DNA of 64,000 nt, from positions 1 to 64,000 of the forward strand of contig NZ_AUGP01000017.1 in the NCBI RefSeq assembly GCF_000422725.1, read 5' to 3'. Both the position numbers and the translations under genes were made by a program. Positions 1-64,000 of this stretch are shown in pieces. Positions within the stretch are counted from its first letter, which is position 1; each line of letters opens with the position of its first letter. Source of the DNA: Flavobacterium subsaxonicum WB 4.1-42 = DSM 21790. GTDB lineage: Bacteria > Bacteroidota > Bacteroidia > Flavobacteriales > Flavobacteriaceae. A model generated the notes under the pieces. That model was not told the origin of the DNA and searched no databases. It saw only the letters and a program-made list of their open reading frames with translations.

Positions 1-120
1 CCCGCAAGCTTTTTCAAAAAAAAATTTAACCTTTTTTTTGAACCCGTCCCTCTCGGTGCGGTAAGCCAGGCTTGGTATTTCAGCTTTACAATGAGCACCT
101 TTCCTTTCGGTTAGGGAGGG

Positions 121-152
121 CAAAGATACTATCTTTTCCCTTTATCATCCAA
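121..152 (-). promoter_or_regulatory. Leftward Bacteroidota-type promoter P2
   Basis: On the minus strand, TTG (152-150) lies 21 nt before TATCTTTG (128-121). It is downstream of P1 and points the same way. A further TTTG at 18-15, followed by a run that leaves the window, could be the -33 box of a third promoter. No open reading frame is visible in the leader. Confidence 0.55.
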
Positions 153-247
153 GCTTTATTTTACTTTTTTTTTAACCTTTATTGCTATCGGTTAATGCCT
201 TGTTTGCGTTTTCAGTTTGTGTAAGAACTTGCTCTCTAATGCGGGTG

Positions 248-277
248 CAAAAGTACCACTTCTTTTCGCTTTTCAAA
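248..277 (-). promoter_or_regulatory. Leftward Bacteroidota-type promoter P1, rRNA-operon style
   Basis: Read on the minus strand, TTTG (277-274) is followed after 18 nt by TACTTTTG (255-248), a perfect TAnnTTTG element. It is the upstream member of a tandem set pointing off the left edge. Tandem promoters of this kind, followed by a long AT-rich leader, are typical of flavobacterial rRNA operons. The transcribed gene lies outside the window, so the rRNA assignment is inference. Confidence 0.6.
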
Positions 278-510
278 GCTTTATCTAAACCTTTTTTAAA
301 TGTTTTTCTTAACTCTTTGTTAATGTGAAGCTTGAATACGAAAGTTTTTTGTTATTTTTTGTTGGGAGGTGGATCTGGGTGGGGTTTTAAGGGTTTCAGA
401 GGTTAGATTGGGGCAGTTTTGTCGATTTGGTAATATAAGTAAAGGCTATTTCGCAAAGATTCTCAAAGAAGACACAAAGTTGCGCAAAGATTTACTCTTA
501 TATATAAGAA

Positions 511-672
511 GTCCTCTCCCCCAACCCCTCTCCACACGAGCGCAGCGAACTGGCGCAGCAAAGGAGAGGGGAGCCAGGAACGGGTACAGTGTGAATAACT
601 CTCATATAAACGAGAAGACCTCACCCCTAACCCCTCTCCAAGGGAAAGGAGAGCCGAGAACGGGTACTGTAT
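511..672. repeat. Two tandem copies of an intergenic CCTCTCC/GGAGAG hairpin repeat
   Basis: Copy one (about 511-588) and copy two (about 617-672) share a C-rich left arm containing AACCCCTCTCC, a right arm containing AAGGAGAG and a tail GAACGGGTAC. Each can fold into a hairpin. Similar elements are common between genes in many bacteria. A 104-codon frame that crosses both copies looks spurious. A fragment of the CACAAAG repeat family (about 445-490) lies just upstream. Confidence 0.6.
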
Positions 673-740
673 GGATATCGTAATGCCTAATCTTATATAT
701 AAGGAGTGCTAATTAATGGATAGCCTGAGGTATTAAAACA

Positions 741-767
741 GCAAAGGCCGGAATAATCCGGCCTTGC
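741..767 (-). terminator. Terminator of the 92-aa gene
   Basis: The hairpin AAGGCCGGA-ATAA-TCCGGCCTT is followed on the minus strand by a short T run. It lies 21 bases past the stop of the 788-1066 gene. Confidence 0.7.
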
Positions 768-787
768 TATATTCTATATAGAGTACG

Positions 788-1066
788 TTATATTTTACTA
801 AAATCTTCTATACACTTTTTTGCATAGAGTTTTGTAATATTAAATACCCTACGTTTGGCTTCGGTATCTTTTTCGAGGTTGTGTTTTGAGAGAAAGTTTA
901 CAGCAGTATTTTCGAATTCTTTTTGCAGGTCGTTTATAAATGTTTCAAGCTTAGAACCTCCAGCCGATAAATACACCTCGCTATGGTATTTTTTATGAAA
1001 ATCTTTGTGCAAATCTGTGCAGGCGCGTTCTAACTGGTGTTCTAACTCCTTATAATTGAAATCCAT
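788..1066 (-). CDS. Small conserved protein, paralogue of the 1181-1462 product
   Basis: This is a 92-residue soluble protein of mostly helical, charged composition, with no signal peptide and no membrane segment. I do not recognise the family. It aligns along its whole length with the product of 1181-1462. Shared features are an N-terminal LE/ACxD segment, KDxxxKYxS, a central GG, an EFxN(T/A)A stretch and a C-terminal AKKCI motif. Both copies keep the two cysteines, one near residue 16 and one near 86. The gene follows its paralogue in the same direction after 114 bases and has its own terminator. The function is unknown. Confidence 0.8.
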   Translation of the reverse strand: MDFNYKELEHQLERACTDLHKDFHKKYHSEVYLSAGGSKLETFINDLQKEFENTAVNFLSKHNLEKDTEAKRRVFNITKLYAKKCIEDFSKI

Positions 1067-1180
1067 TATTCTATGTATTTTAATTTGGAGGACAAAATAA
1101 ACAAATTGCTGCCTTACAAAAGTTATAAAATTTAACTTAAAATTAGTAAAATTTTTCGTTCTATTTTAAGCATACCACCC

Positions 1181-1462
1181 TTACCTTACCTGACCGTAAA
1201 AGTCTATACACTTCTTAGCGTGCTTTTTAGCAATAGCAGTTATAAGCCTAAGCCCTTCTGCATCATTACTTAGTTTGTTGTTGGTAATAAATAATTGCGC
1301 AGCGTTATCAAATTCTGTTTTAATTAAATCAAAAAAGGCATTAAGCATATCGGCACCGCCCGCTTGGTAGGTAGACTTGTATTTACCAGTAAGGTCTTTT
1401 ATTACGTCATCGCAGGCGCAATCAAAATCTTTTTCTAAAACAGAATAATCCACAGGCATCAT
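1181..1462 (-). CDS. Small conserved protein, paralogue of the 788-1066 product
   Basis: This 93-residue protein has no signal peptide or membrane segment. It is the upstream member of a tandem paralogous pair. The conserved residues are the ACDD/ACTD motif, KDLTGKY, a glycine pair near residue 35, EFDNAA, and AKKCI at the C-terminus. The start could be Met1 or Met2. The spacing of the two conserved cysteines, the same in both copies, suggests a disulfide or metal site, but that is inference. The pair looks like a local duplication that has diverged considerably. Confidence 0.8.
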   Translation of the reverse strand: MMPVDYSVLEKDFDCACDDVIKDLTGKYKSTYQAGGADMLNAFFDLIKTEFDNAAQLFITNNKLSNDAEGLRLITAIAKKHAKKCIDFYGQVR

Positions 1463-1552
1463 TATTACTATTAATTAATTACATTTTATTATAAAGCTAA
1501 TTTACAATTTTTACAGACTAATTTAACAAAGGTTTTCTTAAAATACGCTTAA

Positions 1553-1587
1553 ACAAAAAAAAGTCCTTTGAAATTAATCAAAGGACT
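1553..1587 (-). terminator. Terminator of tRNA-His
   Basis: The stem AGTCCTTTG/CAAAGGACT with an 8-base loop is followed on the minus strand by a run of seven T. It lies 11 bases after the tRNA 3' end. Confidence 0.85.
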
Positions 1588-1597
1588 CATAAATCAG

Positions 1598-1672
<75 letters not shown>

Positions 1673-1736
1673 ATTTATTTTGCGAGTGCAAATCTATAAC
1701 TGTTTTACGGTTTTTGCAAATAAAATTTACACTTTT

Positions 1737-2453
1737 TTATATCAAATCTGCTAAACTGTTCACTGCCAAATGCCTCTCTACTGTAAAACCTTCGGCATAT
1801 TCGGTATTTATAAGCCTGCCAAGGTCGGCGGCACGGTAAAGTATGCTGTCTTTAAAGTTTTTTGTGGCAATTGGTGTAACCGGCTCGGTACTGTTTGGGT
1901 CGTAAAATTGCGACTTATACGCCATTAACGATGCCACTTTTACATCTATAAAACCGGTAACATCTACCACAAAATCGGGCTCCAGGTTTTTCCACTGTAT
2001 GTAATGATACACCAGTTTTGGCCTCCAGGCCTGCTGGCTAACGCCATCTACAGTGGTTACTATTTTGCGAAGCCCTGAAAGGAACGAAGCATCTGACACT
2101 AATTTACTGCCTTTTGCATGGTCTATATGCCTGTCATCAACAGCGTTGGCAATTACAATTTCGGGTTGGTATTTGCGTATCATTTTTATAACCTCAAGCT
2201 GGTGTGCTTCATCATTAATAAAAAAGCCATCTCTAAAGCTAAGGTTTTCTCTTACGCTAACACCAAGTATTTTAGCAGCATCGGCAGCTTCGCGGTCTCT
2301 AATTTCTGCCGATCCGCGGGTACCAAGCTCGCCTCGGGTTAAATCTACAATTCCTACTTTTTTACCAAGAGAAATTTCTTTGGCTATTGTAGCGCCACAG
2401 CTCAGTTCTATATCATCGGGGTGTGCGCCAAAAACAAGTATATCTAATTTCAT
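1737..2453 (-). CDS. bshB1: Bacillithiol biosynthesis deacetylase BshB1
   Basis: This is a zinc-dependent deacetylase that removes acetate from GlcNAc-malate, the second step of bacillithiol synthesis in the cytoplasm. The 238 residues match the family length. The LmbE/PIG-L fold signature AHPDD is at residues 10-14, giving His11 and Asp14 as zinc ligands and Asp13 as the likely catalytic base. The third ligand lies in the HIDH motif at 109-112. The family-typical FRDGFF stretch is near 73-78. No other bsh gene is in the window. The gene stands alone between the tRNA and the menaquinone genes. Confidence 0.95.
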   Translation of the reverse strand: MKLDILVFGAHPDDIELSCGATIAKEISLGKKVGIVDLTRGELGTRGSAEIRDREAADAAKILGVSVRENLSFRDGFFINDEAHQLEVIKMIRKYQPEIVIANAVDDRHIDHAKGSKLVSDASFLSGLRKIVTTVDGVSQQAWRPKLVYHYIQWKNLEPDFVVDVTGFIDVKVASLMAYKSQFYDPNSTEPVTPIATKNFKDSILYRAADLGRLINTEYAEGFTVERHLAVNSLADLI

Positions 2454-2460
2454 TATTTAG

Positions 2461-2546
2461 TTGCAAAGTTTAAAGCTGCAAAGTTACGAAGATTTTATAA
2501 GAAGGAGTTGCAAAGTGGCAAAGTAACAAAGTTGCAAAGTTGCAGA
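2461..2546. repeat. Iterated GTTGCAAAG words between bshB1 and menF
   Basis: About five imperfect copies of a 9-base word (TTGCAAAGT and variants such as GTGGCAAAG and GTAACAAAG) fill this spacer. On the minus strand each reads as ACTTTGCAAC. One of them, TAACTTTG at 2488-2481, matches the TAnnTTTG promoter element and could drive bshB1. Confidence 0.5.
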
Positions 2547-2558
2547 TCTGGCACATTA

Positions 2559-3614
2559 TTATAACACCTTCCTCATCGTCATGCTCTTGTTTACCGTTTC
2601 AAAAAATTCTTTTTCGGGGTTACTGTCTTTAGTAATGCCACACCCTATATATAAATGGGCCTGCTGATGCCCTACCTTCATGCAACGCAGGTTTACAAAA
2701 AGGTCGGTTGCGGTTTGACCCGTATTAAAATCATGGTTGATTTCTCCGAGGAATCCCGAATAATACTCCCTGTTATACCCTTCGTGCTCTAATAAATACT
2801 GCTGCGCCTCTTTTTTAGGGAGTCCGCAAACGGCTGGTGTTGGGTGTAAAGTGTTTATTACCGACTGTAAACTATCTGCACTCTTTAACTCGGCAGAAAT
2901 ATCGGTCTTTATATGTACAATGTTGCCGGCCCTAAAAGTATACGGCTCGGTAGTGTTAATGTTGCTTACATACTCTTTAAGTTCGGTAAGAATATAATCC
3001 GTAACAAAACGCTGTTCCTGCTGTTCTTTATCTTCCCAAACCGCAACTTCTCTCTCCTTATATAATTGTGTACCGGCAAGGGCAACGGTATGCAGGGTAT
3101 TGTTTTCAACTTTTAAAAGCTGCTCTGGCGTTGCACCCATCCACAAGCCGGCTTCAGGATGATAAAAGCAATACCTGAAAGCAGCAGGATAAGCCGACAG
3201 CATTTTTTTAAATATCGACACAACATCGGCATCATGTAAATCGACACCCTCCGTACGTGATAATACGAGCTTCTGGAAGTTGCCACCCTTAATAGCTGCT
3301 ACACTCTGAGTTACCAAGGCTTCAAAATTGCTTTTTGCAGTTGGGTCTATTACAGGTTTATCCTGATGGGAAGGCGTTTCGAAACCTGCATCCAACTCAT
3401 CCGAAAGCACCTCTGCAATATCAGCGGGTATAAAAATAGTGGTGCCTTGCGCAAATGGTGCAAAAACAAAGCCCGGTTTTTCGAAGTCTACAGGGTGGGT
3501 TTGCCCATCATTCTGAAATGTACCTGTAATTGTAGTACTGCCCGGCTTGCTGTATACCGCAAAAGGCAGGTTGTTTTGTAATTGTTGTTTTAATCTGGAA
3601 AATAAATGGGTCAT
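2559..3614 (-). CDS. menF: Isochorismate synthase (chorismate-binding family)
   Basis: It converts chorismate to isochorismate, the committed step of menaquinone synthesis. The C-terminal half carries the chorismate-binding family features: a segment with KLVLSRTE near residue 116, the WMGATPEQLL motif, an ALAGT motif, and the HPTPAVCGLPK motif near 265. The frame remains open 6 codons upstream to a GTG, but that codon lies inside a CACGAATTACAC repeat, so the ATG at 3614 is the better start (351 residues). The adjacent hotdog thioesterase gene (3699-4124) fits the same pathway. A salicylate or siderophore role (EntC/DhbC) is possible but has no support nearby. Confidence 0.85.
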   Translation of the reverse strand: MTHLFSRLKQQLQNNLPFAVYSKPGSTTITGTFQNDGQTHPVDFEKPGFVFAPFAQGTTIFIPADIAEVLSDELDAGFETPSHQDKPVIDPTAKSNFEALVTQSVAAIKGGNFQKLVLSRTEGVDLHDADVVSIFKKMLSAYPAAFRYCFYHPEAGLWMGATPEQLLKVENNTLHTVALAGTQLYKEREVAVWEDKEQQEQRFVTDYILTELKEYVSNINTTEPYTFRAGNIVHIKTDISAELKSADSLQSVINTLHPTPAVCGLPKKEAQQYLLEHEGYNREYYSGFLGEINHDFNTGQTATDLFVNLRCMKVGHQQAHLYIGCGITKDSNPEKEFFETVNKSMTMRKVL

Positions 3615-3698
3615 ATATAATTTTTTTGCCACGAATTACACCAATTTCACCAATTTTAAATTGATGTTGAGAAGTTGCTGTAAACTAAAAACTGTAAA

Positions 3699-4124
3699 CT
3701 ATCTTCTCCTCGGCATTACCATATTTGTAATTTTGCAAAGCGATATTAGTTTACCGGCTTCGTCGGTTATTTTAATTTCCCATAAATGCAGGCTCCTGCC
3801 CTGGTGCACTATGCGTGCCGTGGCAGTAACTACGCCATCGCGCTTGGCGCGAAGGTGGTTAGCCGATATTTCGATACCCCGTACTTCCTGTATTTCGGGG
3901 TTAATAAACATTATAGAGGCTGCACTGCCCACGCTTTCGGCCAGGGCAACGCTTGCACCGCCATGCAACAGGCCCATTGGCTGGTGTACCCTTGGGTTTA
4001 CCGGCATTGTTGCTTGCAAAAAATCTTCGCCAGCATCGGTAAATACAATATCAAGCGTTTCCATAAGGGTGTTTTTACAGTAGTTGTTGCACATTATAAG
4101 TGCTGCTTCTTTATCAAAGGCCAT
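3699..4124 (-). CDS. menI: PaaI-family hotdog thioesterase, probable DHNA-CoA hydrolase
   Basis: This 141-residue single-domain hotdog thioesterase hydrolyses an aromatic acyl-CoA. The diagnostic segment is HQPMGLLHGGASVALAES near residues 47-64, with the helix and the His-Gly-Gly typical of the PaaI/MenI group. It sits directly upstream of isochorismate synthase in the same direction (84 bases to the ATG chosen there). That favours 1,4-dihydroxy-2-naphthoyl-CoA hydrolase in menaquinone synthesis over a phenylacetate role, for which no genes are present. The symbol is a context-based choice. Confidence 0.75.
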   Translation of the reverse strand: MAFDKEAALIMCNNYCKNTLMETLDIVFTDAGEDFLQATMPVNPRVHQPMGLLHGGASVALAESVGSAASIMFINPEIQEVRGIEISANHLRAKRDGVVTATARIVHQGRSLHLWEIKITDEAGKLISLCKITNMVMPRRR

Positions 4125-4140
4125 TTAGTGTTGTTTTAAG

Positions 4141-4370
4141 AAATGTAAAAGTACAAAAGAAGGAGCAAGTCTGAAAGTCGAAAGTCATAAAGTCATAAGG
4201 TCGTAAAGTCTAAAGTCAGAAGGTCGAAAGTTATAAAGTCGAAAGTCCGTGGTTGGGAAGTCTGATAGAAAAAAGTTAAGGGTCGAAAGCGAGCACCTGA
4301 CTTGATGACCTGATAACTTTCGACTTTACACCTCTATGACTTTAACACTAAAAATCATAAACCTTCGTTA
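4141..4370. repeat. Degenerate AAAGTC array with inverted partner
   Basis: The gap of about 310 bases between menI and the next gene holds about ten variants of a 6-9 base word (AAAGTC, GAAAGTC, ATAAAGTC). A 12-base perfect inverted match, GTCGAAAGTTAT (4223-4234) against ATAACTTTCGAC (4313-4324), lets the region fold back. I see no gene or clear promoter inside it. Confidence 0.55.
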
Positions 4371-4433
4371 ACACTACAAATGCTTTTAAAAATTTAGAAT
4401 TAATAGCTACTTTTACCAAAAATTGTTTTTTAT

Positions 4434-6050
4434 ATGCGCCACATTTTACTTTTACTATTATTGGGTTTTGCGTTTACGTTTACATCTTGCCGCGACGATT
4501 TTGAGTTTGAGACCAGTTCTGGCACAGGGCTTGAGTTTTCGCGCGATACCGTATACCTGGACACCGTGTTTAGCAACATTGGTTCCAGCACCTATACTTT
4601 AAAGGTATACAACCGTAGCAATAAAGACATTAGCATACCCAGCATACGTTTAAGAAAAGGCGATGCCTCTAAATACCGACTAATGGTAGACGGTGTTCCC
4701 GGCAAATCATTCAGCAATGTGGAGTTGCTGGCAAAAGACAGCATGTATGTGTTTATAGAAACCACAGCCAACATTGCCGATGCCAACGCCACCGATTTTT
4801 TATATACCGATGAAATAGATTTTGTAGGCAGTGCCGGCACTCAGGATGTTAACCTGGTTACCCTTATTCAGGATGCGTATTTTTTATACCCACAGCGTAA
4901 CGAACTTGGACAGTACGAAGCCGTTAGGTACGACGACGAACTTACTGATGATGGCGAAGAAGTGTATATATACGGCTTTAACTTAAACGAAGCCGAAAAT
5001 GATAACGAACTGCATTTTAACAACACTAAGCCCTATGTAATATACGGTTATGCTACCGTGCCCGATGGTAAAACGCTGGTGGTAGACCCGGGTGCACGAG
5101 TGCATTTTCATGCTGATTCCGGACTTATGGTTAGGCCGGGTGCTACGTTAAATATAAATGGGGCAGCCTCTGTAACCCCGGATAACGAGAACGAAGTTGT
5201 TTTTGAAGGCGACAGGCTGGAGCCCGATTTTGCTGAGACTTCGGGCCAGTGGGGTGCTATTTTATTAATGTCTGATAAAGATAATGTAATTAACCACCTC
5301 ACCCTTAAAAATGCTACAGTAGGCATTATATCGCAGCGCATTAATGCTGCCACAACGCCTAAGCTGCAAATTAATAACTCGCAAATTTACAACTGCACCA
5401 ACTACGGTTTGCTGTCGTACACCTCTAACATATCCGGAGAAAATACGGTGGTAAACAATTCAGGTCAGGCTTCGGTTGCACTTGTATACGGAGGCCAGTA
5501 CGATTTTAAGCACTGTACGTTTGCCAACTACTTTAATAGCTACAACCAGGTGCCACTGCTTATAAACAACTATATAGAAGATGCCGACGGTAAATATGCT
5601 TACCATCTTAATGCCAGCTTTGGCAACTGTATTGTATATGGTTCGGGCAACGTGGGTATGTCGTTAGACCGATTTAACGACCCTGCTTACACCTACACTA
5701 TTACTTTTACCAACAGCCTTTTAAAACTTATAGACACCACCAACCAGCTTAAAACCAACGAGCTGTATCCTGGCGATAGCGGCACTGGCAACAACCCTAC
5801 CCTTGTGGCCTACAACAACTGCCAGTTGGCAAGAACATCTACCCGCAACAAGCCTGCTTATCAAGATCCGCAAAATAATAAGCTCAACCTTTTTACCAAT
5901 ACCAGTATTGATGCGCAATACCCTGGCCCGGAAAATACGGCCGATGCTACGATAGCGGCACAGGTTCCGTTTGATATTACAGGGGCTTCGAGGCCATCGG
6001 GTGGTGCCGATATTGGCGCTTACGAAAGCAGGCCCGAACCGGCTGAATAA
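4434..6050 (+). CDS. Lipoprotein with probable right-handed beta-helix region
   Basis: This 538-residue protein has a lipoprotein signal (hydrophobic residues 3-15, then FTFTSC with Cys19 as the lipidation site). The acidic RDD after the Cys fits surface-exported flavobacterial lipoproteins. Residues about 30-130 look like an Ig-like domain (a repeated DTV-type beta pattern). From about 200 to 420 there are short glycine- and asparagine-rich strands with repeated NN and IYNC turns, the look of parallel beta-helix repeats. The C-terminus ends with GGADIGAYE, a motif common at the end of such adhesin or polysaccharide-lyase-like proteins. There is no catalytic motif that I can name. It is probably a surface structural or binding protein. 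Confidence 0.8.
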   Translation: MRHILLLLLLGFAFTFTSCRDDFEFETSSGTGLEFSRDTVYLDTVFSNIGSSTYTLKVYNRSNKDISIPSIRLRKGDASKYRLMVDGVPGKSFSNVELLAKDSMYVFIETTANIADANATDFLYTDEIDFVGSAGTQDVNLVTLIQDAYFLYPQRNELGQYEAVRYDDELTDDGEEVYIYGFNLNEAENDNELHFNNTKPYVIYGYATVPDGKTLVVDPGARVHFHADSGLMVRPGATLNINGAASVTPDNENEVVFEGDRLEPDFAETSGQWGAILLMSDKDNVINHLTLKNATVGIISQRINAATTPKLQINNSQIYNCTNYGLLSYTSNISGENTVVNNSGQASVALVYGGQYDFKHCTFANYFNSYNQVPLLINNYIEDADGKYAYHLNASFGNCIVYGSGNVGMSLDRFNDPAYTYTITFTNSLLKLIDTTNQLKTNELYPGDSGTGNNPTLVAYNNCQLARTSTRNKPAYQDPQNNKLNLFTNTSIDAQYPGPENTADATIAAQVPFDITGASRPSGGADIGAYESRPEPAE

Positions 6051-6113
6051 TTTTTCCTGAAATCGTGTTATTATTTTTCATAATTTTAGCTAACAAACTA
6101 AAAACCAACAATT

Positions 6114-6692
6114 ATGAAAAATGTAGTAACAACAGTAGCCGTACTTGCGCTGTGCTTTACCCTGGGCAGCGCAACCGCACAAACTAAAGATGAAGCAGCC
6201 ATGCAAAAAGCCTGGGAAGCCTATGCTGCCCCCGGCGATATGCACAAGCTCCTGGCCGACGAGACCGGAACCTGGAATGTGGATATGACTTTTTGGATGG
6301 ATGCCAATGCAAAGCCTGAAACCAGCAAGTCGGTATCTGAATCTAAAATGATTTTGGGTGGCCGCTATCAGGAGGTAACCTACAAGGGCAACCTTATGGG
6401 CATGGACTGGGAGGCTAAGAACACTATTGCTTACAACAACAAATCTAAAGAGTTTACCTCTACCTTTATAGACAACAGCGGTACCGGTATGATGGTTGCT
6501 GTTGGTACGTATAACCCTGCCACTAAAACCATAACCTTTAAAGGCGAAATGACCGACCCGCTTACCGGCAAAGCAGTTAAGTACAGAGAAATTTATACTA
6601 TTGTAGATGCCAATACCCGCAAACTGGTTGCCTACGATACTAAAGACGGCAAAGAATACAAGAGCATGGAGATTGTATTAAAGAGGAATTAG
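6114..6692 (+). CDS. Secreted DUF1579-family protein
   Basis: This 192-residue protein has a Sec signal peptide (residues 1-22, ending ATAQ). The mature part matches the DUF1579 pattern: LADETGTWNVDMTFW near the start, a GGRYQEVTYKG strand, and YNNKSKEFTSTFIDNSGTGM. This is a beta-barrel, lipocalin-like fold whose role is unknown. It is 63 bases after the beta-helix lipoprotein gene and may be cotranscribed with it. It is probably periplasmic. Confidence 0.85.
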   Translation: MKNVVTTVAVLALCFTLGSATAQTKDEAAMQKAWEAYAAPGDMHKLLADETGTWNVDMTFWMDANAKPETSKSVSESKMILGGRYQEVTYKGNLMGMDWEAKNTIAYNNKSKEFTSTFIDNSGTGMMVAVGTYNPATKTITFKGEMTDPLTGKAVKYREIYTIVDANTRKLVAYDTKDGKEYKSMEIVLKRN

Positions 6693-6708
6693 AAAGAATA
6701 ATACAGCC

Positions 6709-6787
6709 ACAAATTACACAAATTTCACTAATTAAAAACTGCTACAATTGCAGAGGTTAAATTGGTGTAATTCGTGTAATTTGTGGT
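6709..6787. repeat. Inverted repeat of the CACAAATTACAC family
   Basis: The left arm (about 6713-6738, beginning CCACAAATTACAC) and the right arm (about 6761-6787, ending GTGTAATTTGTGG) form a long imperfect hairpin between convergent genes. Related single arms lie at 3629-3657 and 28799-28826. It could act as a bidirectional terminator. Confidence 0.6.
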
Positions 6788-6795
6788 TAAATCTT

Positions 6796-7617
6796 TTATA
6801 ACCTCCAGTTATTCTTTACTATTTCAGCAGTGGGAATTACGCACGACCTGCTTTCATCTTCTGATGCAAATATCTTAATAGTTCCACCAACCTTGTGGGT
6901 GCTAAGTATCGAAAAATCATGTACGCGCGATTCGCCAAAAATTTTGTTCCCGCCTCTACCAATATAGTCATAATATACCGTAATACTCTTACCAACGCCC
7001 GAAACCGGCATGCCAGGGTTGGGCACCATTGATAGTATGGTAGCCTCTTTTACAATGCCGTTTTTATACAAATTAAAATCTCTTAGGGCGGGTAACAATC
7101 CTATCAGTGTGAATACTGCGCCAATTGTAAAAAAGATAGCGGGCAATATAAAAAACAACGCAACAGGAAAAGAAAAGGGTTCCATATCCTGAATAGCCGA
7201 TTCGCCTTCGTATTCCTTTACCGTGATTTTATCGCCAACGTTAAGGCGGGAAGCCTCGTCAATCTCCATAGTCTGGAATTTGTCCTGCTTATCTCTGCCG
7301 TTCATGGTATAAGAGTAGCTAATAATGCGTGGATTTTCTCCGTTTATCGATACATTGGTAAGTGCATCAATATTTGTAATACGGGCTTGTACAGCAGTGC
7401 CGTGCTGGTTAATCGCATCAAAATTATACTTTTGATAAGGCTCCTGTATAGAACCGGTAACCACTATCATAATGGGGAGGATCACAAAAACGGCTAACAA
7501 TGTAAATACAATTCCCAGTCTCGAAAATGGGCTTTTACTAAAAGTCAGTTTAAACAGCGATGAAAGTTTTACGTGCCTCTTGTCCATTTTTATTGATATC
7601 GTTAAATTACTATTCAA
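6796..7617 (-). CDS. DUF3592-like membrane protein
   Basis: This protein of 263-273 residues has two predicted membrane segments (about 37-57 and 152-177), each followed by a beta-rich soluble part. That is the duplicated arrangement seen in DUF3592 proteins, with pairs such as GTAVQARITNI and GIVKEATILSM before each soluble domain. The second half contains VYYDYIGRGG and a Cys near the C-terminus. An internal ATG at 7587 (MDKRHVKL) could be the true start. The function is unknown and there is no operon partner. Confidence 0.75.
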   Translation of the reverse strand: MNSNLTISIKMDKRHVKLSSLFKLTFSKSPFSRLGIVFTLLAVFVILPIMIVVTGSIQEPYQKYNFDAINQHGTAVQARITNIDALTNVSINGENPRIISYSYTMNGRDKQDKFQTMEIDEASRLNVGDKITVKEYEGESAIQDMEPFSFPVALFFILPAIFFTIGAVFTLIGLLPALRDFNLYKNGIVKEATILSMVPNPGMPVSGVGKSITVYYDYIGRGGNKIFGESRVHDFSILSTHKVGGTIKIFASEDESRSCVIPTAEIVKNNWRL

Positions 7618-7757
7618 ATATATACCTTTCTAACAACCTTTTAAAGGTATTATTAGTTTTTAGAACGCATTTTAATATTTACATGCAACGCAGCAGGTAA
7701 AATTTTAAAAGGCTAATTATTACGGTGTTAATTATGCATTTTAACTAACCTATAATG

Positions 7758-7789
7758 TTTGCCCATTTCCGGTTTTTTGATTAATTTCG
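7758..7789 (+). promoter_or_regulatory. Probable purL promoter
   Basis: TTTG (7758-7761), 20 nt, then TAATTTCG (7782-7789), which is one base off the TAnnTTTG consensus. It ends 27 bases before the purL ATG. Confidence 0.5.
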
Positions 7790-7816
7790 CAGCTTCAAAC
7801 AACAACACACATAAAA

Positions 7817-10800
7817 ATGATCCATTTCTTCGGAAACCAGACCAATACGGTTTTTGCAGTACAGGCACAAACCGAACTTTCGGCAGAGGATATTTCAAAA
7901 TTAAACTGGCTTTTTGGCAACGCTCATAAGATAGAAAAATCCGTGCTTACGGATTTTTTTGTTGGACCCCGCGCTACCATGATTACGCCATGGAGTACCA
8001 ATGCTGTAGAAATTACCCAGAACATGGGTATTACAGGTATTCTTCGTATCGAGGAGTTTGAAAAGGCCGATGAGGCTACTGCAAGTTTCGACCCTATGCT
8101 TTCTCAAAAGTACAACGGCCTTAACCAGGACATTTACACCATAAACATTAAGCCGGAGCCTATCCTGGAAATTGAGGATATTGCCGCTTATAACCAACAG
8201 GAGGGCCTTGCGCTTAACGCAGAAGAGGTAGACTACCTTAATAACCTTGCCACTAAACTGGGCAGAAAATTAACCGACTCTGAAGTTTTTGGCTTTAGCC
8301 AGGTAAACTCTGAGCACTGCCGCCACAAAATATTTAACGGTACGTTTGTTATAGATGGCGAAGAGAAACCTTCATCGCTATTTAAGCTTATTAAGAAAAC
8401 AGCGGCCGAGAACCCTAACGATATTGTATCGGCTTATAAAGATAACGTGGCCTTTGTTAAAGGCCCACGTGTGGAGCAGTTTGCCCCTAAAACGGCCGAT
8501 AAACCCGATTTTTATCAGGTAACAGAATTTGATTCGGTTATCTCGATAAAAGCAGAAACACACAACTTTCCTACAACTGTAGAGCCTTTTAACGGTGCTG
8601 CAACAGGTAGCGGTGGCGAAATTCGCGACAGGCTTGCCGGTGGTCAGGGGTCGTTACCTCTTGCAGGTACGGCGGTGTACATGACATCGTATTCTCGCCT
8701 TGAAGAGAACCGCCCTTGGGAAAACGGTATGGACGAGCGCAAATGGCTGTACCAAACCCCAATGGACATACTTATAAAAGCTTCTAACGGAGCATCAGAC
8801 TTTGGTAACAAATTCGGCCAGCCGCTTATTACAGGGTCTGTACTAACGTTTGAACATACTGAGGATGCCCGCAAACTGGGCTTTGATAAAGTTATAATGC
8901 TTGCCGGTGGTATTGGTTACGGTAAAGCAAGCCAGGCGGCGAAACAAAAACCACAGGTTGGCGACAAGATTGTTATACTTGGTGGCGAAAACTACCGTAT
9001 TGGTATGGGTGGTGCAGCAGTATCATCTGCCGATACCGGGGCTTTTAATTCAGGCATAGAGCTTAACGCCATACAGCGTTCTAACCCCGAGATGCAAAAA
9101 CGTGCTGCCAATGCCGTTCGTGGCTTGGTAGAGAGCGAAAACAACCCAATAGTTTCTATTCACGATCACGGTGCAGGTGGCCACTTAAACTGCCTGTCTG
9201 AACTTGTAGAAGAAACCGGCGGTAAAATAGACCTTGACAAATTACCGGTGGGCGACCCTACCCTATCGGCTAAAGAAATAATTGGTAACGAGAGCCAGGA
9301 ACGTATGGGCCTTGTTATCGGACAAAAAGATATTGATACCCTGCAACGCATTGCCGACCGCGAGCGTAGCCCTATGTATGCCGTGGGCGATGTTACAGGC
9401 AACCACCGATTTACATTCGAGAGCGCTACCACCGGTGCTAAACCAATGGATTTTGCGCTGGAAGATATGTTTGGCTCATCGCCAAAAACCATAATGAGCG
9501 ATATTGCCGTGGAGGCTAAATATGCCAACCCGGAATATTCTCAGGAAAAAGTACACGAGTACCTAAACCAGGTGCTTCAGCTTGAAGCTGTTGCCTGTAA
9601 AGACTGGTTAACCAACAAGGTAGACCGTTGTGTGGGTGGTAAGGTAGCCAAGCAGCAAACTGCAGGGCCTATTCAGTTACCGCTTAACAACGTGGGCGTA
9701 ATGGCATTAGACTATGCCGGTAAAGAAGGTATAGCAACCACCATTGGCCACTCGCCTGTTTCTGCCCTGGTAGACCCTGTTGCGGGTAGCCGTAACTCTA
9801 TTGGCGAGGCGTTGTCTAACATTGTTTTTGCTCCGCTAAAAGACGGGCTTAAAAGTGTTTCGCTTTCGGCTAACTGGATGTGGGCTTGTAAAAACGAAGG
9901 CGAAGATGCCCGTTTATACGATGCTGTAAAGGGCTGTAGCGATTTTGCTATCGAACTTGGCATCAACATCCCAACAGGAAAGGATTCGCTTTCTATGAAA
10001 CAAAAATATCCTGACGGCGATGTTATTGCCCCGGGTACCGTTATAATATCAGCTGCAGGTAACTGTAGCGACATTCGTAAGGTAGTAGAGCCGGTACTTA
10101 AAAAAGATGGCGGTAACATTTACCACATTAACCTAAGTGGCGATACCTTTAAACTGGGCGGATCATCGTTTGCGCAGGTGCTTAATAAAGTGGGCAACGA
10201 AGTTCCGACAATTACAGATGCTGCGGCGTTTAAAAACACCTTTAACGTAATTCAGGATCTTATTAAAGCGGGTAAAATTGCTGCAGGCCACGATATTGGC
10301 AGCGGCGGTTTAATTACTACCCTGCTTGAAATGAGCTTTGCCGAGGTTAACCTTGGTGCCGAATACGACCTTACTAACCTTAACGAGGCCGATACGGTTA
10401 AAACCCTGTTTGCAGAAAATATTGCCATTGTTATTCAGGCCGATGCTGCTGTAGAGGCAGAGCTTGCTAAAAATAATGTAGCCTTTACCCTTATTGGTAC
10501 GCCTAAAGAAGGCAACACCGTTACCGTTAAAAACGGCGACACTAACCTTACTTTTGATGTAACCGAAACACGCGATACGTGGTTTAAAACATCGTACCTG
10601 TTAGACCAAAAGCAAAGTGGCAAACAAAAAGCACAGGAGCGTTACAACAACTATAAAAACCAGCCGTTGCAGTTTACCTTCCCAACCCATTTTACGGGCA
10701 GGAAAGTAACGTTAGATGGCGGTAGGCCAAGGCCAAAAGCCGCTATTATTCGCGAAAAGGGTAGTAACTCGGAACGTGAAATGGCAAACGCCATGTACCT

Positions 10801-11476
10801 TGCCGGTTTTGATGTTAAAGATGTACACATGACCGACCTTATATCGGGCCGCGAAACCCTTGAAGATATCCAGTTTATTGGTGCTGTGGGTGGTTTCTCT
10901 AATTCAGATGTACTGGGTTCGGCTAAAGGATGGGCCGGTGCCTTTTTATACAACGAAAAAGCCAAGATAGCTTTAGAGAAATTTTTTGCCAGGGAAGACA
11001 CCCTGTCGGTAGGTATTTGTAACGGTTGCCAGCTGTTTATAGAGCTGGGCCTTATAAACCCTGAGCACGAGGTTAAACCGCGCATGCTGCACAACGACAG
11101 TAAAAAACACGAAAGTGGCTTTACATCGGTTACGGTGCAGGAAAACTCGTCGATTATGCTTAGCAGCCTTGCGGGCAGCACCCTTGGTGTTTGGATTTCG
11201 CATGGCGAAGGTAAATTCGACTTACCGTATACCGAAGATAAATACGACGTTGTAGCTAAATACGCCTACAACGGCTACCCTGCCAACCCTAACGGCAGCC
11301 ACTTTGATATTGCCATGATGGCAAGCAACAATGGCCGCCACCTGGTTATGATGCCGCACATTGAGCGCTCTATGTTCCAGTGGAACTGGGCTAACTACCC
11401 AGCCGGCCGTACCGACGAGGTTTCGCCGTGGCACGAGGCGTTTGTTAACGCCCGTGAGTGGATTGAGAAAAGATAG
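7817..11476 (+). CDS. purL: Phosphoribosylformylglycinamidine synthase (large PurL)
   Basis: It catalyses the ATP- and glutamine-dependent conversion of FGAR to FGAM, the fourth step of purine synthesis, in the cytoplasm. The 1219 residues match the single-chain form. In order there are an N-terminal PurS-like region, two AIR-synthase/PurM-like halves (QVNSEHCRHKIF near 175; ETHNFPT near 251 with the glycine-rich GAATGSGGEIRD) and a C-terminal class I glutaminase. The glutaminase nucleophile lies in VGICNGCQ near residue 1075, with HGEG later. The gene stands alone, with a promoter before it and a strong terminator after. Confidence 0.97.
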   Translation: MIHFFGNQTNTVFAVQAQTELSAEDISKLNWLFGNAHKIEKSVLTDFFVGPRATMITPWSTNAVEITQNMGITGILRIEEFEKADEATASFDPMLSQKYNGLNQDIYTINIKPEPILEIEDIAAYNQQEGLALNAEEVDYLNNLATKLGRKLTDSEVFGFSQVNSEHCRHKIFNGTFVIDGEEKPSSLFKLIKKTAAENPNDIVSAYKDNVAFVKGPRVEQFAPKTADKPDFYQVTEFDSVISIKAETHNFPTTVEPFNGAATGSGGEIRDRLAGGQGSLPLAGTAVYMTSYSRLEENRPWENGMDERKWLYQTPMDILIKASNGASDFGNKFGQPLITGSVLTFEHTEDARKLGFDKVIMLAGGIGYGKASQAAKQKPQVGDKIVILGGENYRIGMGGAAVSSADTGAFNSGIELNAIQRSNPEMQKRAANAVRGLVESENNPIVSIHDHGAGGHLNCLSELVEETGGKIDLDKLPVGDPTLSAKEIIGNESQERMGLVIGQKDIDTLQRIADRERSPMYAVGDVTGNHRFTFESATTGAKPMDFALEDMFGSSPKTIMSDIAVEAKYANPEYSQEKVHEYLNQVLQLEAVACKDWLTNKVDRCVGGKVAKQQTAGPIQLPLNNVGVMALDYAGKEGIATTIGHSPVSALVDPVAGSRNSIGEALSNIVFAPLKDGLKSVSLSANWMWACKNEGEDARLYDAVKGCSDFAIELGINIPTGKDSLSMKQKYPDGDVIAPGTVIISAAGNCSDIRKVVEPVLKKDGGNIYHINLSGDTFKLGGSSFAQVLNKVGNEVPTITDAAAFKNTFNVIQDLIKAGKIAAGHDIGSGGLITTLLEMSFAEVNLGAEYDLTNLNEADTVKTLFAENIAIVIQADAAVEAELAKNNVAFTLIGTPKEGNTVTVKNGDTNLTFDVTETRDTWFKTSYLLDQKQSGKQKAQERYNNYKNQPLQFTFPTHFTGRKVTLDGGRPRPKAAIIREKGSNSEREMANAMYLAGFDVKDVHMTDLISGRETLEDIQFIGAVGGFSNSDVLGSAKGWAGAFLYNEKAKIALEKFFAREDTLSVGICNGCQLFIELGLINPEHEVKPRMLHNDSKKHESGFTSVTVQENSSIMLSSLAGSTLGVWISHGEGKFDLPYTEDKYDVVAKYAYNGYPANPNGSHFDIAMMASNNGRHLVMMPHIERSMFQWNWANYPAGRTDEVSPWHEAFVNAREWIEKR

Positions 11477-11530
11477 TTGACAGTTGACAGTTATTGGTTG
11501 ACAGCTTAGACAGAAGATAATAGATGATAG

Positions 11531-11558
11531 ACGCCTCCAGGAATGGGGGCGTTTTTTT
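11531..11558 (+). terminator. purL terminator
   Basis: The stem ACGCCTCC/GGGGGCGT with a 6-base loop is followed by seven T. The spacer from purL to here carries iterated TTGACAG and GATGATAGA words. Confidence 0.85.
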
Positions 11559-11607
11559 GTGTAAGCATATGTTTAGTTTTATTATATTTACGCTTTAAAG
11601 CCGCATC

Positions 11608-12711
11608 ATGAACACAATCAATATTCCTTTAGACAAACTTTTCTTAGATCCAGATAATTATCGTCTCCGTAGTAAACCACAATATGTACAGATGCCTGAT
11701 TTGACTGATGACAAAGTTATAGGAACAGCTTTGCAGCAAAGAACTTTCAACCTTGTAGCAGGAAAAAATAATATAGAGATCAAAGACTTAGTAGATAGCC
11801 TCAGATCAAATGGATTTCTTAAAGTTGACAATATTCTTGTAAGAGAATTAGATAATGACAAAGGCTATGTTGTGATTGAAGGGAATAGGCGATTAGCAGC
11901 ACTAAAAGTTTTACAAAAGTCATACAACGAAGACTTTGATATTGGGCTTCTAGCTCCAACTGTTTTTGATGGTGTTGAAGTTGTCAAATATAGCTATCAA
12001 AATCCTGAAGAATATTTAATTTTAATGGGGTTAAGACATGTTAGTGGAAATAAAAAATGGGATCGATATAATCAAGCAAAACTTATAGCTGAACTTTATA
12101 ATAAAGGTCTATCAGTTGTTCAGATTGCAAATAAATTAGGCGTTTCAAACAAAAGTGTCATTCAGCAACAACTTGATGCATTTTTTGCAATTGAGGCATT
12201 TATAAATGATGATATGGCTTATGACAATGATACCTCATTCAATCCATTTGATAAGTTTATGATTTTTATAGAGGTTTTACTTAAAACTAAAGTAAAAAAC
12301 TGGTTGAAGTGGGATCCACTCAGAAAAGAATTTCTAGACAAAAATAATCTCCAAAGATTTTATTCATGGATAACTCCATCCTTTAGTATTTCAGATGATG
12401 AGGAGGATGGATTTAATGATAGCGATCTTTTAGACCCAATTATAATCAATCACAAAGAAATACGTCTTTTAAATGAAATTATAGATGATGAAGAATCACT
12501 TATAAGATTGGAAGAAACTAGAAGTATTACAGAGGCTATTGAGCAAAATGAAGGTTTTACTAAAAAGAAATTTTCTAAAGAAATTGCACAAGCAGAAAAA
12601 ATTTTAAGAAATATAAAGTTTGGCCCCTCTCTTCTTCTAGAAGAAAATGATAGATTTTCATTGAATAACATTAAGAAAATTGTTAATAGAATTTTAGCAG
12701 ATGAAAGCTAA
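11608..12711 (+). CDS. ParB/Srx-fold protein with HTH, first gene of a ParB-Mrr cassette
   Basis: This 367-residue protein begins with a ParB/Srx-like domain: LDKLFLDPDNYRLR at 8-21, then SLRSNGFLKVDNILVRE and VIEGNRRLAALK near 89-100. EGNRR occupies the position of the nucleotide-binding motif of ParB CTPases and of the DGQQR motif of DndB- and SspE-type defence proteins. A helix-turn-helix (about 168-190, with the VSNKSV turn) follows. The C-terminal half is acidic and helical with no known domain. It overlaps the nuclease gene by 11 bases, so the two are translationally linked. Composition is clearly AT-richer than purL next door, suggesting acquisition. There is no parA nearby, so a partition role is unlikely. 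The family call is good; the defence role is inference. Confidence 0.8.
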   Translation: MNTINIPLDKLFLDPDNYRLRSKPQYVQMPDLTDDKVIGTALQQRTFNLVAGKNNIEIKDLVDSLRSNGFLKVDNILVRELDNDKGYVVIEGNRRLAALKVLQKSYNEDFDIGLLAPTVFDGVEVVKYSYQNPEEYLILMGLRHVSGNKKWDRYNQAKLIAELYNKGLSVVQIANKLGVSNKSVIQQQLDAFFAIEAFINDDMAYDNDTSFNPFDKFMIFIEVLLKTKVKNWLKWDPLRKEFLDKNNLQRFYSWITPSFSISDDEEDGFNDSDLLDPIIINHKEIRLLNEIIDDEESLIRLEETRSITEAIEQNEGFTKKKFSKEIAQAEKILRNIKFGPSLLLEENDRFSLNNIKKIVNRILADES

Positions 12712-13453
12712 GACCAAAGCAGACAAAAGGCGAAATTATCTGATTTTTATACTAACATCAAAAGATAATGTTGTTGACTTATATGCGTTAAAAGATATTG
12801 AAGAGGATGATATTGAAGATATCAAAATACAACTTGAATCTTACATCTCTAAATATAAAAATTGCGGATTAAAAATTGATTATAACACTTCGAGAATTTT
12901 TAAGTCAAAAAATATTATTGGAATTGCATCCTATGTAGACAATTTAAGTGCTATTCGATTTGAAAAATTTGCAGCTTTAATAATAAAATTTTTTGGTTAC
13001 GAAATTACGTACGCAACTAAAATCTCACATGATCAAGGTATCGACTTTGTGGGAGTGAAAAGATTTCAACTATTTGATTCAAAAAGAGAGAGTTATTTGA
13101 TTGGTCAAGCAAAAAAATATAATGTTCTAGTAAATGTCAATGAAGTTAGAGGATTTGCTGGTGCAGTTATTTTATTGAGAAGCAAAGAATTTAGTCAATC
13201 TAAAAAAGTTTATGAAAAACTAATAATGAAGTCATTTACGCCAATTGAGGGCATATTTGTTACTTCATATTTCTTTTCCCCTCCAGCCACAACATTATGT
13301 GAAAACGCTGATATAATTTCCCTTGATTTTATTGATCTAGTCCTTTTAACTGAAAAGGCTATTTTAGAAAAGAAACTTGAAATTGAAACTAATAATGTTT
13401 TTATTAAGGCTAAAGCTGACCAAGCGGTAAATAAAATTGTTATTCTAAATTAA
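12701..13453 (+). CDS. Mrr-like PD-(D/E)XK endonuclease, second gene of the cassette
   Basis: This 250-residue protein has a central Mrr-type nuclease core: FEKFAALIIKFFGYE (Glu88), then SHDQGIDFVG with Asp115, then YLIGQAKKY with Gln136 and Lys138. This is the E, D, QxK arrangement of Mrr_cat restriction enzymes that cut modified or foreign DNA. The N-terminal 80 residues are a separate mixed domain, perhaps for recognition. The final stretch is lysine-rich. The gene starts inside the end of the ParB-like gene. Codon use is AT-rich, like its partner. No methyltransferase accompanies it, so it is more likely a modification-dependent or phosphorothioate-type system than a classical R-M system. 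Confidence 0.8.
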   Translation: MKAKTKADKRRNYLIFILTSKDNVVDLYALKDIEEDDIEDIKIQLESYISKYKNCGLKIDYNTSRIFKSKNIIGIASYVDNLSAIRFEKFAALIIKFFGYEITYATKISHDQGIDFVGVKRFQLFDSKRESYLIGQAKKYNVLVNVNEVRGFAGAVILLRSKEFSQSKKVYEKLIMKSFTPIEGIFVTSYFFSPPATTLCENADIISLDFIDLVLLTEKAILEKKLEIETNNVFIKAKADQAVNKIVILN

Positions 13454-13550
13454 TATATTTACTATTTGTATTAGCATAAGAAACAAACATGCCCTTTCGC
13501 TCATGCTCTTGCTCTTGGGGCGTAACACTCGCACTCACATCAACAAAACC

Positions 13551-13580
13551 AAGCGCCCCACATTATGCAGGGCGTTTGTT
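13551..13580. terminator. Bidirectional terminator after the ParB-Mrr cassette
   Basis: The stem CGCCC/GGGCG, extended by G-T and A-T pairs, has an 11-base loop and T-rich flanks on both sides. It lies between the converging nuclease and zinc-ribbon genes. Confidence 0.55.
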
Positions 13581-13600
13581 GTTTAAACTATATAGACGGG

Positions 13601-14113
13601 CTACGATAAAAGTTTTCTGTTTACCGGAAGCCAGTATAATATTAAGAACGCAAGTGCTATTACCACTGTAACTGCTGTGCCTGCAATAGCAATGGTACTG
13701 CCATTGCCGCCCAATATACTATTCATATAATCTGCTGTTAGAGTAGCAGAATATATTTGAACAGCAATATTACCAACAGCCGCTGCCGTATAGAGGTACA
13801 GGCCGCTTAGCTTTTTTCGTAACATTAAAATTGCAGCTATAAGTTTGCAGGTGGCGACCCCAAAATTTACATAGGTTAAAGATTCAAAACCTTTAATTGG
13901 CAATGCTGCACCCATACTAAGAGATACTGCTGTACTTATCATAGTAAATACAACCCCTACAATAGTTAATATACATAATACTTTTAAAAAAGTAGTATTT
14001 TGAGGTGCCGGAAGTTCAAATTCTTCAAATCTTTTTGGCTGCTCTGTGTTACAGTTAGTGCAATAAGTAGCGTCATCGGCAAGCATAGTGCCGCATCGGG
14101 TGCATGGTTTCAT
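13601..14113 (-). CDS. Zinc-ribbon membrane protein
   Basis: Starting at the ATG at 14113, the protein is 170 residues. It opens with a zinc ribbon (CTRC at 4-7 and CTNC at 18-21). A short linker rich in Glu and Pro follows, then four predicted membrane helices. I favour this start over the ATG 17 codons upstream because it places the ribbon at the very N-terminus, as in other zinc-ribbon membrane proteins. The function is unknown. Confidence 0.75.
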   Translation of the reverse strand: MKPCTRCGTMLADDATYCTNCNTEQPKRFEEFELPAPQNTTFLKVLCILTIVGVVFTMISTAVSLSMGAALPIKGFESLTYVNFGVATCKLIAAILMLRKKLSGLYLYTAAAVGNIAVQIYSATLTADYMNSILGGNGSTIAIAGTAVTVVIALAFLILYWLPVNRKLLS

Positions 14114-14151
14114 GGTGTGGTTTGGTTTAATGTGCGTAAATATAGGACTTC

Positions 14152-14259
14152 TCAAATTATACACCCGGAATTAGAGAGGCTGTCTTTTTTTACCCTGGCT
14201 GATTGCGCATTTATAGTTGCAAAACAAAAAAGAGAAATAAGCAGGAACAAATTTTTCAT
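14152..14259 (-). CDS. Possible 35-residue secreted peptide
   Basis: The 35-codon frame begins with a convincing signal peptide (MKNLFLLISLFCFATINAQ, then S), followed by only about 16 residues ending SNSGCII. It lies 38 bases upstream of the zinc-ribbon gene in the same direction. It may be a real small exported peptide or the surviving 5' end of a longer gene. There is no homologue that I recognise. Confidence 0.35.
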   Translation of the reverse strand: MKNLFLLISLFCFATINAQSARVKKDSLSNSGCII

Positions 14260-14401
14260 GGTTTTAAATTTGAGGATTGGTTTATTAAATTTAGTAAAAA
14301 AGACAATTCGATTTAACCGAAAATTTTTCGGGAGTTTTTTAGAATTCCCAACCACCATTTTCTGGGATTTTCAATTTTGTGATCGACTATGGGGCCAGAT
14401 A

Positions 14402-14430
14402 CGCAATCTCAAAGTCCGAAAGTGAAATAT
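14402..14430 (-). repeat. Copy A of a 29-nt dispersed element
   Basis: This segment matches 44884-44912 on the opposite strand at 28 of 29 positions (core TTTCACTTTCGGACTTTGAG). Weaker similarity appears to extend on both sides, including an AAAAAACTCC word about 90 bases away. The gap of about 200 bases before the acyl-CoA synthetase holds no other recognised feature. Confidence 0.7.
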
Positions 14431-14565
14431 TAAGCCCTTTTTGGCCTAATTTCGATAATTTGACGAACTCTATAATTGCAGTATTAAAAAATTATCACAT
14501 CCTAAATTAATTGGTTTATAAAATATAATTTCATAATTTGCATAGATAAACCTTTACAAAAATTT

Positions 14566-16350
14566 ATGGATAATATAACCCGTTTGTTCGATTTTCCGTA
14601 CTATCAGCTAAAAAAGTACAACCTGCCTGCGGCATTGGTTACCAAATACGGAAATGAGTGGGTAAAAACCTCAACACAGGAGTACCTGGATAAGGCTAAC
14701 GCCTTCTCTCGAGGGCTTTTACGTTTGGGTATCAGGAAAAACGATAAGATCGCGGTGATATCGTCCAACAACCGCACTGAGTGGAATATTGTTGATATTG
14801 GCATACTGCAAACCGGCGCACAAAACGTACCTGTGTACCCAACTATATCTACCGAAGACTACGAATACATACTTACACACTCTGAAAGTCAGTACTGTAT
14901 CGTTTCTGACGAAGAGCTGTACCAGAAAATTATGTCGGTTAAACCTAATGTACCCAGGCTAAAAGAAGTGTACTCTTTTAACGAGGTGGCGGGCTGTAAA
15001 AACTGGACAGAGATACTGGAGTTGGGCAAAGACACTGGCAATCAGGCTGATGTAGAGGCTATTAAAGACAGTATTAAGGAAGACGAACTGGCTACCATCA
15101 TCTACACATCGGGTACTACCGGCAGGCCAAAAGGCGTAATGCTGTCGCATAAAAACATAGTATCAGATGTGCTAATGAGCTCAGAACGTGTACCTTTTGA
15201 ACTCGGACAGAGTGTAGCACTGAGCTTTTTGCCGGTTTGCCATATCTATGAGCGCATGATTTTGTACATCTACCAATACTGTGGTGTATCGATATATTTT
15301 GCAGAAAGCATTGAAAAACTGACCGATAACATTAAAGAGACCTCTCCCGATGTTATTACGGCGGTTCCAAGGTTGTTAGAAAAGGTGTACGACGCTATTA
15401 TAGCTAAGGGTTCGGCGCTTACAGGCATCAAGAAAAAGCTATTTTTCTGGGCGGTAGATGTTGGCCTGGCATACGAGCCTTACGGTGTTAACGGCCTGTG
15501 GTACAGCGCTAAACTATGGCTTGCACGTAAGCTTATCTTTAGCAAATGGAAGGCTGGGCTTGGCGGTAAATTAGGCCTTATGGTTAGCGGTAGCGCGGCC
15601 ATACAGCCAAGGCTTGCACGTGTGTTTGCAGCAGCGGAAATTCCGGTTATGGAGGGTTACGGACTTACGGAGACCTCTCCGGTTATTGCCGTTAACGACC
15701 AGCGCAACGGTGGCTTTAAAATTGGCACCGTGGGCAAACCCCTTAAAGGTGTGGAAGTTATGATTGCCGAAGACGGCGAAATTTTATGCAAAGGCCCCAA
15801 CGTTATGATGGGCTACTATAATGATGAAGAAAAGACTAAAGAGGTAATGACGGACGGTTACTTTCATACAGGCGATATTGGCCTTATAGATAAAGACGGG
15901 TTCTTAAAAATTACCGACCGTAAAAAGGAAATGTTCAAGACATCCGGAGGTAAATACATTGCACCTCAGCTAATTGAAAACGCTATGAAGCAGTCGCGCT
16001 TTATAGAACAGATAATGGTTATTGGCGATGGCGAGAAGATGCCGGCGGCCTTTATTCAGCCTGATTTTGCGTTTGTTAAGCAGTGGGCATCACGCAAGGG
16101 CATTAATCTGGGTTCTAACCAGGAAATTGCCGACAGCAAAGAGGTACACGACCGCATACAGGAAGAGGTTGAGGGTATTAACAAGAAATTCGGCCATTGG
16201 GAGCAGATCAAAAAATTTGAAATTACCCCCGATGCATGGAGTGTTGAAGGCGGAGAAATGACCCCTACCCTTAAACTAAAGCGTAAGTCAGTCAAAGAAA
16301 AATACATTAAACTGTATGATAAGATATACGGAGGCACATCCGAAAAGTAA
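14566..16350 (+). CDS. fadD: Long-chain acyl-CoA synthetase (AMP-forming)
   Basis: It activates long-chain fatty acids to acyl-CoA, feeding beta-oxidation or lipid synthesis. The 594 residues carry the ANL-family signature IIYTSGTTGRPKGVMLSH near 180-197, GYGLTETSP near 365, YFHTGDIG near 435 and the hinge/lysine region ITDRKKEMFKTSGGKYI near 450-465. The family length is normal for bacterial LC-FACS of the FAA1/AMP-binding type. It is 2.7 kb upstream of marR and the fad operon, in the same direction but with its own terminator. Confidence 0.92.
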   Translation: MDNITRLFDFPYYQLKKYNLPAALVTKYGNEWVKTSTQEYLDKANAFSRGLLRLGIRKNDKIAVISSNNRTEWNIVDIGILQTGAQNVPVYPTISTEDYEYILTHSESQYCIVSDEELYQKIMSVKPNVPRLKEVYSFNEVAGCKNWTEILELGKDTGNQADVEAIKDSIKEDELATIIYTSGTTGRPKGVMLSHKNIVSDVLMSSERVPFELGQSVALSFLPVCHIYERMILYIYQYCGVSIYFAESIEKLTDNIKETSPDVITAVPRLLEKVYDAIIAKGSALTGIKKKLFFWAVDVGLAYEPYGVNGLWYSAKLWLARKLIFSKWKAGLGGKLGLMVSGSAAIQPRLARVFAAAEIPVMEGYGLTETSPVIAVNDQRNGGFKIGTVGKPLKGVEVMIAEDGEILCKGPNVMMGYYNDEEKTKEVMTDGYFHTGDIGLIDKDGFLKITDRKKEMFKTSGGKYIAPQLIENAMKQSRFIEQIMVIGDGEKMPAAFIQPDFAFVKQWASRKGINLGSNQEIADSKEVHDRIQEEVEGINKKFGHWEQIKKFEITPDAWSVEGGEMTPTLKLKRKSVKEKYIKLYDKIYGGTSEK

Positions 16351-16353
16351 TTT

Positions 16354-16379
16354 AAACTCCCCAATTGGGGAGTTTTTTT
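16354..16379 (+). terminator. Terminator of the acyl-CoA synthetase gene
   Basis: The perfect stem AAACTCCCC/GGGGAGTTT with loop AATT is followed by a T run. Confidence 0.85.
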
Positions 16380-16453
16380 ATGGCTTATTAGCAAGCATTT
16401 AGTGTGGCAAATAACTAAAAAATTAGCTATTTTAGCCGCAACCAATAATAAAC

Positions 16454-17623
16454 ATGAAACAACTCCTATTCTTACTTTTACTTGTAAGCACTGTAAGCTT
16501 TGCGCAGCAAAAAACGCTTAAAGGCGTTATAAAAGACATTACTACTCAGGAACCCATATCCAGGGCTACTATTAGTGTTGATGGCACTAACATAAACACC
16601 GTTGCTAATGATGAAGGCAGCTTTAGGGTAATACTGCCGTCTTCGGCAAAAAGTATTACTATTAGCCACCTGAGTTACAGGAGTTATAACTTTACCCCCG
16701 ATAAGTCTAACGAAGACCTTGAACTGTTCCTGGAACCCGGCGGCATAGAGCTGGAAGAGCTTGTAGTTACTAATATACCGGTAAGCGAAATTTTGCAGCA
16801 GGTTGTAGGCAATTCGCGCAAGCGGCTGGAAAAATCGCTGCTGTTAAACACGTATTACCGTGAGTTTGTAAAGGTTAACGATGTGTACACCAAGTTTGCC
16901 GACGGGCTACTGGATTACTACGTTAAGCGTAAAAGTGGCGCTTCAGATTTGTTGGTTAAGCAAAGCAGGTCGTCTCGCCTGGTAGATGCCGGTACCACAA
17001 AAAGAGAGCAAATGACTGACGCACTATACCTTTTTGATGTACGCGACGCCATATCTGATGCTTATAGCTTTAAAGGAATACGCAATGTATTGAGTAGCCC
17101 CAATTATAATTTTGAGTTGCGCATGCGTACCGATAAAAATGGCAAATCGGTAGAGATAATTAAGATCATCCCTAAAGCCGAAGTACAAAAATTATTAATG
17201 GAGGGCACCGTAGTATATGATCCTGCCACCAAGCTTATTTTGGAAATGGACATTAAATATTCTGAAGCGCATAAAAAATACATATCTGAAGTTAATGTAT
17301 TGATTATGAAGTTTACTTTGTTAGACGAATTTAAAAAAACCGGCTTTAGGATAGATGGCTCTAAGTATATTATGACGTACAACAAGCACAGAGCCAATTT
17401 TCATGCAAAAATGGGCAATAAACTGGATGATACGTTTGATTTTGTGAGCGATATTGTTGCTATGGACTACAAAGAAGGCGAATTTGACCTCGACAAAAAA
17501 CTTAAATATAAAGAAAAGAGCCTGTTTGCGGCAGGTACCCATTTTACTGAAGAATTCTGGAAAACCAACAACACCTTATTACCTACCGAGGCCGAAGAAA
17601 AAGTTATACAAAGCCTTAAATAA
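16454..17623 (+). CDS. Secreted protein with CarboxypepD_reg-like N-terminal domain
   Basis: This 389-residue protein has a signal peptide (residues 1-17, ending SFAQ) and then a carboxypeptidase-regulatory-like beta-sandwich (LKGVIKDITTQEPISRATIS, residues about 22-100). In Bacteroidota this domain marks envelope proteins. The EELVVTNIP segment after it resembles the start of TonB-receptor-linked proteins, but no plug or barrel follows. The rest (about 110-389) is a soluble conserved region of unknown fold. It lies 27 bases upstream of a lipoprotein gene and is probably cotranscribed with it. Confidence 0.75.
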   Translation: MKQLLFLLLLVSTVSFAQQKTLKGVIKDITTQEPISRATISVDGTNINTVANDEGSFRVILPSSAKSITISHLSYRSYNFTPDKSNEDLELFLEPGGIELEELVVTNIPVSEILQQVVGNSRKRLEKSLLLNTYYREFVKVNDVYTKFADGLLDYYVKRKSGASDLLVKQSRSSRLVDAGTTKREQMTDALYLFDVRDAISDAYSFKGIRNVLSSPNYNFELRMRTDKNGKSVEIIKIIPKAEVQKLLMEGTVVYDPATKLILEMDIKYSEAHKKYISEVNVLIMKFTLLDEFKKTGFRIDGSKYIMTYNKHRANFHAKMGNKLDDTFDFVSDIVAMDYKEGEFDLDKKLKYKEKSLFAAGTHFTEEFWKTNNTLLPTEAEEKVIQSLK

Positions 17624-17650
17624 CAATTAATTACACGCCCATAATTTACT

Positions 17651-18610
17651 ATGAAAAAAATCGCTTTACTATTGCTAACCTTTTCAGCATTATACAGCTG
17701 CTCATCTCCGGTAGTGGAGACAGACGAGAAAATAGATGCAAAACTTAGAAATACCTTAAAAACTAAAACCGACAGTGTATTTGAAGCCGTTACCACAAGT
17801 AACCAAAAGATATACAAGGCGGTAGCATCAGATGATTTTTTTAAACACCTGCAAGCCAGCATCCGCAATGTGGTAATGCCTTTTAGAAATGGTTTCTTTA
17901 AGCCCGAATTTACTGTATATAAGCAATATCATGTTACCACTACAAGGGGAGAAAAAATAGATATCCCCTCAGATAAAGAAGGGTTTACGTTTTCTTATGT
18001 GCCAGATCAAACTGAAACCTATGTTAGCCTCCTTAAAGTATCCAGCCACCAGTTTGATTATCTTATTGCCCTGATTTACGGTAACGATAACAACCAATGG
18101 AAACTGTACCAAATGGACCTTATGTTTTTAGGTAACTTTAACCAGACTGTACAAAACATGTATGATACAGCAAAGAAAAAAGAGGCCGACGGTTATTTAT
18201 TAGACGCTTATGTATTTGCAAGTGCTGCTAACGACTGCGTTAGGGAGGAGCATCAAAACCTTAGCTGGAACAATAAAGCAGCCATAGAAGATTATTATAA
18301 AGCATTAGACGAACAGGTTAACGAAACGTATAAATTTCCTATTGCGTTAAACAGCATTATTAGCAAGCCTACCTTGCTGGAGATAAAAGCACAGGTAATT
18401 TATCCGGAAACCGTGCCTGCCATATTTTACCATACTTCTATTAGTAAAGAAGATACTATTGCCTTAAAACGCGAAAATGTAGCCATACGTGCCGAGGTTA
18501 GAAAGATATTTAAAGGACTAAACTTTAACAAGTCTATGGTATACAGGGGCCGCGAAAATTTAGATGGATCGGGCGTTGTATACGACTATATCGATAAAAA
18601 AGAAAAGTAG
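17651..18610 (+). CDS. Lipoprotein of unknown function
   Basis: This 319-residue lipoprotein has the signal MKKIALLLLTFSALYSCSS, with Cys17 as lipidation site, then an acidic stretch. The body contains repeated alpha/beta segments with no motif that I can name. It is the second gene of a two-gene unit with the CarboxypepD_reg protein and is followed by a clear terminator. Confidence 0.75.
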   Translation: MKKIALLLLTFSALYSCSSPVVETDEKIDAKLRNTLKTKTDSVFEAVTTSNQKIYKAVASDDFFKHLQASIRNVVMPFRNGFFKPEFTVYKQYHVTTTRGEKIDIPSDKEGFTFSYVPDQTETYVSLLKVSSHQFDYLIALIYGNDNNQWKLYQMDLMFLGNFNQTVQNMYDTAKKKEADGYLLDAYVFASAANDCVREEHQNLSWNNKAAIEDYYKALDEQVNETYKFPIALNSIISKPTLLEIKAQVIYPETVPAIFYHTSISKEDTIALKRENVAIRAEVRKIFKGLNFNKSMVYRGRENLDGSGVVYDYIDKKEK

Positions 18611-18636
18611 ATCACTACATATTATTTATACAGCTC

Positions 18637-18661
18637 AGCTCCCCTATTGGGGAGTTTTTTA
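18637..18661 (+). terminator. Terminator of the two-gene envelope unit
   Basis: The stem CTCCCC/GGGGAG with loop TATT is followed by a T run. It has the same design as the terminator at 16354-16379. Confidence 0.8.
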
Positions 18662-18943
18662 TTATTCATAAAATTATTACATTTACTTTAAACAGACAAT
18701 TAGTAATAATAGCAAGTTTATTTAAATACTAATATGTAATGGACACCTCTATAAGATAATATTATTGTCTCTTATCAAAAAAACGGGGTATGATTGACGG
18801 ATAGCGTGCCTGTAACCTATCTGCAAAAAGCAGAATAGATACATAAATTTACTTTTAGATAAGGCAGTTTTTACAAATGCGTTAACACTAATATACAGCC
18901 CGTTTACAAAATATTCCTTACCTTGTAAGGATAAAATATACAT

Positions 18944-18970
18944 ACTCCCTAAAAAAACAGGGAGTTTTTT
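18944..18970 (+). terminator. Orphan terminator in a 430-base gap
   Basis: The stem ACTCCCT/AGGGAGT with an 8-base loop is followed by six T, 283 bases after the previous terminator. No credible frame lies between them on either strand. A candidate small RNA, or a decayed gene, could account for it. A small inverted repeat, CCTTAC/GTAAGG, sits just upstream. Confidence 0.6.
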
Positions 18971-18995
18971 ATGAACACCAAAAATTAATTTTAAT

Positions 18996-19015
18996 TTAAT
19001 ATGCATGCATACTAA
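18996..19015. promoter_or_regulatory. Candidate MarR operator
   Basis: This is a 20-base palindrome, TTAATATGCATGCATACTAA, with one mismatched pair and a perfect 12-base core. It ends 8 bases before the TATATTTG promoter element of marR, the place where MarR proteins commonly bind to repress themselves and a neighbouring operon. Confidence 0.6.
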
Positions 19016-19023
19016 TTATTTTG

Positions 19024-19031
19024 TATATTTG
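19024..19031 (+). promoter_or_regulatory. marR promoter -7 element
   Basis: TATATTTG matches TAnnTTTG exactly and lies 15 bases before the marR ATG. No clear TTG -33 box precedes it. Confidence 0.5.
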
Positions 19032-19046
19032 AAACACCAATAAAGC

Positions 19047-19502
19047 ATGAAAGAGAAAACTATAGATTATATACTGAGGGCAACATGGCAGGCGGTATCC
19101 AGAATGTACAATGAAGAGGCCTCTAAGTATGGGGCAAGTATGTCGGTAGGGTTTGCACTGCTGTCTATAGATAAAGACAACGGCATACCCAGTACAGCCC
19201 TTGGCCCGCAAATGGGCATGGAGCCTACAAGCCTTACGCGTACGCTAAAAAGTATGGAAGACAAGGGATTAATTGCCCGTAAAAAAAATCCGGTAGATGG
19301 CCGTGGGGTACTTATAAACCTTACCAAGCTGGGCAAGGAAAAAAGAGAGCTTTCGCGCGACAGGGTACTGCGCTTTAACGATGTGGTAAGGCAGCACATA
19401 CCCCAGGAAAAACTGGACCACTTTATAGAGGTGGCCGAAAAGATAAACGAACTGATATCTGAAAGGCAGATCTTTACAAATGATGAAGCCGATTCGAAAT
19501 AA
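19047..19502 (+). CDS. MarR-family transcriptional regulator of the fad operon
   Basis: This 151-residue winged-helix regulator has the recognition region LGPQMGMEPTSLTRTLKSME (residues 52-71), then the wing KKNPVDGRGVLINLTKLG typical of MarR. It sits 98 bases upstream of fadN in the same direction. A palindrome overlaps its promoter region, and a second inverted repeat, CTGATGC/GCATCAG (19512-19528), lies between it and fadN. The likely role is sensing an acyl-CoA or fatty-acid signal and repressing its own and the fad operon; this is inference from context. Confidence 0.88.
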   Translation: MKEKTIDYILRATWQAVSRMYNEEASKYGASMSVGFALLSIDKDNGIPSTALGPQMGMEPTSLTRTLKSMEDKGLIARKKNPVDGRGVLINLTKLGKEKRELSRDRVLRFNDVVRQHIPQEKLDHFIEVAEKINELISERQIFTNDEADSK

Positions 19503-19600
19503 ACAAACATACTGATGCCCTGCATCAGCAAATTAAAATATTAAGTAGTGCAGTAAGCCATTGGCACATTGCATTAAACCAAACTAAAAAACAAAACAGA

Positions 19601-21991
19601 ATGAAACGCACTATTAAAAAGGCAGCCGTTGTAGGCTCCGGCATCATGGGGTCTGCCATTGCTATCCATTTTGCCAATATAGGTGTAGAAGTGCTCCTGC
19701 TGGACATCCCGCCAAGGGAACTTAACGAAGCTGAGCAAAAAAAAGGCCTTAGTTTAACCGATAAGGCTGTGAGGAACAGGATAGTGAACGACCATTTGGC
19801 CAACTCGCTAAAAAGTAAGCCCTCTCCCATTTACCACCAAAAATTTGCCGAGCGAATTTCTACCGGTAATACCGAAGACGACATGCATAAGATAGCCGAA
19901 GCCGATTGGGTTATTGAAGTTGTTGTAGAACGCCTTGATATTAAACAGAAAGTTTTCGAGAACATCGAAAAATACCGCAAGCCGGGCACACTTATTACCT
20001 CGAATACATCGGGTATTCCTATAAAATTTATGAGCGAAGGCCGCAGCGAAGACTTCCAGAAGTATTTTTGCGGTACTCACTTTTTTAACCCTCCGCGTTA
20101 CCTTAAACTTTTCGAAATCATACCGGGTCCGCAAACCTCAACAGAGGTACTGGATTTCCTGAATAATTATGGCGAGAAGTTTCTTGGCAAAACATCGGTA
20201 GTAGCTAAAGATACCCCTGCCTTTATTGGTAACCGTATTGGTATTTTTGGTATTATGAGCTTGTTTAAACAGGCTAAAGATATGGGCTTAACCATAGAGG
20301 AAGTTGATAAACTTACCGGCCCCGTTATTGGGCGCCCTAAGAGTGCTACCTTCCGTACGGTAGATGTAGTGGGCCTTGATACCCTGGTACACGTTGCCGA
20401 AGGTATTTATGAAAACTGCCCTGATGATGAAGTGCACGACCTGTTTAAGGTGCCCGATTTTATAAATACCATGATAACCAACAAATGGCTGGGCAGCAAA
20501 ACCGGCCAGGGCTTTTATAAAAAAGTAGATAAAGATATCCTGTCGCTCGATCTGGACACGCTGGAGTACCGTGCAGCCAAAAAAGCATCGTTTGCTACAT
20601 TAGAGCTTACCAAAACTATAGATAAGCCTATAAACCGCTTTAAAGTGCTTGTTAAGGGCACTGATAAAGCCGGCGAATTTTACCGCAAGAATTTTACCGG
20701 CATGTTTGCCTATGTGGCTAACCGCGTACCTGAAATTACCGACGACCTTTATAAAATAGACGACGCCATGAAAGCCGGCTTTGGCTGGGAAAACGGTCCG
20801 TTCGAAATTTGGGATGCCGTGGGTGTAGAAAAAGGCATCGAGTTTATGAAAGCCGAAGGCCTTGAGCCTGCCGCCTGGGTTACCGATATGTTAGCATCGG
20901 GCAACAAAAGCTTCTACACTATTAAAGAAGGCGCTACGTATTACTACGACCTGGCCTCTAAATCTCAAAAGAAAATTCCGGGTCAGGATGCGTTTATTAT
21001 ACTAAACAACATTCGCGAAAGCAAAAAAATATGGAGCAACAGCGATGCCATTATCCAGGACCTGGGCGATGGTATTATAAACCTTGAGTTCCAGTCTAAA
21101 ATGAATACCATTGGCGGCGGTGTGCTTCAGGGCATTAACAAAGCCATCGACCTTGCCGAAAAAGAATACGACGGGCTTGTAATTGGCAACCAGGCGGCAA
21201 ACTTTTCGGTTGGCGCTAACTTAGGCATGATCTTTATGATGGCTGTTGAGCAGGAATATGATGAGCTTAATATGGCTATTAAAATGTTCCAGGATACGAT
21301 GATGAGGGTTCGTTATTCGTCGATACCCGTAGTGGTTGCGCCGCATGGCATGACACTGGGTGGCGGTTGCGAAATGAGCATGCACGCCGATAAGGTTGTG
21401 GCCGCTGCCGAAACCTATATTGGCCTTGTGGAGTTTGGCGTTGGGGTTATTCCCGGCGGTGGCGGTAGCAAGGAAATGGCGTTAAGGGCATCGGACACTT
21501 TTAAGAAAAACGATGTGGAACTTAATGTGTTGCAGGAGTATTTCTTAACCGTGGCTATGGCTAAGGTATCTACTTCGGCATACGAGGCATTTGATACCGG
21601 CATACTTCAAAAAGGCAAAGATGTTATTGTAGTAAACAAAGACAGGCAACTTGCCGAAGCTAAAAAGCATGCCAAACTGCTTGCCGATGCGGGCTACACC
21701 CAACCGGTAAAACGTAAAGATGTAAAAGTACTGGGCAAACAGGCACTGGGTATGTTTATGGTGGGCACCGATAGTATGGAAGCAGGGCATTACATATCTG
21801 AACATGATAAAAAAATTGCCAACAAACTGGCCTACGTTATGGCCGGCGGCGATTTATCTGAAGCTACTTTGGTAACAGAGCAGTACTTACTGGATTTAGA
21901 GAGGGAAGCATTCCTTTCTTTAACCGGAGAGCGTAAAACATTAGAGCGTATTCAATTCATGCTAACTAAAGGGAAACCGCTTCGTAACTAA
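19601..21991 (+). CDS. fadN: 3-hydroxyacyl-CoA dehydrogenase / enoyl-CoA hydratase (FadN type)
   Basis: This bifunctional beta-oxidation enzyme has 796 residues. The N-terminal NAD-binding 3-hydroxyacyl-CoA dehydrogenase domain has the GSGIMGSAIAIHFAN dinucleotide motif at residues 13-27, and TSNTSG and GTHFFNPP motifs near 130-165. The C-terminal enoyl-CoA hydratase/crotonase domain has MTLGGGCEMSMHAD near 585 and VEFGVGVIPGGGG near 612. This domain order and length fit B. subtilis FadN rather than E. coli FadB. It is the first gene of a fadN-fadA-fadE order also known from Bacillus. Confidence 0.93.
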   Translation: MKRTIKKAAVVGSGIMGSAIAIHFANIGVEVLLLDIPPRELNEAEQKKGLSLTDKAVRNRIVNDHLANSLKSKPSPIYHQKFAERISTGNTEDDMHKIAEADWVIEVVVERLDIKQKVFENIEKYRKPGTLITSNTSGIPIKFMSEGRSEDFQKYFCGTHFFNPPRYLKLFEIIPGPQTSTEVLDFLNNYGEKFLGKTSVVAKDTPAFIGNRIGIFGIMSLFKQAKDMGLTIEEVDKLTGPVIGRPKSATFRTVDVVGLDTLVHVAEGIYENCPDDEVHDLFKVPDFINTMITNKWLGSKTGQGFYKKVDKDILSLDLDTLEYRAAKKASFATLELTKTIDKPINRFKVLVKGTDKAGEFYRKNFTGMFAYVANRVPEITDDLYKIDDAMKAGFGWENGPFEIWDAVGVEKGIEFMKAEGLEPAAWVTDMLASGNKSFYTIKEGATYYYDLASKSQKKIPGQDAFIILNNIRESKKIWSNSDAIIQDLGDGIINLEFQSKMNTIGGGVLQGINKAIDLAEKEYDGLVIGNQAANFSVGANLGMIFMMAVEQEYDELNMAIKMFQDTMMRVRYSSIPVVVAPHGMTLGGGCEMSMHADKVVAAAETYIGLVEFGVGVIPGGGGSKEMALRASDTFKKNDVELNVLQEYFLTVAMAKVSTSAYEAFDTGILQKGKDVIVVNKDRQLAEAKKHAKLLADAGYTQPVKRKDVKVLGKQALGMFMVGTDSMEAGHYISEHDKKIANKLAYVMAGGDLSEATLVTEQYLLDLEREAFLSLTGERKTLERIQFMLTKGKPLRN

Positions 21992-22004
21992 TAATTAAGT
22001 ACAA

Positions 22005-22415
22005 AGATATTAGCATTGAGAATTGAGACTGTATGCATAAAGTAGAAGATTTAAAGGTTTGGCAAAAGTCGATTGTATTAGCTAAACAAGTTTACAAAAT
22101 AGTTGCAGACTTGCCTTCTGATGAAAAATATAGCCTATCATCTCAAATTAAGAGATGCGCAGTTTCTGTTGCATCAAATATTGCAGAAGGAGCTGGAAGA
22201 AATATTAATAAAGAGTTTAAACATTTTCTAAGTATCGCAAATGGTTCTTGCTATGAGCTTCAAACTCAATTAATACTAACCTATGAACTTAATCTTATTG
22301 AAAAATATAAAATTGATGAATTATTGCCACTGATAACTGAAATCCAAAAAATGAATTATTCATTCCAAAAGAGTCTTCAGGACGTCTCAATTCTCAATAC
22401 TAAAATCTAATATCT
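22005..22415 (+). mobile_element. Inverted-repeat-enclosed element 1 carrying an S23/four-helix-bundle gene
   Basis: ATTGAGAATTGAGAC (22015-22029) and GTCTCAATTCTCAAT (22384-22398) are a perfect 15-base inverted repeat. A further 9-base pair, AGATATTAG (22005-22013) and CTAATATCT (22407-22415), extends the stem to 24 paired bases. The four-helix-bundle gene fills the loop and its stop codon lies in the right arm. The arrangement equals that of 23S rRNA intervening sequences, where an S23 gene sits in the loop of a stem that RNase III excises. Here it lies between fadN and fadA. Whether it is mobile or excised is inference. Confidence 0.6.
22033..22410 (+). CDS. Four-helix-bundle protein (S23/IVP family), copy 1
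   Basis: This 125-residue all-helical protein opens with the family hallmark DLKVWQKSIVLAKQVYKI. RCAVSVASNIAEGAGR and a conserved HFLSIANGSCYELQTQL segment follow. The family was first seen as ORFs within 23S rRNA intervening sequences and is related to Avd of diversity-generating retroelements; it binds nucleic acid. Codon use is AT-rich, unlike the fad genes on both sides. It starts 41 bases after fadN and ends 10 bases before fadA. It has no expected place in beta-oxidation, so it is best read as an inserted element. Confidence 0.92.
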   Translation: MHKVEDLKVWQKSIVLAKQVYKIVADLPSDEKYSLSSQIKRCAVSVASNIAEGAGRNINKEFKHFLSIANGSCYELQTQLILTYELNLIEKYKIDELLPLITEIQKMNYSFQKSLQDVSILNTKI

Positions 22416-22420
22416 ATAAA

Positions 22421-23602
22421 ATGAAAACAGCATATATAGTTAAGGCTTATCGCACAGCGGTAGGTAAAGCACCTAAGGGAGTCTTTAGGTTCAAGCGTCC
22501 GGATGAGTTAGCAGCAGAAGTAATTCAGTTTATGATGAACGAGCTGCCGGAATTCGACAAAACAAGAATTGATGATGTACTGGTGGGTAACGCCATGCCC
22601 GAGGCTGAGCAGGGGTTAAACTTTGCGCGCCTTATATCGCTTATGGGGTTAAAGGTAGACGATGTTCCGGGTGTTACGGTAAACCGCTATTGCGCATCAG
22701 GATTAGAAACCATCGCTATGGCTACGGCCAAAATACAAAGTGGTATGGCTCATTGCGTGATAGCAGGGGGTGCTGAAAGCATGAGCTATATCCCGATGGG
22801 TGGCTACAAGCCGGTACCTGATTACCAGGCGGCTAAAAACGGTCACGAAGATTATTACTGGGGCATGGGCCTTACGGCAGAGGCTGTTGCAAAACAGTTT
22901 AAAGTAAGCCGCGAAGATCAGGACGAATTTGCCTACCATTCGCACCAAAAGGCACTTAAAGCTCAGGCCGAGGGTAAATTCGATAAACAGATAGTTCCTA
23001 TTACTGTAGAACAGGTATATGTAGATGCTAACGGCAAAAAAGCCACTAAAAGCTATACGGTTACTAAGGATGAAGGTCCGCGTGCCGATACATCGTTAGA
23101 GGCATTAGCCAAACTAAAACCGGTTTTTGCTGCCGATGGTAGCGTAACCGCAGGTACATCGTCTCAAATGAGCGATGGTGCTGCGTTTGTCTTGGTAATG
23201 AGCGAAGAGCTGGTTAAAGAACTTAAACTGGAGCCTATTGCCCGCCTGGTTAGCTATGCCGCAGCCGGTGTAGAGCCAAGAATTATGGGTATCGGTCCCG
23301 TTAAAGCCATACCAAAAGCACTTAAGCTTGCCGGTTTAGAACTGGAAGATATTCAGCTTATAGAACTTAACGAGGCCTTTGCATCGCAATCGCTTGCCGT
23401 GGTTCGCGAGTTGGGCATCAACAAAGATATTGTAAACGTAAACGGCGGTGCTATTGCTATGGGCCACCCACTGGGTTGTACCGGTGCTAAATTATCGGTT
23501 CAACTTTTTGACGAAGCCAAACGCCGTGGCAGTAAATACGGTATGGTAACCATGTGCGTAGGTACAGGCCAGGGCGCAGCGGGGATTTATGAGCTTTTGT
23601 AA
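22421..23602 (+). CDS. fadA: Acetyl-CoA C-acyltransferase (thiolase)
   Basis: It catalyses the final thiolytic step of beta-oxidation. The 393 residues are the usual thiolase length. The acylated cysteine lies in [10 protein letters not shown] near residue 91. The C-terminal active-site motifs are [19 protein letters not shown], with the His near 350, and [12 protein letters not shown], with the Cys near 380. It is the second enzyme gene of the fadNAE operon, separated from fadN and fadE by S23-type elements on each side. Confidence 0.95.
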
Positions 23603-23604
23603 TT

Positions 23605-24023
23605 TATTTTAAATGATGAATTTTAAATTTTAAATGACGTGAAGGATAATATTATAGCTGTTAAAACTTTCGATTTCTCGTTAAGTATTATCAGCCTTTA
23701 CATCAGCCTGAAAAGGGAGAATGAATTCATCATTTCAAAACAATTAATGAGATCGGGTACCAGTATTGGCGCCAATGTAGAAGAAGCAATAGCCGCCCAA
23801 TCTAAAAAAGATTTTATACACAAAATGGCTATTGCATCTAAAGAAGCAAGAGAAACTAAGTATTGGTTACGACTTTTAAGCAAATCAGCACTTACGCAAA
23901 CTCCTGTAGATAGTTACCTGATTGAGGTTGAACATATAATAAATATAATAACAAAAATAATTAAGACATCGCAGGAAGGTATCGCGAAGCCCATTTAAAA
24001 TTTATAATTCAAAATTTAAAATA
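23605..24023 (+). mobile_element. Inverted-repeat-enclosed element 2 carrying an S23/four-helix-bundle gene
   Basis: The left arm 23605-23636 and the right arm 23992-24023 pair at 29 of 32 positions. The inner 20 bases, TGAATTTTAAATTTTAAATG against CATTTAAAATTTATAATTCA, differ at one position. The enclosed gene starts 3 bases after the left arm and its stop lies within the right arm. The arm sequence is unrelated to that of element 1, yet the architecture is the same. It lies between fadA and fadE. AT-richness makes chance pairing easier here, but the length and position argue against chance. Confidence 0.55.
23639..23998 (+). CDS. Four-helix-bundle protein (S23/IVP family), copy 2
   Basis: This 119-residue protein is of a different subgroup from copy 1. 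The motifs are KTFDFSLSIISLYISLK at the start, then SKQLMRSGTSIGANVEEA and FIHKMAIASKEARETKYWLR. It starts with GTG. It lies between fadA and fadE inside an inverted repeat. The low similarity to copy 1 and the different flanking arms show two independent insertions in one operon rather than a tandem duplication. The likely activity is nucleic-acid binding. Confidence 0.9.
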   Translation: MKDNIIAVKTFDFSLSIISLYISLKRENEFIISKQLMRSGTSIGANVEEAIAAQSKKDFIHKMAIASKEARETKYWLRLLSKSALTQTPVDSYLIEVEHIINIITKIIKTSQEGIAKPI

Positions 24024-24031
24024 TCATAGTC

Positions 24032-25837
24032 ATGTCAGACACATTAGAAAAACAATTAGCACGAGGAGGTCAATTCCTTGTAAAGGAAACACAAAGTGAG
24101 GACGTGTTTACTCCGGAAGATTTTTCGGAAGAGCAGCAAATGATGCGCGACTCGGTTAAAGAGTTTATCGACCGTGAGATCTGGCCGAACAAAGACCGTT
24201 TTGAAAAGAAAGATTATGCCCTTACTGAAGAGAGCATGCGTAAAGCCGGAGAGCTTGGCTTTCTGGGTGTAGCCGTGCCCGAAGAGTATGGCGGACTTGG
24301 TATGGGCTTTGTAAGCACCATGCTGGTTTGCGATTACATTAGTGGTGCAACGGGTTCGTTCTCTACCGCTTTTGGCGCACACACCGGTATTGGCACTATG
24401 CCAATTACCCTTTATGGTACCGAGGAGCAAAAACACAAATACGTTCCTAAACTTGCCAGTGGCGAATGGTTTGGCGCGTATTGCCTTACTGAGCCGGGCG
24501 CAGGATCTGATGCTAACTCGGGCAAAACCAAAGCGGTTTTAAGCGAAGACGGTACGCATTACAAAATTACCGGCCAGAAAATGTGGATATCTAACGCCGG
24601 CTTCTGCAGTGTATTTATAGTATTTGCACGTATTGGCGACGATAAAAATATTACCGGCTTTATAGTAGATAACGATCCGTCTAACGGAATTTCTCTTGGC
24701 GAGGAAGAACATAAGCTGGGCATACGTGCCTCGTCTACCCGCCAGGTATTTTTTAACGATACCAAAGTACCGGTAGAGAATATGCTGAGCGAGCGTGGCA
24801 ACGGCTTTAAAATAGCCATGAATGCCCTTAACGTAGGCCGTATTAAGCTGGCTGCCGCCTGCCTTGATGCGCAGCGCAGAACAATAAGCAACTCGGTTAA
24901 ATATGCTAACGAGAGGGTTCAGTTCAATACACCTATTGCTAATTTTGGTGCTATTCGCGCTAAGCTGGCCGAAATGGCTGCTAACTGCTACGCCGGCGAA
25001 AGTGCTGCCTACCGTGCTGCTAAAAATATAGAAGACCGTATTAATGCCCGCGTTGCTAATGGCGAAAGCCATCAGGATGCCGAACTTAAAGGTGTTGAAG
25101 AATTTGCTATAGAATGCTCTATACTTAAGGTGGCAGTATCTGAAGATATTCAGAATTGTGCCGACGAAGGTATCCAGATATTTGGTGGTATGGGCTTTAG
25201 CGAAGATACCCCAATGGAAAGCGCCTGGCGCGATGCCCGTATTGCCCGTATTTACGAGGGTACTAACGAGATTAACCGTATGCTTAGCGTTGGTATGCTG
25301 GTTAAAAAAGCTATGAAAGGGCATGTGGACCTGCTTGGCCCTGCCATGAAGGTTGCCGAAGAATTAATGGGCATCCCTTCTTTTGATACACCTGATTATT
25401 CTGAGCTTTTTGCTGAGGAGAAAGAAATTGTAGGCAAGCTTAAAAAAGCTTTCTTAATGGTTGCCGGTAGTGCGGTTCAAAAATATGGCCCGGCGTTAGA
25501 CGAGCACCAGCAATTGCTAATGGCTGCCTCTGATATACTTATAGAAATTTATATGGCAGAATCGGTTATATTAAGAACTGAGAAGCTTGCCAAAAGTAAA
25601 GGTGCCGATGCTGTTAAAGAGCAAATTGCCATGGCGCAATTGTACTTATACCACGCGGTAGACCTGGTTAATACTAAAGGTAAAGAAGGTATAGCATCGT
25701 TTTCTGAAGGCGACGAGCAACGCATGATGCTTATGGGTTTAAGGCGTTTTACCAAATACAACAATATGCCTAACGTAGTAGCCTTAAGGGAAACTATTGC
25801 GGCCAAGATTGTTGCCGAAAACAACTACCCGTTTTAA
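24032..25837 (+). CDS. fadE: Acyl-CoA dehydrogenase
   Basis: This FAD-dependent enzyme catalyses the first step of beta-oxidation. The 601 residues match the long bacterial FadE type with an extra C-terminal domain (B. subtilis FadE is of similar length), not the 380-residue short form. Motifs are YCLTEPGAGSDA near residue 150, KMWISNAG near 187, RIYEGTNEINR near 410 and the GGMGF segment near 388. It is the third enzyme gene of the fad operon, followed by a strong terminator. Confidence 0.95.
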   Translation: MSDTLEKQLARGGQFLVKETQSEDVFTPEDFSEEQQMMRDSVKEFIDREIWPNKDRFEKKDYALTEESMRKAGELGFLGVAVPEEYGGLGMGFVSTMLVCDYISGATGSFSTAFGAHTGIGTMPITLYGTEEQKHKYVPKLASGEWFGAYCLTEPGAGSDANSGKTKAVLSEDGTHYKITGQKMWISNAGFCSVFIVFARIGDDKNITGFIVDNDPSNGISLGEEEHKLGIRASSTRQVFFNDTKVPVENMLSERGNGFKIAMNALNVGRIKLAAACLDAQRRTISNSVKYANERVQFNTPIANFGAIRAKLAEMAANCYAGESAAYRAAKNIEDRINARVANGESHQDAELKGVEEFAIECSILKVAVSEDIQNCADEGIQIFGGMGFSEDTPMESAWRDARIARIYEGTNEINRMLSVGMLVKKAMKGHVDLLGPAMKVAEELMGIPSFDTPDYSELFAEEKEIVGKLKKAFLMVAGSAVQKYGPALDEHQQLLMAASDILIEIYMAESVILRTEKLAKSKGADAVKEQIAMAQLYLYHAVDLVNTKGKEGIASFSEGDEQRMMLMGLRRFTKYNNMPNVVALRETIAAKIVAENNYPF

Positions 25838-25860
25838 AAATATAGTTTTTAGTTAATTTT

Positions 25861-25898
25861 AAAAATCCGCTGCGAACATACCATCGCAGCGGATTTTT
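25861..25898. terminator. Bidirectional terminator between fadE and yceI
   Basis: The stem AAATCCGCTGCGA/TCGCAGCGGATTT with an 8-base loop has A and T runs on both sides, between converging genes. Confidence 0.9.
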
Positions 25899-25929
25899 GC
25901 TTTTATAAACTATTAGCTATTAGCGTTAT

Positions 25930-26469
25930 TTAATCAACCTCGTTGGTAAATTGCAGGTTGGCGTGCAGCTTAATATCTTCGCCTAATACAAGGCCACCGG
26001 CATCGGTAACATCGCCGGCATGTACCCCAAAATCGTTACGGTTAATAATACCGCTAACCTCAAAACCGGCCCTTTGTATACCAAAACCGTCTTTAGCTTC
26101 GCCACCAAAAAGTACATCTAAGGTTACCTCTTTAGTAATACCTTTAATGGTAAGGTCGCCTCTAAGCGTGTGCTTATCGCCTTCTATATGTTTAAATTCG
26201 GTAGATAAAAATTCTATCTGCGGAAACTCATCAGCATTAAAAAAGTCGGGCGATTTAAGGTGTTCGTCCCTGTCGCGGTTGTTGGTATCTATGCTGTAAA
26301 CATCTATGTTGATGGTAAAATAAGCTTCGTCAAAATTATCGTGCTGCGGGGTTACAAAACGCCCTGAAAACACGTTGAATGAACCTGTTACGCTGGATAT
26401 TACCAAATGTTTTATCTTAAAATGAATGTCGGAGTGAGCGGGATCGATTACCCAGTGTCGTGTTGCCAT
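25930..26469 (-). CDS. YceI-family lipid-binding protein
   Basis: Starting at the ATG at 26469, the protein is 179 residues of YceI-like beta-barrel: WVIDPAHSDIHFKIKHL at the N-terminus, SGRF and DRDEHLKSPDFFNADEFP in the middle, and GDLTIKGITKEVTLDV. The family binds isoprenoids or fatty acids in an extended lipocalin-like barrel. There is no signal peptide, so this copy is probably cytoplasmic, unlike E. coli YceI. The 22 upstream codons in frame look non-coding. Confidence 0.9.
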   Translation of the reverse strand: MATRHWVIDPAHSDIHFKIKHLVISSVTGSFNVFSGRFVTPQHDNFDEAYFTINIDVYSIDTNNRDRDEHLKSPDFFNADEFPQIEFLSTEFKHIEGDKHTLRGDLTIKGITKEVTLDVLFGGEAKDGFGIQRAGFEVSGIINRNDFGVHAGDVTDAGGLVLGEDIKLHANLQFTNEVD

Positions 26470-26773
26470 AATTGTTGAATAAAAGGATAAAATAATACGG
26501 CCTGGCGTGTTGTATATTTTTTTATAGGTAAACACTTATTAAGCCTTCACTAATTTAGTAAGTATTGCAGTGTTTATAAGGGTTATGGTCGTGAATTATT
26601 TGTTAAACTTTACACAAATAAGGAGCAACAATACAGGTAACACAAACATTATCAATAACTTAACCACTTAACTAATCCTATTTAAAACCTTCTTAACATA
26701 ATGTAACGTTAATTAGCTAACAATCAGCAGGCAAGCTTGCCGAACTTTGTACTATAACCAAATACAAAATGTT

Positions 26774-26962
26774 ATGGCATCAGGAAACCAAACACCGGCA
26801 CCAAAATCTTCAAGCGGAAAAGATTTAAAAGATACTGATTCGACTGAGCTGAAAAAAGCGATACCTGAGGCCGAAAAAGGCGCTGCCAAAAAAACATCGG
26901 CCACTAAAACACCGCAAAAAATTCAGGATGGCGATACTTCTGAAAAGAAGCGAGAATATTAA
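26774..26962 (+). CDS. Small disordered lysine-rich protein
   Basis: From the ATG at 26774 the product is 62 residues, made almost only of Lys, Ser, Thr, Pro, Asp, Glu and Ala. There is no hydrophobic core, so it is predicted to be intrinsically disordered. It lies 25 bases upstream of another highly hydrophilic gene. A 12-base palindrome, GGCAAGCTTGCC (26731-26742), lies upstream and might be a regulatory site. The composition recalls stress-induced hydrophilins. The function is unknown. Confidence 0.65.
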   Translation: MASGNQTPAPKSSSGKDLKDTDSTELKKAIPEAEKGAAKKTSATKTPQKIQDGDTSEKKREY

Positions 26963-26987
26963 ACGATCCAAATTAAATTACTATATC

Positions 26988-27479
26988 ATGCAAACAGATA
27001 GAAACCAAAATACCGGCAACTTAGGTGCTAAAAGCCTTACAGATGACCGTTATATAGACGATACCGACTCTGACTGGAACGTTAACCAAAGTGTTGCTGC
27101 CAGCAGCGCCAACCGTAACGAAGATCGCGATAAAGACCGTTACAGCGACGACAGAACTATAAATACCGATAAGAACCACGATAAAGATTCTAAAACTTTT
27201 AACGAAGACGAAGAATCGTGGGATAACAGAAAAGATGCCGAAACTACTACCTCTAATAAAGGTACCGAGGATAACGACTGGGATGAAAATGATGCCATGC
27301 AGCGCGGTACAGCAAGCAGGTATTTTGATGACTCTCAAAACTACAAAGCATCTTCAAGGTATGATGAGTACGACGAGCACAGGGATGCCGCTGCCGGCGA
27401 TTACATAAACAGCGACCATAGCGAATATAACCGTGGCAACGACCGCTTTAGGTGGGATGAGCCTCAGGATGAAGAATAA
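26988..27479 (+). CDS. Disordered Asp/Asn/Arg-rich hydrophilic protein
   Basis: From the ATG at 26988 the product is 163 residues, with more than half Asp, Glu, Asn, Arg, Lys and Ser, hardly any aliphatic residues and no Cys. Short acidic repeats recur (DRYSDDR, DRYIDD, RYDEYDEH). This is a hydrophilin- or LEA-like composition, suggesting a desiccation or osmotic-stress protectant, but that is inference from composition alone. It is probably cotranscribed with the small gene before it; a strong terminator follows. Confidence 0.7.
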   Translation: MQTDRNQNTGNLGAKSLTDDRYIDDTDSDWNVNQSVAASSANRNEDRDKDRYSDDRTINTDKNHDKDSKTFNEDEESWDNRKDAETTTSNKGTEDNDWDENDAMQRGTASRYFDDSQNYKASSRYDEYDEHRDAAAGDYINSDHSEYNRGNDRFRWDEPQDEE

Positions 27480-27524
27480 GGGTTAGACGTACGAATTATT
27501 TATAGTTCAGAACCTAATCCAAAT

Positions 27525-27558
27525 AAAGAGGGATAGCACATTTTGCTATCCCTCTTTT
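27525..27558. terminator. Terminator of the hydrophilic pair, also usable by the opposite gene
   Basis: The stem AAAGAGGGATAGC/GCTATCCCTCTTT with a 7-base loop is followed by T. It lies between converging genes. Confidence 0.9.
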
Positions 27559-27581
27559 GTATTTATTACCATCTGGTTAAC

Positions 27582-28019
27582 CTACACTCTTCGGTTATCG
27601 GCTTTCCAGTTTTGTACGGCACGTTTAATGGCATCGGCCGTAAGGTTTTCGGCAATGGCGCGGCTGGCCAGTGCGGGCAGCTCTTCATCGGGTGCAAACC
27701 TAAGTGCAAACAACTGGCCTTCGGTAAGCTGTGCCTCTAACGGCTCCAGCCTTTGGCCTGTAATTACAAAATAGCGGTAGCGCAGCTCCATAAGTACAAT
27801 ACGGTTTTGCAGTGTAAGTGCATAGTGCTGGCGCAGCATATAAGCCACCCAGGTAATACAGGCAAAAACAATATCAAGGGCAATCCATAGCGGATTCCAA
27901 CCGGTTTGCCAGGCATGTATGGTACAGCCGGCCATGCACAGCAGCATTACCGGATAAAACACAAAATGATGGGGCGGGTAAAACCTTATGTGGTTTTTAT
28001 AATTCTGTTGTTTTGCCAT
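27582..28019 (-). CDS. DUF6526-family membrane protein
   Basis: This 145-residue protein opens with the pattern HIRFYPPHHFVFYP characteristic of this Bacteroidota family. Two membrane helices follow (about 20-38 and 46-62). A cytoplasmic helical tail contains RYRYFVITGQRL and FALRFAPDEELPALA. The function is unknown. It is a single gene. Confidence 0.85.
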   Translation of the reverse strand: MAKQQNYKNHIRFYPPHHFVFYPVMLLCMAGCTIHAWQTGWNPLWIALDIVFACITWVAYMLRQHYALTLQNRIVLMELRYRYFVITGQRLEPLEAQLTEGQLFALRFAPDEELPALASRAIAENLTADAIKRAVQNWKADNRRV

Positions 28020-28112
28020 CAGGGCTATTTAATTAGTTTCTATTAGATGGGTTATGTGGTATTATCAAATGTAACAAATTAAATTGTAAGCATTACCGCA
28101 CTTTTAACTATT

Positions 28113-28670
28113 CTACAGCCTTTTGCCTTCGGTACTGGCATTTAACAGTTTTTCAAATCGCGACTGGCGTGTTTTTTCCTGCCTGGCCGATGTTATCCAA
28201 TGCAGCACCACCTTTTGGTAGGATGGTGCCTGTGTGGTAAAAAACTCCCAGGCAGTTTTGTTTGCTTTAAATTCGGCTTCCATTTCAGATGATAATGTAG
28301 CCACATCTTTTTGCTCGTGAGAGTAGATCCTTGATTTGTTCTCTGTCCGCTTTTTATACGCCGCAAGCCCTGCCGGCTTTACAAGCTTTTGGGCAATAAG
28401 GTTTTCCATCTTATCAATATTTACCGCGCTCCATATACTGCCCGCCCTACGGGGCGTAAAACGTATAGTATAACTTTCGGCATCGCGCGATTTACGTACA
28501 CCGTCTATCCACCCATAGCACAATGCCTTGTCAACCGATTGCGGCCATGTTATACTCTCTCTACCGCTGCCGGTTTTATAAAAGCCAACAAGCAGCTCTG
28601 GTGCTGTTTCGTGGTTTTTATCGAGCCATTGCCTAAAATCGTCCTGGTTTGCAAAAAAAGTGGGTTCCAT
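28113..28670 (-). CDS. YdeI/OmpD-associated family protein
   Basis: This is a 185-residue cytoplasmic protein. It shows the family pattern: LLVGFYKTGSGRESITWPQS, ALCYGWIDGVRK near 50-61, FTPRRAGSIWSAVN near 70-83, and a C-terminal region ending in a lysine-rich tail that follows TSARQEKTRQSRFEKL. Members are annotated as YdeI or bacteriocin-protection proteins, but the biochemical role is not established. It is a monocistronic gene. Confidence 0.85.
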   Translation of the reverse strand: MEPTFFANQDDFRQWLDKNHETAPELLVGFYKTGSGRESITWPQSVDKALCYGWIDGVRKSRDAESYTIRFTPRRAGSIWSAVNIDKMENLIAQKLVKPAGLAAYKKRTENKSRIYSHEQKDVATLSSEMEAEFKANKTAWEFFTTQAPSYQKVVLHWITSARQEKTRQSRFEKLLNASTEGKRL

Positions 28671-28732
28671 TTAATGGGGTTTTGGGAAGATAAAATTACG
28701 AATTTTAAATTATGAATTTGGAAGGAGGCTTT

Positions 28733-28830
28733 TTTACAAAGGTTCACAAAGGAACACGAAAGTTACACAAAGCATCGCGCCATACATTTATATAATGCTG
28801 ACACAAATTTCACGAATTTCACAAATTAAC
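28733..28830. repeat. CACAAAG and CACGAATT repeat fragments upstream of trehalase
   Basis: The 352-base gap (28671-29022) between divergent genes holds a CACAAAG-family fragment (28733-28778) and an ACACAAATTTCACGAATTTC fragment (about 28800-28826). A doublet of AACTCTAAACCCAAA words lies near 28900. I see no confident promoter or gene. Confidence 0.5.
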
Positions 28831-29022
28831 TATTCGGCTCTGAAAGGGTCAAACATAATAGCGTAGGGCAACGCCCCATGTACACGGAAAATCAACCCAA
28901 AACTCTAAACCCAAAACTCTAAACCGCATTCCATGCTAATTTATTGTTAACCCCCGTAAAGCTTACCTGCAAAACAAACATAAAGTAGTATTTTTAGGGT
29001 TAAGTTACCACACCTCCAAAAG

Positions 29023-30996
29023 ATGTTTAGAGTTAACCCCCAAATAAAAAAACCTGTATTTCTGTTGTTTTCAACCGTTGTTGCAGGTACTATGCTTATG
29101 AGTTGCAGCCACAAATTTATAGAGAGCCAAACTGTTTTTAACCTTCCGGTAGAGCACACCATGGCCGACCTACTGGCCGGTTATGATACCGATGGCGATA
29201 AACGTATTACTAAAGACGATGCCCCCGCGAACAAAGATTATTTTTTGCTGAGCACCAAGGGCGACACTGTTATTTTGCGCAACACCTATTATATAAGCAA
29301 TCTGTTACAGGAACTTGCCATTGCTAACGATAGTGCACAGGAAAACCTGCTGATATCGTTACGCCAAATTCAGGAGCCGCCTGCAGAGCGTATTTCGCGC
29401 CGTATAAAAACCCAGTTTTGGGACGACCTTACCCGAACTATAGACGAGGCCGGCCTTGACCGCATTGCCGGCGATGATAAAATGCACGATACCCAACAAC
29501 GGGTGTATGTTCCGTTTGATGATGCCGTGGGCATTGCCTATTTTAAAGAGTTGCAAACCCGTAAGCCAAAGCTTGAGGTGGTTGTTTTACCCGAAAATAT
29601 TACGGCTGAATATGTTAGGTCGATAAACGAGAAGCCGGGTATACTTTCTCTTAAAATTGAAGATGGCAAGGGAGTGCCTTTTGTGGTACCCGGTGGCCGC
29701 TTTAACGAAATGTATGGCTGGGATAGTTATTTTGAGAACATTGGCCTGCTGATAGACCACAGGTACGACCTTGCCAAGGCTATGGTAGACAATTTTTGCT
29801 ATCAGGTTAAACATTACGGCAAAATATTAAATGCCAACAGGTCGTACTACCTAACACGTACGCAGCCACCATTTTTGTCGTCGGCTATACGCGAGGTGTA
29901 CCATGCCATGCCCGCTAAAGATAAAGAATGGCTTGCCGAAAGCCTTGCCATTGCCATACACGAGTATAACACCGTGTGGATGCAGGGCAACCGTTATACG
30001 CCCCAAACCGGCCTTAATCGCTACTATGCTGATGGATTAGGAATTCCGCCCGAAACAGAGCCAGGGCATTTTAAAGAGATACTACAGGAATATGCTGATA
30101 AGCACCATGTAACTGAAATTGAATTTGAGACGAAATATAAAAGCGGCGAAATTAAAAGCGCATCGTTAGACCGCTATTTTGTACATGATCGTACGCTTCG
30201 CGAAAGCGGGCACGATACCAGTTGGCGCCTGGATAACGTTGCTGCCGATTTAAATTCGGTTGATGTTAACGCACTGCTTTACAAATACGAAAAAGACTTT
30301 GAGTTTTTAATAAGCACTTATTTTAAAGATGGATTTAAAGGTTTAGATGGCACAACCTACACTGCTAACTTTTGGCATGAAAAGGCTGAGACCAGAAAGC
30401 TTTTAATGCGTAAATACCTTTGGGATGATAAGCTACAGGGCTTTTTTGATTATAATGTAAAAACACAGCAGCGCGGCGATTTTATGTCGGCTACCAATTT
30501 CTTTCCGCTTTGGGCGGGGTTATGTACTAAAGACGAAGCCGCCAAATTGGTTACCATACTAATGCACGAGCTAAAGGCCGAAGGCGGCATTACAGGATCG
30601 AGCAAGGCATCGTTAGATAAGTACGCTATTAATGGTGTACAGCGCCAGTGGGATTATCCTAACGGTTGGGCACCGCACCAAATGTTGCTCTGGAAAGGCC
30701 TTATAAACTATGGTTACGACAATGAAGCCCGTGAGCTTATTTACCGTTGGCTATGGACGATTACCAAAAATGCTGTTGATTATAATGGTACCATACCCGA
30801 GAAATATGATGTGGTTAACGCCACCCATAAGGTATATGCCGAATACGGCAACGTAGGTACCGATTTTGCCTACATTACCCGTAGTGGTTTTGGATGGATG
30901 AATGCATCCTACCAATACGGCCTGAGCCTGCTACCCGAAGAATACATTAAAAAACTGGATGCCCTGGAAAGTCCGGATAGTGTTTTTGAGAAGTAA
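29023..30996 (+). CDS. treA: Lipoprotein alpha,alpha-trehalase (GH37)
   Basis: It hydrolyses trehalose to two glucose. The 657 residues begin with a lipoprotein signal (TMLMSC, Cys28), so the enzyme is anchored in the envelope. Both GH37 signatures are present: PGGRFNEMYGWDSY near residues 223-236 and QWDYPNGWAP near 543-552. Other family blocks include FLSSAIREVY and ESGHDTSWR. Between the lipid anchor and the catalytic domain is an EF-hand-like loop, DTDGDKRITKDD (55-66), not normally part of trehalases. It stands alone; there is no transporter or phosphotrehalase nearby. Confidence 0.93.
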   Translation: MFRVNPQIKKPVFLLFSTVVAGTMLMSCSHKFIESQTVFNLPVEHTMADLLAGYDTDGDKRITKDDAPANKDYFLLSTKGDTVILRNTYYISNLLQELAIANDSAQENLLISLRQIQEPPAERISRRIKTQFWDDLTRTIDEAGLDRIAGDDKMHDTQQRVYVPFDDAVGIAYFKELQTRKPKLEVVVLPENITAEYVRSINEKPGILSLKIEDGKGVPFVVPGGRFNEMYGWDSYFENIGLLIDHRYDLAKAMVDNFCYQVKHYGKILNANRSYYLTRTQPPFLSSAIREVYHAMPAKDKEWLAESLAIAIHEYNTVWMQGNRYTPQTGLNRYYADGLGIPPETEPGHFKEILQEYADKHHVTEIEFETKYKSGEIKSASLDRYFVHDRTLRESGHDTSWRLDNVAADLNSVDVNALLYKYEKDFEFLISTYFKDGFKGLDGTTYTANFWHEKAETRKLLMRKYLWDDKLQGFFDYNVKTQQRGDFMSATNFFPLWAGLCTKDEAAKLVTILMHELKAEGGITGSSKASLDKYAINGVQRQWDYPNGWAPHQMLLWKGLINYGYDNEARELIYRWLWTITKNAVDYNGTIPEKYDVVNATHKVYAEYGNVGTDFAYITRSGFGWMNASYQYGLSLLPEEYIKKLDALESPDSVFEK

Positions 30997-31033
30997 GTAT
31001 TTGGTTGTTAGGTGTTAGTCGGATGCAGTATGT

Positions 31034-31072
31034 CATTCTGAGCGAAGTGCAACGGAGCCGAAGAATCTAATC
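31034..31072. repeat. GTCATTCTGAGCGAAG-type intergenic repeat
   Basis: This short palindromic intergenic element is of the kind widespread in Bacteroidota. A related copy lies at 45736-45772 and a shorter relative near 61808-61832. It lies between trehalase and the converging DUF2461 gene. Confidence 0.5.
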
Positions 31073-31082
31073 CGGATACACC

Positions 31083-31781
31083 CTACTCCTCCAACAAACT
31101 AATTCCGTTAGCGTTAGTGGTTAGTACCTCGCTCATGTAATCAAAAAACGGACGCATATTTTTATACGCCTGGCTGGCATTTTTCAAAAAATCAGGGCTT
31201 AACACCTCGGCATCGGTAAATCTTTTAATTAGCAAAAACTGCTTGTAACGCAATAGGTCTATAGCTTCGTGAGCCGCATCAAAACCTTTGGGTGTGGTTT
31301 TAAGCTGCTCGCCATTAAGCGTACCAAAAGTCTGGGTAAAAGATTTACTGGTAAGAATTTTTCTCAATGGTGCCGAATCATAACTAATATCATCGCGGAC
31401 ACGCTTTAAATCGGGTGCACTGGGCGACCAGAAACCACCAGCCAAAAATGTATTTCCCGGCTCAATATGGTAGTAGTACCCACCCCTGCGGCTTGCTGTA
31501 GCCCTTGTAAAACCACCACCCCAATATTTTTTGTACGGCGTTTTATCGCCGGAAAAACGGGTATCGCGGTAAATGCGTTGCTGGCTCTTTTTGCCGCTTG
31601 CAGTCTCTATAACATCGTGAGTGTTGAGTTCGTTCAACAGGCCATCGGCAAACGTTTCTATAGAACTTTGTTGCTTAACAAACTCCTCTTTATGGTCGGC
31701 AAACCAGTCGCGGTTATTGTTTTGTTGTAATTGCTGTAAAAAATCTAAAGCCGATGCCGGTATCTGGGGTTGTTGTGCCAT
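31083..31781 (-). CDS. DUF2461 (TIGR02453) family protein
   Basis: This 232-residue cytoplasmic protein matches the family: FLQQLQQNNNRDWFADHKEEF near 14-34, RIYRDTRFSGDKTPYKKYWG near 68-87, GGYYYHIEPGNTFLAGGFW near 99-117, and a C-terminal FFDYM/LTT segment. The highly conserved Arg, Asp and Lys in the RDTRFSGDKTPYK block suggest a nucleic-acid or nucleotide role, but no function is established. It precedes no obvious partner; the isoaspartyl peptidase gene is 51 bases upstream. Confidence 0.88.
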   Translation of the reverse strand: MAQQPQIPASALDFLQQLQQNNNRDWFADHKEEFVKQQSSIETFADGLLNELNTHDVIETASGKKSQQRIYRDTRFSGDKTPYKKYWGGGFTRATASRRGGYYYHIEPGNTFLAGGFWSPSAPDLKRVRDDISYDSAPLRKILTSKSFTQTFGTLNGEQLKTTPKGFDAAHEAIDLLRYKQFLLIKRFTDAEVLSPDFLKNASQAYKNMRPFFDYMSEVLTTNANGISLLEE

Positions 31782-31831
31782 GTAATAGGGTTTTGTTAAT
31801 CTTATAAAGTTCTTTACAAGGCTATAGTTAT

Positions 31832-32674
31832 CTAATCAAAAACAACTACATCAGTACCATCAAAGCTGGCAAACACCATGCTTGGATGCGAATCCTGATG
31901 AAAAACATTTCCCTTAGCATCAATGCCAATAGCCCCGGCAAAACCATCATAAGGTTTAAGTTCGGTAAACGTTTTGGCAAAAGCATCGGCAATAGCCATA
32001 CCATCGGTAACGCGGGTTACAATTTTGGTGGCGGTAGCGTTGCTTACAATGTCTTCGCCTACGCCCGTACAGCTCACGCCGCAAAAAGCATTGGCGTAGT
32101 TTCCGGCAACTGTTGCAGAGTCAGATATCCTTCCTACCATTTCAAAACCTTTACCACCTGTAGATGTTGCCACCGCAAGTTTGCCATCAGCATCCAGCGC
32201 CACACAGCCTACAGTACCGGTACCGGTAGCGGCAAGTTTCTTTTCAAATTCGGCGCGGCGCTCAGGAGTCTCTGTACTAAATTCAGCAAAACCATTGGCT
32301 GTCGCAAACTGGTTCGCACCTTCGCTACCAAGAACGCGGTCGTCGTACGGCATTAGTTTTTCGGCAACCAAAATAGGGTTCTTAACATTCTGAATATTAA
32401 TAACCCCACTAAGCTTTTGGGTAGTGCCATCCATAAGGGCAGCGCTCATTCTAATCTGCCCATCGCTTTGTATCTGCGACCCTATACCCGCATTAAATAG
32501 CACATTATCTTCTAACAACGACACCGCATAAACCACAGTTTGTGTAGCCGTATGCGATTTTAAATAATCGTATGCCTGTTTAACAATGGTAGTAAGTGCC
32601 TCTTGTTTGGCTGCTTTGGTTTTCGCATCGGTTGTAGATTCGCTAAAAAAGCCGCCGTGTAGTATTAATTTCAT
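31832..32674 (-). CDS. iaaA: Plant-type L-asparaginase / isoaspartyl peptidase (Ntn hydrolase)
   Basis: From the ATG at 32674 the proenzyme is 280 residues. It self-cleaves before the threonine nucleophile in TGTVGCVALD (Thr154), giving alpha and beta chains. Other family features are FNAGIGS near 60, ASTG-type TSTGGKG near 168-174, and GEDIVSNATA. The enzyme splits beta-aspartyl peptides; family members can hydrolyse beta-Asp-Arg, the dipeptide released by cyanophycinase. Its place next to cphB and two cphA genes makes that its likely role. The 15 codons upstream in frame are probably not translated. Confidence 0.9.
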   Translation of the reverse strand: MKLILHGGFFSESTTDAKTKAAKQEALTTIVKQAYDYLKSHTATQTVVYAVSLLEDNVLFNAGIGSQIQSDGQIRMSAALMDGTTQKLSGVINIQNVKNPILVAEKLMPYDDRVLGSEGANQFATANGFAEFSTETPERRAEFEKKLAATGTGTVGCVALDADGKLAVATSTGGKGFEMVGRISDSATVAGNYANAFCGVSCTGVGEDIVSNATATKIVTRVTDGMAIADAFAKTFTELKPYDGFAGAIGIDAKGNVFHQDSHPSMVFASFDGTDVVVFD

Positions 32675-32695
32675 TTCTATATGTTTAGTTTGTAC

Positions 32696-32812
32696 CACAA
32701 AGTTTCGCAAAGAAGGCACAAAGATTCACAAAGCTAAAATAAATTATCCAAACTTATTGTAACGCTTTCTTTGCGAATCTTTGTGCCTCCTTCGTGTTTC
32801 TTTGCAGAAGTT
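32696..32812. repeat. Inverted CACAAAG repeat between iaaA and cphB
   Basis: The left arm (about 32706-32739, with AAGGCACAAAGATTCACAAAG-like sequence) and the right arm (about 32766-32800, with CTTTGCGAATCTTTGTGCC) form a strong imperfect hairpin. The same words occur at 445-490 and 28733-28778. Confidence 0.6.
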
Positions 32813-32820
32813 CTCCTTCC

Positions 32821-33753
32821 CTACTCCTTATCATCATTTACCGGGTCAGAATCTGTTTCTGCCGGGGTAAATAATGGTATAGAATATTGCGAGTTATGTA
32901 TTTCCATAACATGGGTGTTAAGGTCGTACGTATCATACATGCTCATTACATGCACAATCATATTATTAATGCTAATAGGCTTGCCCAGTTCTACCTGTGT
33001 AAGGTTGGTATCCATAATCTGGCGGCCATCCACTAAAATTACAAGTCCGCTGCCAATGGCTTCCATTTTACCATCGCTGGTAATCAGCAGGCCGGTATCT
33101 TCGCCAAGTCCAATACCCAGTACGCGGGGGTTGCCCACCACAGCCTGAAACAGGCGCCCCATTCGGCCACGCTGCACAAAGTGTGTATCTATAATAACAT
33201 TCTCGATCAGGCTAAGGCCACTGGTAATTTTCACCTCGCCTTTAAGCAAAGCCTCCTGGCTGCTGCCCTGGTAAATCATGTTGTTGGATGCTGCCGCTGC
33301 ACCGGCCGATGTACCTGCATAAATAAAATCTTCGTTCTTAAATTTATCCAGTATAATATCGTGCAGTTTGGTACCACCAAGGATGGATGTTAGCCTAAGC
33401 TGGTCGCCGCCGGTAAACATTACCACATCGGCAGCCTGTATACGGGCTAAAATTTCGGGGTCTTTAGTCTGCTCCCTTTTTTCTATATACATAAGGCCAA
33501 CATTTTTGGCCTGTAAATATTCAAATGCCTTAACATACTGTGGCCCAACTTCGCGCGGAATTACCGATGCTGTGGTTATTACCTCAATACGGCTTTCTTC
33601 GCCATGTTTAGACTCACGGATAATGCGACGCAAAATACCGGTTTCAAAAAAGTTCAGGTTATTGGCTATATTAGCATCATAAGATGCTTCTGTAAAGCTA
33701 CCTTTATCTACCGCGCCACCTATTATTATGAGTTTCCCCTTTACATTATTCAT
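32821..33753 (-). CDS. cphB: Cyanophycinase
   Basis: This is a serine exopeptidase (family S51) that degrades cyanophycin to beta-Asp-Arg dipeptides. The 310 residues contain the nucleophile Ser149 in GTSAGAA, an upstream MFTGGDQLRL block at 112-121 and DTHFVQRGRMGRL with the conserved His near 190. There is no signal peptide, so it acts on intracellular granules. The C-terminal 10 residues are acidic and variable. It is transcribed divergently from cphA, 242 bases apart, in the same locus as an isoaspartyl peptidase. Confidence 0.93.
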   Translation of the reverse strand: MNNVKGKLIIIGGAVDKGSFTEASYDANIANNLNFFETGILRRIIRESKHGEESRIEVITTASVIPREVGPQYVKAFEYLQAKNVGLMYIEKREQTKDPEILARIQAADVVMFTGGDQLRLTSILGGTKLHDIILDKFKNEDFIYAGTSAGAAAASNNMIYQGSSQEALLKGEVKITSGLSLIENVIIDTHFVQRGRMGRLFQAVVGNPRVLGIGLGEDTGLLITSDGKMEAIGSGLVILVDGRQIMDTNLTQVELGKPISINNMIVHVMSMYDTYDLNTHVMEIHNSQYSIPLFTPAETDSDPVNDDKE

Positions 33754-33995
33754 GCTGCAAAATTAATTAAATACGTAAAAAACGCAATTTACGGTTAATT
33801 ATTTCTTTACAAATTGTTACCAAAGGCAAAAATTGCAAAATATTTAGGGCAAAGATACTTTTTAATTATTTTTTTAAGTAATTTTCTAACGATGAATTGC
33901 CGTTTAAAACGCTTTACGTTACTTTTATCAAAAACACAAAAACAAGAATAAATATTGAGACTTACAGCTAACACAACCCCCTTTTTTACCAATTT

Positions 33996-36623
33996 ATGAA
34001 AATCGAAAAAATACAGGCACTTCGCGGACCCAATATTTGGAGCGTAAAAAGAAAAAAACTAATACAAATGCGCCTCGACCTGGAGGAGATGGAGCAATTT
34101 CCTACCAATAAGATAGACGGTTTTCGCGAAAGGATAGAGGCACTTATACCCTCTATGATAACGCACCGCTGTTCTGAAGGTGTTAGGGGCGGCTTTTTTT
34201 CGAGAATAGAAAGGGGCACGTGGATGGGCCATGTAATAGAGCATATTGCCTTAGAGATACAAACCCTTGCGGGGATGGATACCGGTTTTGGCCGCACGCG
34301 CGAAACCAAAACACCCGGCACCTATAATGTAGTGTTTAGTTACCTGGAAGAAAACGTGGGCATTTTTGCCGCCGAAGCATCGGTGCGCATTGCCGAAGCA
34401 CTTATTGCTGGTACCGAGTACGATCTGGATGCCGATATACAAATGATGCGCAAAATTCGCGAACGCGACCGCCTGGGCCCAAGTACCGGCAGTATTGTAG
34501 AAGAAGCCGTTGCGCGCGATATACCGTGGATTCGCCTTGGCACTAATTCGCTTGTACAATTAGGTTATGGTATTAACCAAATGCGTTTTCAGGCTACCAT
34601 TACCAACAAAACCAGCCACATTGCGGTTGATATTGCCTGCAATAAAGAGCAAACCAAGCGTATGCTTAGCGCAGCCTCTATACCCGTTGCCGGTGGCGAT
34701 ATTTGTACCGATGAAGAAAGCCTTAAAGCTACCATAGAAAAAATAGGCTACCCCATTGTGCTTAAACCGTTAGACGGTAATCATGGTAAGGGAGCATCTA
34801 TAAATGTACTTAATTACGAAGATGCTGTTGCCGGGCTTGCCTTTGCGCAAAACTATGGCAGCAGGGTTATTGTAGAAAAATTTATAACCGGCTACGATTT
34901 CCGCGTGCTGGTAATAGACAACAAGGTAGTTGCAGCTGCACAGCGCGTTCCCGCACACGTTAAGGGCGACGGTCAACATACCATTCAGGAACTGATTGAT
35001 ACCGAAAACCTTGACCCACGCCGCGGTTATGGCCATGAAAACGTGCTGACCGAAATTACCGTTGACCGCGATACTACCGATTTGCTGACAAAAAAAGGCT
35101 ACACGATTGATACCGTTCCGTCTATTGGCGAAATAGTATATTTAAAATCTACCGCCAACCTGAGCACCGGAGGAACATCGGTAGATGTTACCGATATGAT
35201 GCACCCTGAGAACATTTTCCTTTCAGAAAGAATCTCACGCGTTATAGGATTAGATGTTTGCGGTATAGATATTATGGCCGAGAACCTAACGCAGCCGCTT
35301 AAAGAAAATGGCGGCGTTATATTAGAGGTTAATGCTGCACCGGGTTTCAGGATGCACCTTGCCCCAAGCGAAGGCTTGCCGCGCAACGTGGCTGCCCCTG
35401 TAATCGACATGCTGTATCCGCCGGGTAAACCAAGTCGCATACCTATTTTTGCGGTTACGGGTACTAACGGTAAAACCACCACTACCCGACTGTTGGCCCA
35501 CATTGTAAAAAACAATGGCTTTAAAGTAGGCTTTACAACGTCTGACGGTATTTATGTGCAAAACCACATGCTCGAAAAAGGCGATACTACCGGGCCTTTT
35601 AGCGCCGAATATATTTTAAAAGACCCTACAGTTGAGTTTGCCGTATTGGAAACAGCCCGTGGCGGTATACTTAGAAGTGGCCTTGGCTTTAGCCGATGCG
35701 ATATTGGTATCATTACCAACATTCAGGAAGACCACCTCGGCATGAGTGACATCCATAACCTGGACGACCTTTCGCGTGTTAAGAGGGTAATTCCGCGCAG
35801 CGTTAAAAAAGACGGTTGGGCAGTGCTTAACGCCGATGACCCTGAGTGCGTTAAAATAGGTAAAGAGCTGGATTGCAACGTGGCTTATTTTAGCCTTGAC
35901 GAAGACAGTCCGTTTATTAAAGAAGAAGCCAAAGCCGGCCGCGTTACCGCTGTGTACGAAAACGGCTTTGTTACTATAAAAAAAGGCGAATGGAAAATTC
36001 GTATCGAAAGGGCATCGCACATTCCGCTTACGTTAGGCGGTAAGGCTAAATTTATGATAGCCAATGTGCTTGCCGCTACCCTGGCCTCTTACCTTTGGGG
36101 CTTTAAGACCGAAGATATAAGCCTTTCGCTTCAAACCTTTATTCCGGGCGCGGCACAAACACCGGGCCGTATGAATATCTTCGACTTTAAGAAATTTAAA
36201 GTCCTGATCGATTTTGCACACAACCCGGCGGGCTACCTTGCGGTAGAAGATTACCTTGCTAACGTAGAGGCAACTAAGAAAATCGGAATTATATCGGGTG
36301 TTGGCGACAGACGCGATGAAGATATCCGCAACTGTGCTACCATTGCTGCGCGTATGTTCGACCATATTATTATGCGAAACGAAAAGCACCTGCGCGGCCG
36401 TACCGAAGAAGAGATCAACGGACTGCTTTTAGAAGGCTTTAAGGCTTCGGGCCGTGAGATTACCTATGAGGTTATCCCTAAAGAAACCGATGCCATTAAG
36501 CACGCCATTAGCAACGCTGTAGAGGGCAGCCACATAACGGCGCTTAGCGATGTTATTGCCAATGCCATACAAATTGTACAGGGCTACCTTGATAAAGAGA
36601 ACGAAGAGTCGATACAATCATAA
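33996..36623 (+). CDS. cphA: Cyanophycin synthetase, copy 1
   Basis: It polymerises Asp and Arg into cyanophycin using ATP. The 875 residues have the family order. An N-terminal domain (1-160) starts with the RGPNIWS motif. An ATP-grasp domain (about 165-480) has KPLDGNHGKGASINV and LEVNAAPGFRMH. A Mur-ligase-like domain (about 485-875) has the P-loop VTGTNGKTTTTR near 486 and DFAHNPAGY near 740. Both active centres look intact, so this should be a full CphA1-type enzyme. It is about 60-65 percent similar by eye to the next gene. Confidence 0.95.
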   Translation: MKIEKIQALRGPNIWSVKRKKLIQMRLDLEEMEQFPTNKIDGFRERIEALIPSMITHRCSEGVRGGFFSRIERGTWMGHVIEHIALEIQTLAGMDTGFGRTRETKTPGTYNVVFSYLEENVGIFAAEASVRIAEALIAGTEYDLDADIQMMRKIRERDRLGPSTGSIVEEAVARDIPWIRLGTNSLVQLGYGINQMRFQATITNKTSHIAVDIACNKEQTKRMLSAASIPVAGGDICTDEESLKATIEKIGYPIVLKPLDGNHGKGASINVLNYEDAVAGLAFAQNYGSRVIVEKFITGYDFRVLVIDNKVVAAAQRVPAHVKGDGQHTIQELIDTENLDPRRGYGHENVLTEITVDRDTTDLLTKKGYTIDTVPSIGEIVYLKSTANLSTGGTSVDVTDMMHPENIFLSERISRVIGLDVCGIDIMAENLTQPLKENGGVILEVNAAPGFRMHLAPSEGLPRNVAAPVIDMLYPPGKPSRIPIFAVTGTNGKTTTTRLLAHIVKNNGFKVGFTTSDGIYVQNHMLEKGDTTGPFSAEYILKDPTVEFAVLETARGGILRSGLGFSRCDIGIITNIQEDHLGMSDIHNLDDLSRVKRVIPRSVKKDGWAVLNADDPECVKIGKELDCNVAYFSLDEDSPFIKEEAKAGRVTAVYENGFVTIKKGEWKIRIERASHIPLTLGGKAKFMIANVLAATLASYLWGFKTEDISLSLQTFIPGAAQTPGRMNIFDFKKFKVLIDFAHNPAGYLAVEDYLANVEATKKIGIISGVGDRRDEDIRNCATIAARMFDHIIMRNEKHLRGRTEEEINGLLLEGFKASGREITYEVIPKETDAIKHAISNAVEGSHITALSDVIANAIQIVQGYLDKENEESIQS

Positions 36624-36630
36624 CTATTTA

Positions 36631-36655
36631 AAGGAGCCGCAAGGCTCCTTTTTTA
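36631..36655 (+). terminator. Terminator between the two cphA genes
   Basis: The stem AAGGAGCC/GGCTCCTT with loop GCAA is followed by a T run, so the second cphA needs its own promoter. Confidence 0.85.
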
Positions 36656-36840
36656 TGCATTGATATTTTACCCGAAACCTTGTGCCTTGGTGGTAAAAAA
36701 ATCATCTCCAAATTATGCATACATTAATACATCTGAAATTTATTGTTTATTTTTTGTTAAGTTCTTATTTTAAGGCAGTTGAAACTAAAAATCATCACAA
36801 ATTTTAGTTAATCACATTGTGTATTATTCAGTCCTTGACT

Positions 36841-36858
36841 ATTTTGGTGTACCAAAAT
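36841..36858. promoter_or_regulatory. Palindrome before the second cphA
   Basis: ATTTTGGT-GT-ACCAAAAT is a perfect 18-base inverted repeat ending 11 bases before the chosen ATG. It looks like an operator or a 5'-UTR hairpin. If translation began at 36819 it would be inside coding sequence, which argues for the ATG at 36870. Confidence 0.45.
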
Positions 36859-36869
36859 TACCAAACCAA

Positions 36870-39491
36870 ATGGACATCCTTAAAATACAGGTACTTCGCG
36901 GGCCCAACATCTGGAGCAACTACCGCACTAAGCTTATACAAATGCGCCTTAATATTGGCGAACTCGAAAATTACCCAACCGACAGGATTCCAGGCTTTAG
37001 AGAACGCCTTCAAACCGTGCTGCCCACTCTTGTAGAGCATGAGTGCAGCGAAGGTATGCGTGGCGGGTTCTTTTTGCGTGTAGAGCGCGGCACCTGGATG
37101 GGTCATGTGGTAGAGCATATTGCGTTAGAGATACAAACTCTTGCAGGGATGGATACCGGTTACGGCCGTACACGCAGCACTAACGATAAAGGGGTGTATA
37201 ACGTGGTATTTTCTTACGAAGATGAAGAAGCAGGTATTTTTGCTGCCAAAGCTGCCGTTGCCCTTGCCGAAGCACTTATTACCAATGAGCCGTACGACCT
37301 TGACGCTGATATTAAACAGCTAAAACAAATTTGCGAACATAACTGCCTTGGACCCAGCACCAAAAGCATTGTAGACGAAGCCGTTAAACGCAATATACCC
37401 TGGTTGCGCCTGGGTACCGACTCGATGATACAGTTGGGTTATGGGTCGCGACAAATGCGCTTTCAGGCCACCACCACCTGCAAGACCAACATACTGGCAG
37501 CGGGATTGGCATCCAATAAAGACCGGACTAAGAAAATGCTTTCGGCGGCAGCCCTGCCGGTACCTAAGGGCGGCGTTTGTACCGACGAACTTACCCTTAA
37601 AGATGTTATAGACAGCATTGGCTACCCTCTGGTTATAAAGCCTTTAGACGGCAATCAAGGCAAAGGCGCCACCATAAATATTACAACCTGGGATCAGGCC
37701 GTTGCCGCACTTGCAATTGCACAAAACTTTGGTCGCCGTGTTATTGCAGAGCAATTTGTTACCGGCTTTGACTACAGGGTACTGGTAATTGATAATAAAT
37801 TTGTGGCTGCTGCAAAACGCGTTCCTGCACATGTAGTAGGCACGGGTACAGAAACCATTGCTACGCTGGTAGACATTGTAAATTTTGATACCCGTCGCGG
37901 TAACGGCCACGAAAATGTACTTACCAAAATAAGGATTGACACCGATAGCGAAGACATGCTTACCAAACAGGGTTACGCGTTAGACAGCATCCCCGCTAAG
38001 GGCGAAGTGGTCTACCTAAAAAGCACCGCCAATTTAAGTACAGGTGGGTCGGCTATAGATGCTACTGATGAAATTCACCCTGATAACATAGCGTTAGCCG
38101 AAAGGGTAGCGCAAATTATAGGCCTGGACATTTGTGGTATTGATATTATGGCGCCCAACTTATCAGAACCTATAAAACAAAACGGCGGCAAGATATTAGA
38201 GGTTAATGCTGCACCGGGCTTCAGGATGCACCTTGCCCCTACCGAGGGCACTCCGCGCAATGTGGCCGCCCCGGTGGTAGATATGCTTTTTCCTCCCGAC
38301 GTGCCAAGCCGCATCCCTATAATTGCGGTTACAGGCACCAATGGCAAAACCACTACTACCCGATTACTCGCACATATTGCCCAAAACAACGGATTTTCTA
38401 CTGGTTTTACCACAACCGATGGTATTTACATAAATAACAAACAAATGCTTGACGGCGACACCACCGGCCCGGTTAGCGCTCAATATATTTTAAAAGATCC
38501 TACAGTAGAATTCGCCGTGTTAGAAACGGCACGTGGCGGTATTTTGCGTAACGGACTTTGTTTTAAAGAGTGCGACATTGCCGTGATTACCAATATTAAA
38601 GAAGACCATTTGGGTCTGAATGATATTCATACCCTTAAAGATCTTTGCAATGTAAAAGCGGTAGTTGCCCGCAGCGTTAAAAAAGACGGCTGGGCCATTT
38701 TAAATGCTGACGATGAGTATTGCCGCAGCATTGCCGATGAGCTGGATTGTAATGTGGCTTACTTTAGCCTCGACAATAAAAATGAGCACATACACAGGCT
38801 TTACGCCGAAGGCAAAACCATTGCCGTATGCCAGGATGGCTACCTTACAGTAAAACAGAACGAGAAAATATTACATTTGGTGCATGTTAGCGAAGTTCCG
38901 CTAACACAGGGCGGAAAGATTAAATTTATGGTGGCAAATGCGCTTGCCGCAACACTTGCTGCTCATTTGTATGGCTTTAGCGCCAAGCAAATACACGATT
39001 CGCTGGCCAGTTTTGTACCGGGTTACGAGCTTACCCCCGGCCGTATGAACCATTTTGATATGGGCAGCTTTAACGTATTGGTAGATTATGCGCACAACCC
39101 ACATGGCTACGAAGCTGTGGAAGATTATGTACACAACTATCAGGCTAATAGAAAAATTGGCATTATATCGGGCATTGGCGACAGGCGCGATGAAGATATC
39201 CGCCATTGTGCGGCCATTGCTGCCCGAATGTTCGACCATATTATCATCCGACAGGAGCACGACCTAAGAGGCAACAACGAGCAAAACATTACACATTTGC
39301 TTATAGATGGCCTTGCGGCAGATGGTAAACAAATAACCTTCGATGTAATTCCGGATGAGGAAGATGCAGTACGACATGCGCTTTCGCTTGCCAAACAAGG
39401 CGACCTCGTAATTGCCCTAACCGAACAGATTACCAAGGTGGTAAATGTTATAAGGCAGCATCAGGATATAAAACAACATCAAACAGTATAA
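36870..39491 (+). CDS. cphA: Cyanophycin synthetase, copy 2
   Basis: This is the second full-length cyanophycin synthetase (873 residues from the ATG at 36870, which aligns exactly with the start of copy 1; the frame is open 17 codons further upstream). ATP-grasp (KPLDGNQGKGATINI, LEVNAAPGFRMH) and Mur-type P-loop (VTGTNGKTTTTR) motifs are intact, as are DYAHNPHGY and GDRRDEDIR. Because neither active site is degenerate it does not look like the reduced CphA2 type that uses beta-Asp-Arg. The two copies may form a heteromer or differ in primer or substrate preference. Confidence 0.95.
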   Translation: MDILKIQVLRGPNIWSNYRTKLIQMRLNIGELENYPTDRIPGFRERLQTVLPTLVEHECSEGMRGGFFLRVERGTWMGHVVEHIALEIQTLAGMDTGYGRTRSTNDKGVYNVVFSYEDEEAGIFAAKAAVALAEALITNEPYDLDADIKQLKQICEHNCLGPSTKSIVDEAVKRNIPWLRLGTDSMIQLGYGSRQMRFQATTTCKTNILAAGLASNKDRTKKMLSAAALPVPKGGVCTDELTLKDVIDSIGYPLVIKPLDGNQGKGATINITTWDQAVAALAIAQNFGRRVIAEQFVTGFDYRVLVIDNKFVAAAKRVPAHVVGTGTETIATLVDIVNFDTRRGNGHENVLTKIRIDTDSEDMLTKQGYALDSIPAKGEVVYLKSTANLSTGGSAIDATDEIHPDNIALAERVAQIIGLDICGIDIMAPNLSEPIKQNGGKILEVNAAPGFRMHLAPTEGTPRNVAAPVVDMLFPPDVPSRIPIIAVTGTNGKTTTTRLLAHIAQNNGFSTGFTTTDGIYINNKQMLDGDTTGPVSAQYILKDPTVEFAVLETARGGILRNGLCFKECDIAVITNIKEDHLGLNDIHTLKDLCNVKAVVARSVKKDGWAILNADDEYCRSIADELDCNVAYFSLDNKNEHIHRLYAEGKTIAVCQDGYLTVKQNEKILHLVHVSEVPLTQGGKIKFMVANALAATLAAHLYGFSAKQIHDSLASFVPGYELTPGRMNHFDMGSFNVLVDYAHNPHGYEAVEDYVHNYQANRKIGIISGIGDRRDEDIRHCAAIAARMFDHIIIRQEHDLRGNNEQNITHLLIDGLAADGKQITFDVIPDEEDAVRHALSLAKQGDLVIALTEQITKVVNVIRQHQDIKQHQTV

Positions 39492-39518
39492 AAAAATCCC
39501 GCTATGAGCGGGATTTTT
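39492..39518. terminator. Bidirectional terminator between cphA and P450
   Basis: The stem AAAAATCCCGC/GCGGGATTTTT with a 5-base loop lies between converging genes. Confidence 0.9.
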
Positions 39519-39538
39519 CATTATGATTTATTTAGTAG

Positions 39539-40777
39539 TTACATTGCTTTAAGCCCTTTAACTTCAGCTGTTAGTTTTACTTTAAAACGGCTTTGTGGCA
39601 CCACCGGCAAACGGTTTATATCTACCGTAAGGTCCTGCTCCGGCACACTATACTGCATGTTCTCGTTTAAAAATTGCAATGCAGCGGTTGTTAGCTTTGT
39701 GGTAATTTGCTCGCCGGCATACTGATGGTTAAAATCAGTACTATTGCCGCTGTGCGATATAAAGTTAAACGCGCTGCTGCTGTCCCAGTTTTCAAAACGT
39801 TCAGGATAGAACACACTTGGGTTGTCCCATGCATTTTCATGGTGGTTAGTGGCATAAATATCCAGCATTACCACAACACCTTTATCAAACTTAATACCTT
39901 CATATTCAAACGAATCTAACACTTTTGCCGCTAACATTGGCGAAAATGGGTAATAACGCCTAACCTCGTGCGCAAAATGGCTATACATATTTGGGTTTGC
40001 CTTAAGCTTATGCGAATAATTAGGATTTTCGTGCAATGCCATTGCGCTGAACACTACATGGCGTGCTACAGCAACAATAGGCTTTATTAAGCCTAACAAC
40101 TCTGCTGCAACCGTAAAAGGATCTAACACATTACCCATTGCATCTTTTCGAAATGCAACCGACTGAAATACCGAACCTCCTGATATGCGCAAACGGCCAC
40201 CTCTTAAGTCGGCAGTAAGCTTAGCAAGCCACATTTCGAGCTTTTTACGGCATGTGCGGCCTCTAAAATAGCGCGGCCCTACAGCACCATCGGCATCGAT
40301 AAGCACAGAGAATTGCCCGGAACGAAGGTTAACCTCCTGTTCGTGCAACGGTATGCCCAACCATTGGCAGGCACTAATGCACAACATTTTTTCTACTTCA
40401 TTAAAAAGTATGATACTACTGCGTGTTTGCCACTGTTCCTGGCATTCGTGCCATTGCTGCACAAAAATTTGTTCGAGCCTATCTATAGCCGCTAAATCAA
40501 TAGCGTGTACAGGGGCAGGATGTAGCATTTCGGGGTTTAGGGTAACGCCTTGCAGGCTGCCTGTAGCCACAAAGCTCTTATTTTCGGGTTTGGGCAAAAC
40601 ACCCCTACGCGAAAATTTACGGTCGTCATAAAACAATCGGGCAGCTTCTTCGCCGCGCATAGCTATTGTTTTAAAAAAAGGCAAAAGGTTGGTTTCCAGA
40701 ACGTCGCGTTGCTGGCTGCGGAATTTTTTCAGCAGTGAGGGATAACCTTGAAAGAATAGTCCGAATGCAGTATCCAT
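39539..40777 (-). CDS. CYP152-like cytochrome P450 lacking the heme-ligand cysteine
   Basis: The 412 residues follow the fatty-acid peroxygenase P450 (CYP152) pattern along the whole length: SRRGVLP near 57, AMALHENP in the I helix, EVRRYYPFSPM for the ExxR motif, ATNHHENAWDNPSVFYPERF, and a C-terminal VPEQDLTVD. In the heme loop, where CYP152 enzymes have GHRCPGE, this protein has NHQYAGE, so the thiolate ligand is Tyr353 (codon TAT, one base from TGT). The substrate-carboxylate Arg of the Arg-Pro pair is Lys232 here. The glycine-rich loop before the ligand is also changed. Without the Cys it should not do normal P450 chemistry. It may be degenerate, repurposed or differently ligated. Confidence 0.85.
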   Translation of the reverse strand: MDTAFGLFFQGYPSLLKKFRSQQRDVLETNLLPFFKTIAMRGEEAARLFYDDRKFSRRGVLPKPENKSFVATGSLQGVTLNPEMLHPAPVHAIDLAAIDRLEQIFVQQWHECQEQWQTRSSIILFNEVEKMLCISACQWLGIPLHEQEVNLRSGQFSVLIDADGAVGPRYFRGRTCRKKLEMWLAKLTADLRGGRLRISGGSVFQSVAFRKDAMGNVLDPFTVAAELLGLIKPIVAVARHVVFSAMALHENPNYSHKLKANPNMYSHFAHEVRRYYPFSPMLAAKVLDSFEYEGIKFDKGVVVMLDIYATNHHENAWDNPSVFYPERFENWDSSSAFNFISHSGNSTDFNHQYAGEQITTKLTTAALQFLNENMQYSVPEQDLTVDINRLPVVPQSRFKVKLTAEVKGLKAM

Positions 40778-41240
40778 AACGTACAGGCTTTACTTGGTTC
40801 AACAAGATAAAATTACCCCACTTAGTTACATAGATATGTTAAAATACGGTTAAAGGATTCTTATGCTTTACCGATTTATGATTGTAGGATTTTTATCAGC
40901 AAAATTTTTAACAATCATCAATTTTTAAGATAAAAAGCCACACAACACCAACATTTTTAGAAATTACTTTCAGTATTTTTTAAAATGTAATTTTATATAA
41001 AACACTACACAAATCAACTATAACGATATAACTATTAGATGATTACAAATTATTTGATACTAACAAGATTGCAAACAATCTTTAACAGGTAAACTTTAAG
41101 CGTTTCGGATTATTATTTCGTTAAAGCCAATACCAAAGTACTTTAATTTTTTAGAAGAAACTATTAGCAAATAAATAGAGTCGCCCCGACATTGCATTGA
41201 ACCCTTCAACAAGACAACTATCAATGCAAAACAGCCACCA

Positions 41241-41320
41241 CTCTTAGCCCCGATTGAAACGGCATCCTGCCAACCGTAGGACGGCAGATAGAGCGCAAAG
41301 CGGGAAATGCCATTGCCGGA
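41241..41320 (+). ncRNA. Structured RNA element, flavo-1-like, copy 1
   Basis: The segment starts CTCTTAGCCCCGATTGAAAC, has a hairpin ATCCTGCC/GGCAGAT and ends with GAGCGCAAAGCGGGAAATG. This layout recurs between genes in many flavobacterial genomes and, to my recollection, corresponds to the Rfam motif called flavo-1. A second, diverged copy is at 49937-50039. The surrounding 650-base gap (40778-41429) is otherwise AT-rich and empty. An 87-codon frame antisense to the element is very likely spurious. Confidence 0.6.
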
Positions 41321-41360
41321 TATACCAAGTATCAAAGCTTCTAATAAATATAATAACAAA

Positions 41361-41390
41361 AAACCCGCTTATTGCTAAGCGGGTTCTTTT
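41361..41390. terminator. Terminator of the thrS-rplT operon (usable from both sides)
   Basis: The stem AACCCGCTTA/TAAGCGGGTT with loop TTGC has a long T run on the minus strand and a shorter one on the plus strand. It lies 40 bases past the rplT stop. Confidence 0.85.
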
Positions 41391-41429
41391 AGTAAGTAAG
41401 AAATAAATATATTGTTTGACGAACGTTTT

Positions 41430-41774
41430 TTATTTAACCTGGTTTACGATAGCTTCGAAAGTTTCAGGGTGGTTAGCAGCTAAATCGGCAAGAACTTTAC
41501 GGTTCAATTCGATGTTTGCAGCTTTAACTTTACCCATAAACTGAGAGTAGCTCATACCATACTGTCTTGCACCAGCGTTGATACGCATGATCCATAAAGC
41601 ACGGAAGTTTCTCTTTTTTTGTTTTCTATCGCGGTAAGCATAAACCATTGCTTTTTCTACCGCATTTTTGGCTACTGTCCAAACGTTTTTACGTCTTCCA
41701 AAGAAACCTTTGGCTTGCTTCATTACCTTTTTTCTTCGGGCTCTTGAAGCTACTGAATTTACTGATCTTGGCAT
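41430..41774 (-). CDS. rplT: 50S ribosomal protein L20
   Basis: It is a 23S rRNA-binding protein needed for early 50S assembly. The 114 residues are the standard length, with the hallmark basic N-terminal extension ([20 protein letters not shown]) and the globular part starting near [16 protein letters not shown]. It is the last gene of the thrS-infC-rpmI-rplT operon. In other bacteria L20 represses this operon by binding its leader. A small inverted repeat, CTTTGCA/TGCAAAG (41801-41817), lies in the gap before it. Confidence 0.98.
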
Positions 41775-41870
41775 AATTTTCTTGTTTTTTGTAGCAGGCG
41801 CTTTGCAACGTGCAAAGGCTTAGTGGCCGTGCTCCAGGGTTATAATAATTTGTTTAACCGAAACAGCAGG

Positions 41871-42068
41871 TTATATTAACCTTAATTGCTGTTTAACGCT
41901 CTTCTCATCTGTTGGGTGAACCAAGGTAGAATGTGTTAGAGCTAATTTACGCTTTTTAGATTTTTTAGTCAGGATGTGACTTTTAAAAGCGTGTTTTCTT
42001 TTAATTTTTCCTGAGCCAGTAACTTTAAAACGTTTCTTGGCGCTGGATTTAGTTTTCATTTTAGGCAT
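41871..42068 (-). CDS. rpmI: 50S ribosomal protein L35
   Basis: This 65-residue, highly basic ribosomal protein has the typical [20 protein letters not shown] start and [12 protein letters not shown]-like centre. It lies between infC (126 bases upstream) and rplT (96 bases downstream). The upstream spacer contains a long hairpin. Confidence 0.98.
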
Positions 42069-42110
42069 TTTCTTCCTGTATTTAATTTATTCTTACTTAC
42101 TATTTTGATG

Positions 42111-42187
42111 GCCGTAAAGTCGAATGTTTAAAAGTCATAAAGTGCAGTTACAGCGACTTTTTGCTTTAAGACATTCGACCTTGCGGC
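42111..42187 (-). promoter_or_regulatory. Long hairpin in the infC-rpmI spacer
   Basis: The arms 42111-42134 and 42164-42187 pair at 20 of 24 positions (core GTCGAATGT/ACATTCGAC). Two of the mismatches would be G-U pairs in the mRNA. The position is that of the L20 translational operator in E. coli, but the words AAAGTC and CATAAAG also link it to the intergenic array at 4141-4370. Control element or repeat insertion are both possible. Confidence 0.5.
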
Positions 42188-42194
42188 TATTGTT

Positions 42195-42752
42195 TTATTT
42201 TGCTTTCTTTTTTGGAGCAATAAACATGATCATCCTTTTACCCTCAAGAACCGGCATAGCTTCTACTTTACCCCACTCCTCTAAATCGGTAGCAAGTTTA
42301 AGCAGCAATATTTGCCCTTGTTCTTTATAGATAATAGAACGCCCTTTAAAGAATACAAACGCTTTTAGCTTAGAACCTTCTTTTAAGAATTTCTCTGCAT
42401 TTTTACGTTTAAAGTCGTAATCGTGCTCATCTGTCTGAGGACCAAAACGAATTTCTTTAACCGTAATCTGCGTAGATTTGGCCTTAAGCATTTTATCGCG
42501 TTTCTTTTGCTCGTAAAGAAACTTTTTATAATCCATAATTTTGCAAACAGGCGGCTCGGCATTGGGAGAAATCTCCACAAGGTCAAGCTCAAAGCCTTCT
42601 GCCATTTGCAGTGCCTGCGAAGTTTTGTAAACTCCGGGCTCTACATTCTCTCCCACAAGCCTTACTTCGGGTACGCGGATGGCATTGTTAGTCCTGTGCG
42701 CATCTTTTTTTTCTACTCGAGGCTGGTAGCCTCTGTTGTTTCTTATTGCTAT
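42195..42752 (-). CDS. infC: Translation initiation factor IF-3, probable AUA (or AUU) start
   Basis: IF-3 binds the 30S subunit and checks start-codon choice. The body ([38 protein letters not shown]) is standard. The first GTG in frame (42656) would remove the conserved N-terminal segment. Upstream of it the frame still encodes [20 protein letters not shown], which is conserved in IF-3. No ATG, GTG or TTG exists between there and the in-frame TAA at 42767-42765. The only candidate starts are ATA (42752 or 42746) and ATT (42764). The ATA at 42752 gives 185 residues and aligns with the usual MAIR start. A rare start is a known autoregulatory feature of infC. Confidence 0.93.
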
Positions 42753-42769
42753 GGCTTTAAAAATTTAAG

Positions 42770-44722
42770 TTAAACTTGAAATGGTTTTAGTGTTTTGTCT
42801 ATTTCTTCCTGCACAAGTGCGGCGAATTCTTCAACAGTCATGCTTTGGTTACTCTTACCTGCATCGCCATGACGACGTACAGAAATCGTACCATTTTTCT
42901 CTTCTTCCTCACCAACAATCAGCATAAACGGCAGCTTTTGTACTTCTGCCTCTCTAATTTTTCTGCCAATTGTCTCGTTTCGGTTATCAATTGTGGCGCG
43001 AATTTCGTGATTTTCCAGCAACTGTAAAACTTTTTTAGCATAATTTTCATATTTCTCACTAAGAGACAGTATGATAGCCTGCTCCGGCATAAGCCAAAGC
43101 GGAAAGTTTCCGGCTGTGTTTTCCAGCAAAATCGCTATAAAGCGCTCCATAGAACCAAACGGTGCACGGTGAATCATTACCGGGCGGTGCAGTTCGTTAT
43201 CAGAGCCTTTGTACGTTAATTCAAATCGCTCAGGCAGGTTGTAATCTACCTGAATGGTACCCAGCTGCCATTGGCGGCCCAGGGCATCCTTAACCATAAA
43301 ATCCAGCTTAGGGCCATAAAATGCCGCTTCGCCATATTCTACCACAGTGTTAAGGCCTTTATCTTTAGCTGCGTTAATAATCGCATTTTCAGCTTTTTCC
43401 CAGTTTTCGTCAGACCCAATATACTTTTCGCGGTTTTCTTTGTCGCGAAGGGATACCTGTGCACTAAAGTTCTCAAAACCAAGCGACCCGAATACATAAA
43501 GCACCAAGTCGATTACTTTTTTAAACTCTTCATCTAACTGATCCGGAGTACAAAAAATGTGGGCATCATCCTGAGTAAACCCACGAACACGTGTAAGACC
43601 ATGAAGCTCACCACTTTGCTCGTAACGGTACACAGTACCAAACTCAGCATAACGCTTAGGCAGGTCTTTGTAAGACCATGGCTTTGTGTTATATATCTCG
43701 CAGTGGTGCGGACAGTTCATCGGCTTAAGCAAAAACTCCTCGCCCTCGTTAGGGGTATGGATGGGCTGAAAGCTGTCAGCGCCGTATTTAGCGTAGTGTC
43801 CGGATGTTACGTATAATTCTTTCTGCCCAATGTGCGGTGTAACCACCTGCTCATAACCGGCTTTCTTTTGTGCTTTTTTAAGAAACTGCTCCAGGCGGTC
43901 GCGAAGCGCGGCACCCCTTGGCAGCCATAACGGCAAGCCCTGGCCCACCTTTTGCGAAAACGCAAACAGGTCCAACTCCTTACCTAACTTACGGTGATCG
44001 CGACGTTTAGCCTCTTCCAAAAGCTCAAGATACTCTGTAAGGTCTTTTTGCTTAGGGAAGGTAATACCGTAAACACGGGTAAGCTGCTTGTTCTTCTCAT
44101 CACCGCGCCAGTAAGCTCCGGCAACGCTCATAACCTTCATAGCCTTGATAATGCCGGTGTTAGGTATGTGCCCACCGCGGCAAAGATCGGTAAAAGTGGC
44201 ATGGTCACAAAAGGTAATGGTACCATCCTCAAGGTTTTCTATAAGCTCCGTTTTGTACGGGTTATTTTCGGCCTTGTACATGGCAAGTGCCTCATCCTTA
44301 GTGGCAGATCGCATTGTAAACTCATGCTTTTCGCGGGCAATGGCAAGCACCTTATCTTCAATGGCTTTAAAGTCTTTATCGGTAACCACATGGTCGCCAA
44401 AATCAACATCGTAATAAAAGCCATTTTCTATGGCGGGGCCTATAGTAAGCTTAATACCAGGGTATAACTCCTGCAGGGCCTGTGCCAAAACGTGCGAGCT
44501 CGAGTGCCAGAAAGCCTTTTTGCCCTCTTTATCGTTCCAGGTAAATAGTACTAATGCGCCATCGGTGGTTAGAGGGGTCTTCGTTTCTACCGTGGTACCA
44601 TTAAAAGATGCCGAAATCACGTTTCTTGCTAATCCTTCACTAATGCTCATGGCAACGTCGTGGGGGGTAACCCCGGCGTTAAACTCTTTAACCGAACCGT
44701 CCGGCAATGTAATATTTATCAT
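42770..44722 (-). CDS. thrS: Threonyl-tRNA synthetase
   Basis: It charges tRNA-Thr in the cytoplasm. The 650 residues have the complete bacterial layout: an N-terminal TGS domain (1-62), the editing domain with [16 protein letters not shown] near 77-92 and CRGGH near 183, the class II catalytic core (about 245-540, with [10 protein letters not shown] and [14 protein letters not shown]) and a C-terminal anticodon domain. It heads the thrS-infC-rpmI-rplT operon. It overlaps none of infC; the thrS stop is 5 bases before the possible ATT start of infC. Confidence 0.98.
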
Positions 44723-44742
44723 TATTAAAAATTTATAGTGTG

Positions 44743-44773
44743 CAAAGATAGGCTATTAACCCTACACAAACAA
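44743..44773 (-). promoter_or_regulatory. thrS operon promoter
   Basis: On the minus strand, TTG (44773-44771) and an overlapping TTTG option (44770-44767) precede a perfect TATCTTTG (44750-44743), with 20 or 16 nt between. This lies 20 bases before the thrS ATG, leaving a short leader. Confidence 0.65.
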
Positions 44774-44883
44774 GGGCATTTATAACCAAAATTTTTGCAT
44801 TTTCTGAGGGGGTCGAAAAGCAACTTTTTGACCCTCGAAAGGTCAAAAAAACCGACTTGCACCCCAAAAAAATTTTAACAGTG

Positions 44884-44912
44884 ATATTTCACTTTCGGAC
44901 TTTGAGTTTGCG
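44884..44912 (+). repeat. Copy B of a 29-nt dispersed element
   Basis: It matches 14402-14430 on the opposite strand at 28 of 29 positions. It lies in the 492-base gap between thrS and the lipocalin gene. That gap also holds a GGTCGAAAAG/CTTTTTGACC hairpin (44810-44833) and the TAGTACTGAAG inverted repeat. Confidence 0.7.
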
Positions 44913-45015
44913 CTATTTTACCCCTTTTTGCAAAACCGGCGTTTTACACCGCCAAAACACCCCTCTTCTACCTCGTTCCGAACCAAAAAAACTCCATACA
45001 CAATTTTTAGCCACA

Positions 45016-45043
45016 TAGTACTGAAGAAACCACTTCAGTACTA
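45016..45043. repeat. Perfect inverted repeat TAGTACTGAAG
   Basis: Eleven-base arms TAGTACTGAAG and CTTCAGTACTA are separated by 6 bases. There is no T run, so a classic terminator is unlikely. It could be a regulator site or a folded RNA. Confidence 0.5.
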
Positions 45044-45214
45044 CACCTAAAAAGCTGTTGTAATTTTGCAGCAGGGAAAATGGTTGTTGGTTGTTGGGAA
45101 AAAAGTTTCAGGTTTCAGGTTTAAAGTTTCTGGTTGGGTGCCGATAAGTATTCGAAACAACGGGTTGCAGGTCTTTGACATCGTGGTGAGTTTTGCCGGA
45201 GCGGGTGCCCCCAC

Positions 45215-45583
45215 CTACTCCGAAACTTTTTTGTATTCCAGGGTACCCAGGGTGGCGTAGGTAATAATGCGTTTTTGGGCATCAAAATAGTCAATGGTAA
45301 AATCGGCCACCACAATGCCCGATGTTATGGTAAGCACCGTGTTGTCTTTATTAAGTTTCCAGGTACCCTTATGGGTTTTATCGCCCACAATACTTTCAAA
45401 TTTATTGCCCTCTTTAAAAACCTGAAACACCTGGTCGGTTTTGTAATAATCGGCAATGTCTTTGTCTTTGCCTTTTTTGGTCCATTTAACCAATTGCCAC
45501 TTGCCCAGCAGCTGCTCCTGGGTTTGCGCACTAACCGTAACTGCCATAAAAAACACTACGGCAACAAAAAATAAATTCTTCAT
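45215..45583 (-). CDS. Secreted lipocalin-like protein
   Basis: This 122-residue protein has a signal peptide (residues 1-19, ending TVSAQ). The mature part has the lipocalin-like pattern of Bacteroidota: LLGKWQLVKWTKKG near 25-38, FEGN-type FKEGNKFES, and THKGTWKLNKDNTVLTIT near 70-87. The barrel may bind a small hydrophobic ligand or simply be structural. It is monocistronic, and probably periplasmic. Confidence 0.85.
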   Translation of the reverse strand: MKNLFFVAVVFFMAVTVSAQTQEQLLGKWQLVKWTKKGKDKDIADYYKTDQVFQVFKEGNKFESIVGDKTHKGTWKLNKDNTVLTITSGIVVADFTIDYFDAQKRIITYATLGTLEYKKVSE

Positions 45584-45599
45584 AAGTTTTAGTATTTAG

Positions 45600-45772
45600 T
45601 TGAACAGCATAAAGTTAATGAATTTTTATTTCGGTTGACAGCTGTTAGTTGTTGGATTTTGAGTTGCGGGTTTTGGGTTGGGAGTTTTGGGTTTTGAGTT
45701 CCTGGTTGATGGTTGGTGGTTGTCGGCACGCCCTGTCATCCTGAGCACAGCGCAGCGGAGTCGAAGGATCTC
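45600..45772. repeat. G/T-rich word array plus GTCATCCTGAGC repeat
   Basis: The 380-base gap 45584-45963 carries iterated GGTTTTGGGTT and GGTTGTTGG words (about 45640-45725). It also holds a GTCATCCTGAGC...GGAGTCGAAGGATC repeat (45736-45772) related to 31034-31072. No gene is visible. Confidence 0.5.
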
Positions 45773-45873
45773 CGTTCGGCGTTGAGCGTTTTGAGTGTTG
45801 CGGGTTGTGAGTCGTTGCGAGGGAGGCACAACCACGGCAATCTAATTCTCTTTTATAAAATATTTAAAAATAA

Positions 45874-45911
45874 AAAGGTGAAGATTAACTTGGATAGTTA
45901 ACTTCACCTTT
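45874..45911 (-). terminator. Terminator of the 299-aa gene
   Basis: The stem AAAGGTGAAG(A)TTAACT/AGTTAACTTCACCTTT with a 5-base loop and one bulge is followed on the minus strand by a T-rich run. It lies 53 bases past the stop. Confidence 0.85.
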
Positions 45912-45963
45912 AGCATTGTGATATTAAAAGGGGGCTGATAATAACACTGATTTCCATAATTAC

Positions 45964-46863
45964 TTATTCTATTATTGAACTCATATCAAGTTCCGGATAG
46001 TGTGTTTTGGCATAATCTAAAAATTCTAATAGTGAACCCTGATAATTTACCACAAAGTCTATCAACTTATTCTTAGGCTTTCTAAATGTCCTATAAATTT
46101 GTTTAACAATAATTTTTTTTGTTCCGTCTTTTAGTTCAGCTATAAATTTACCATCAGGTATATCAACTTTATCATTAAGAATATCTTTAGCTATATGATT
46201 GCCCGCAAGAAAATAATTATAATGATTAGTATACTGCCTATTTCCACTAGCAATCTTTTTTGGCAACAATATAATTACTTTACCATTATAGTATGGTAAA
46301 TCATAATTTCTAGTGCTCCATAATGATGTTAATGGATCATAATACTCTATCGCCGTGTTATATGTTTGAACGCCATACTGAATACATTGTTGTTCAGTGA
46401 ATTCTGCCAATATATCCCTACTTACGTTAGCAATTGTATCAGACATGATATCTTGCCCAATACCTTTAACCAACAAAAGAACGTTATGCGCTTCATTAGT
46501 AATAGTTACACCTTGCTGTGCAAACCTGTTATTTCTTAATGAAACAAAAATAATTTCTGCTTTCAAATCAGCTATACCACTACCTTTGTTACGACCCGAG
46601 TAACCCAAACGGTATTCGTTAGGCTCATGTAAATGTGATAAAAACTCTAAACCACCGATTCTATTATTTGGCACAATAAAGTTTCTGTTTAGTTTTTGAA
46701 GAAATGCCGTAATCTGCGCATATATCTCATTAACTAACTGTATATCTCTATTGTTAGCAATTAAAAATGGGCAAATAAATGCCGTTAAATCCTCCTCTAG
46801 AGGAATGTCTAAAAAATCTACGACCGTGTCGTTTGGAATCCCGAAATGTTCTTTAAAAGTCAT
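45964..46863 (-). CDS. Unrecognised 299-residue protein, likely effector of the XRE/ImmA island
   Basis: This is a cytoplasmic protein of no family that I can name. The N-terminal part has an LDIPLEEDLTAFICPFLI segment near 18-35. The centre has LLVKGIGQDIMSDTIANVS near 129-147 followed by EFTEQQC, a pattern I associate with uncharacterised accessory-region proteins. The C-terminus is lysine-rich, then hydrophobic. It is the last gene of an operon with a 59-residue membrane protein (10 bases upstream) and a 56-residue DUF2158 protein, divergent from an XRE/ImmA pair. It is low-GC. A toxin or defence effector is plausible but unproven. Confidence 0.75.
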   Translation of the reverse strand: MTFKEHFGIPNDTVVDFLDIPLEEDLTAFICPFLIANNRDIQLVNEIYAQITAFLQKLNRNFIVPNNRIGGLEFLSHLHEPNEYRLGYSGRNKGSGIADLKAEIIFVSLRNNRFAQQGVTITNEAHNVLLLVKGIGQDIMSDTIANVSRDILAEFTEQQCIQYGVQTYNTAIEYYDPLTSLWSTRNYDLPYYNGKVIILLPKKIASGNRQYTNHYNYFLAGNHIAKDILNDKVDIPDGKFIAELKDGTKKIIVKQIYRTFRKPKNKLIDFVVNYQGSLLEFLDYAKTHYPELDMSSIIE

Positions 46864-46873
46864 AATTTAAAAT

Positions 46874-47053
46874 TTATTTACTATTTATATCAACCTTTGA
46901 GTTGTCTTTTTTCAACAAAGTTGCCAGAGCTGCCACTAATATAATTGCCGTAGCAGCATAGATGAATTTCCTTACATCTGAGCCACCTGTCACATTTATA
47001 CATCTATCCTTATCACAAATACTTAATGAAATATCTTCGAATACCTTATTCAT
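46874..47053 (-). CDS. 59-residue single-span membrane protein
   Basis: This short gene encodes 59 residues: an N-terminal soluble part with two Cys (ISLSICDKDRCINV, near 8-21), one membrane helix (FIYAATAIILVAALATLL, about 30-47) and a charged tail. It starts 20 bases after the DUF2158 gene and ends 10 bases before the 299-aa gene. The tight spacing on one strand and the sensible protein features support a real gene. A role as membrane partner or holin-like effector is speculation. Confidence 0.65.
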   Translation of the reverse strand: MNKVFEDISLSICDKDRCINVTGGSDVRKFIYAATAIILVAALATLLKKDNSKVDINSK

Positions 47054-47073
47054 AACCTTATTACTTAACCTTA

Positions 47074-47244
47074 TTACTTACTTTCAATCCTTTCTACTAC
47101 AAGTTGTTCATCAGCAAACGAAGCTTCTTTTAATTCTTCTTTTGCAAACCAGCTACAACACCATAAATCCATTGTAGTTTTAAATTTTACTGTCATTGCA
47201 GGGCTACCACTTTTTAACTTTACAACATCTCCTTCTTTAATCAT
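47074..47244 (-). CDS. DUF2158 / YodC-like protein, 56 residues
   Basis: The 56 residues match the DUF2158 (YodC) pattern: GDVVKLKSGSPAMTVK near 5-20, then a WCCSWF block with adjacent cysteines near 29-34, and FADEQLV near 44-50. Family members are small beta-barrel-like proteins found on phages and genomic islands, of unknown role. It is the first gene of the leftward three-gene operon and begins about 230 bases from the operator-like repeats. Confidence 0.75.
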   Translation of the reverse strand: MIKEGDVVKLKSGSPAMTVKFKTTMDLWCCSWFAKEELKEASFADEQLVVERIESK

Positions 47245-47475
47245 GAATATTTAATTTAATTGTTATTTTTAATCATTGTTTGATCACTATTTTTCATTTA
47301 CAATGCCTTAAAAAGGACTATGCCTGATGTTCTTACATCCAGAACGCCCTATTACACTATCTCTTTTAACCATAAGCTAGTTTTTAGCTTTTAACTTGTA
47401 ACGATTTGCAATCAGCACCTTATCCCCCTATTATTCTGAAAATACCTATTACCATAATCCAGATTAATGTTTGTT

Positions 47476-47516
47476 TTAATGACATTAAATTTCAATGTTT
47501 ACATTAGTGTCATTAA
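47476..47516. promoter_or_regulatory. Operator-like inverted repeat between the divergent units
   Basis: TTAATGACATTAA (47476-47488) and TTAGTGTCATTAA (47504-47516) form an inverted repeat matching at 12 of 13 positions. A third half-site, TAATGACA, starts at 47523. They lie just upstream of the XRE promoter, which suggests binding by the XRE protein. The remaining intergenic sequence (47245-47475) shows nothing definite. Confidence 0.55.
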
Positions 47517-47584
47517 TTTCTATAATGACAAATATCATGCCGCTTTTAAGAAGACATAAAGTTTTGTTATTTTGTAAATCAATG

Positions 47585-47615
47585 TTGATAATAAATCAAA
47601 AAAGCACTACTTTTG
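47585..47615 (+). promoter_or_regulatory. Promoter of the XRE/ImmA pair
   Basis: TTG (47585-47587), 20 nt, then a perfect TACTTTTG (47608-47615). It overlaps the TTG codon at 47613 where the frame opens, so the ATG at 47649 must be the start. Confidence 0.65.
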
Positions 47616-47648
47616 CGGAAGTTTAATTGTGAGTTTAAATGCAATAAT

Positions 47649-48002
47649 ATGCTAGATTTTAATTCGGTCTTATACCAAGTCCTTGGTCAAAGAATTAAGG
47701 AAAGAAGAGTAGAGCAGGGTTTGAGTCAAATGGAGTTTTCTGATAGAATACCAAGCTTAGGCAGAACCTCAATATCCAATATTGAAAAAGGACGCCAATA
47801 TCCACCTCTATCTACTATTTACGAGATATGTCTAGCATTGGATATTGATATCCAATCAATCTTACCCACCTATGCAGAAATTGAATCTGTGATTAATTTT
47901 TCGCCCGAAAATGAAAAAATTGAGAGGTATATAAGCACTCAAAATTTAGATGAAAAAACACTGGCGCAAATCAGAGAAGTCTTTAAAAAAAATAAAAAAT
48001 GA
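47649..48002 (+). CDS. XRE-family helix-turn-helix regulator
   Basis: This 117-residue protein has an N-terminal XRE HTH domain: LGQRIKERRVEQGLSQMEFS near 12-31, then the recognition region RTSISNIEKGRQYPPLSTIY. A short C-terminal helical region ends in a lysine-rich tail. Its stop overlaps the ImmA start by ATGA, giving translational coupling. Paired XRE/ImmA genes form switches in which the protease cleaves the repressor (ImmR/ImmA of ICEBs1). The divergent three-gene operon is the obvious target. Confidence 0.88.
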   Translation: MLDFNSVLYQVLGQRIKERRVEQGLSQMEFSDRIPSLGRTSISNIEKGRQYPPLSTIYEICLALDIDIQSILPTYAEIESVINFSPENEKIERYISTQNLDEKTLAQIREVFKKNKK

Positions 48003-48520
48003 AATCAAATTTCAACTACATAGAAGAGAAAGCTGAGGAAATTTTGTATAAATTCGACCTCTTTAAACCCGGTTTTGACATTAAAAAACTGTCAAAAAAA
48101 ATGGGTGTAACTATAAATGAAGAAGATTTAGGCGACGATGTGTCAGGCTTTTTTGTCATGGTTGGCGGAAATCCTGCCATTACTTATAAAAAAGGAGATA
48201 ATAAAAATAGATACAGGTTTACTATAGCGCATGAATTAGGTCATTTCATACTACATTCAAAAGACCAACCTATTTTTATTGACAAAAAGCCTACAATGAT
48301 GTTCAGGAATTCTGCTTCGTCAACAGGCGAAATTTTAAAAGAGCGCGAAGCTAATGCTTTTGCAGCTGCTCTATTAATGCCTAAGAAATTAATAATCGAT
48401 GAAATCAATAATGCACCAAATCATATTGAAGATGCAATTAGTTATTTATCTGAACAATTTGGTGTTAGCGTTCAAGCAATGTCATTCAGGCTGTCAAATT
48501 TGGGATATGGAATAGGGTAA
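47999..48520 (+). CDS. ImmA/IrrE-family metallopeptidase
   Basis: This 173-residue zinc protease of the COG2856 type has the zinc-binding helix HELGH at 78-82 and the downstream Glu in EREANAFAAALLMPKKL near 120. The N-terminal VSGFFVMVGGNPAITYKKGDN is typical of the family. It lacks an extra C-terminal sensor domain. It overlaps the XRE gene by 4 bases. The likely role is cleavage of its partner regulator in response to a damage or infection signal, releasing the divergent operon. Confidence 0.9.
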   Translation: MKSNFNYIEEKAEEILYKFDLFKPGFDIKKLSKKMGVTINEEDLGDDVSGFFVMVGGNPAITYKKGDNKNRYRFTIAHELGHFILHSKDQPIFIDKKPTMMFRNSASSTGEILKEREANAFAAALLMPKKLIIDEINNAPNHIEDAISYLSEQFGVSVQAMSFRLSNLGYGIG

Positions 48521-48596
48521 TTATATATATCCTAATCATTAAATTTCTATAACTTTTAAAAATGCATGCATTCTCATAATCTAGCTTATAAAATCC

Positions 48597-49862
48597 CTAC
48601 GTTTTAAGTTTCTTTTTTCGTGCCGCCGGAAACAATACATTATTAAGTATAAGCCTGTAACCCGGAGAGTTGGGGTGCAGGTCTAACACCGTAGGCGCAT
48701 CGCCCACACGGTGCTGGTAATCTTCGGGGTCGTGGCCGCCATAAAACGTAAACATGCCCTTGCCCTTAGTACCATGAATGTAACGGGCTTCGCCGTTAAT
48801 TTTGTTTTCGCCCATAACCAGTACATTGCTCTTAACCATAGTACCCTCAAAAGCAGTAGTCTGGCCCATAAAGCCTTTAACCAGCTGCGTGTGGTTTTGG
48901 CACAGCATAGAGGGTATAGGGTCCCACTTGGCCGAGTATTCCATTAGCGTAAAATAGTCGTTATCGGGCAATATACCCGCGCGCTTGTTGGTAGTATCAA
49001 TATCCGAAAATTCGTATGTAATAGGGTTGCGCTCCAGCGTATAATCTTTAAAGGCAAACGAGTTGTTGTAGTCTATCTTGCTCTGGTAGTTGGCATCGCT
49101 TGGGTCGCCATCAAACATAGGCTCGCAAATATCAACACCTTCGGCCGCAAGGGCAATATCAAAACTATCGGTGGCAGAGCACATGGCAAACATAAAGCCG
49201 CCGCCAATTACAAAGTTTCTAATTTTAAGCGATACCGCCAGTTTTTCTTCAGACACCTTTTCGTAGCCCAGCTTAGTGGCCAGGGCTTCGGCAGCCTTTT
49301 TTTGCTCTATGTACCAGGGTGCGTTGCGGTAGGCGCCAAAAAATTTACCGTACTGACCCGTAAAATCTTCATGGTGAAGGTGCAGCCAGTCAAACAACAG
49401 CAACCCATCGTTAAGCACCTGCTCGTCGTACACGGCCGTAAACGGAATTTCGGCATAAGTAAGCACCATAGTAACGGCGTCGTCCCACGGTTGTTTTCCG
49501 GGCGGGGTGTACACCGCAATTTTAGGTGCTTTTTCCAGCACCACCGTCTCCATATTTTGCGACGGACTGCTAATTTCGTCCAGTATGCCGTTGGCCTGGC
49601 TGTCGCTAAGTACCTCAAAGCTAACGCCCCTAATTTGGCACTCGCGCCTAATATCGTTACTATCGGGCAGTAAAAAAGAGCCGCCCCTGTAGTTAAGCAG
49701 CCAGCTAACTTTATACGTTTTATCTAACGCCCAGTAGGTTATACCGTAAGCCTTAAGATGGTTTTGCTGCGTGGTTTCGTCCATTGGCAGCAGTATCATG
49801 CTGGCCTTAGCCCCAAAACCCACCACAAGCAACAGTAGTATATATAATTTTTTAAGCGGCAT
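48597..49862 (-). CDS. Secreted conserved protein of unknown function
   Basis: This 421-residue protein has a signal peptide (about 1-20, ending GAKAS). Conserved blocks include HLKAYGITYWAL near 35-46, LLNYRGGSFLLPDS near 55-68, IAVYTPPGKQPWDDAV near 115-130, GGGFMFAMCSATDSFDIAL near 219-237 and FYGGHDPEDYQHRVGDAPTV near 376-395. The layout with GGG...CSATD and a late YGGHDPE recalls a class I glutaminase-like flavodoxin fold. I recall homologues carrying the label asparagine synthetase B, but no such domain is visible. The function is unknown. Confidence 0.75.
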   Translation of the reverse strand: MPLKKLYILLLLVVGFGAKASMILLPMDETTQQNHLKAYGITYWALDKTYKVSWLLNYRGGSFLLPDSNDIRRECQIRGVSFEVLSDSQANGILDEISSPSQNMETVVLEKAPKIAVYTPPGKQPWDDAVTMVLTYAEIPFTAVYDEQVLNDGLLLFDWLHLHHEDFTGQYGKFFGAYRNAPWYIEQKKAAEALATKLGYEKVSEEKLAVSLKIRNFVIGGGFMFAMCSATDSFDIALAAEGVDICEPMFDGDPSDANYQSKIDYNNSFAFKDYTLERNPITYEFSDIDTTNKRAGILPDNDYFTLMEYSAKWDPIPSMLCQNHTQLVKGFMGQTTAFEGTMVKSNVLVMGENKINGEARYIHGTKGKGMFTFYGGHDPEDYQHRVGDAPTVLDLHPNSPGYRLILNNVLFPAARKKKLKT

Positions 49863-49936
49863 TGTAATAAAGATTTATTCAAAGATAGCAAAATTGATGC
49901 CTGTATATATAACTAACCTTTGGCTATTTTATTTTT

Positions 49937-50039
49937 TAGGAGCAGCCGGCAAAGCGCTTATTGCTAAACGGCGCGCCCCTTTTCGCCTTTATCCCTCCAC
50001 TGCGTTACGGGGATACCGGCTCTACGGGGGCTAAAGAGG
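49937..50039 (-). ncRNA. Structured RNA element, flavo-1-like, copy 2
   Basis: On the minus strand it begins CTCTTTAGCCCCCGTAGAGC and has a hairpin of the ATCCC...GGGAT type. It then continues with a GCGAAAAGGGG segment and ends with GCTCCTAA, the same order of conserved words as the element at 41241-41320. It is more diverged than copy 1. It fills the gap between the secreted protein gene and the toxin gene. Confidence 0.45.
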
Positions 50040-50067
50040 AAGGTGCGGGATACTATAATTAAAACAA

Positions 50068-50091
50068 AAAGCACAACTCTCGTTGTGCTTT
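50068..50091 (-). terminator. Terminator hairpin after the toxin gene (copy 1)
   Basis: The stem AAAGCACAAC/GTTGTGCTTT with loop TCTC has a nearly identical copy at 50672-50694, on the other side of the toxin-antitoxin pair. Confidence 0.75.
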
Positions 50092-50094
50092 ATA

Positions 50095-50379
50095 TCAATA
50101 TGGATTATCGGTATATTTTATGAAACCAAAAATTTCAATTTCTAAAACTTCGGACTTAATACGGTAAATTATAATATATCCTTTGAATATAAGGTCTCGG
50201 ATATTATCATCGGCAAAATATATCGACCGCCTGTTTTTATAGGGCATTTTAATAATGTCTTCTATTTCTAAAAGAACATCATTCCTAAATTTTCTCGCTG
50301 CTGCTGGCTTATCAAGCGCAATATAATTAAGCTGCTTATTAAATTTAGAACTAAATCCCTGAAGAATTTTAATCTTCAT
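50095..50379 (-). CDS. RelE/ParE-family toxin
   Basis: This 94-residue toxin has the compact RelE/ParE fold: FSSKFNKQLNYIALDKPAAARKFRNDV near 9-35, a middle NRRSIYF, and the C-terminal strand RDLIFKGYIIIYRI near 60-73 typical of ParE-like members. It may act on ribosome-bound mRNA or on gyrase; sequence alone does not decide. It overlaps its antitoxin gene by 11 bases. Confidence 0.85.
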   Translation of the reverse strand: MKIKILQGFSSKFNKQLNYIALDKPAAARKFRNDVLLEIEDIIKMPYKNRRSIYFADDNIRDLIFKGYIIIYRIKSEVLEIEIFGFIKYTDNPY

Positions 50380-50596
50380 ATTTCTTTATAATTTCATCTG
50401 TTTCATTTTTAAATTCATCCAGAGTATAATATTTCATTTCGCCTGCATCCATAAGCCGTAATGTTTCATCAAGCTCTGCTTTATCCCTGTAAAATTTATC
50501 CGAAACTATTTCCACATCATTCGTATCAAATTGCTGCAATAGCCACATAACATGGTCGTAAACTTTGGCATTAATTTTTAAATGTATTGTTTCCAT
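50369..50596 (-). CDS. Antitoxin of the RelE/ParE pair
   Basis: This 75-residue acidic protein precedes the toxin and overlaps it by 11 bases. The start METIHLKINAKVYDHVMWLL resembles a short DNA-binding N-terminus, and the acidic C-terminal half (DEFKNETDEIIKKYED) would wrap the toxin. Order (antitoxin first), overlap and size fit type II modules. It probably autoregulates its promoter. Confidence 0.8.
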   Translation of the reverse strand: METIHLKINAKVYDHVMWLLQQFDTNDVEIVSDKFYRDKAELDETLRLMDAGEMKYYTLDEFKNETDEIIKKYED

Positions 50597-50671
50597 ATCA
50601 ATTTAGGTTTATTCAAATGTACAAAATTATTTAAAACGCTGTGTAGTTGGTATTAGTGTACGGTTAAACAA

Positions 50672-50694
50672 AAAGCACAACTTTCGTTGTGCTT
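50672..50694 (-). terminator. Hairpin copy 2, terminator downstream of dnaB and the 32-aa frame
   Basis: AAAGCACAAC-TTTC-GTTGTGCTT is nearly the same as 50068-50091, including the preceding AAACA. It would end transcripts coming from dnaB. Confidence 0.7.
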
Positions 50695-50718
50695 CTGTAA
50701 GTTATAAACCGGTAAATG

Positions 50719-50817
50719 TTAACTTTCAAAAGTAACATGCTCGGCGCCATGTACATCTATCTGGCGAATTGTTTCGGTAAGCTCTAAAGTCTGGGCATCG
50801 TTGTGTAGCGTATTCAT
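50719..50817 (-). CDS. Possible 32-residue protein after dnaB
   Basis: The short frame lies 31 bases after the dnaB stop and 24 bases before a terminator hairpin. It encodes a 32-residue, mildly acidic peptide (MNTLHNDAQTLELTETIRQI, then a tail with GAEHVTFES). Clean placement between a gene and its terminator supports it, but nothing about function can be said. Confidence 0.4.
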   Translation of the reverse strand: MNTLHNDAQTLELTETIRQIDVHGAEHVTFES

Positions 50818-50848
50818 ATATCTTTTAATTGTTTGGTTTTTTATTTAT

Positions 50849-52399
50849 TTAGAACGGAACATCATCATCATCCGGGCCAACGTTGTTCATGTTGCTGCCA
50901 AAAGCATCGTTGGCGCTTGGCAGGTTTTTGGTTAAAAATTCGGCGCTGCTGCTGTTCATGCTGCTTGGTAGCTCGTCGAACGGAGAGCCAAAATCGTCCA
51001 GGTTATCAAATTTACCCAGGTTACCAATAAACTTAAGCCTAATGTTTTCCAAACCACCGTTACGGTGCTTGGCCACAATAAACTCGGCCTGGCCCTGTGT
51101 TGGCGACTGCTCCTCATCATCCCACTCTTCAATTTTATAGTACTCCGGACGGTAGATGAACGACACGATATCCGCATCCTGCTCAATCGCCCCGGATTCC
51201 CTCAAATCCGATAGTAGCGGCCTCTTGCTCGATCCCCTGGTCTCTACCGCACGCGATAGCTGAGACAGTGCAATTACCGGCACGGCAAGCTCTTTTGCAA
51301 GGGCTTTTAAGTTTCGGGAAATGGTAGAGATCTCCTGCTCACGGTTACCGCCGCCCTTGCCGCTTCCGCCGGCCGTCATTAGCTGGAGGTAATCGACAAT
51401 AATCATCTTAATACCAAATTGAGACGACAGCCTCCTTGCCTTCGCCCTAAGGTCGAAGATAGAAAGCGATGGAGTATCATCTATATAAAGCGGGGCTTTT
51501 TCAAGGTCTTTTACCTTGATGCTTAGCTGCTCCCATTCGTGTTTTTCTAATTTACCGGTACGCAGTTTTTCCGACGATAGTCCGGTTTCGCTCGATATCA
51601 AACGGGTAATTAACTGTACTGATGACATCTCCAGCGAGAACAGCGCCACGGCATGCCCAAAGTCTATAGCTATGTTTCGTGCCATAGAAAGTACAAACGC
51701 AGTTTTACCCATACCCGGCCTTGCCGCAATAATAATAAGGTCGCTCGGCTGCCAGCCCGATGTTAGCTTATCCAAATCGTGAAAACCGGTGGCAATACCA
51801 CTCAAACCTTCCTTACCTGCAATCTCTTCAATACGTTTTTTAGCCTGTATTACAAGGCTTTGTGCGGTTTCAGAGCTACGTTTAATGTTGCCCTGTGTAA
51901 CCTCATACAGTTTCGATTCGGCTTTGTCAAGCAGGTCGAATACATCGGTAGTTTCTTCATACGCCTCTTCGGTTATTTCGGCCGAAATGCGTATAAGGCT
52001 GCGCTGTATAAACTTTTGCAGAATAATACGCGAGTGGAACTCGATGTGTGCCGATGACGATATTTTTTGTGTAAGCTGGATAAGGTAAAAGTCGCCTCCT
52101 GCCAATTCCAGCTTTGCCGTCTTTTTAAGCTGTGCAGATACCGTTAAAAGGTCAATGGGCTGCGTATCGTTAAAAAGCTGTACAATGGCCTCAAAAATGT
52201 GTTTGTGGCCCTCTTTATAAAAGGCATCGGGCTGCAGGATGTCTATAACCTCATCAACCCCTTTCTTATCAATCATCATGGCGCCTAATACGGCCTCCTC
52301 AAGGTCCAGCGCCTGCGGCGGCAGCTTGCCCTTTTCTAAACTGATAATGGTAGTCTTATCTATCCGCGTAGCGGCGTTAGTATTCCTGTAATTTTCCAT
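50849..52399 (-). CDS. dnaB: Replicative DNA helicase DnaB
   Basis: This hexameric 5'-3' helicase opens the replication fork. The 516 residues have the DnaB N-terminal primase-interaction domain (PPQALDLEEAVLGAMM near 27-42), a linker, and the RecA-like core with Walker A ARPGMGKT near 227, Walker B MIIVDYLQLM near 330 and the RESGAIEQDADIV block near 403. The C-terminal tail, rich in Ser, Asn and Asp and ending DDDDVPF, resembles the acidic tails of SSB-type partners and is variable in the family. It is separated from accA by a terminator. Confidence 0.97.
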   Translation of the reverse strand: MENYRNTNAATRIDKTTIISLEKGKLPPQALDLEEAVLGAMMIDKKGVDEVIDILQPDAFYKEGHKHIFEAIVQLFNDTQPIDLLTVSAQLKKTAKLELAGGDFYLIQLTQKISSSAHIEFHSRIILQKFIQRSLIRISAEITEEAYEETTDVFDLLDKAESKLYEVTQGNIKRSSETAQSLVIQAKKRIEEIAGKEGLSGIATGFHDLDKLTSGWQPSDLIIIAARPGMGKTAFVLSMARNIAIDFGHAVALFSLEMSSVQLITRLISSETGLSSEKLRTGKLEKHEWEQLSIKVKDLEKAPLYIDDTPSLSIFDLRAKARRLSSQFGIKMIIVDYLQLMTAGGSGKGGGNREQEISTISRNLKALAKELAVPVIALSQLSRAVETRGSSKRPLLSDLRESGAIEQDADIVSFIYRPEYYKIEEWDDEEQSPTQGQAEFIVAKHRNGGLENIRLKFIGNLGKFDNLDDFGSPFDELPSSMNSSSAEFLTKNLPSANDAFGSNMNNVGPDDDDVPF

Positions 52400-52500
52400 A
52401 GTGCTAATGTACTTAAATTGGCGGGCGCAACGTTAAGCAATTGTTAAGAGCAGGCTGTTTATAACCTGTTTATAACTAAGCTTTTGTTGTTGATAACCCA

Positions 52501-52530
52501 AAAAAAATCCGAAGCGGTAAGGCTTCGGAT
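52501..52530 (-). terminator. accA terminator
   Basis: The stem ATCCGAAGC/GCTTCGGAT with a 6-base loop is followed on the minus strand by seven T. Confidence 0.85.
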
Positions 52531-52551
52531 AAAACTTGCAGAAAACGGTGT

Positions 52552-53505
52552 TTATTCTCTAAACTCGCCCATTTTACTGTACTTATCCATCCTTTGTGCC
52601 ACTAATTCCTCTGTTGATAAGTCTTTTAGTTCGTTATAACCTTTAAGTATATATTCTTCTACGTTTTTAAAAGTAGTTTCCCTGTCGTAATGGGCACCGC
52701 CCAGTGGTTCAGGTATAATATCGTCAATTAATTTTTGTTTCTTCATGTCAAACGACGTAAGCTTTAACGCCTCTGCCGCCTGCTCTTTAAACTCCCAGCT
52801 TCTCCATAAGATAGACGAACACGATTCCGGAGAAATTACAGAGTACCAGGTGTTTTCCAGCATGTAAACCTTATCTCCAACACCTATGCCCAATGCACCT
52901 CCAGATGCTCCTTCGCCTACTATTATGGTAATGATAGGCACTTTAAGGCGAACCATTTCAAAAATATTCCTTGCAATGGCCTCTCCCTGTCCGCGTTCTT
53001 CGGCCTCTAAGCCAGGGTATGCGCCCGGGGTATCTACCAGGGTAATTACAGGTATGCCAAATTTCTCGGCCATCTTCATTAACCTTAGTGCTTTACGGTA
53101 CCCCTCTGGGTTTGCCATACCAAAGTTACGGTACTGCCTTGTTTTGGTATTAAAGCCTTTTTGCTGGCCTACTATCATAAACGACTGACCGCCTATTTTG
53201 CCAAGGCCGCCAATCATGGCTTTATCATCTTTAAACCCACGGTCGCCAAAAAGCTCCAGGAACGTATCGCCTGTTAGTGCCCTTACGTGATCCATAGTGT
53301 ACGGACGGCTTGGGTGCCTTGACAGCTGAACCCTTTGCCATGCCGTTAGGTTCTTGTATATTTTTTTCTTGGTTTCCTCAAGTTTTTTCTCAATCTGCTT
53401 GCAGGTGTTCGACACATCCACGTCCGACTCCTGTCCTATTATTGTGCATTTATCCAGCTGGTCTTCCAGCTCCTTTATAGGAAGTTCAAAATCTAAATAT
53501 TCCAT
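52552..53505 (-). CDS. accA: Acetyl-CoA carboxylase carboxyltransferase subunit alpha
   Basis: It forms malonyl-CoA with AccD, the first step of fatty-acid synthesis. The 317 residues match the family: [13 protein letters not shown] at the start, [14 protein letters not shown] near 67-80, the oxyanion and biotin-binding segments [20 protein letters not shown] and [20 protein letters not shown]. It is in the same direction as tgt, lptG and the transporter upstream but 80 bases after them, so it may have its own promoter. Confidence 0.97.
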
Positions 53506-53585
53506 AGTATAGGCAGATTTTTATAGTTTGTGTGAAGCCGCAAAGATAAAACTTTTTAGTTGAGTATGCCAACGCCTAAAGCCAT

Positions 53586-54560
53586 TTACTTTGCCGCCAC
53601 GGCTTTGTTCTTAATTATACCGTTGATTATCACAGTTATTAGTATAATGGTAGCGCCCACATAAAAGGTCCACCCCATTTGTTCGTTGTCTTTAAATACA
53701 ATTAATGCAAGAATTATCCCATAAACGGGCTCCAGGTTTATGGTAAGCATCATGGTGTAGGCCGTAATGTACTTCATAACCTTAACGGCTGCAATTTGCG
53801 CGTATGCCGTGCAAAACGAGCCTAATATAAACAGCCACAGCCAGTCGGATCCTGAAAGGGTAAAGAATTCGGCTGTAAACTCGCCGGTAAATAACAGGTA
53901 CAGTGAGAAAAAGAATATCCCCCCCAAAAGTTCGTAAAACGATATGGTTACCGGGTTGTGCTCTTTAGCGAATTTGCCGTTTATGATAGCGAAGAGTGCC
54001 GATAATGATGCCGATAGCAGGGCAATCAATATCCCCCAAAAAAGGTTATCGGCCTGTGCGGGCATCCCGCTAAAAACATTGCTAATAGCGGTTGCCGTAA
54101 AAGGCCCTGCTGCTATTTGCGAGGCTACCTCCAATAAGTATTCGCCATAAATAATAATGCTTAGCGCGATAATTACAATGCCGCCCATAAGCAGCTCATA
54201 GCCCACTATCTTTTTTCCGTAGAGTACTGATTGCAATAGCGATGCAAAAAACGCCCCTGTTGACAGGCATGCAAGTGTGATGGAGATGTTGCTAACCTTT
54301 ATAGCCTCAAAAAATGTAAACCAGTGCAGTGCAATTACAAGTCCTGCCAGGGTAAATTGCACAAAGGCTTTACGCGAAATTTTTAGCGGGGTTTTTACCA
54401 CAACGGCATAAACCAGCATGAGCGCCACGCCTATGCACATCCTGAACCACACGAGCGGAAACGCCCCAATGGTTATAAGTTTGCCAAGCACGGCAGTAAA
54501 GCCCCACACAAATACTATAAAATGAAGGTGCAGGTAATTTTTAAGATTATCGCCTTGCAT
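53586..54560 (-). CDS. EamA/DMT-family transporter
   Basis: This inner-membrane protein of 324 residues from the ATG at 54560 has ten predicted helices in two repeats of five. EamA hallmarks are FVWGFTAVLGKL in helix 1 and ALHWFTFFEAIKVS in the first half. A loop of about 40 residues lies in the middle. The gene starts inside the end of lptG (14-base overlap), so it is cotranslated with it. The substrate, perhaps a metabolite or amino acid, cannot be inferred. Confidence 0.85.
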   Translation of the reverse strand: MQGDNLKNYLHLHFIVFVWGFTAVLGKLITIGAFPLVWFRMCIGVALMLVYAVVVKTPLKISRKAFVQFTLAGLVIALHWFTFFEAIKVSNISITLACLSTGAFFASLLQSVLYGKKIVGYELLMGGIVIIALSIIIYGEYLLEVASQIAAGPFTATAISNVFSGMPAQADNLFWGILIALLSASLSALFAIINGKFAKEHNPVTISFYELLGGIFFFSLYLLFTGEFTAEFFTLSGSDWLWLFILGSFCTAYAQIAAVKVMKYITAYTMMLTINLEPVYGIILALIVFKDNEQMGWTFYVGATIILITVIINGIIKNKAVAAK

Positions 54561-55623
54561 TCCGTAGCAGGTATATGGCCAGTAAGCCAAAGGTTATATT
54601 GGGTATCCAAACGGCAATGAGCGGAGAAAATGCCGATTTCTCGGCCATGGTGCCAAATACCTTATCAAAAAATATGTACACAAACGCCAGCACTATGCCC
54701 AGGGCAAGGTTTACCCCCATACCGCCACGGCGTTTCATGCTCGATACCGCCACGGCAATAATGGTTAATATAAAGGCCGATGTTGGTATACTGTATTTCT
54801 TGTACTTTACTACCAGGTAGGCATTTATATTACCCGACCCTCGCGATTGCTCTTTCTCTATAAAGCGGTTAAGCTCGCCCAGCGTCATGGTCTCTGCCGC
54901 GTAAATGGTAGGCGTAAGATCGTCTGGCTTAAAGTTGAATTTAAAGTTTTTAGATGGGGCCGCTTCCAGCTTATCGCCATCTATGCCAATGGTGCGTTTG
55001 TTGTAGCCCGTAAGGGTGTAGGTACTGTCTTTCTCGTTCCATTTAATAGAACCAGCCGTAACCTTATACACAAGTTTGTTGTCTTTAAAACTCTCAAGGT
55101 TAAAGTTATAACCGGTTTTATTCTGATAGCTAAAGCTACTTACATAAATATATTCGTTATCGCTAATTTGCTTATACACATCGGTACTTTGCCGTATTTC
55201 GGGGTTATTTTTAAGGTATTGGTACCTAAAATCGTTAAAGCCCTTACTGGCCTTTGGCACAAAGAAAAAGCCCATAAGTAACGCCAGTATCGATATAAAC
55301 GTGGCCCCAACTATATAAGGCCTTAAAAACCTCTCGAACGATATACCCGACCCCAGTATGGCAATAATCTCTGTATTATTAGCCAGTTTGGAGGTAAACC
55401 ATATTACCGATAAAAACAGGAATATTGGAAACAGTAAATTAGCAAAATAGATGGTAAAGTTGCCGTAATACAGGGCAACCTCTTTAAAGGGCACATTTTT
55501 GGCCAGTATCTTATTAATTTTCTCAGATACGTCTATAACTATCCCGATGGGGATAAACATAAGGAGCATTACAAAAAAAGTGGCCAGGTAGCGCTTAAGT
55601 ATGTACCAGTCTATTATCTTCAC
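54547..55623 (-). CDS. lptG: LptF/LptG-family lipopolysaccharide export permease
   Basis: This 358-residue inner-membrane permease of the LptB2FG exporter moves LPS to the periplasmic bridge. Three membrane helices lie at the N-terminus (about 12-35, 55-75, 95-120), then a beta-jellyroll periplasmic domain (about 130-255), then three C-terminal helices (about 265-350). The start MKIIDWYILKRYLATFFVML is typical of the family. It lies 30 bases after tgt. Whether it is F or G cannot be decided without its partner; G is the usual call for this arrangement. Confidence 0.88.
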   Translation of the reverse strand: MKIIDWYILKRYLATFFVMLLMFIPIGIVIDVSEKINKILAKNVPFKEVALYYGNFTIYFANLLFPIFLFLSVIWFTSKLANNTEIIAILGSGISFERFLRPYIVGATFISILALLMGFFFVPKASKGFNDFRYQYLKNNPEIRQSTDVYKQISDNEYIYVSSFSYQNKTGYNFNLESFKDNKLVYKVTAGSIKWNEKDSTYTLTGYNKRTIGIDGDKLEAAPSKNFKFNFKPDDLTPTIYAAETMTLGELNRFIEKEQSRGSGNINAYLVVKYKKYSIPTSAFILTIIAVAVSSMKRRGGMGVNLALGIVLAFVYIFFDKVFGTMAEKSAFSPLIAVWIPNITFGLLAIYLLRNARR

Positions 55624-55653
55624 GTTGTGCTTTTCTTAATCAAATATAAATAA

Positions 55654-56784
55654 TTAAAGCCTTTGGCTCATTTGCTTTACCATTTTTTCTTTCCAGGCAT
55701 AAAAATCGCCTGCAATTATATGCTCGCGGGCCTCGCGCACCAGCCACATATAAAAGCCAAGGTTATGTATGGTAGCAATTTGCTTGCCTAAATATTCGTT
55801 AGCCGCAAATAGGTGCCTTAAATAAGCTTTGGTGTACTGGGTATCTACATAGGTTATACCCATCTCATCTACCGGAGAAAAATCATCTTCCCACTTTTTG
55901 TTCTTAATATTAATGGTACCGTTTGCCGTAAACAGCATACCGTTACGTGCATTACGGGTAGGCATAACACAATCGAACATATCTATACCTAACGCAATAT
56001 TTTCTAAAATATTTATAGGCGTGCCCACACCCATAAGGTAACGGGGCTTGTCTTCGGGTAAAATGGCGGTAACCACCTCGGTCATGGCATACATTTCTTC
56101 GGCAGGCTCGCCAACGCTAAGGCCGCCAATAGCATTACCCACAGCACCGGCATTGGCAATATATTCGGCACTTTGCTGCCTAAGGTCGGTATATGTGCTA
56201 CCCTGAACAATAGGAAAGAATGCCTGGCTGTAGCCGTATTTAAACGGAAGTTTTTCCAGGTGCGTAATACAACGGTCCAGCCAACGGTGCGTCATGTGCA
56301 TAGAGCGCTTGGCGTAACGGTAGTCGCATGGGTACGGCGTACACTCATCAAACGCCATAATAATATCGGCGCCAATGGTACGCTGAATTTCCATTACGCT
56401 CTCCGGCGAAAAGAAATGGTACGACCCATCTATATGGCTTTTAAACTTAACACCTTCTTCTTTAATCTTTCGGTTAGCCGAAAGCGAATATACCTGGTAG
56501 CCGCCACTATCGGTAAGGATAGGCCTGTCCCAGTTCATAAATTTATGAAGCCCGCCCGCTTTTTCCAGTATCTCGGTTTGCGGACGAAGGTATAAGTGGT
56601 AAGTGTTACCTAAAATAATATCGGGGTTAATATCTTCTTTAAGTTCGCGCTGGTGCACGCCCTTAACAGTACCCATGGTACCCACGGGCATAAATATTGG
56701 GGTTTGTATAACACCGTGATCGGTAGTCAGGGTGCCTGCCCTTGCTTTACTAAGCGGGTCTTTTGTAACTAAATCAAATTTCAT
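55654..56784 (-). CDS. tgt: Queuine tRNA-ribosyltransferase
   Basis: It exchanges G34 for preQ1 in tRNAs with GUN anticodons. The 376 residues carry DSGGYQVYSL near 91-100, DECTPYP near 142-148, GGLSVGEPAEEMY near 218-230 and the catalytic DMFDCVMPTRNARNG region near 270-284. The zinc site normally has CxCxxC plus a His. Here the three Cys positions appear to be Met308, Ile310 and Val313 in DEMGITYVDTQYTKAYLRHL, and only the His in ATIHNLGFY remains. I recall similar sequences in relatives, so this seems lineage-wide rather than a local defect. Confidence 0.93.
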   Translation of the reverse strand: MKFDLVTKDPLSKARAGTLTTDHGVIQTPIFMPVGTMGTVKGVHQRELKEDINPDIILGNTYHLYLRPQTEILEKAGGLHKFMNWDRPILTDSGGYQVYSLSANRKIKEEGVKFKSHIDGSYHFFSPESVMEIQRTIGADIIMAFDECTPYPCDYRYAKRSMHMTHRWLDRCITHLEKLPFKYGYSQAFFPIVQGSTYTDLRQQSAEYIANAGAVGNAIGGLSVGEPAEEMYAMTEVVTAILPEDKPRYLMGVGTPINILENIALGIDMFDCVMPTRNARNGMLFTANGTINIKNKKWEDDFSPVDEMGITYVDTQYTKAYLRHLFAANEYLGKQIATIHNLGFYMWLVREAREHIIAGDFYAWKEKMVKQMSQRL

Positions 56785-56942
56785 GGTTCTCTTTTACAGC
56801 GTGCAAAGATACTATTTCAGATTTTAGATTTCAGATTTTAGATTAAGAAAAGAGAAGAGGGGATGATGGATGGGAGATAACGGATGAAAGACATAATGAT
56901 AAAGGCCAAAAAATGTATATTTGATACACCAGCTTTAACCTT

Positions 56943-58094
56943 ATGAAACGATTCCACCTATTTTTACTCCCCCTTTTAGCTACCTGGTTTTTTTTGTGCA
57001 AGAAAAACAATGACACCGAATTTAAAAAACAAATTTTAGGCGAATGGAAGTTTGTTAAATATTGCGATAGCACAAAGCAAAAAGATATGTTACTTTTATT
57101 GCCTCCACCTGAACATCGCGCACAAGGATTTGAGTTTTTAAATAATGGCTTGTGCAACAATAAATTAGGGATTTTTATATATAAAAAATATAAAAAAGAG
57201 GATAATCTGCGTTATTATGGAGGTGAGAAAACCAGATATAAAATTGAAGATGACAGTCTGGAAGTATATTATCCTGAAACAAAGAAATGGCGATCAGATA
57301 AAATATATTCCATTACAAAAGACACTCTTGTACTAAAAATTTCAGATAGCCTTTATACCAAATATGCAAGGCTTCGCTATATGATTGATCCAAAAGAGAG
57401 ATACGATAAAATAATTGTGTCGTCTTCCGGCTGTTATGGTTCCTGCCCTATTACCAACATTAGCATTAGCAATAATGGAAGTGTAATTTATAACGGCTTT
57501 AATTATACTACTAAAAATGGCCTTTATACCTCTAAAATTTCCGGAAGACAGTATTTAGAAATGGAAAATAATTTTAAAAAGGCCGGTATCTCAAAACTTG
57601 AAAATGATTATCAGGCAACTCATACCGACGATCAAACAATTACTGTAACCTTTATTAAAAATAACAGGATCTATAAAACGATAAGCGATTACGGAAGTGA
57701 GTCCCCCGCAGAATTTCAGTGGGCTTACAGGCCTGTTATATTTTTACATCAGCATCTTAATTTAAAAGGTCTTAAAACGGAGGTTCCAGAAATTCCACAA
57801 ACATTTAAATGGGAATTGGAATTTGAAACCGCAACAAAAGTTTGCTACTTAACCAAGTCTGAAAGTTTTTTTCTTGGAACAGAACTTTTAAAGGGCAACT
57901 TAACCAATGTAAAATTTGCACCTAAATATACCATAGAATATTGGGACGGCGATAAAAAGCAAAATATTTTTACCGACGGAAGATGTTTTACCTTCACAAC
58001 TAAAAATAAAAGTAAAACAATAGATTTGGGCTATAATTTTTTAGAGCAAAACAACCTGCTTCAAAAATTTAAAAACAAGAAAAAAATCGATTAA
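56943..58094 (+). CDS. Secreted protein with DUF6438-like domain
   Basis: This 383-residue protein has an N-terminal hydrophobic signal (HLFLLPLLATWFFLC, residues 4-18). A lipocalin-like region (QILGEWKFVKYCD, near 31-43) follows, then a DUF6438-type domain: SSSGCYGSCPITNISISNNG near 160-179, RQYLEMENNFKKAGI and DDQTITVTFI. The C-terminal part (about 280-383) is of unknown fold. Codon use is AT-rich and unlike the neighbouring housekeeping genes. The next frame continues in the same phase after its TAA. The function is unknown. Confidence 0.75.
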   Translation: MKRFHLFLLPLLATWFFLCKKNNDTEFKKQILGEWKFVKYCDSTKQKDMLLLLPPPEHRAQGFEFLNNGLCNNKLGIFIYKKYKKEDNLRYYGGEKTRYKIEDDSLEVYYPETKKWRSDKIYSITKDTLVLKISDSLYTKYARLRYMIDPKERYDKIIVSSSGCYGSCPITNISISNNGSVIYNGFNYTTKNGLYTSKISGRQYLEMENNFKKAGISKLENDYQATHTDDQTITVTFIKNNRIYKTISDYGSESPAEFQWAYRPVIFLHQHLNLKGLKTEVPEIPQTFKWELEFETATKVCYLTKSESFFLGTELLKGNLTNVKFAPKYTIEYWDGDKKQNIFTDGRCFTFTTKNKSKTIDLGYNFLEQNNLLQKFKNKKKID

Positions 58095-58139
58095 ATTATA
58101 TCACGCTATAAATTTGGACAAATAGACTCAATAAAAAGA

Positions 58140-58628
58140 ATGTGGAAAAATAATGGCACTTATACAGTTAGCGGGTTATACAACGTTGGCTTTGCTTCTG
58201 GAAGGGATTTGATATTGGTGTTATCTGCACAGGGGCAGGGTATATTTGACTGTACCACAGGCCTTAAAGTTGCCAGTGATTATAAAAGCGACTGGTGGGA
58301 TAATTATAACCAGACTACAAATACCATTGCCGGCTTTGATTGCCTGCAAAATATTAAGATACATACTTGCGGATTATACAATCCTGATAATCTTTTAAAA
58401 ATAACACAGGATGGCTGGACACTGGAAGTATCTGAACCCGAACCTGACTATATGCCTTTTGAAAATTATTTAGTTCAAAAAATCTACCTTGTCTCGCCCA
58501 ATAAAACAGATCGCATTTTTATTACCAACGATGGCCCCTGCGAGTTAAGGGCTTTGGGGTTTTCTGATACCGGCAATAGCTTTATTGTTGCATTGTCATG
58601 CGAAATAATTATTTATAGCAGAGAGTAA
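58140..58628 (+). CDS. Hypothetical protein, possibly with a non-ATG or lost start
   Basis: The 162 residues from the first ATG contain VGFASGRDLILVLSAQGQG near 16-34, EPEPDYMPFENYLVQKIYLV near 97-117 and NDGPCELRALGFSDTGNSF. There is no signal peptide. The reading frame stays open for 15 codons upstream (reading SRYKFGQIDSIKR before the Met), right up to the TAA that ends the previous gene, in the same frame. Those codons look coding, so the true start may be ATT or ATA at 58095-58100, or the original start has been lost. The function is unknown. Confidence 0.65.
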   Translation: MWKNNGTYTVSGLYNVGFASGRDLILVLSAQGQGIFDCTTGLKVASDYKSDWWDNYNQTTNTIAGFDCLQNIKIHTCGLYNPDNLLKITQDGWTLEVSEPEPDYMPFENYLVQKIYLVSPNKTDRIFITNDGPCELRALGFSDTGNSFIVALSCEIIIYSRE

Positions 58629-58636
58629 AGATTAGC

Positions 58637-59587
58637 CTACAACTCCAGCTTAAATACAGTACCGCCTTTACCTCCTAAAAAACCCATATTACTTTCGGTT
58701 TTCATTACCCCGTCGTAACTTTCCCATCGGCCATCAGTTACAGAAAACCTGCCTGTTGCTGTGTGAGACAATTTCATAAATGCTTTACCCTCATTAACAG
58801 CACCCATCATCCCCCCAAGCGGATTATTAAAATCGCCAGACACATATTCAGTTATATCGTATTTAATTACAGCTATTTTCTTACCACCAACTTCTTCTAT
58901 TTTTTCAATAAACACTTTATTGTAGCTGTAGGCAGAGTCTGCCACAAAGTTCTGATCCATTTCTATAAAGTGTACATTTAATTTCCAGAATTCACCAATT
59001 TTAACCGGCTTGTTTGGTAATTCAAACAATACAGCAATAAGGTTTACCTGACCGTTTTTATAATAAGTACTTAAAATTTCTCCCCCTTTAGAAATTCGTC
59101 CCCTTAAAACAACATTTTTATTAAGGCTTGCCATGCTCCTAAATAAATTTCTCATCACCAGGCTATCGGGTTCAGCTCTTGCCCTTTCTTTCTTCTTTTT
59201 ATCTTTACGCTTCTCTTTTTTTGTAGCGTTCTCCTGGTCTCTGTCGGCAAATAATTTAGTAAAATCATCCTGCCCTTTGCTACCTAAAGTATCTTTATCT
59301 GCTTCTAAACACATTGCAATATCAATAGCCGAAATGTTTTTTAAATTAGGCTTTAAAATTGTCCTGTAGGTTTGTCCTTCGCTCATTTTTGCCAAACCCT
59401 TCATCATTCCTTTAAAAGGAGACTCCACAGCGGCAGTATCAGTTAAAAACGGCTCCATAGTAGTTTTATAGCTAATAGAATCGTTTTTACCTAATCTCCA
59501 TTGCAAGTCTATAAACGCACCAGATTGCGCAATGGCATTGCACGCCAATAGTAAAAAGGTAAACAGGAGTAGTTTTCTTAATTTCAT
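58637..59587 (-). CDS. Secreted protein of unknown function, possibly DUF6263-like
   Basis: This 316-residue protein has a signal peptide (1-20, ending NAIAQ). The mature part begins WRLGKNDSISYKTTM and contains a lysine/arginine/glutamate-rich stretch near 122-139 (KKEKRKDKKKKERARAEPD), probably a flexible linker, then VVLRGRISKGGEIL and a beta-rich half with VGEFWKLNVHF-like and KIAVIKYDITEYV. The pattern recalls DUF6263 periplasmic proteins, but I am not sure. It converges on the 58140 gene with only 8 bases between. Confidence 0.65.
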   Translation of the reverse strand: MKLRKLLLFTFLLLACNAIAQSGAFIDLQWRLGKNDSISYKTTMEPFLTDTAAVESPFKGMMKGLAKMSEGQTYRTILKPNLKNISAIDIAMCLEADKDTLGSKGQDDFTKLFADRDQENATKKEKRKDKKKKERARAEPDSLVMRNLFRSMASLNKNVVLRGRISKGGEILSTYYKNGQVNLIAVLFELPNKPVKIGEFWKLNVHFIEMDQNFVADSAYSYNKVFIEKIEEVGGKKIAVIKYDITEYVSGDFNNPLGGMMGAVNEGKAFMKLSHTATGRFSVTDGRWESYDGVMKTESNMGFLGGKGGTVFKLEL

Positions 59588-59827
59588 ACAAGTTTAATTA
59601 TGCTCAAAAATAGTATTTTAATTTACCCTTTCGGCTACAGCTAAAAAACTTTCAATCTAAAATCCCAGCATCTAATTCCCTAAGCACCTCAGCATCTCTC
59701 TTAAGTGTTCGAAACACACTTAAACCCGCACCAATGCTAATAACTTTACTTACAACCCGCGGTAAAATAATTTGCCAGTAGTAAAAAATAGAATTACTTT
59801 TACCTCAGTTTAACTTTAACCTATACA

Positions 59828-60676
59828 ATGAAGCCTAACATACAACAATTAAACGACTTAACTATCCAGGTAAGGAGAGACATTTTGCGCATGGTACATG
59901 CCGTAAACTCCGGCCACCCGGGCGGCTCTCTTGGCTGTACAGAATTTATGGTAGCCCTTTACCAGGCTTTAATGGAGCGCAAAGAAGGCTTTGACATGGA
60001 TGGCCTTAACGAGGATATGTTCTTCCTTTCTAACGGACACATTTCACCTGTATTTTACAGCGTTTTGGCGCGCAGCGGCTACTTTCCGGTGGCAGAGCTT
60101 GCTACCTTCCGCCTGCTAAATTCAAGGCTTCAGGGCCACCCAACAACGCACGAAGGCCTGCCGGGCGTTCGTATTGCATCGGGTTCTCTTGGCCAGGGCT
60201 TAAGCGTTGCAATTGGTGCTGCACAGGCTAAAAAGCTAAACGGTGACAGCCATTTAATATACACCCTGCACGGCGATGGCGAACTACAGGAAGGCCAGAA
60301 CTGGGAGGCTATTATGTATGCAGCAGCCTACAAAGTAGACAACCTTATTGCTACGGTAGACGTTAACGGCAAACAGATTGACGGCCCTACAGACGAAGTA
60401 CTTAACATGGGCAGCATTGGTGCCAAATTTCTTGCTTTTGGCTGGGATGTGGTAGAAATTCAGCTTGGTAACAACCTGGAGGCTATTATTGCCGGCATGA
60501 CAGAGGCTAAAGCAAAAACAGGACAAGGCAGGCCGGTTTGTGTATTATTACATACCGAAATGGGTAACGGCGTAGATTATATGATGCACACCCACGCATG
60601 GCACGGCAAAGCACCTAACGATGCGCAGCTTGAAACCGCTTTTGCACAAAACATTAGTACGCTTGCCGATTATTAA
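59828..60676 (+). CDS. Transketolase, N-terminal subunit
   Basis: This is the thiamine-diphosphate-binding subunit of a split transketolase of the pentose phosphate pathway. The 282 residues contain HAVNSGHPGGSLGCTEFMV near 24-42, the ThDP/Mg motif GDGELQEGQNWEA near 150-162 and the ASGSLGQGLSVAIGA block near 117-131. The pyrimidine-binding domain is on the next gene. Promoter-like TACTTTTA lies at about 59795. Confidence 0.95.
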   Translation: MKPNIQQLNDLTIQVRRDILRMVHAVNSGHPGGSLGCTEFMVALYQALMERKEGFDMDGLNEDMFFLSNGHISPVFYSVLARSGYFPVAELATFRLLNSRLQGHPTTHEGLPGVRIASGSLGQGLSVAIGAAQAKKLNGDSHLIYTLHGDGELQEGQNWEAIMYAAAYKVDNLIATVDVNGKQIDGPTDEVLNMGSIGAKFLAFGWDVVEIQLGNNLEAIIAGMTEAKAKTGQGRPVCVLLHTEMGNGVDYMMHTHAWHGKAPNDAQLETAFAQNISTLADY

Positions 60677-60776
60677 TTTTTAGATGATAGATATTAGATA
60701 ATAGATGTTAGACAGCTTCGGGCCACTTTAACGCTTCTTTCTCAATACTCAAGTCTGACTACTCAATTCTAAACAA

Positions 60777-61733
60777 ATGACAAAATACACAAATACAGGA
60801 AATAAAGATACACGCTCTGGTTTTGGGGCGGGCCTAACCGAACTGGGCCAGACTAACGAAAATGTGGTGGCGCTTTGTGCCGACCTTATAGGTTCGTTAA
60901 AAATGGACGATTTTAAAAAGAACCACCCTGAGCGTTTCTTTCAGGTCGGTATAGCAGAGGCTAACATGATTGGTATGGCGGCAGGCCTTACCCTTGGCGG
61001 AAAAATTCCGTACACGGGTACATTTGCCAACTTCTCTACAGGAAGGGTGTACGACCAAATTCGCCAGTCTGTAGCTTACTCAGACAAAAACGTAAAAATA
61101 TGTGCCTCTCACGCCGGCTTAACACTGGGCGAAGATGGTGCTACCCACCAGATATTAGAAGATATAGGGTTAATGAAAATGCTTCCGGGCATGACGGTTA
61201 TCAACACCTGCGATTATAACCAAACCAAAGCAGCTACAATTGCAATTGCAGAATACCACGGTCCGGTTTACCTACGTTTCGGCCGTCCGTCGGTTGCTAA
61301 CTTTACGCCGGAGAATGGCGAGTTTAAAATCGGTAAAGCTGTGCTTTTAAACGAAGGTACCGATGTTACCATTATTGCCACAGGCCACCTTGTTTGGGAA
61401 GCCCTTATTGCTGCCGAAGCTCTTGAGGCTAAAGGCATTTCTGCCGAAGTAATCAACATACACACTATTAAACCGCTTGACGATGAGGCTATCTTAAAAT
61501 CTATCGCTAAAACAGGTTGTGTGGTTACTGCCGAAGAGCACAATATACTTGGCGGACTTGGCGAAAGCGTTGCCCGTGTACTATCTTTAAACAATCCTGC
61601 ACCACAGGAGTTTGTTGCCGTACAGGACAGCTTTGGCGAATCTGGAACTCCAGACCAGCTAATGGAAAAATACAAGCTAAACAACCAGGCTATCGAGGCT
61701 GCAGCCGAGAAAGTTATTGCAAGAAAAAAGTAA
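60777..61733 (+). CDS. Transketolase, C-terminal subunit
   Basis: The 318 residues hold the pyrimidine-binding and C-terminal domains: [19 protein letters not shown] near 51-69, with the catalytic Glu, [20 protein letters not shown] near 82-101, then [15 protein letters not shown] and the C-terminal domain from about 180. It follows the N-terminal subunit after 100 bases; that spacer carries iterated GATAGAT words. The pair forms one functional enzyme. Confidence 0.95.
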
Positions 61734-61754
61734 TTTTTCTTGCTTAAATATATC

Positions 61755-61786
61755 AAATCCCGAAGTGAAAGCTTCGGGATTTTTTA
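61755..61786 (+). terminator. Terminator of the transketolase genes
   Basis: The stem AAATCCCGAAG/CTTCGGGATTT with a 6-base loop is followed by a T run. Confidence 0.9.
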
Positions 61787-61804
61787 CTTTATTATTCTCA
61801 TGCG

Positions 61805-61895
61805 CCCTGTCATCGCGAGGCACGAAGCGATCTCATTATTAACATTTTTACACGAAATTGCCAGAGCGCTCTGTTTTTTAGAGTGACACAGCAAT
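61805..61895. repeat. GCGAGGCACGAAGCGATC intergenic repeat
   Basis: GCCCTGTCATCGCGAGGCAC then GAAGCGATCTC is of the CGAGG...GAAGC family of intergenic repeats. An AGAGCGCTCTG palindrome (61863-61873) follows. No gene lies in 61734-61994. Confidence 0.45.
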
Positions 61896-61994
61896 ACCAA
61901 ACCAATTCAGCATCCCAAAAATACTTTACTCTAATGCGATTGCCTCTTTAAGAAACCGCCTTACCTTTACAGGCAAATAATAATACCTTTTTTA

Positions 61995-62573
61995 ATGAAA
62001 TTTACCCCTTTAAGCCGCAGGCTAATTACTGTTTTTAGCCTTGCCAGCACCCTTTACTGCACCGCCCAAACCGAAACTACCCCCTGCCCTATAGAAATTG
62101 TAAAAGACAGTAAACAACTGGCTGCAACCTATAACACACTGGAGACTTACAAATATTTTGAAGCTGATATTGAAGATTTTAAAAACAACGCAAAAACCGG
62201 AGTATTGCTTTTTAAAACCAGCAATACGCTACAATCGGCCACACTGCATATTTTTATAAAAGACGATAAGGTATACAAACACACCGGCCGCGACACTCAA
62301 AAGAAAACCAACTCTACCCTATATGCCGACGATATAAAAACACTGGAGTCGCTTTTAAAAAAACTGGATACCGAAAGTTATTACACCCATTGTACTGAAA
62401 CAAAAAGCAACGGTGCTATGGCCATGGCTATAGTAAAATACGACAATAAAATAAAAACATATTACGTATCGCCTTTAGGATGGATTACCGAACAGGACAG
62501 GAATTTTAATAAAAACTACATACTGCTGTATAATATTATTGGAGTATTAGATAAGTACACGCACCTGCTTTAA
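61995..62573 (+). CDS. Secreted hypothetical protein
   Basis: This 192-residue protein has a signal peptide (about 1-24, ending YCTAQ). The mature part has one Cys soon after the signal (TTPCPIEIV) and another in TESYYTHCTETK near 130-141, which could form a disulfide. It is mixed alpha/beta, with no recognisable family. It is monocistronic with a shared terminator. Confidence 0.65.
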   Translation: MKFTPLSRRLITVFSLASTLYCTAQTETTPCPIEIVKDSKQLAATYNTLETYKYFEADIEDFKNNAKTGVLLFKTSNTLQSATLHIFIKDDKVYKHTGRDTQKKTNSTLYADDIKTLESLLKKLDTESYYTHCTETKSNGAMAMAIVKYDNKIKTYYVSPLGWITEQDRNFNKNYILLYNIIGVLDKYTHLL

Positions 62574-62606
62574 TGCTTAAAACACATTACAAGCTATCAC
62601 TAAAAA

Positions 62607-62641
62607 CAAAAAATCCCAACCGTTACGATTGGGATTTTTTT
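62607..62641. terminator. Bidirectional terminator
   Basis: The stem AAAAATCCCAA/TTGGGATTTTT with a 9-base loop lies between converging genes. Confidence 0.9.
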
Positions 62642-62660
62642 ATATCTCTAACGCCATTTT

Positions 62661-63587
62661 TTAGTTGTGGCAGGTAGCATCTAAATGTCTTTTTGTACCG
62701 CTGCTGCATGTTGGTATATCAGCAAAGCTATAATACTGCGCCGGGTTATTAGTACCGGTACCTGTGCCTGGTATTGTAATTTCGGTAGCTGTTAAATAAC
62801 CATCGCCATCATCATCAGTATCAAGGTAGTTGTATATACCATCACCATCAGTATCAATGCTGGTTAAATCGCCATCCCAGCCAACTTCGTCTTTATTAAG
62901 TAAACCATCGCCATCGCTGTCTACAAACTCTGCTTTATACAGCTTAAAGGTAAACATTAAGCTCTCGTAAGCAGATATTAGGCTTGAATTAGGGCTGTTA
63001 TAATAAGCAAGGCCTGAGGGCAGCCACATTACACCTGCTCCATAATCCTGGTAAGTTGCCGGGTTAGGGTTATTAGGTACATCTACATACGTACCTGCGT
63101 TAAACTTAGGTATTATATTTTGCCACCCTTCAATAGTTTCGCCAAGCGAAAAAGACGCTGTAGGAAATGGTGTATTTTCAAACGAAACACCGTCAAATGT
63201 CATACCGTTGTAAGATATCAATACATTATCTCCCCTTGTAGGGGCATTGCCCACACCCTGGTTAAACGTAAGATAGTATACCGTATACAATACATTGTTT
63301 GCTGCATTAGTACTTGTTACCACTTTGTTTTTTAGTGGATAAACGGTCTGATCCCAAATAGAAGTTTGTGTACCGGCATCGGTAATTGTAGCAAAAACAG
63401 GATTAAAATCGGCATCTACACTAACTATGTAATGGTTTTTAAGGTATTTTTCTATACTATCTTTTTCTGATGCATATTGTACGGTATAATCACGTGGCGG
63501 CACTACGGCAGCACCATCATCTTTACTACAAGAGCCAAAAAAAGCAATAAGTGCAATAAGCCCGAAAGCCATTAAACATCTCTTCAT
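62661..63587 (-). CDS. FKBP-type peptidyl-prolyl isomerase lipoprotein with calcium-binding repeats
   Basis: This 308-residue lipoprotein (signal ending FFGSCSK, Cys20) has an FKBP-type region (about 95-215). Features are RGDNVLISYNGMTFDGVSFEN, SLGETIEGWQNIIPKFNAGT and LPSGLAYYN. A thrombospondin-type-3-like acidic stretch follows (about 217-262), with DSDGDGLLNKDE, DTDGDGIYNYLD and DDDGDGYLTATE, which should bind calcium. Similar modular FKBP lipoproteins are linked to gliding-motility or envelope folding in flavobacteria. The C-terminal tail has two Cys. Confidence 0.85.
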   Translation of the reverse strand: MKRCLMAFGLIALIAFFGSCSKDDGAAVVPPRDYTVQYASEKDSIEKYLKNHYIVSVDADFNPVFATITDAGTQTSIWDQTVYPLKNKVVTSTNAANNVLYTVYYLTFNQGVGNAPTRGDNVLISYNGMTFDGVSFENTPFPTASFSLGETIEGWQNIIPKFNAGTYVDVPNNPNPATYQDYGAGVMWLPSGLAYYNSPNSSLISAYESLMFTFKLYKAEFVDSDGDGLLNKDEVGWDGDLTSIDTDGDGIYNYLDTDDDGDGYLTATEITIPGTGTGTNNPAQYYSFADIPTCSSGTKRHLDATCHN

Positions 63588-63627
63588 TTTAATTTTTTTT
63601 AATGGGGTGCAAGATACAATTTTACTT

Positions 63628-63635
63628 TATTTTTG
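63628..63635 (+). promoter_or_regulatory. Possible promoter of the S4-domain gene
   Basis: A perfect TATTTTTG lies 33 bases before the ATG at 63669. No TTG -33 box is evident at the usual distance. Confidence 0.4.
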
Positions 63636-63668
63636 TAGTGCTTATAACAGCGATTTTTAACTATTAGT

Positions 63669-64000
63669 ATGAGAATTGACAAATATTTGTGGTGTACCCG
63701 TTATTATAAAACGCGTAGCATTGCCACACAGGCCTGCCAAAAGGGGCATATTACCGTTAACGGCCAGCAGGCTAAACCATCGAGAGAGGTTTACCCTACT
63801 GATAAGATAACCGTGCGCCGCGACCAGATTAAGTACCTGCTAACGGTGCTGGATGTACCGCAAAGCCGCGTGGGCCCTAAGCTGGTTGATATTTACCGTA
63901 AGGACGAAACGCCGCCCGAATCTTTTGAGCATTTAGAATTATTGCGCCTTAGCAAAGAGCATTACCGTGCGCAGGGCACCGGTAGGCCTACTAAAAAAGA
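63669..64000 (+). CDS. S4-domain RNA-binding protein (HslR-like), truncated by the window end
   Basis: The first 110 codons are present and the frame is open at the edge. The product starts MRIDKYLWCTRYYKTRSIAT and continues KGHITVNGQQAKPSREV. This is the S4 RNA-binding domain (residues 1-60) of the HslR/Hsp15 type, which recycles stalled 50S subunits carrying peptidyl-tRNA. A variable region with RKDETPPESFEHLELLRLSK follows. It starts 81 bases from the divergent FKBP gene. Confidence 0.85.
   Translation, partial: MRIDKYLWCTRYYKTRSIATQACQKGHITVNGQQAKPSREVYPTDKITVRRDQIKYLLTVLDVPQSRVGPKLVDIYRKDETPPESFEHLELLRLSKEHYRAQGTGRPTKK

What the first reader, a model, noticed from the sequence alone, without database searches (positions are those of the whole stretch)
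22005..22415. Inverted-repeat-enclosed S23/four-helix-bundle gene inserted between fadN and fadA
A 15-base perfect inverted repeat (22015-22029 and 22384-22398), extended by a 9-base outer pair, encloses an S23-family gene. The gene has no role in beta-oxidation and uses AT-rich codons. In 23S rRNA, S23 genes lie in the loop of an intervening sequence whose stem is cut by RNase III. The same layout here sits inside an mRNA. It may be a non-autonomous mobile element that tolerates residing in operons because its stem is excised, leaving fadN and fadA separated, or because it isolates the gene in a stable loop.
Basis: partly seen in the sequence, partly recalled or inferred. Interest (0 to 1): 0.85.

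Follow-up and report, generated by a model that had tools for sequence, protein, structure and literature searches.

The report
S23 gene bracketed by heptad arrays
A small gene of unknown function sits in a fatty-acid operon between mirror-image arrays of seven-base repeats, and the same gene-plus-repeat unit, with gene-free repeat copies elsewhere in the genome, recurs in distant bacteria and may explain a puzzling class of bacterial repeats.

Summary
The inverted repeat is real and is one case of a general rule: S23/IVP genes (PF05635, TIGR02436) are bracketed by mirror arrays of 7-8-nt units, usually with one AG per unit. Arms score >=13 in 97/124 congener loci, against 2.8% of mismatched pairings and 1/148 other small genes. 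The layout recurs in phylum-wide (16/31) and GTDB-wide (56/80) sets and beside cyanobacterial plasmid copies (15/17 mirrored, 17/17 with period 7/8). Words differ between copies, yet the two arms change together (161/162 orthologue pairs at 50-70% protein identity). At the fad junctions congeners show empty sites, S23 elements and gene-less hairpins. Gene and arms sit together at new sites. Period-7/8 intergenic arrays exceed shuffles only in sampled genomes with S23: 62 in 61.4 kb versus 11 in 65.7 kb. No G.U excess in arm mismatches, so an mRNA stem kept by selection is not supported. Best reading: a REPIN-like gene-repeat system built on S23, sharing its layout with 23S rRNA intervening sequences. 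How S23 acts on the arrays is inferred.

The parts
22005..22029 (+). 5' arm of element 1 (ATTGAGA heptads inside AGATATTAGCATTGAGAATTGAGAC)
22033..22410 (+). S23/IVP four-helix-bundle gene, 125 aa
   Evidence: PF05635 8.4e-40, TIGR02436 2.9e-37; PDB relative 2gsc by sequence, 7.6e-17
22384..22408 (-). 3' arm of element 1, overlapping the end of the S23 ORF
22407..22415 (-). outer 9-nt partner of 22005-22013
23606..23635 (+). 5' arm of element 2 (period-7 ATTTTAA array)
23639..23998 (+). second S23/IVP gene (GTG start), 119 aa, divergent subfamily
   Evidence: PF05635 1.4e-22, TIGR02436 3.7e-28
23993..24022 (-). 3' arm of element 2 (period-7 ATTTAAA array)
19601..21991 (+). fadN-type 3-hydroxyacyl-CoA dehydrogenase/enoyl-CoA hydratase (host operon)
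22421..23602 (+). fadA-type thiolase (host operon)
24032..25837 (+). acyl-CoA dehydrogenase (host operon)
4178..4228 (.). gene-less AAAGTC-word array; word matches own S23 copy L003 (score 19.0)
   Evidence: an inverted partner lies in the same gap
28694..28718 (.). gene-less AATTACG-word array; matches own S23 copy L007 (score 20.0)
42108..42190 (-). gene-less hairpin with AAGTC/AAAGTC words (arms 42108-42143 and 42156-42190)
45073..45096 (.). gene-less GGTTGTT-word array; matches own S23 copy L002 (score 16.0)
45696..45728 (.). gene-less GGTTGNT-word array; matches own S23 copy L002 (score 15.5)
56810..56849 (.). gene-less period-7 array (ATTTCAGATTTTAG); best own match L001 (score 17.0)
60677..60714 (+). 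gene-less period-7 array (TTAGATAATAGATA) between two + genes

Best explanation
This is one of eight S23 elements in this genome. Each is a promoterless-looking unit of about 400 nt made of an S23/IVP four-helix-bundle gene between mirror-image arrays of 7-8-nt units, usually one AG per unit. Shown: the architecture; that gene and arms are found together at new sites; that the two arms change together; that gene-less hairpins and arrays with the same words exist; that period-7/8 arrays exceed chance only in sampled genomes that have S23; that S23 is under purifying selection; that the elements sit between co-directional genes. Inferred: S23 (five chains in each of its two PDB relatives, so probably a pentamer) binds the AG-heptads, one unit per subunit, and in trans lets such hairpins be copied, spread or kept, as RAYTs do for REPINs. 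The lack of a G.U signature points to DNA-level (ssDNA hairpin or templated copying) rather than mRNA-level upkeep of the mirror. Co-directional seating probably reflects the need to be expressed from the host operon.
For: Arms >=13 in 97/124 loci against 2.8% of mismatched non-syntenic pairings and 1/148 control small genes. Period 7 z 30, period 8 z 13.7, 190 arms. AG recurs >=3 times at 7/8 spacing in 106/155 arms, shuffle mean 6.6, maximum 12 of 50 shuffles. Own arms beat swapped arms in 161/162 same-site pairs at 50-70% protein identity. At non-syntenic sites, proteins >=70% identical share arms (27 pairs; Mantel 0/500), with examples. Empty, gene-less and S23 states at fad junctions. Gene-less J1 hairpins match the J2 S23 arms of the same genome (5/5000 permutations, 16 genomes). 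Window gene-less arrays match own-genome S23 arms better than random sets of eight (39/5000). S23-minus genomes: 11 arrays in 65.7 kb (shuffle 8.4), 0/16 genomes above twice shuffle; S23-plus: 62 in 61.4 kb (shuffle 10.6), 9/13. Median dN/dS 0.077, 99 pairs. Co-directional with both neighbours 120/124 loci, 28/31 sites against 73/148 control genes. 2gsc and 2rld have five chains each. Mirror register identity 0.86 against 0.62 one unit off. Cyanobacterial plasmid copies: 17/17 with period 7/8 arms.
Against: No catalytic activity, binding or movement was observed. S23 has no recognised nuclease or transposase domain in Pfam or NCBIfam. Most copies at a site look vertically inherited over long times, so moves are rare. 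Same-site pairs above 70% protein identity beat swaps less often (142/199 pairs). 27 of 124 congener loci, 24 of 80 GTDB rows and 15 of 31 phylum rows lack arms >=13. In 42 of 169 elements an arm resembles its own shifted copy better than its mirror. Word sharing by genome is partly confounded by relatedness. The S23-plus/minus contrast rests on sampled stretches, and some S23-plus genomes (e.g. G158 with 10 copies, 0 arrays in 2.6 kb) show none.
Confidence: 0.55

Rival explanations
1. mRNA-level intervening sequence: the arms pair in the polycistronic transcript, RNase III cuts the stem and frees the S23 loop, so the insertion is harmless to the operon.
For: Same layout as the Coxiella IVS: 428 nt, 28-bp stem, S23 ORF in the loop, RNase III cleavage (PMC4990558, passages). 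Strict co-directional operon seating. RNA fold z -2.86. Arms change as a pair.
Against: No G.U excess among arm mismatches, although a sense-strand A bias pushes the comparison slightly the other way. Gene-less arrays also lie between divergent and convergent genes. Mirror and period-7 structure are not needed for a stem. Three cyanobacterial copies run opposite to both neighbours.
Confidence: 0.2
2. RNA-binding regulator: S23 rings bind AG-heptads in mRNA (as TRAP binds UAG/GAG repeats, recalled) and tune operon expression; arrays are its binding sites.
For: Array presence tracks S23. AG core at fixed 7/8 spacing. Operon seating. Purifying selection. Five-chain crystal entries.
Against: A binding site would not need a mirrored copy with unit order preserved. 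Words drift freely apart from AG. Gene-less arrays lie in all gap orientations.
Confidence: 0.15
3. Arrays arise by slippage on their own and S23 merely homes into loops of ready-made hairpins, as IVSs sit in 23S helix loops.
For: The same fad junctions hold gene-less hairpins in other species. Two cyanobacterial copies (L375, L376) have arrays that do not mirror.
Against: Sampled S23-minus genomes have no array excess (0/16). Arms and gene co-occur at non-syntenic sites.
Confidence: 0.1

Closest known systems
S23-encoding intervening sequence (IVS) of 23S rRNA (Leptospira, Coxiella)
   Same: Same protein family, similar length (~400-430 nt), ORF inside terminal inverted repeats of about 25-28 nt (PMC4990558, passages).
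   Different: Here the host is an mRNA operon, not rRNA; arms are heptad/octad arrays; gene-less forms abound; no sign of RNA-pair selection. Periodicity of rRNA IVS arms was not examined here.
REPIN/RAYT
   Same: Short intergenic inverted-repeat units, gene-less copies sharing sequence with a gene-bearing copy, presence depending on one gene family (PMC3116915, abstract).
   Different: The gene is S23, not a Y1 tyrosine transposase; units are heptads, not REP palindromes; Y1_Tnp is absent from some S23-rich genomes.
Heptanucleotide tandem repeats of Xanthomonas and Nostoc/Calothrix
   Same: Intergenic 7-nt arrays, inverted pairs reported in Xanthomonas (GGGAATC; 70 and 75 cases) (PMC4692102, passages). 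X. campestris has an S23 protein, XCC0516 = PDB 2gsc.
   Different: That paper's main text has no 'S23' or 'four helix'. Whether XCC0516 is flanked by such arrays was not checked: no Xanthomonas genome was fetched.
Avd of diversity-generating retroelements
   Same: Four-helix-bundle relative: bAvd 3.3e-5 and NCBIfam Avd 1.1e-6.
   Different: Both hits are below the curated cut-offs; only one RVT_1 match in the whole own genome, on contig C1; none of the eight S23 copies was shown to neighbour a reverse transcriptase.
BrickBuilt MITE of Porphyromonas gingivalis
   Same: Intergenic Bacteroidota element with tandem repeats and inverted ends (PMC4596501, passages).
   Different: 23-nt units, IS5-type ends, no S23 gene mentioned in the text searched.

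Membership tests
PF05635 / TIGR02436 (S23, IVP) | Profile match above the curated cut-off | tested here: met
   135.7 bits vs 33.8 and 127.2 vs 24 for gene 1; 80.3 and 97.9 for gene 2
23S rRNA intervening sequence | Located inside an rRNA gene | tested here: not met
   Lies between fadN and fadA; 15 S23 loci from or near other phyla gave no rRNA hit in Rfam
23S rRNA intervening sequence | S23 ORF inside terminal inverted repeats | tested here: met
23S rRNA intervening sequence | Excised by RNase III | not testable with these tools
   Needs RNA; comparative sign of RNA pairing (G.U excess) absent
REPIN/RAYT | Y1 (HUH) transposase as the associated gene | tested here: not met
   The gene is S23; G088 has nine S23 genes and no Y1_Tnp match
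REPIN/RAYT | Gene-less repeat units occur only with the gene | tested here: met
   Array excess 9/13 S23-plus vs 0/16 S23-minus genomes, sampled stretches
Diversity-generating retroelement Avd | NCBIfam Avd equivalog cut-off and a linked reverse transcriptase | tested here: not met
   28.9 bits vs cut-off 80; the one RVT_1 match of the own genome is on another contig, C1
Transposon | Target-site duplication and own recombinase | tested here: inconclusive
   No recombinase domain; no clear duplication seen by eye, where ends blur into repeats; no formal test run
Known anti-phage defence protein | PADLOC match | tested here: not met
   none at E <= 0.001 for either gene

The most novel reading that the evidence does not exclude
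S23/IVP, for thirty years known mainly from rRNA intervening sequences, is the maker or keeper of bacterial heptanucleotide repeats: a new kind of gene-repeat system in which a pentameric four-helix-bundle protein recognises AG-heptads and copies or spreads mirror-image arrays through genomes of Bacteroidota, Cyanobacteriota and other phyla. The 23S rRNA intervening sequences, the STRR repeats of Nostoc/Calothrix and the GGGAATC repeats of Xanthomonas would then be local forms of it.
Probability: 0.4. Interest if true: 0.93.

Novelty: new variant of a known kind. Interest (0 to 1): 0.82.

Why it matters
Heptameric repeats are reported as over-represented in many bacterial genomes, and PMC4692102 (passage) says no detailed literature on them exists; polymerase slippage was the proposed cause. 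Here their presence tracks one gene family, which makes the cause testable. It also gives S23, a protein without a known function, a candidate substrate, and puts the 23S rRNA intervening sequences into a wider family. Practically, S23 genes between cas genes (three of the plasmid loci), suf genes or metH halves are then passengers rather than parts of those systems.

Tried and rejected
RNA-stem selection: looked for G.U excess, found none; the A.C excess is probably sense-strand A bias and is left unexplained. Obligate partner enzymes: RVT_1 in 59 of 148 and Y1_Tnp in 106 of 148 Bacteroidota genomes, but G088 with nine S23 genes has neither, so neither is required for the elements to be present; old, immobile copies could still have used one. 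Rfam: no family at the locus (one chance-level hit at E 0.63). Defence: no PADLOC hit. Phage carriage: no tblastn match in 50,697 phage records. Arrays as mere binding sites without mirror order: mirror register beats one-unit shifts (0.86 vs 0.62), though 42 of 169 elements go the other way on local score. AG-run counts alone as a genome measure were too sparse, so period-7/8 arrays were used. Structure prediction was not run. Literature: searches showed no paper describing S23 genes with heptad arms; the library holds only open-licence papers.

Rows dropped: 128 unique S23 loci, 4 with short flanks left out. The congener set favours high-scoring matches: all loci given, 60 more that I chose from its capped list, and those in the fad regions. 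L258 was left out for short flank (80 rows = 79 loci, L262 twice). In the plus/minus test G067 could not be fetched (3 stretches missing), G181 gave 213-216-nt contigs and was not used, G170 had no usable gap, and G195 had 45 nt. J1 class 'tight' counts 12, one of which (L078) is a fused frame. L383 was fetched but not scored.

Full report
Observation. It encloses an S23/IVP gene, 22033-22410 (PF05635 8.4e-40), whose last codons lie in the right arm. A second S23 gene, 23639-23998, lies between fadA and the acyl-CoA dehydrogenase and has its own arms. Both genes are AT-rich for the operon.

Eight copies, eight words. The genome holds eight PF05635 genes. Each copy's flanks carry short repeated words of their own, e.g. 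ATTGAGA, GGTTGTT, TTAGATTG, AATTACG, TTTTAAA. Known seats include the two halves of methionine synthase, the sufC/sufD gap and panB/pseudouridine synthase.

Architecture is general. In 124 congener loci the own up/down arms score a median 17.0 against 8.5 for non-syntenic mismatched arms; >=13 in 97/124 against 2.8%, >=15 in 89/124 against 0.9%. Of 148 other small genes in sampled stretches, 1 reaches 13. Arms have period 7 (z 30.1), 14 (z 21.6) and 8 (z 13.7) (190 arms). The dinucleotide AG recurs at least three times at 7/8 spacing in 106/155 arms; shuffles give 6.6 on average and 12 at most. 27 of the 124 loci do not reach 13.

Wider reach. PF05635 occurs in 60/61 congeners and 116/148 Bacteroidota genomes. 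Phylum loci: arms >=13 in 16/31 (cross 1.8%). GTDB loci, which include MAGs labelled Clostridia, Ruminococcus, Desulfosarcina, Acidobacteriaceae, Betaproteobacteria, Ignavibacteriae, Peregrinibacteria and Opitutae: 56/80 (cross 4.8%) (the list is the best 80 of a capped scan). Plasmid records: 22 with a match to the window protein, 40 with a Nostoc query. I scored 17 cyanobacterial plasmid loci (14 if three syntenic pairs are counted once): both arms have best period 7 or 8 in 17/17 (24/340 in shuffles), and 15/17 mirror at >=13 (cross-pairings 36/272, because words are shared). Two, L375 and L376, do not mirror.

Position. 120/124 congener loci and 28/31 site groups are co-directional with both neighbours, 69/80 GTDB rows and 22/31 phylum rows, against 73/148 control genes. 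By the annotation tables, 12 of the 17 cyanobacterial loci are co-directional; three run opposite to both neighbours (L371, L373, L377) and two have one opposed neighbour (L375, L388).

Empty sites and gene-less forms. For 58 genomes (own included) I measured fadN-fadA (J1) and for 56 fadA-fadE (J2). J1: 9 S23-size gaps, all 9 with an S23 gene; 26 hairpins without a gene; 9 mid-size gaps under the hairpin threshold; 11 tight (3-5 or 22-29 nt) plus one fused frame; 2 long. J2: 26 S23-size, 12 hairpins, 7 mid-size, 11 tight. Several hairpins belong to other, GC-rich or unrelated families (e.g. L069, L077, L085, L094, L112). The close relative G033 (fadN 91% identical) has a 5-nt J1. S23 proteins at J1 fall into two clades and at J2 into two (minimum identity 0.40 and 0.12), so the same gaps appear to have been entered more than once.

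Arms and gene are a unit. At non-syntenic sites, proteins >=70% identical share arms (27 pairs), others do not; Mantel 0/500 for three arm measures. Examples: L004/L147, L162 against a nadD-side group, L111/L012 on either side of fadN in one genome.

Arms change together. Among 361 same-site pairs, own arms beat swapped arms in 303, tie in 11, lose in 47; at 50-70% protein identity 161/162. Unit order is mirrored (0.86 identity in register, 0.62 one unit off). Mismatches show no G.U excess (184 against 239 A.C; 15 against 37 in gene-less hairpins). A sense-strand A bias contributes to the difference, so I read this as absence of RNA-pair selection, not as evidence for the other strand. The full RNA nevertheless folds well (z -2.86).

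Trans dependence. Gene-less J1 hairpins resemble the J2 S23 arms of their own genome (15.2 against 11.9; 5/5000; 16 genomes; relatedness not removed). Fourteen gene-less arrays in the window match own-genome S23 arms better than random sets (39/5000); about five matches are strong. In sampled stretches, S23-minus genomes have 11 arrays of period 7/8 in 65.7 kb of gaps (shuffle 8.4), S23-plus genomes 62 in 61.4 kb (shuffle 10.6), p 7.8e-11; without the richest genome 41 in 57.1 kb, p 1.8e-6; per genome p 5e-4; within the family 3 against 27. Other periods do not differ that way.

Protein. dN/dS median 0.077, maximum 0.188 in 99 usable of 118 pairs: the protein matters. PDB relatives by sequence are 2gsc (7.6e-17) and 2rld (0.012), five chains each; pentamer is my inference from that and from recalled Avd work.

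Reading. I take the element as a gene-repeat system: S23 gene plus mirror AG-heptad arrays, with gene-less derivatives. The likeliest action is binding of heptads by an S23 ring and DNA-level copying or upkeep of the mirror; this last step is inferred. The layout matches the rRNA IVS (PMC4990558), but the rRNA seat and RNA-pair signature are not met. I rate it a new variant of a known kind (IVS/REPIN-like); if S23 truly makes the arrays, it would be categorically new.

Noticed in passing
L372, L376, L387: S23 genes sit between cas genes on cyanobacterial plasmids (cas6-S23-cas4 twice, cas10-S23-cmr3), which may explain why 23S rRNA IVP shows up in CRISPR-association screens (figure legend passage in PMC10910872).
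   Followed up: partly
J2 of L069, L105; J1 of L094: A GC-rich hairpin family (CCCCCTAACCCCCAAAGGGGG) without a gene sits in the same fad gaps in other congeners.
   Followed up: no
J2 of L077, L079, L082, L093: A second unrelated hairpin family (TTTGTCATTTCGACGAAGGAGAAATC) occupies the fadA-fadE gap in several congeners.
   Followed up: no
L162: Long head-to-tail TTAGTGA array next to an S23 gene; van Belkum's GTGATTA heptamer of Helicobacter, cited in PMC4692102, is a rotation of the same word.
   Followed up: no
window 45073-45815: Dense cluster of gene-less GGTTG/GGGTT heptad arrays around a small minus-strand ORF (45215-45583).
   Followed up: partly
S23 arms, all sets: Sense-strand A bias at arm mismatches (A/T 251 vs T/A 150; C/T 102 vs T/C 51); cause unknown.
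   Followed up: partly
G162 (phylum sample): 19 reverse-transcriptase (RVT_1) matches in one genome that also has 13 S23 genes.
   Followed up: no
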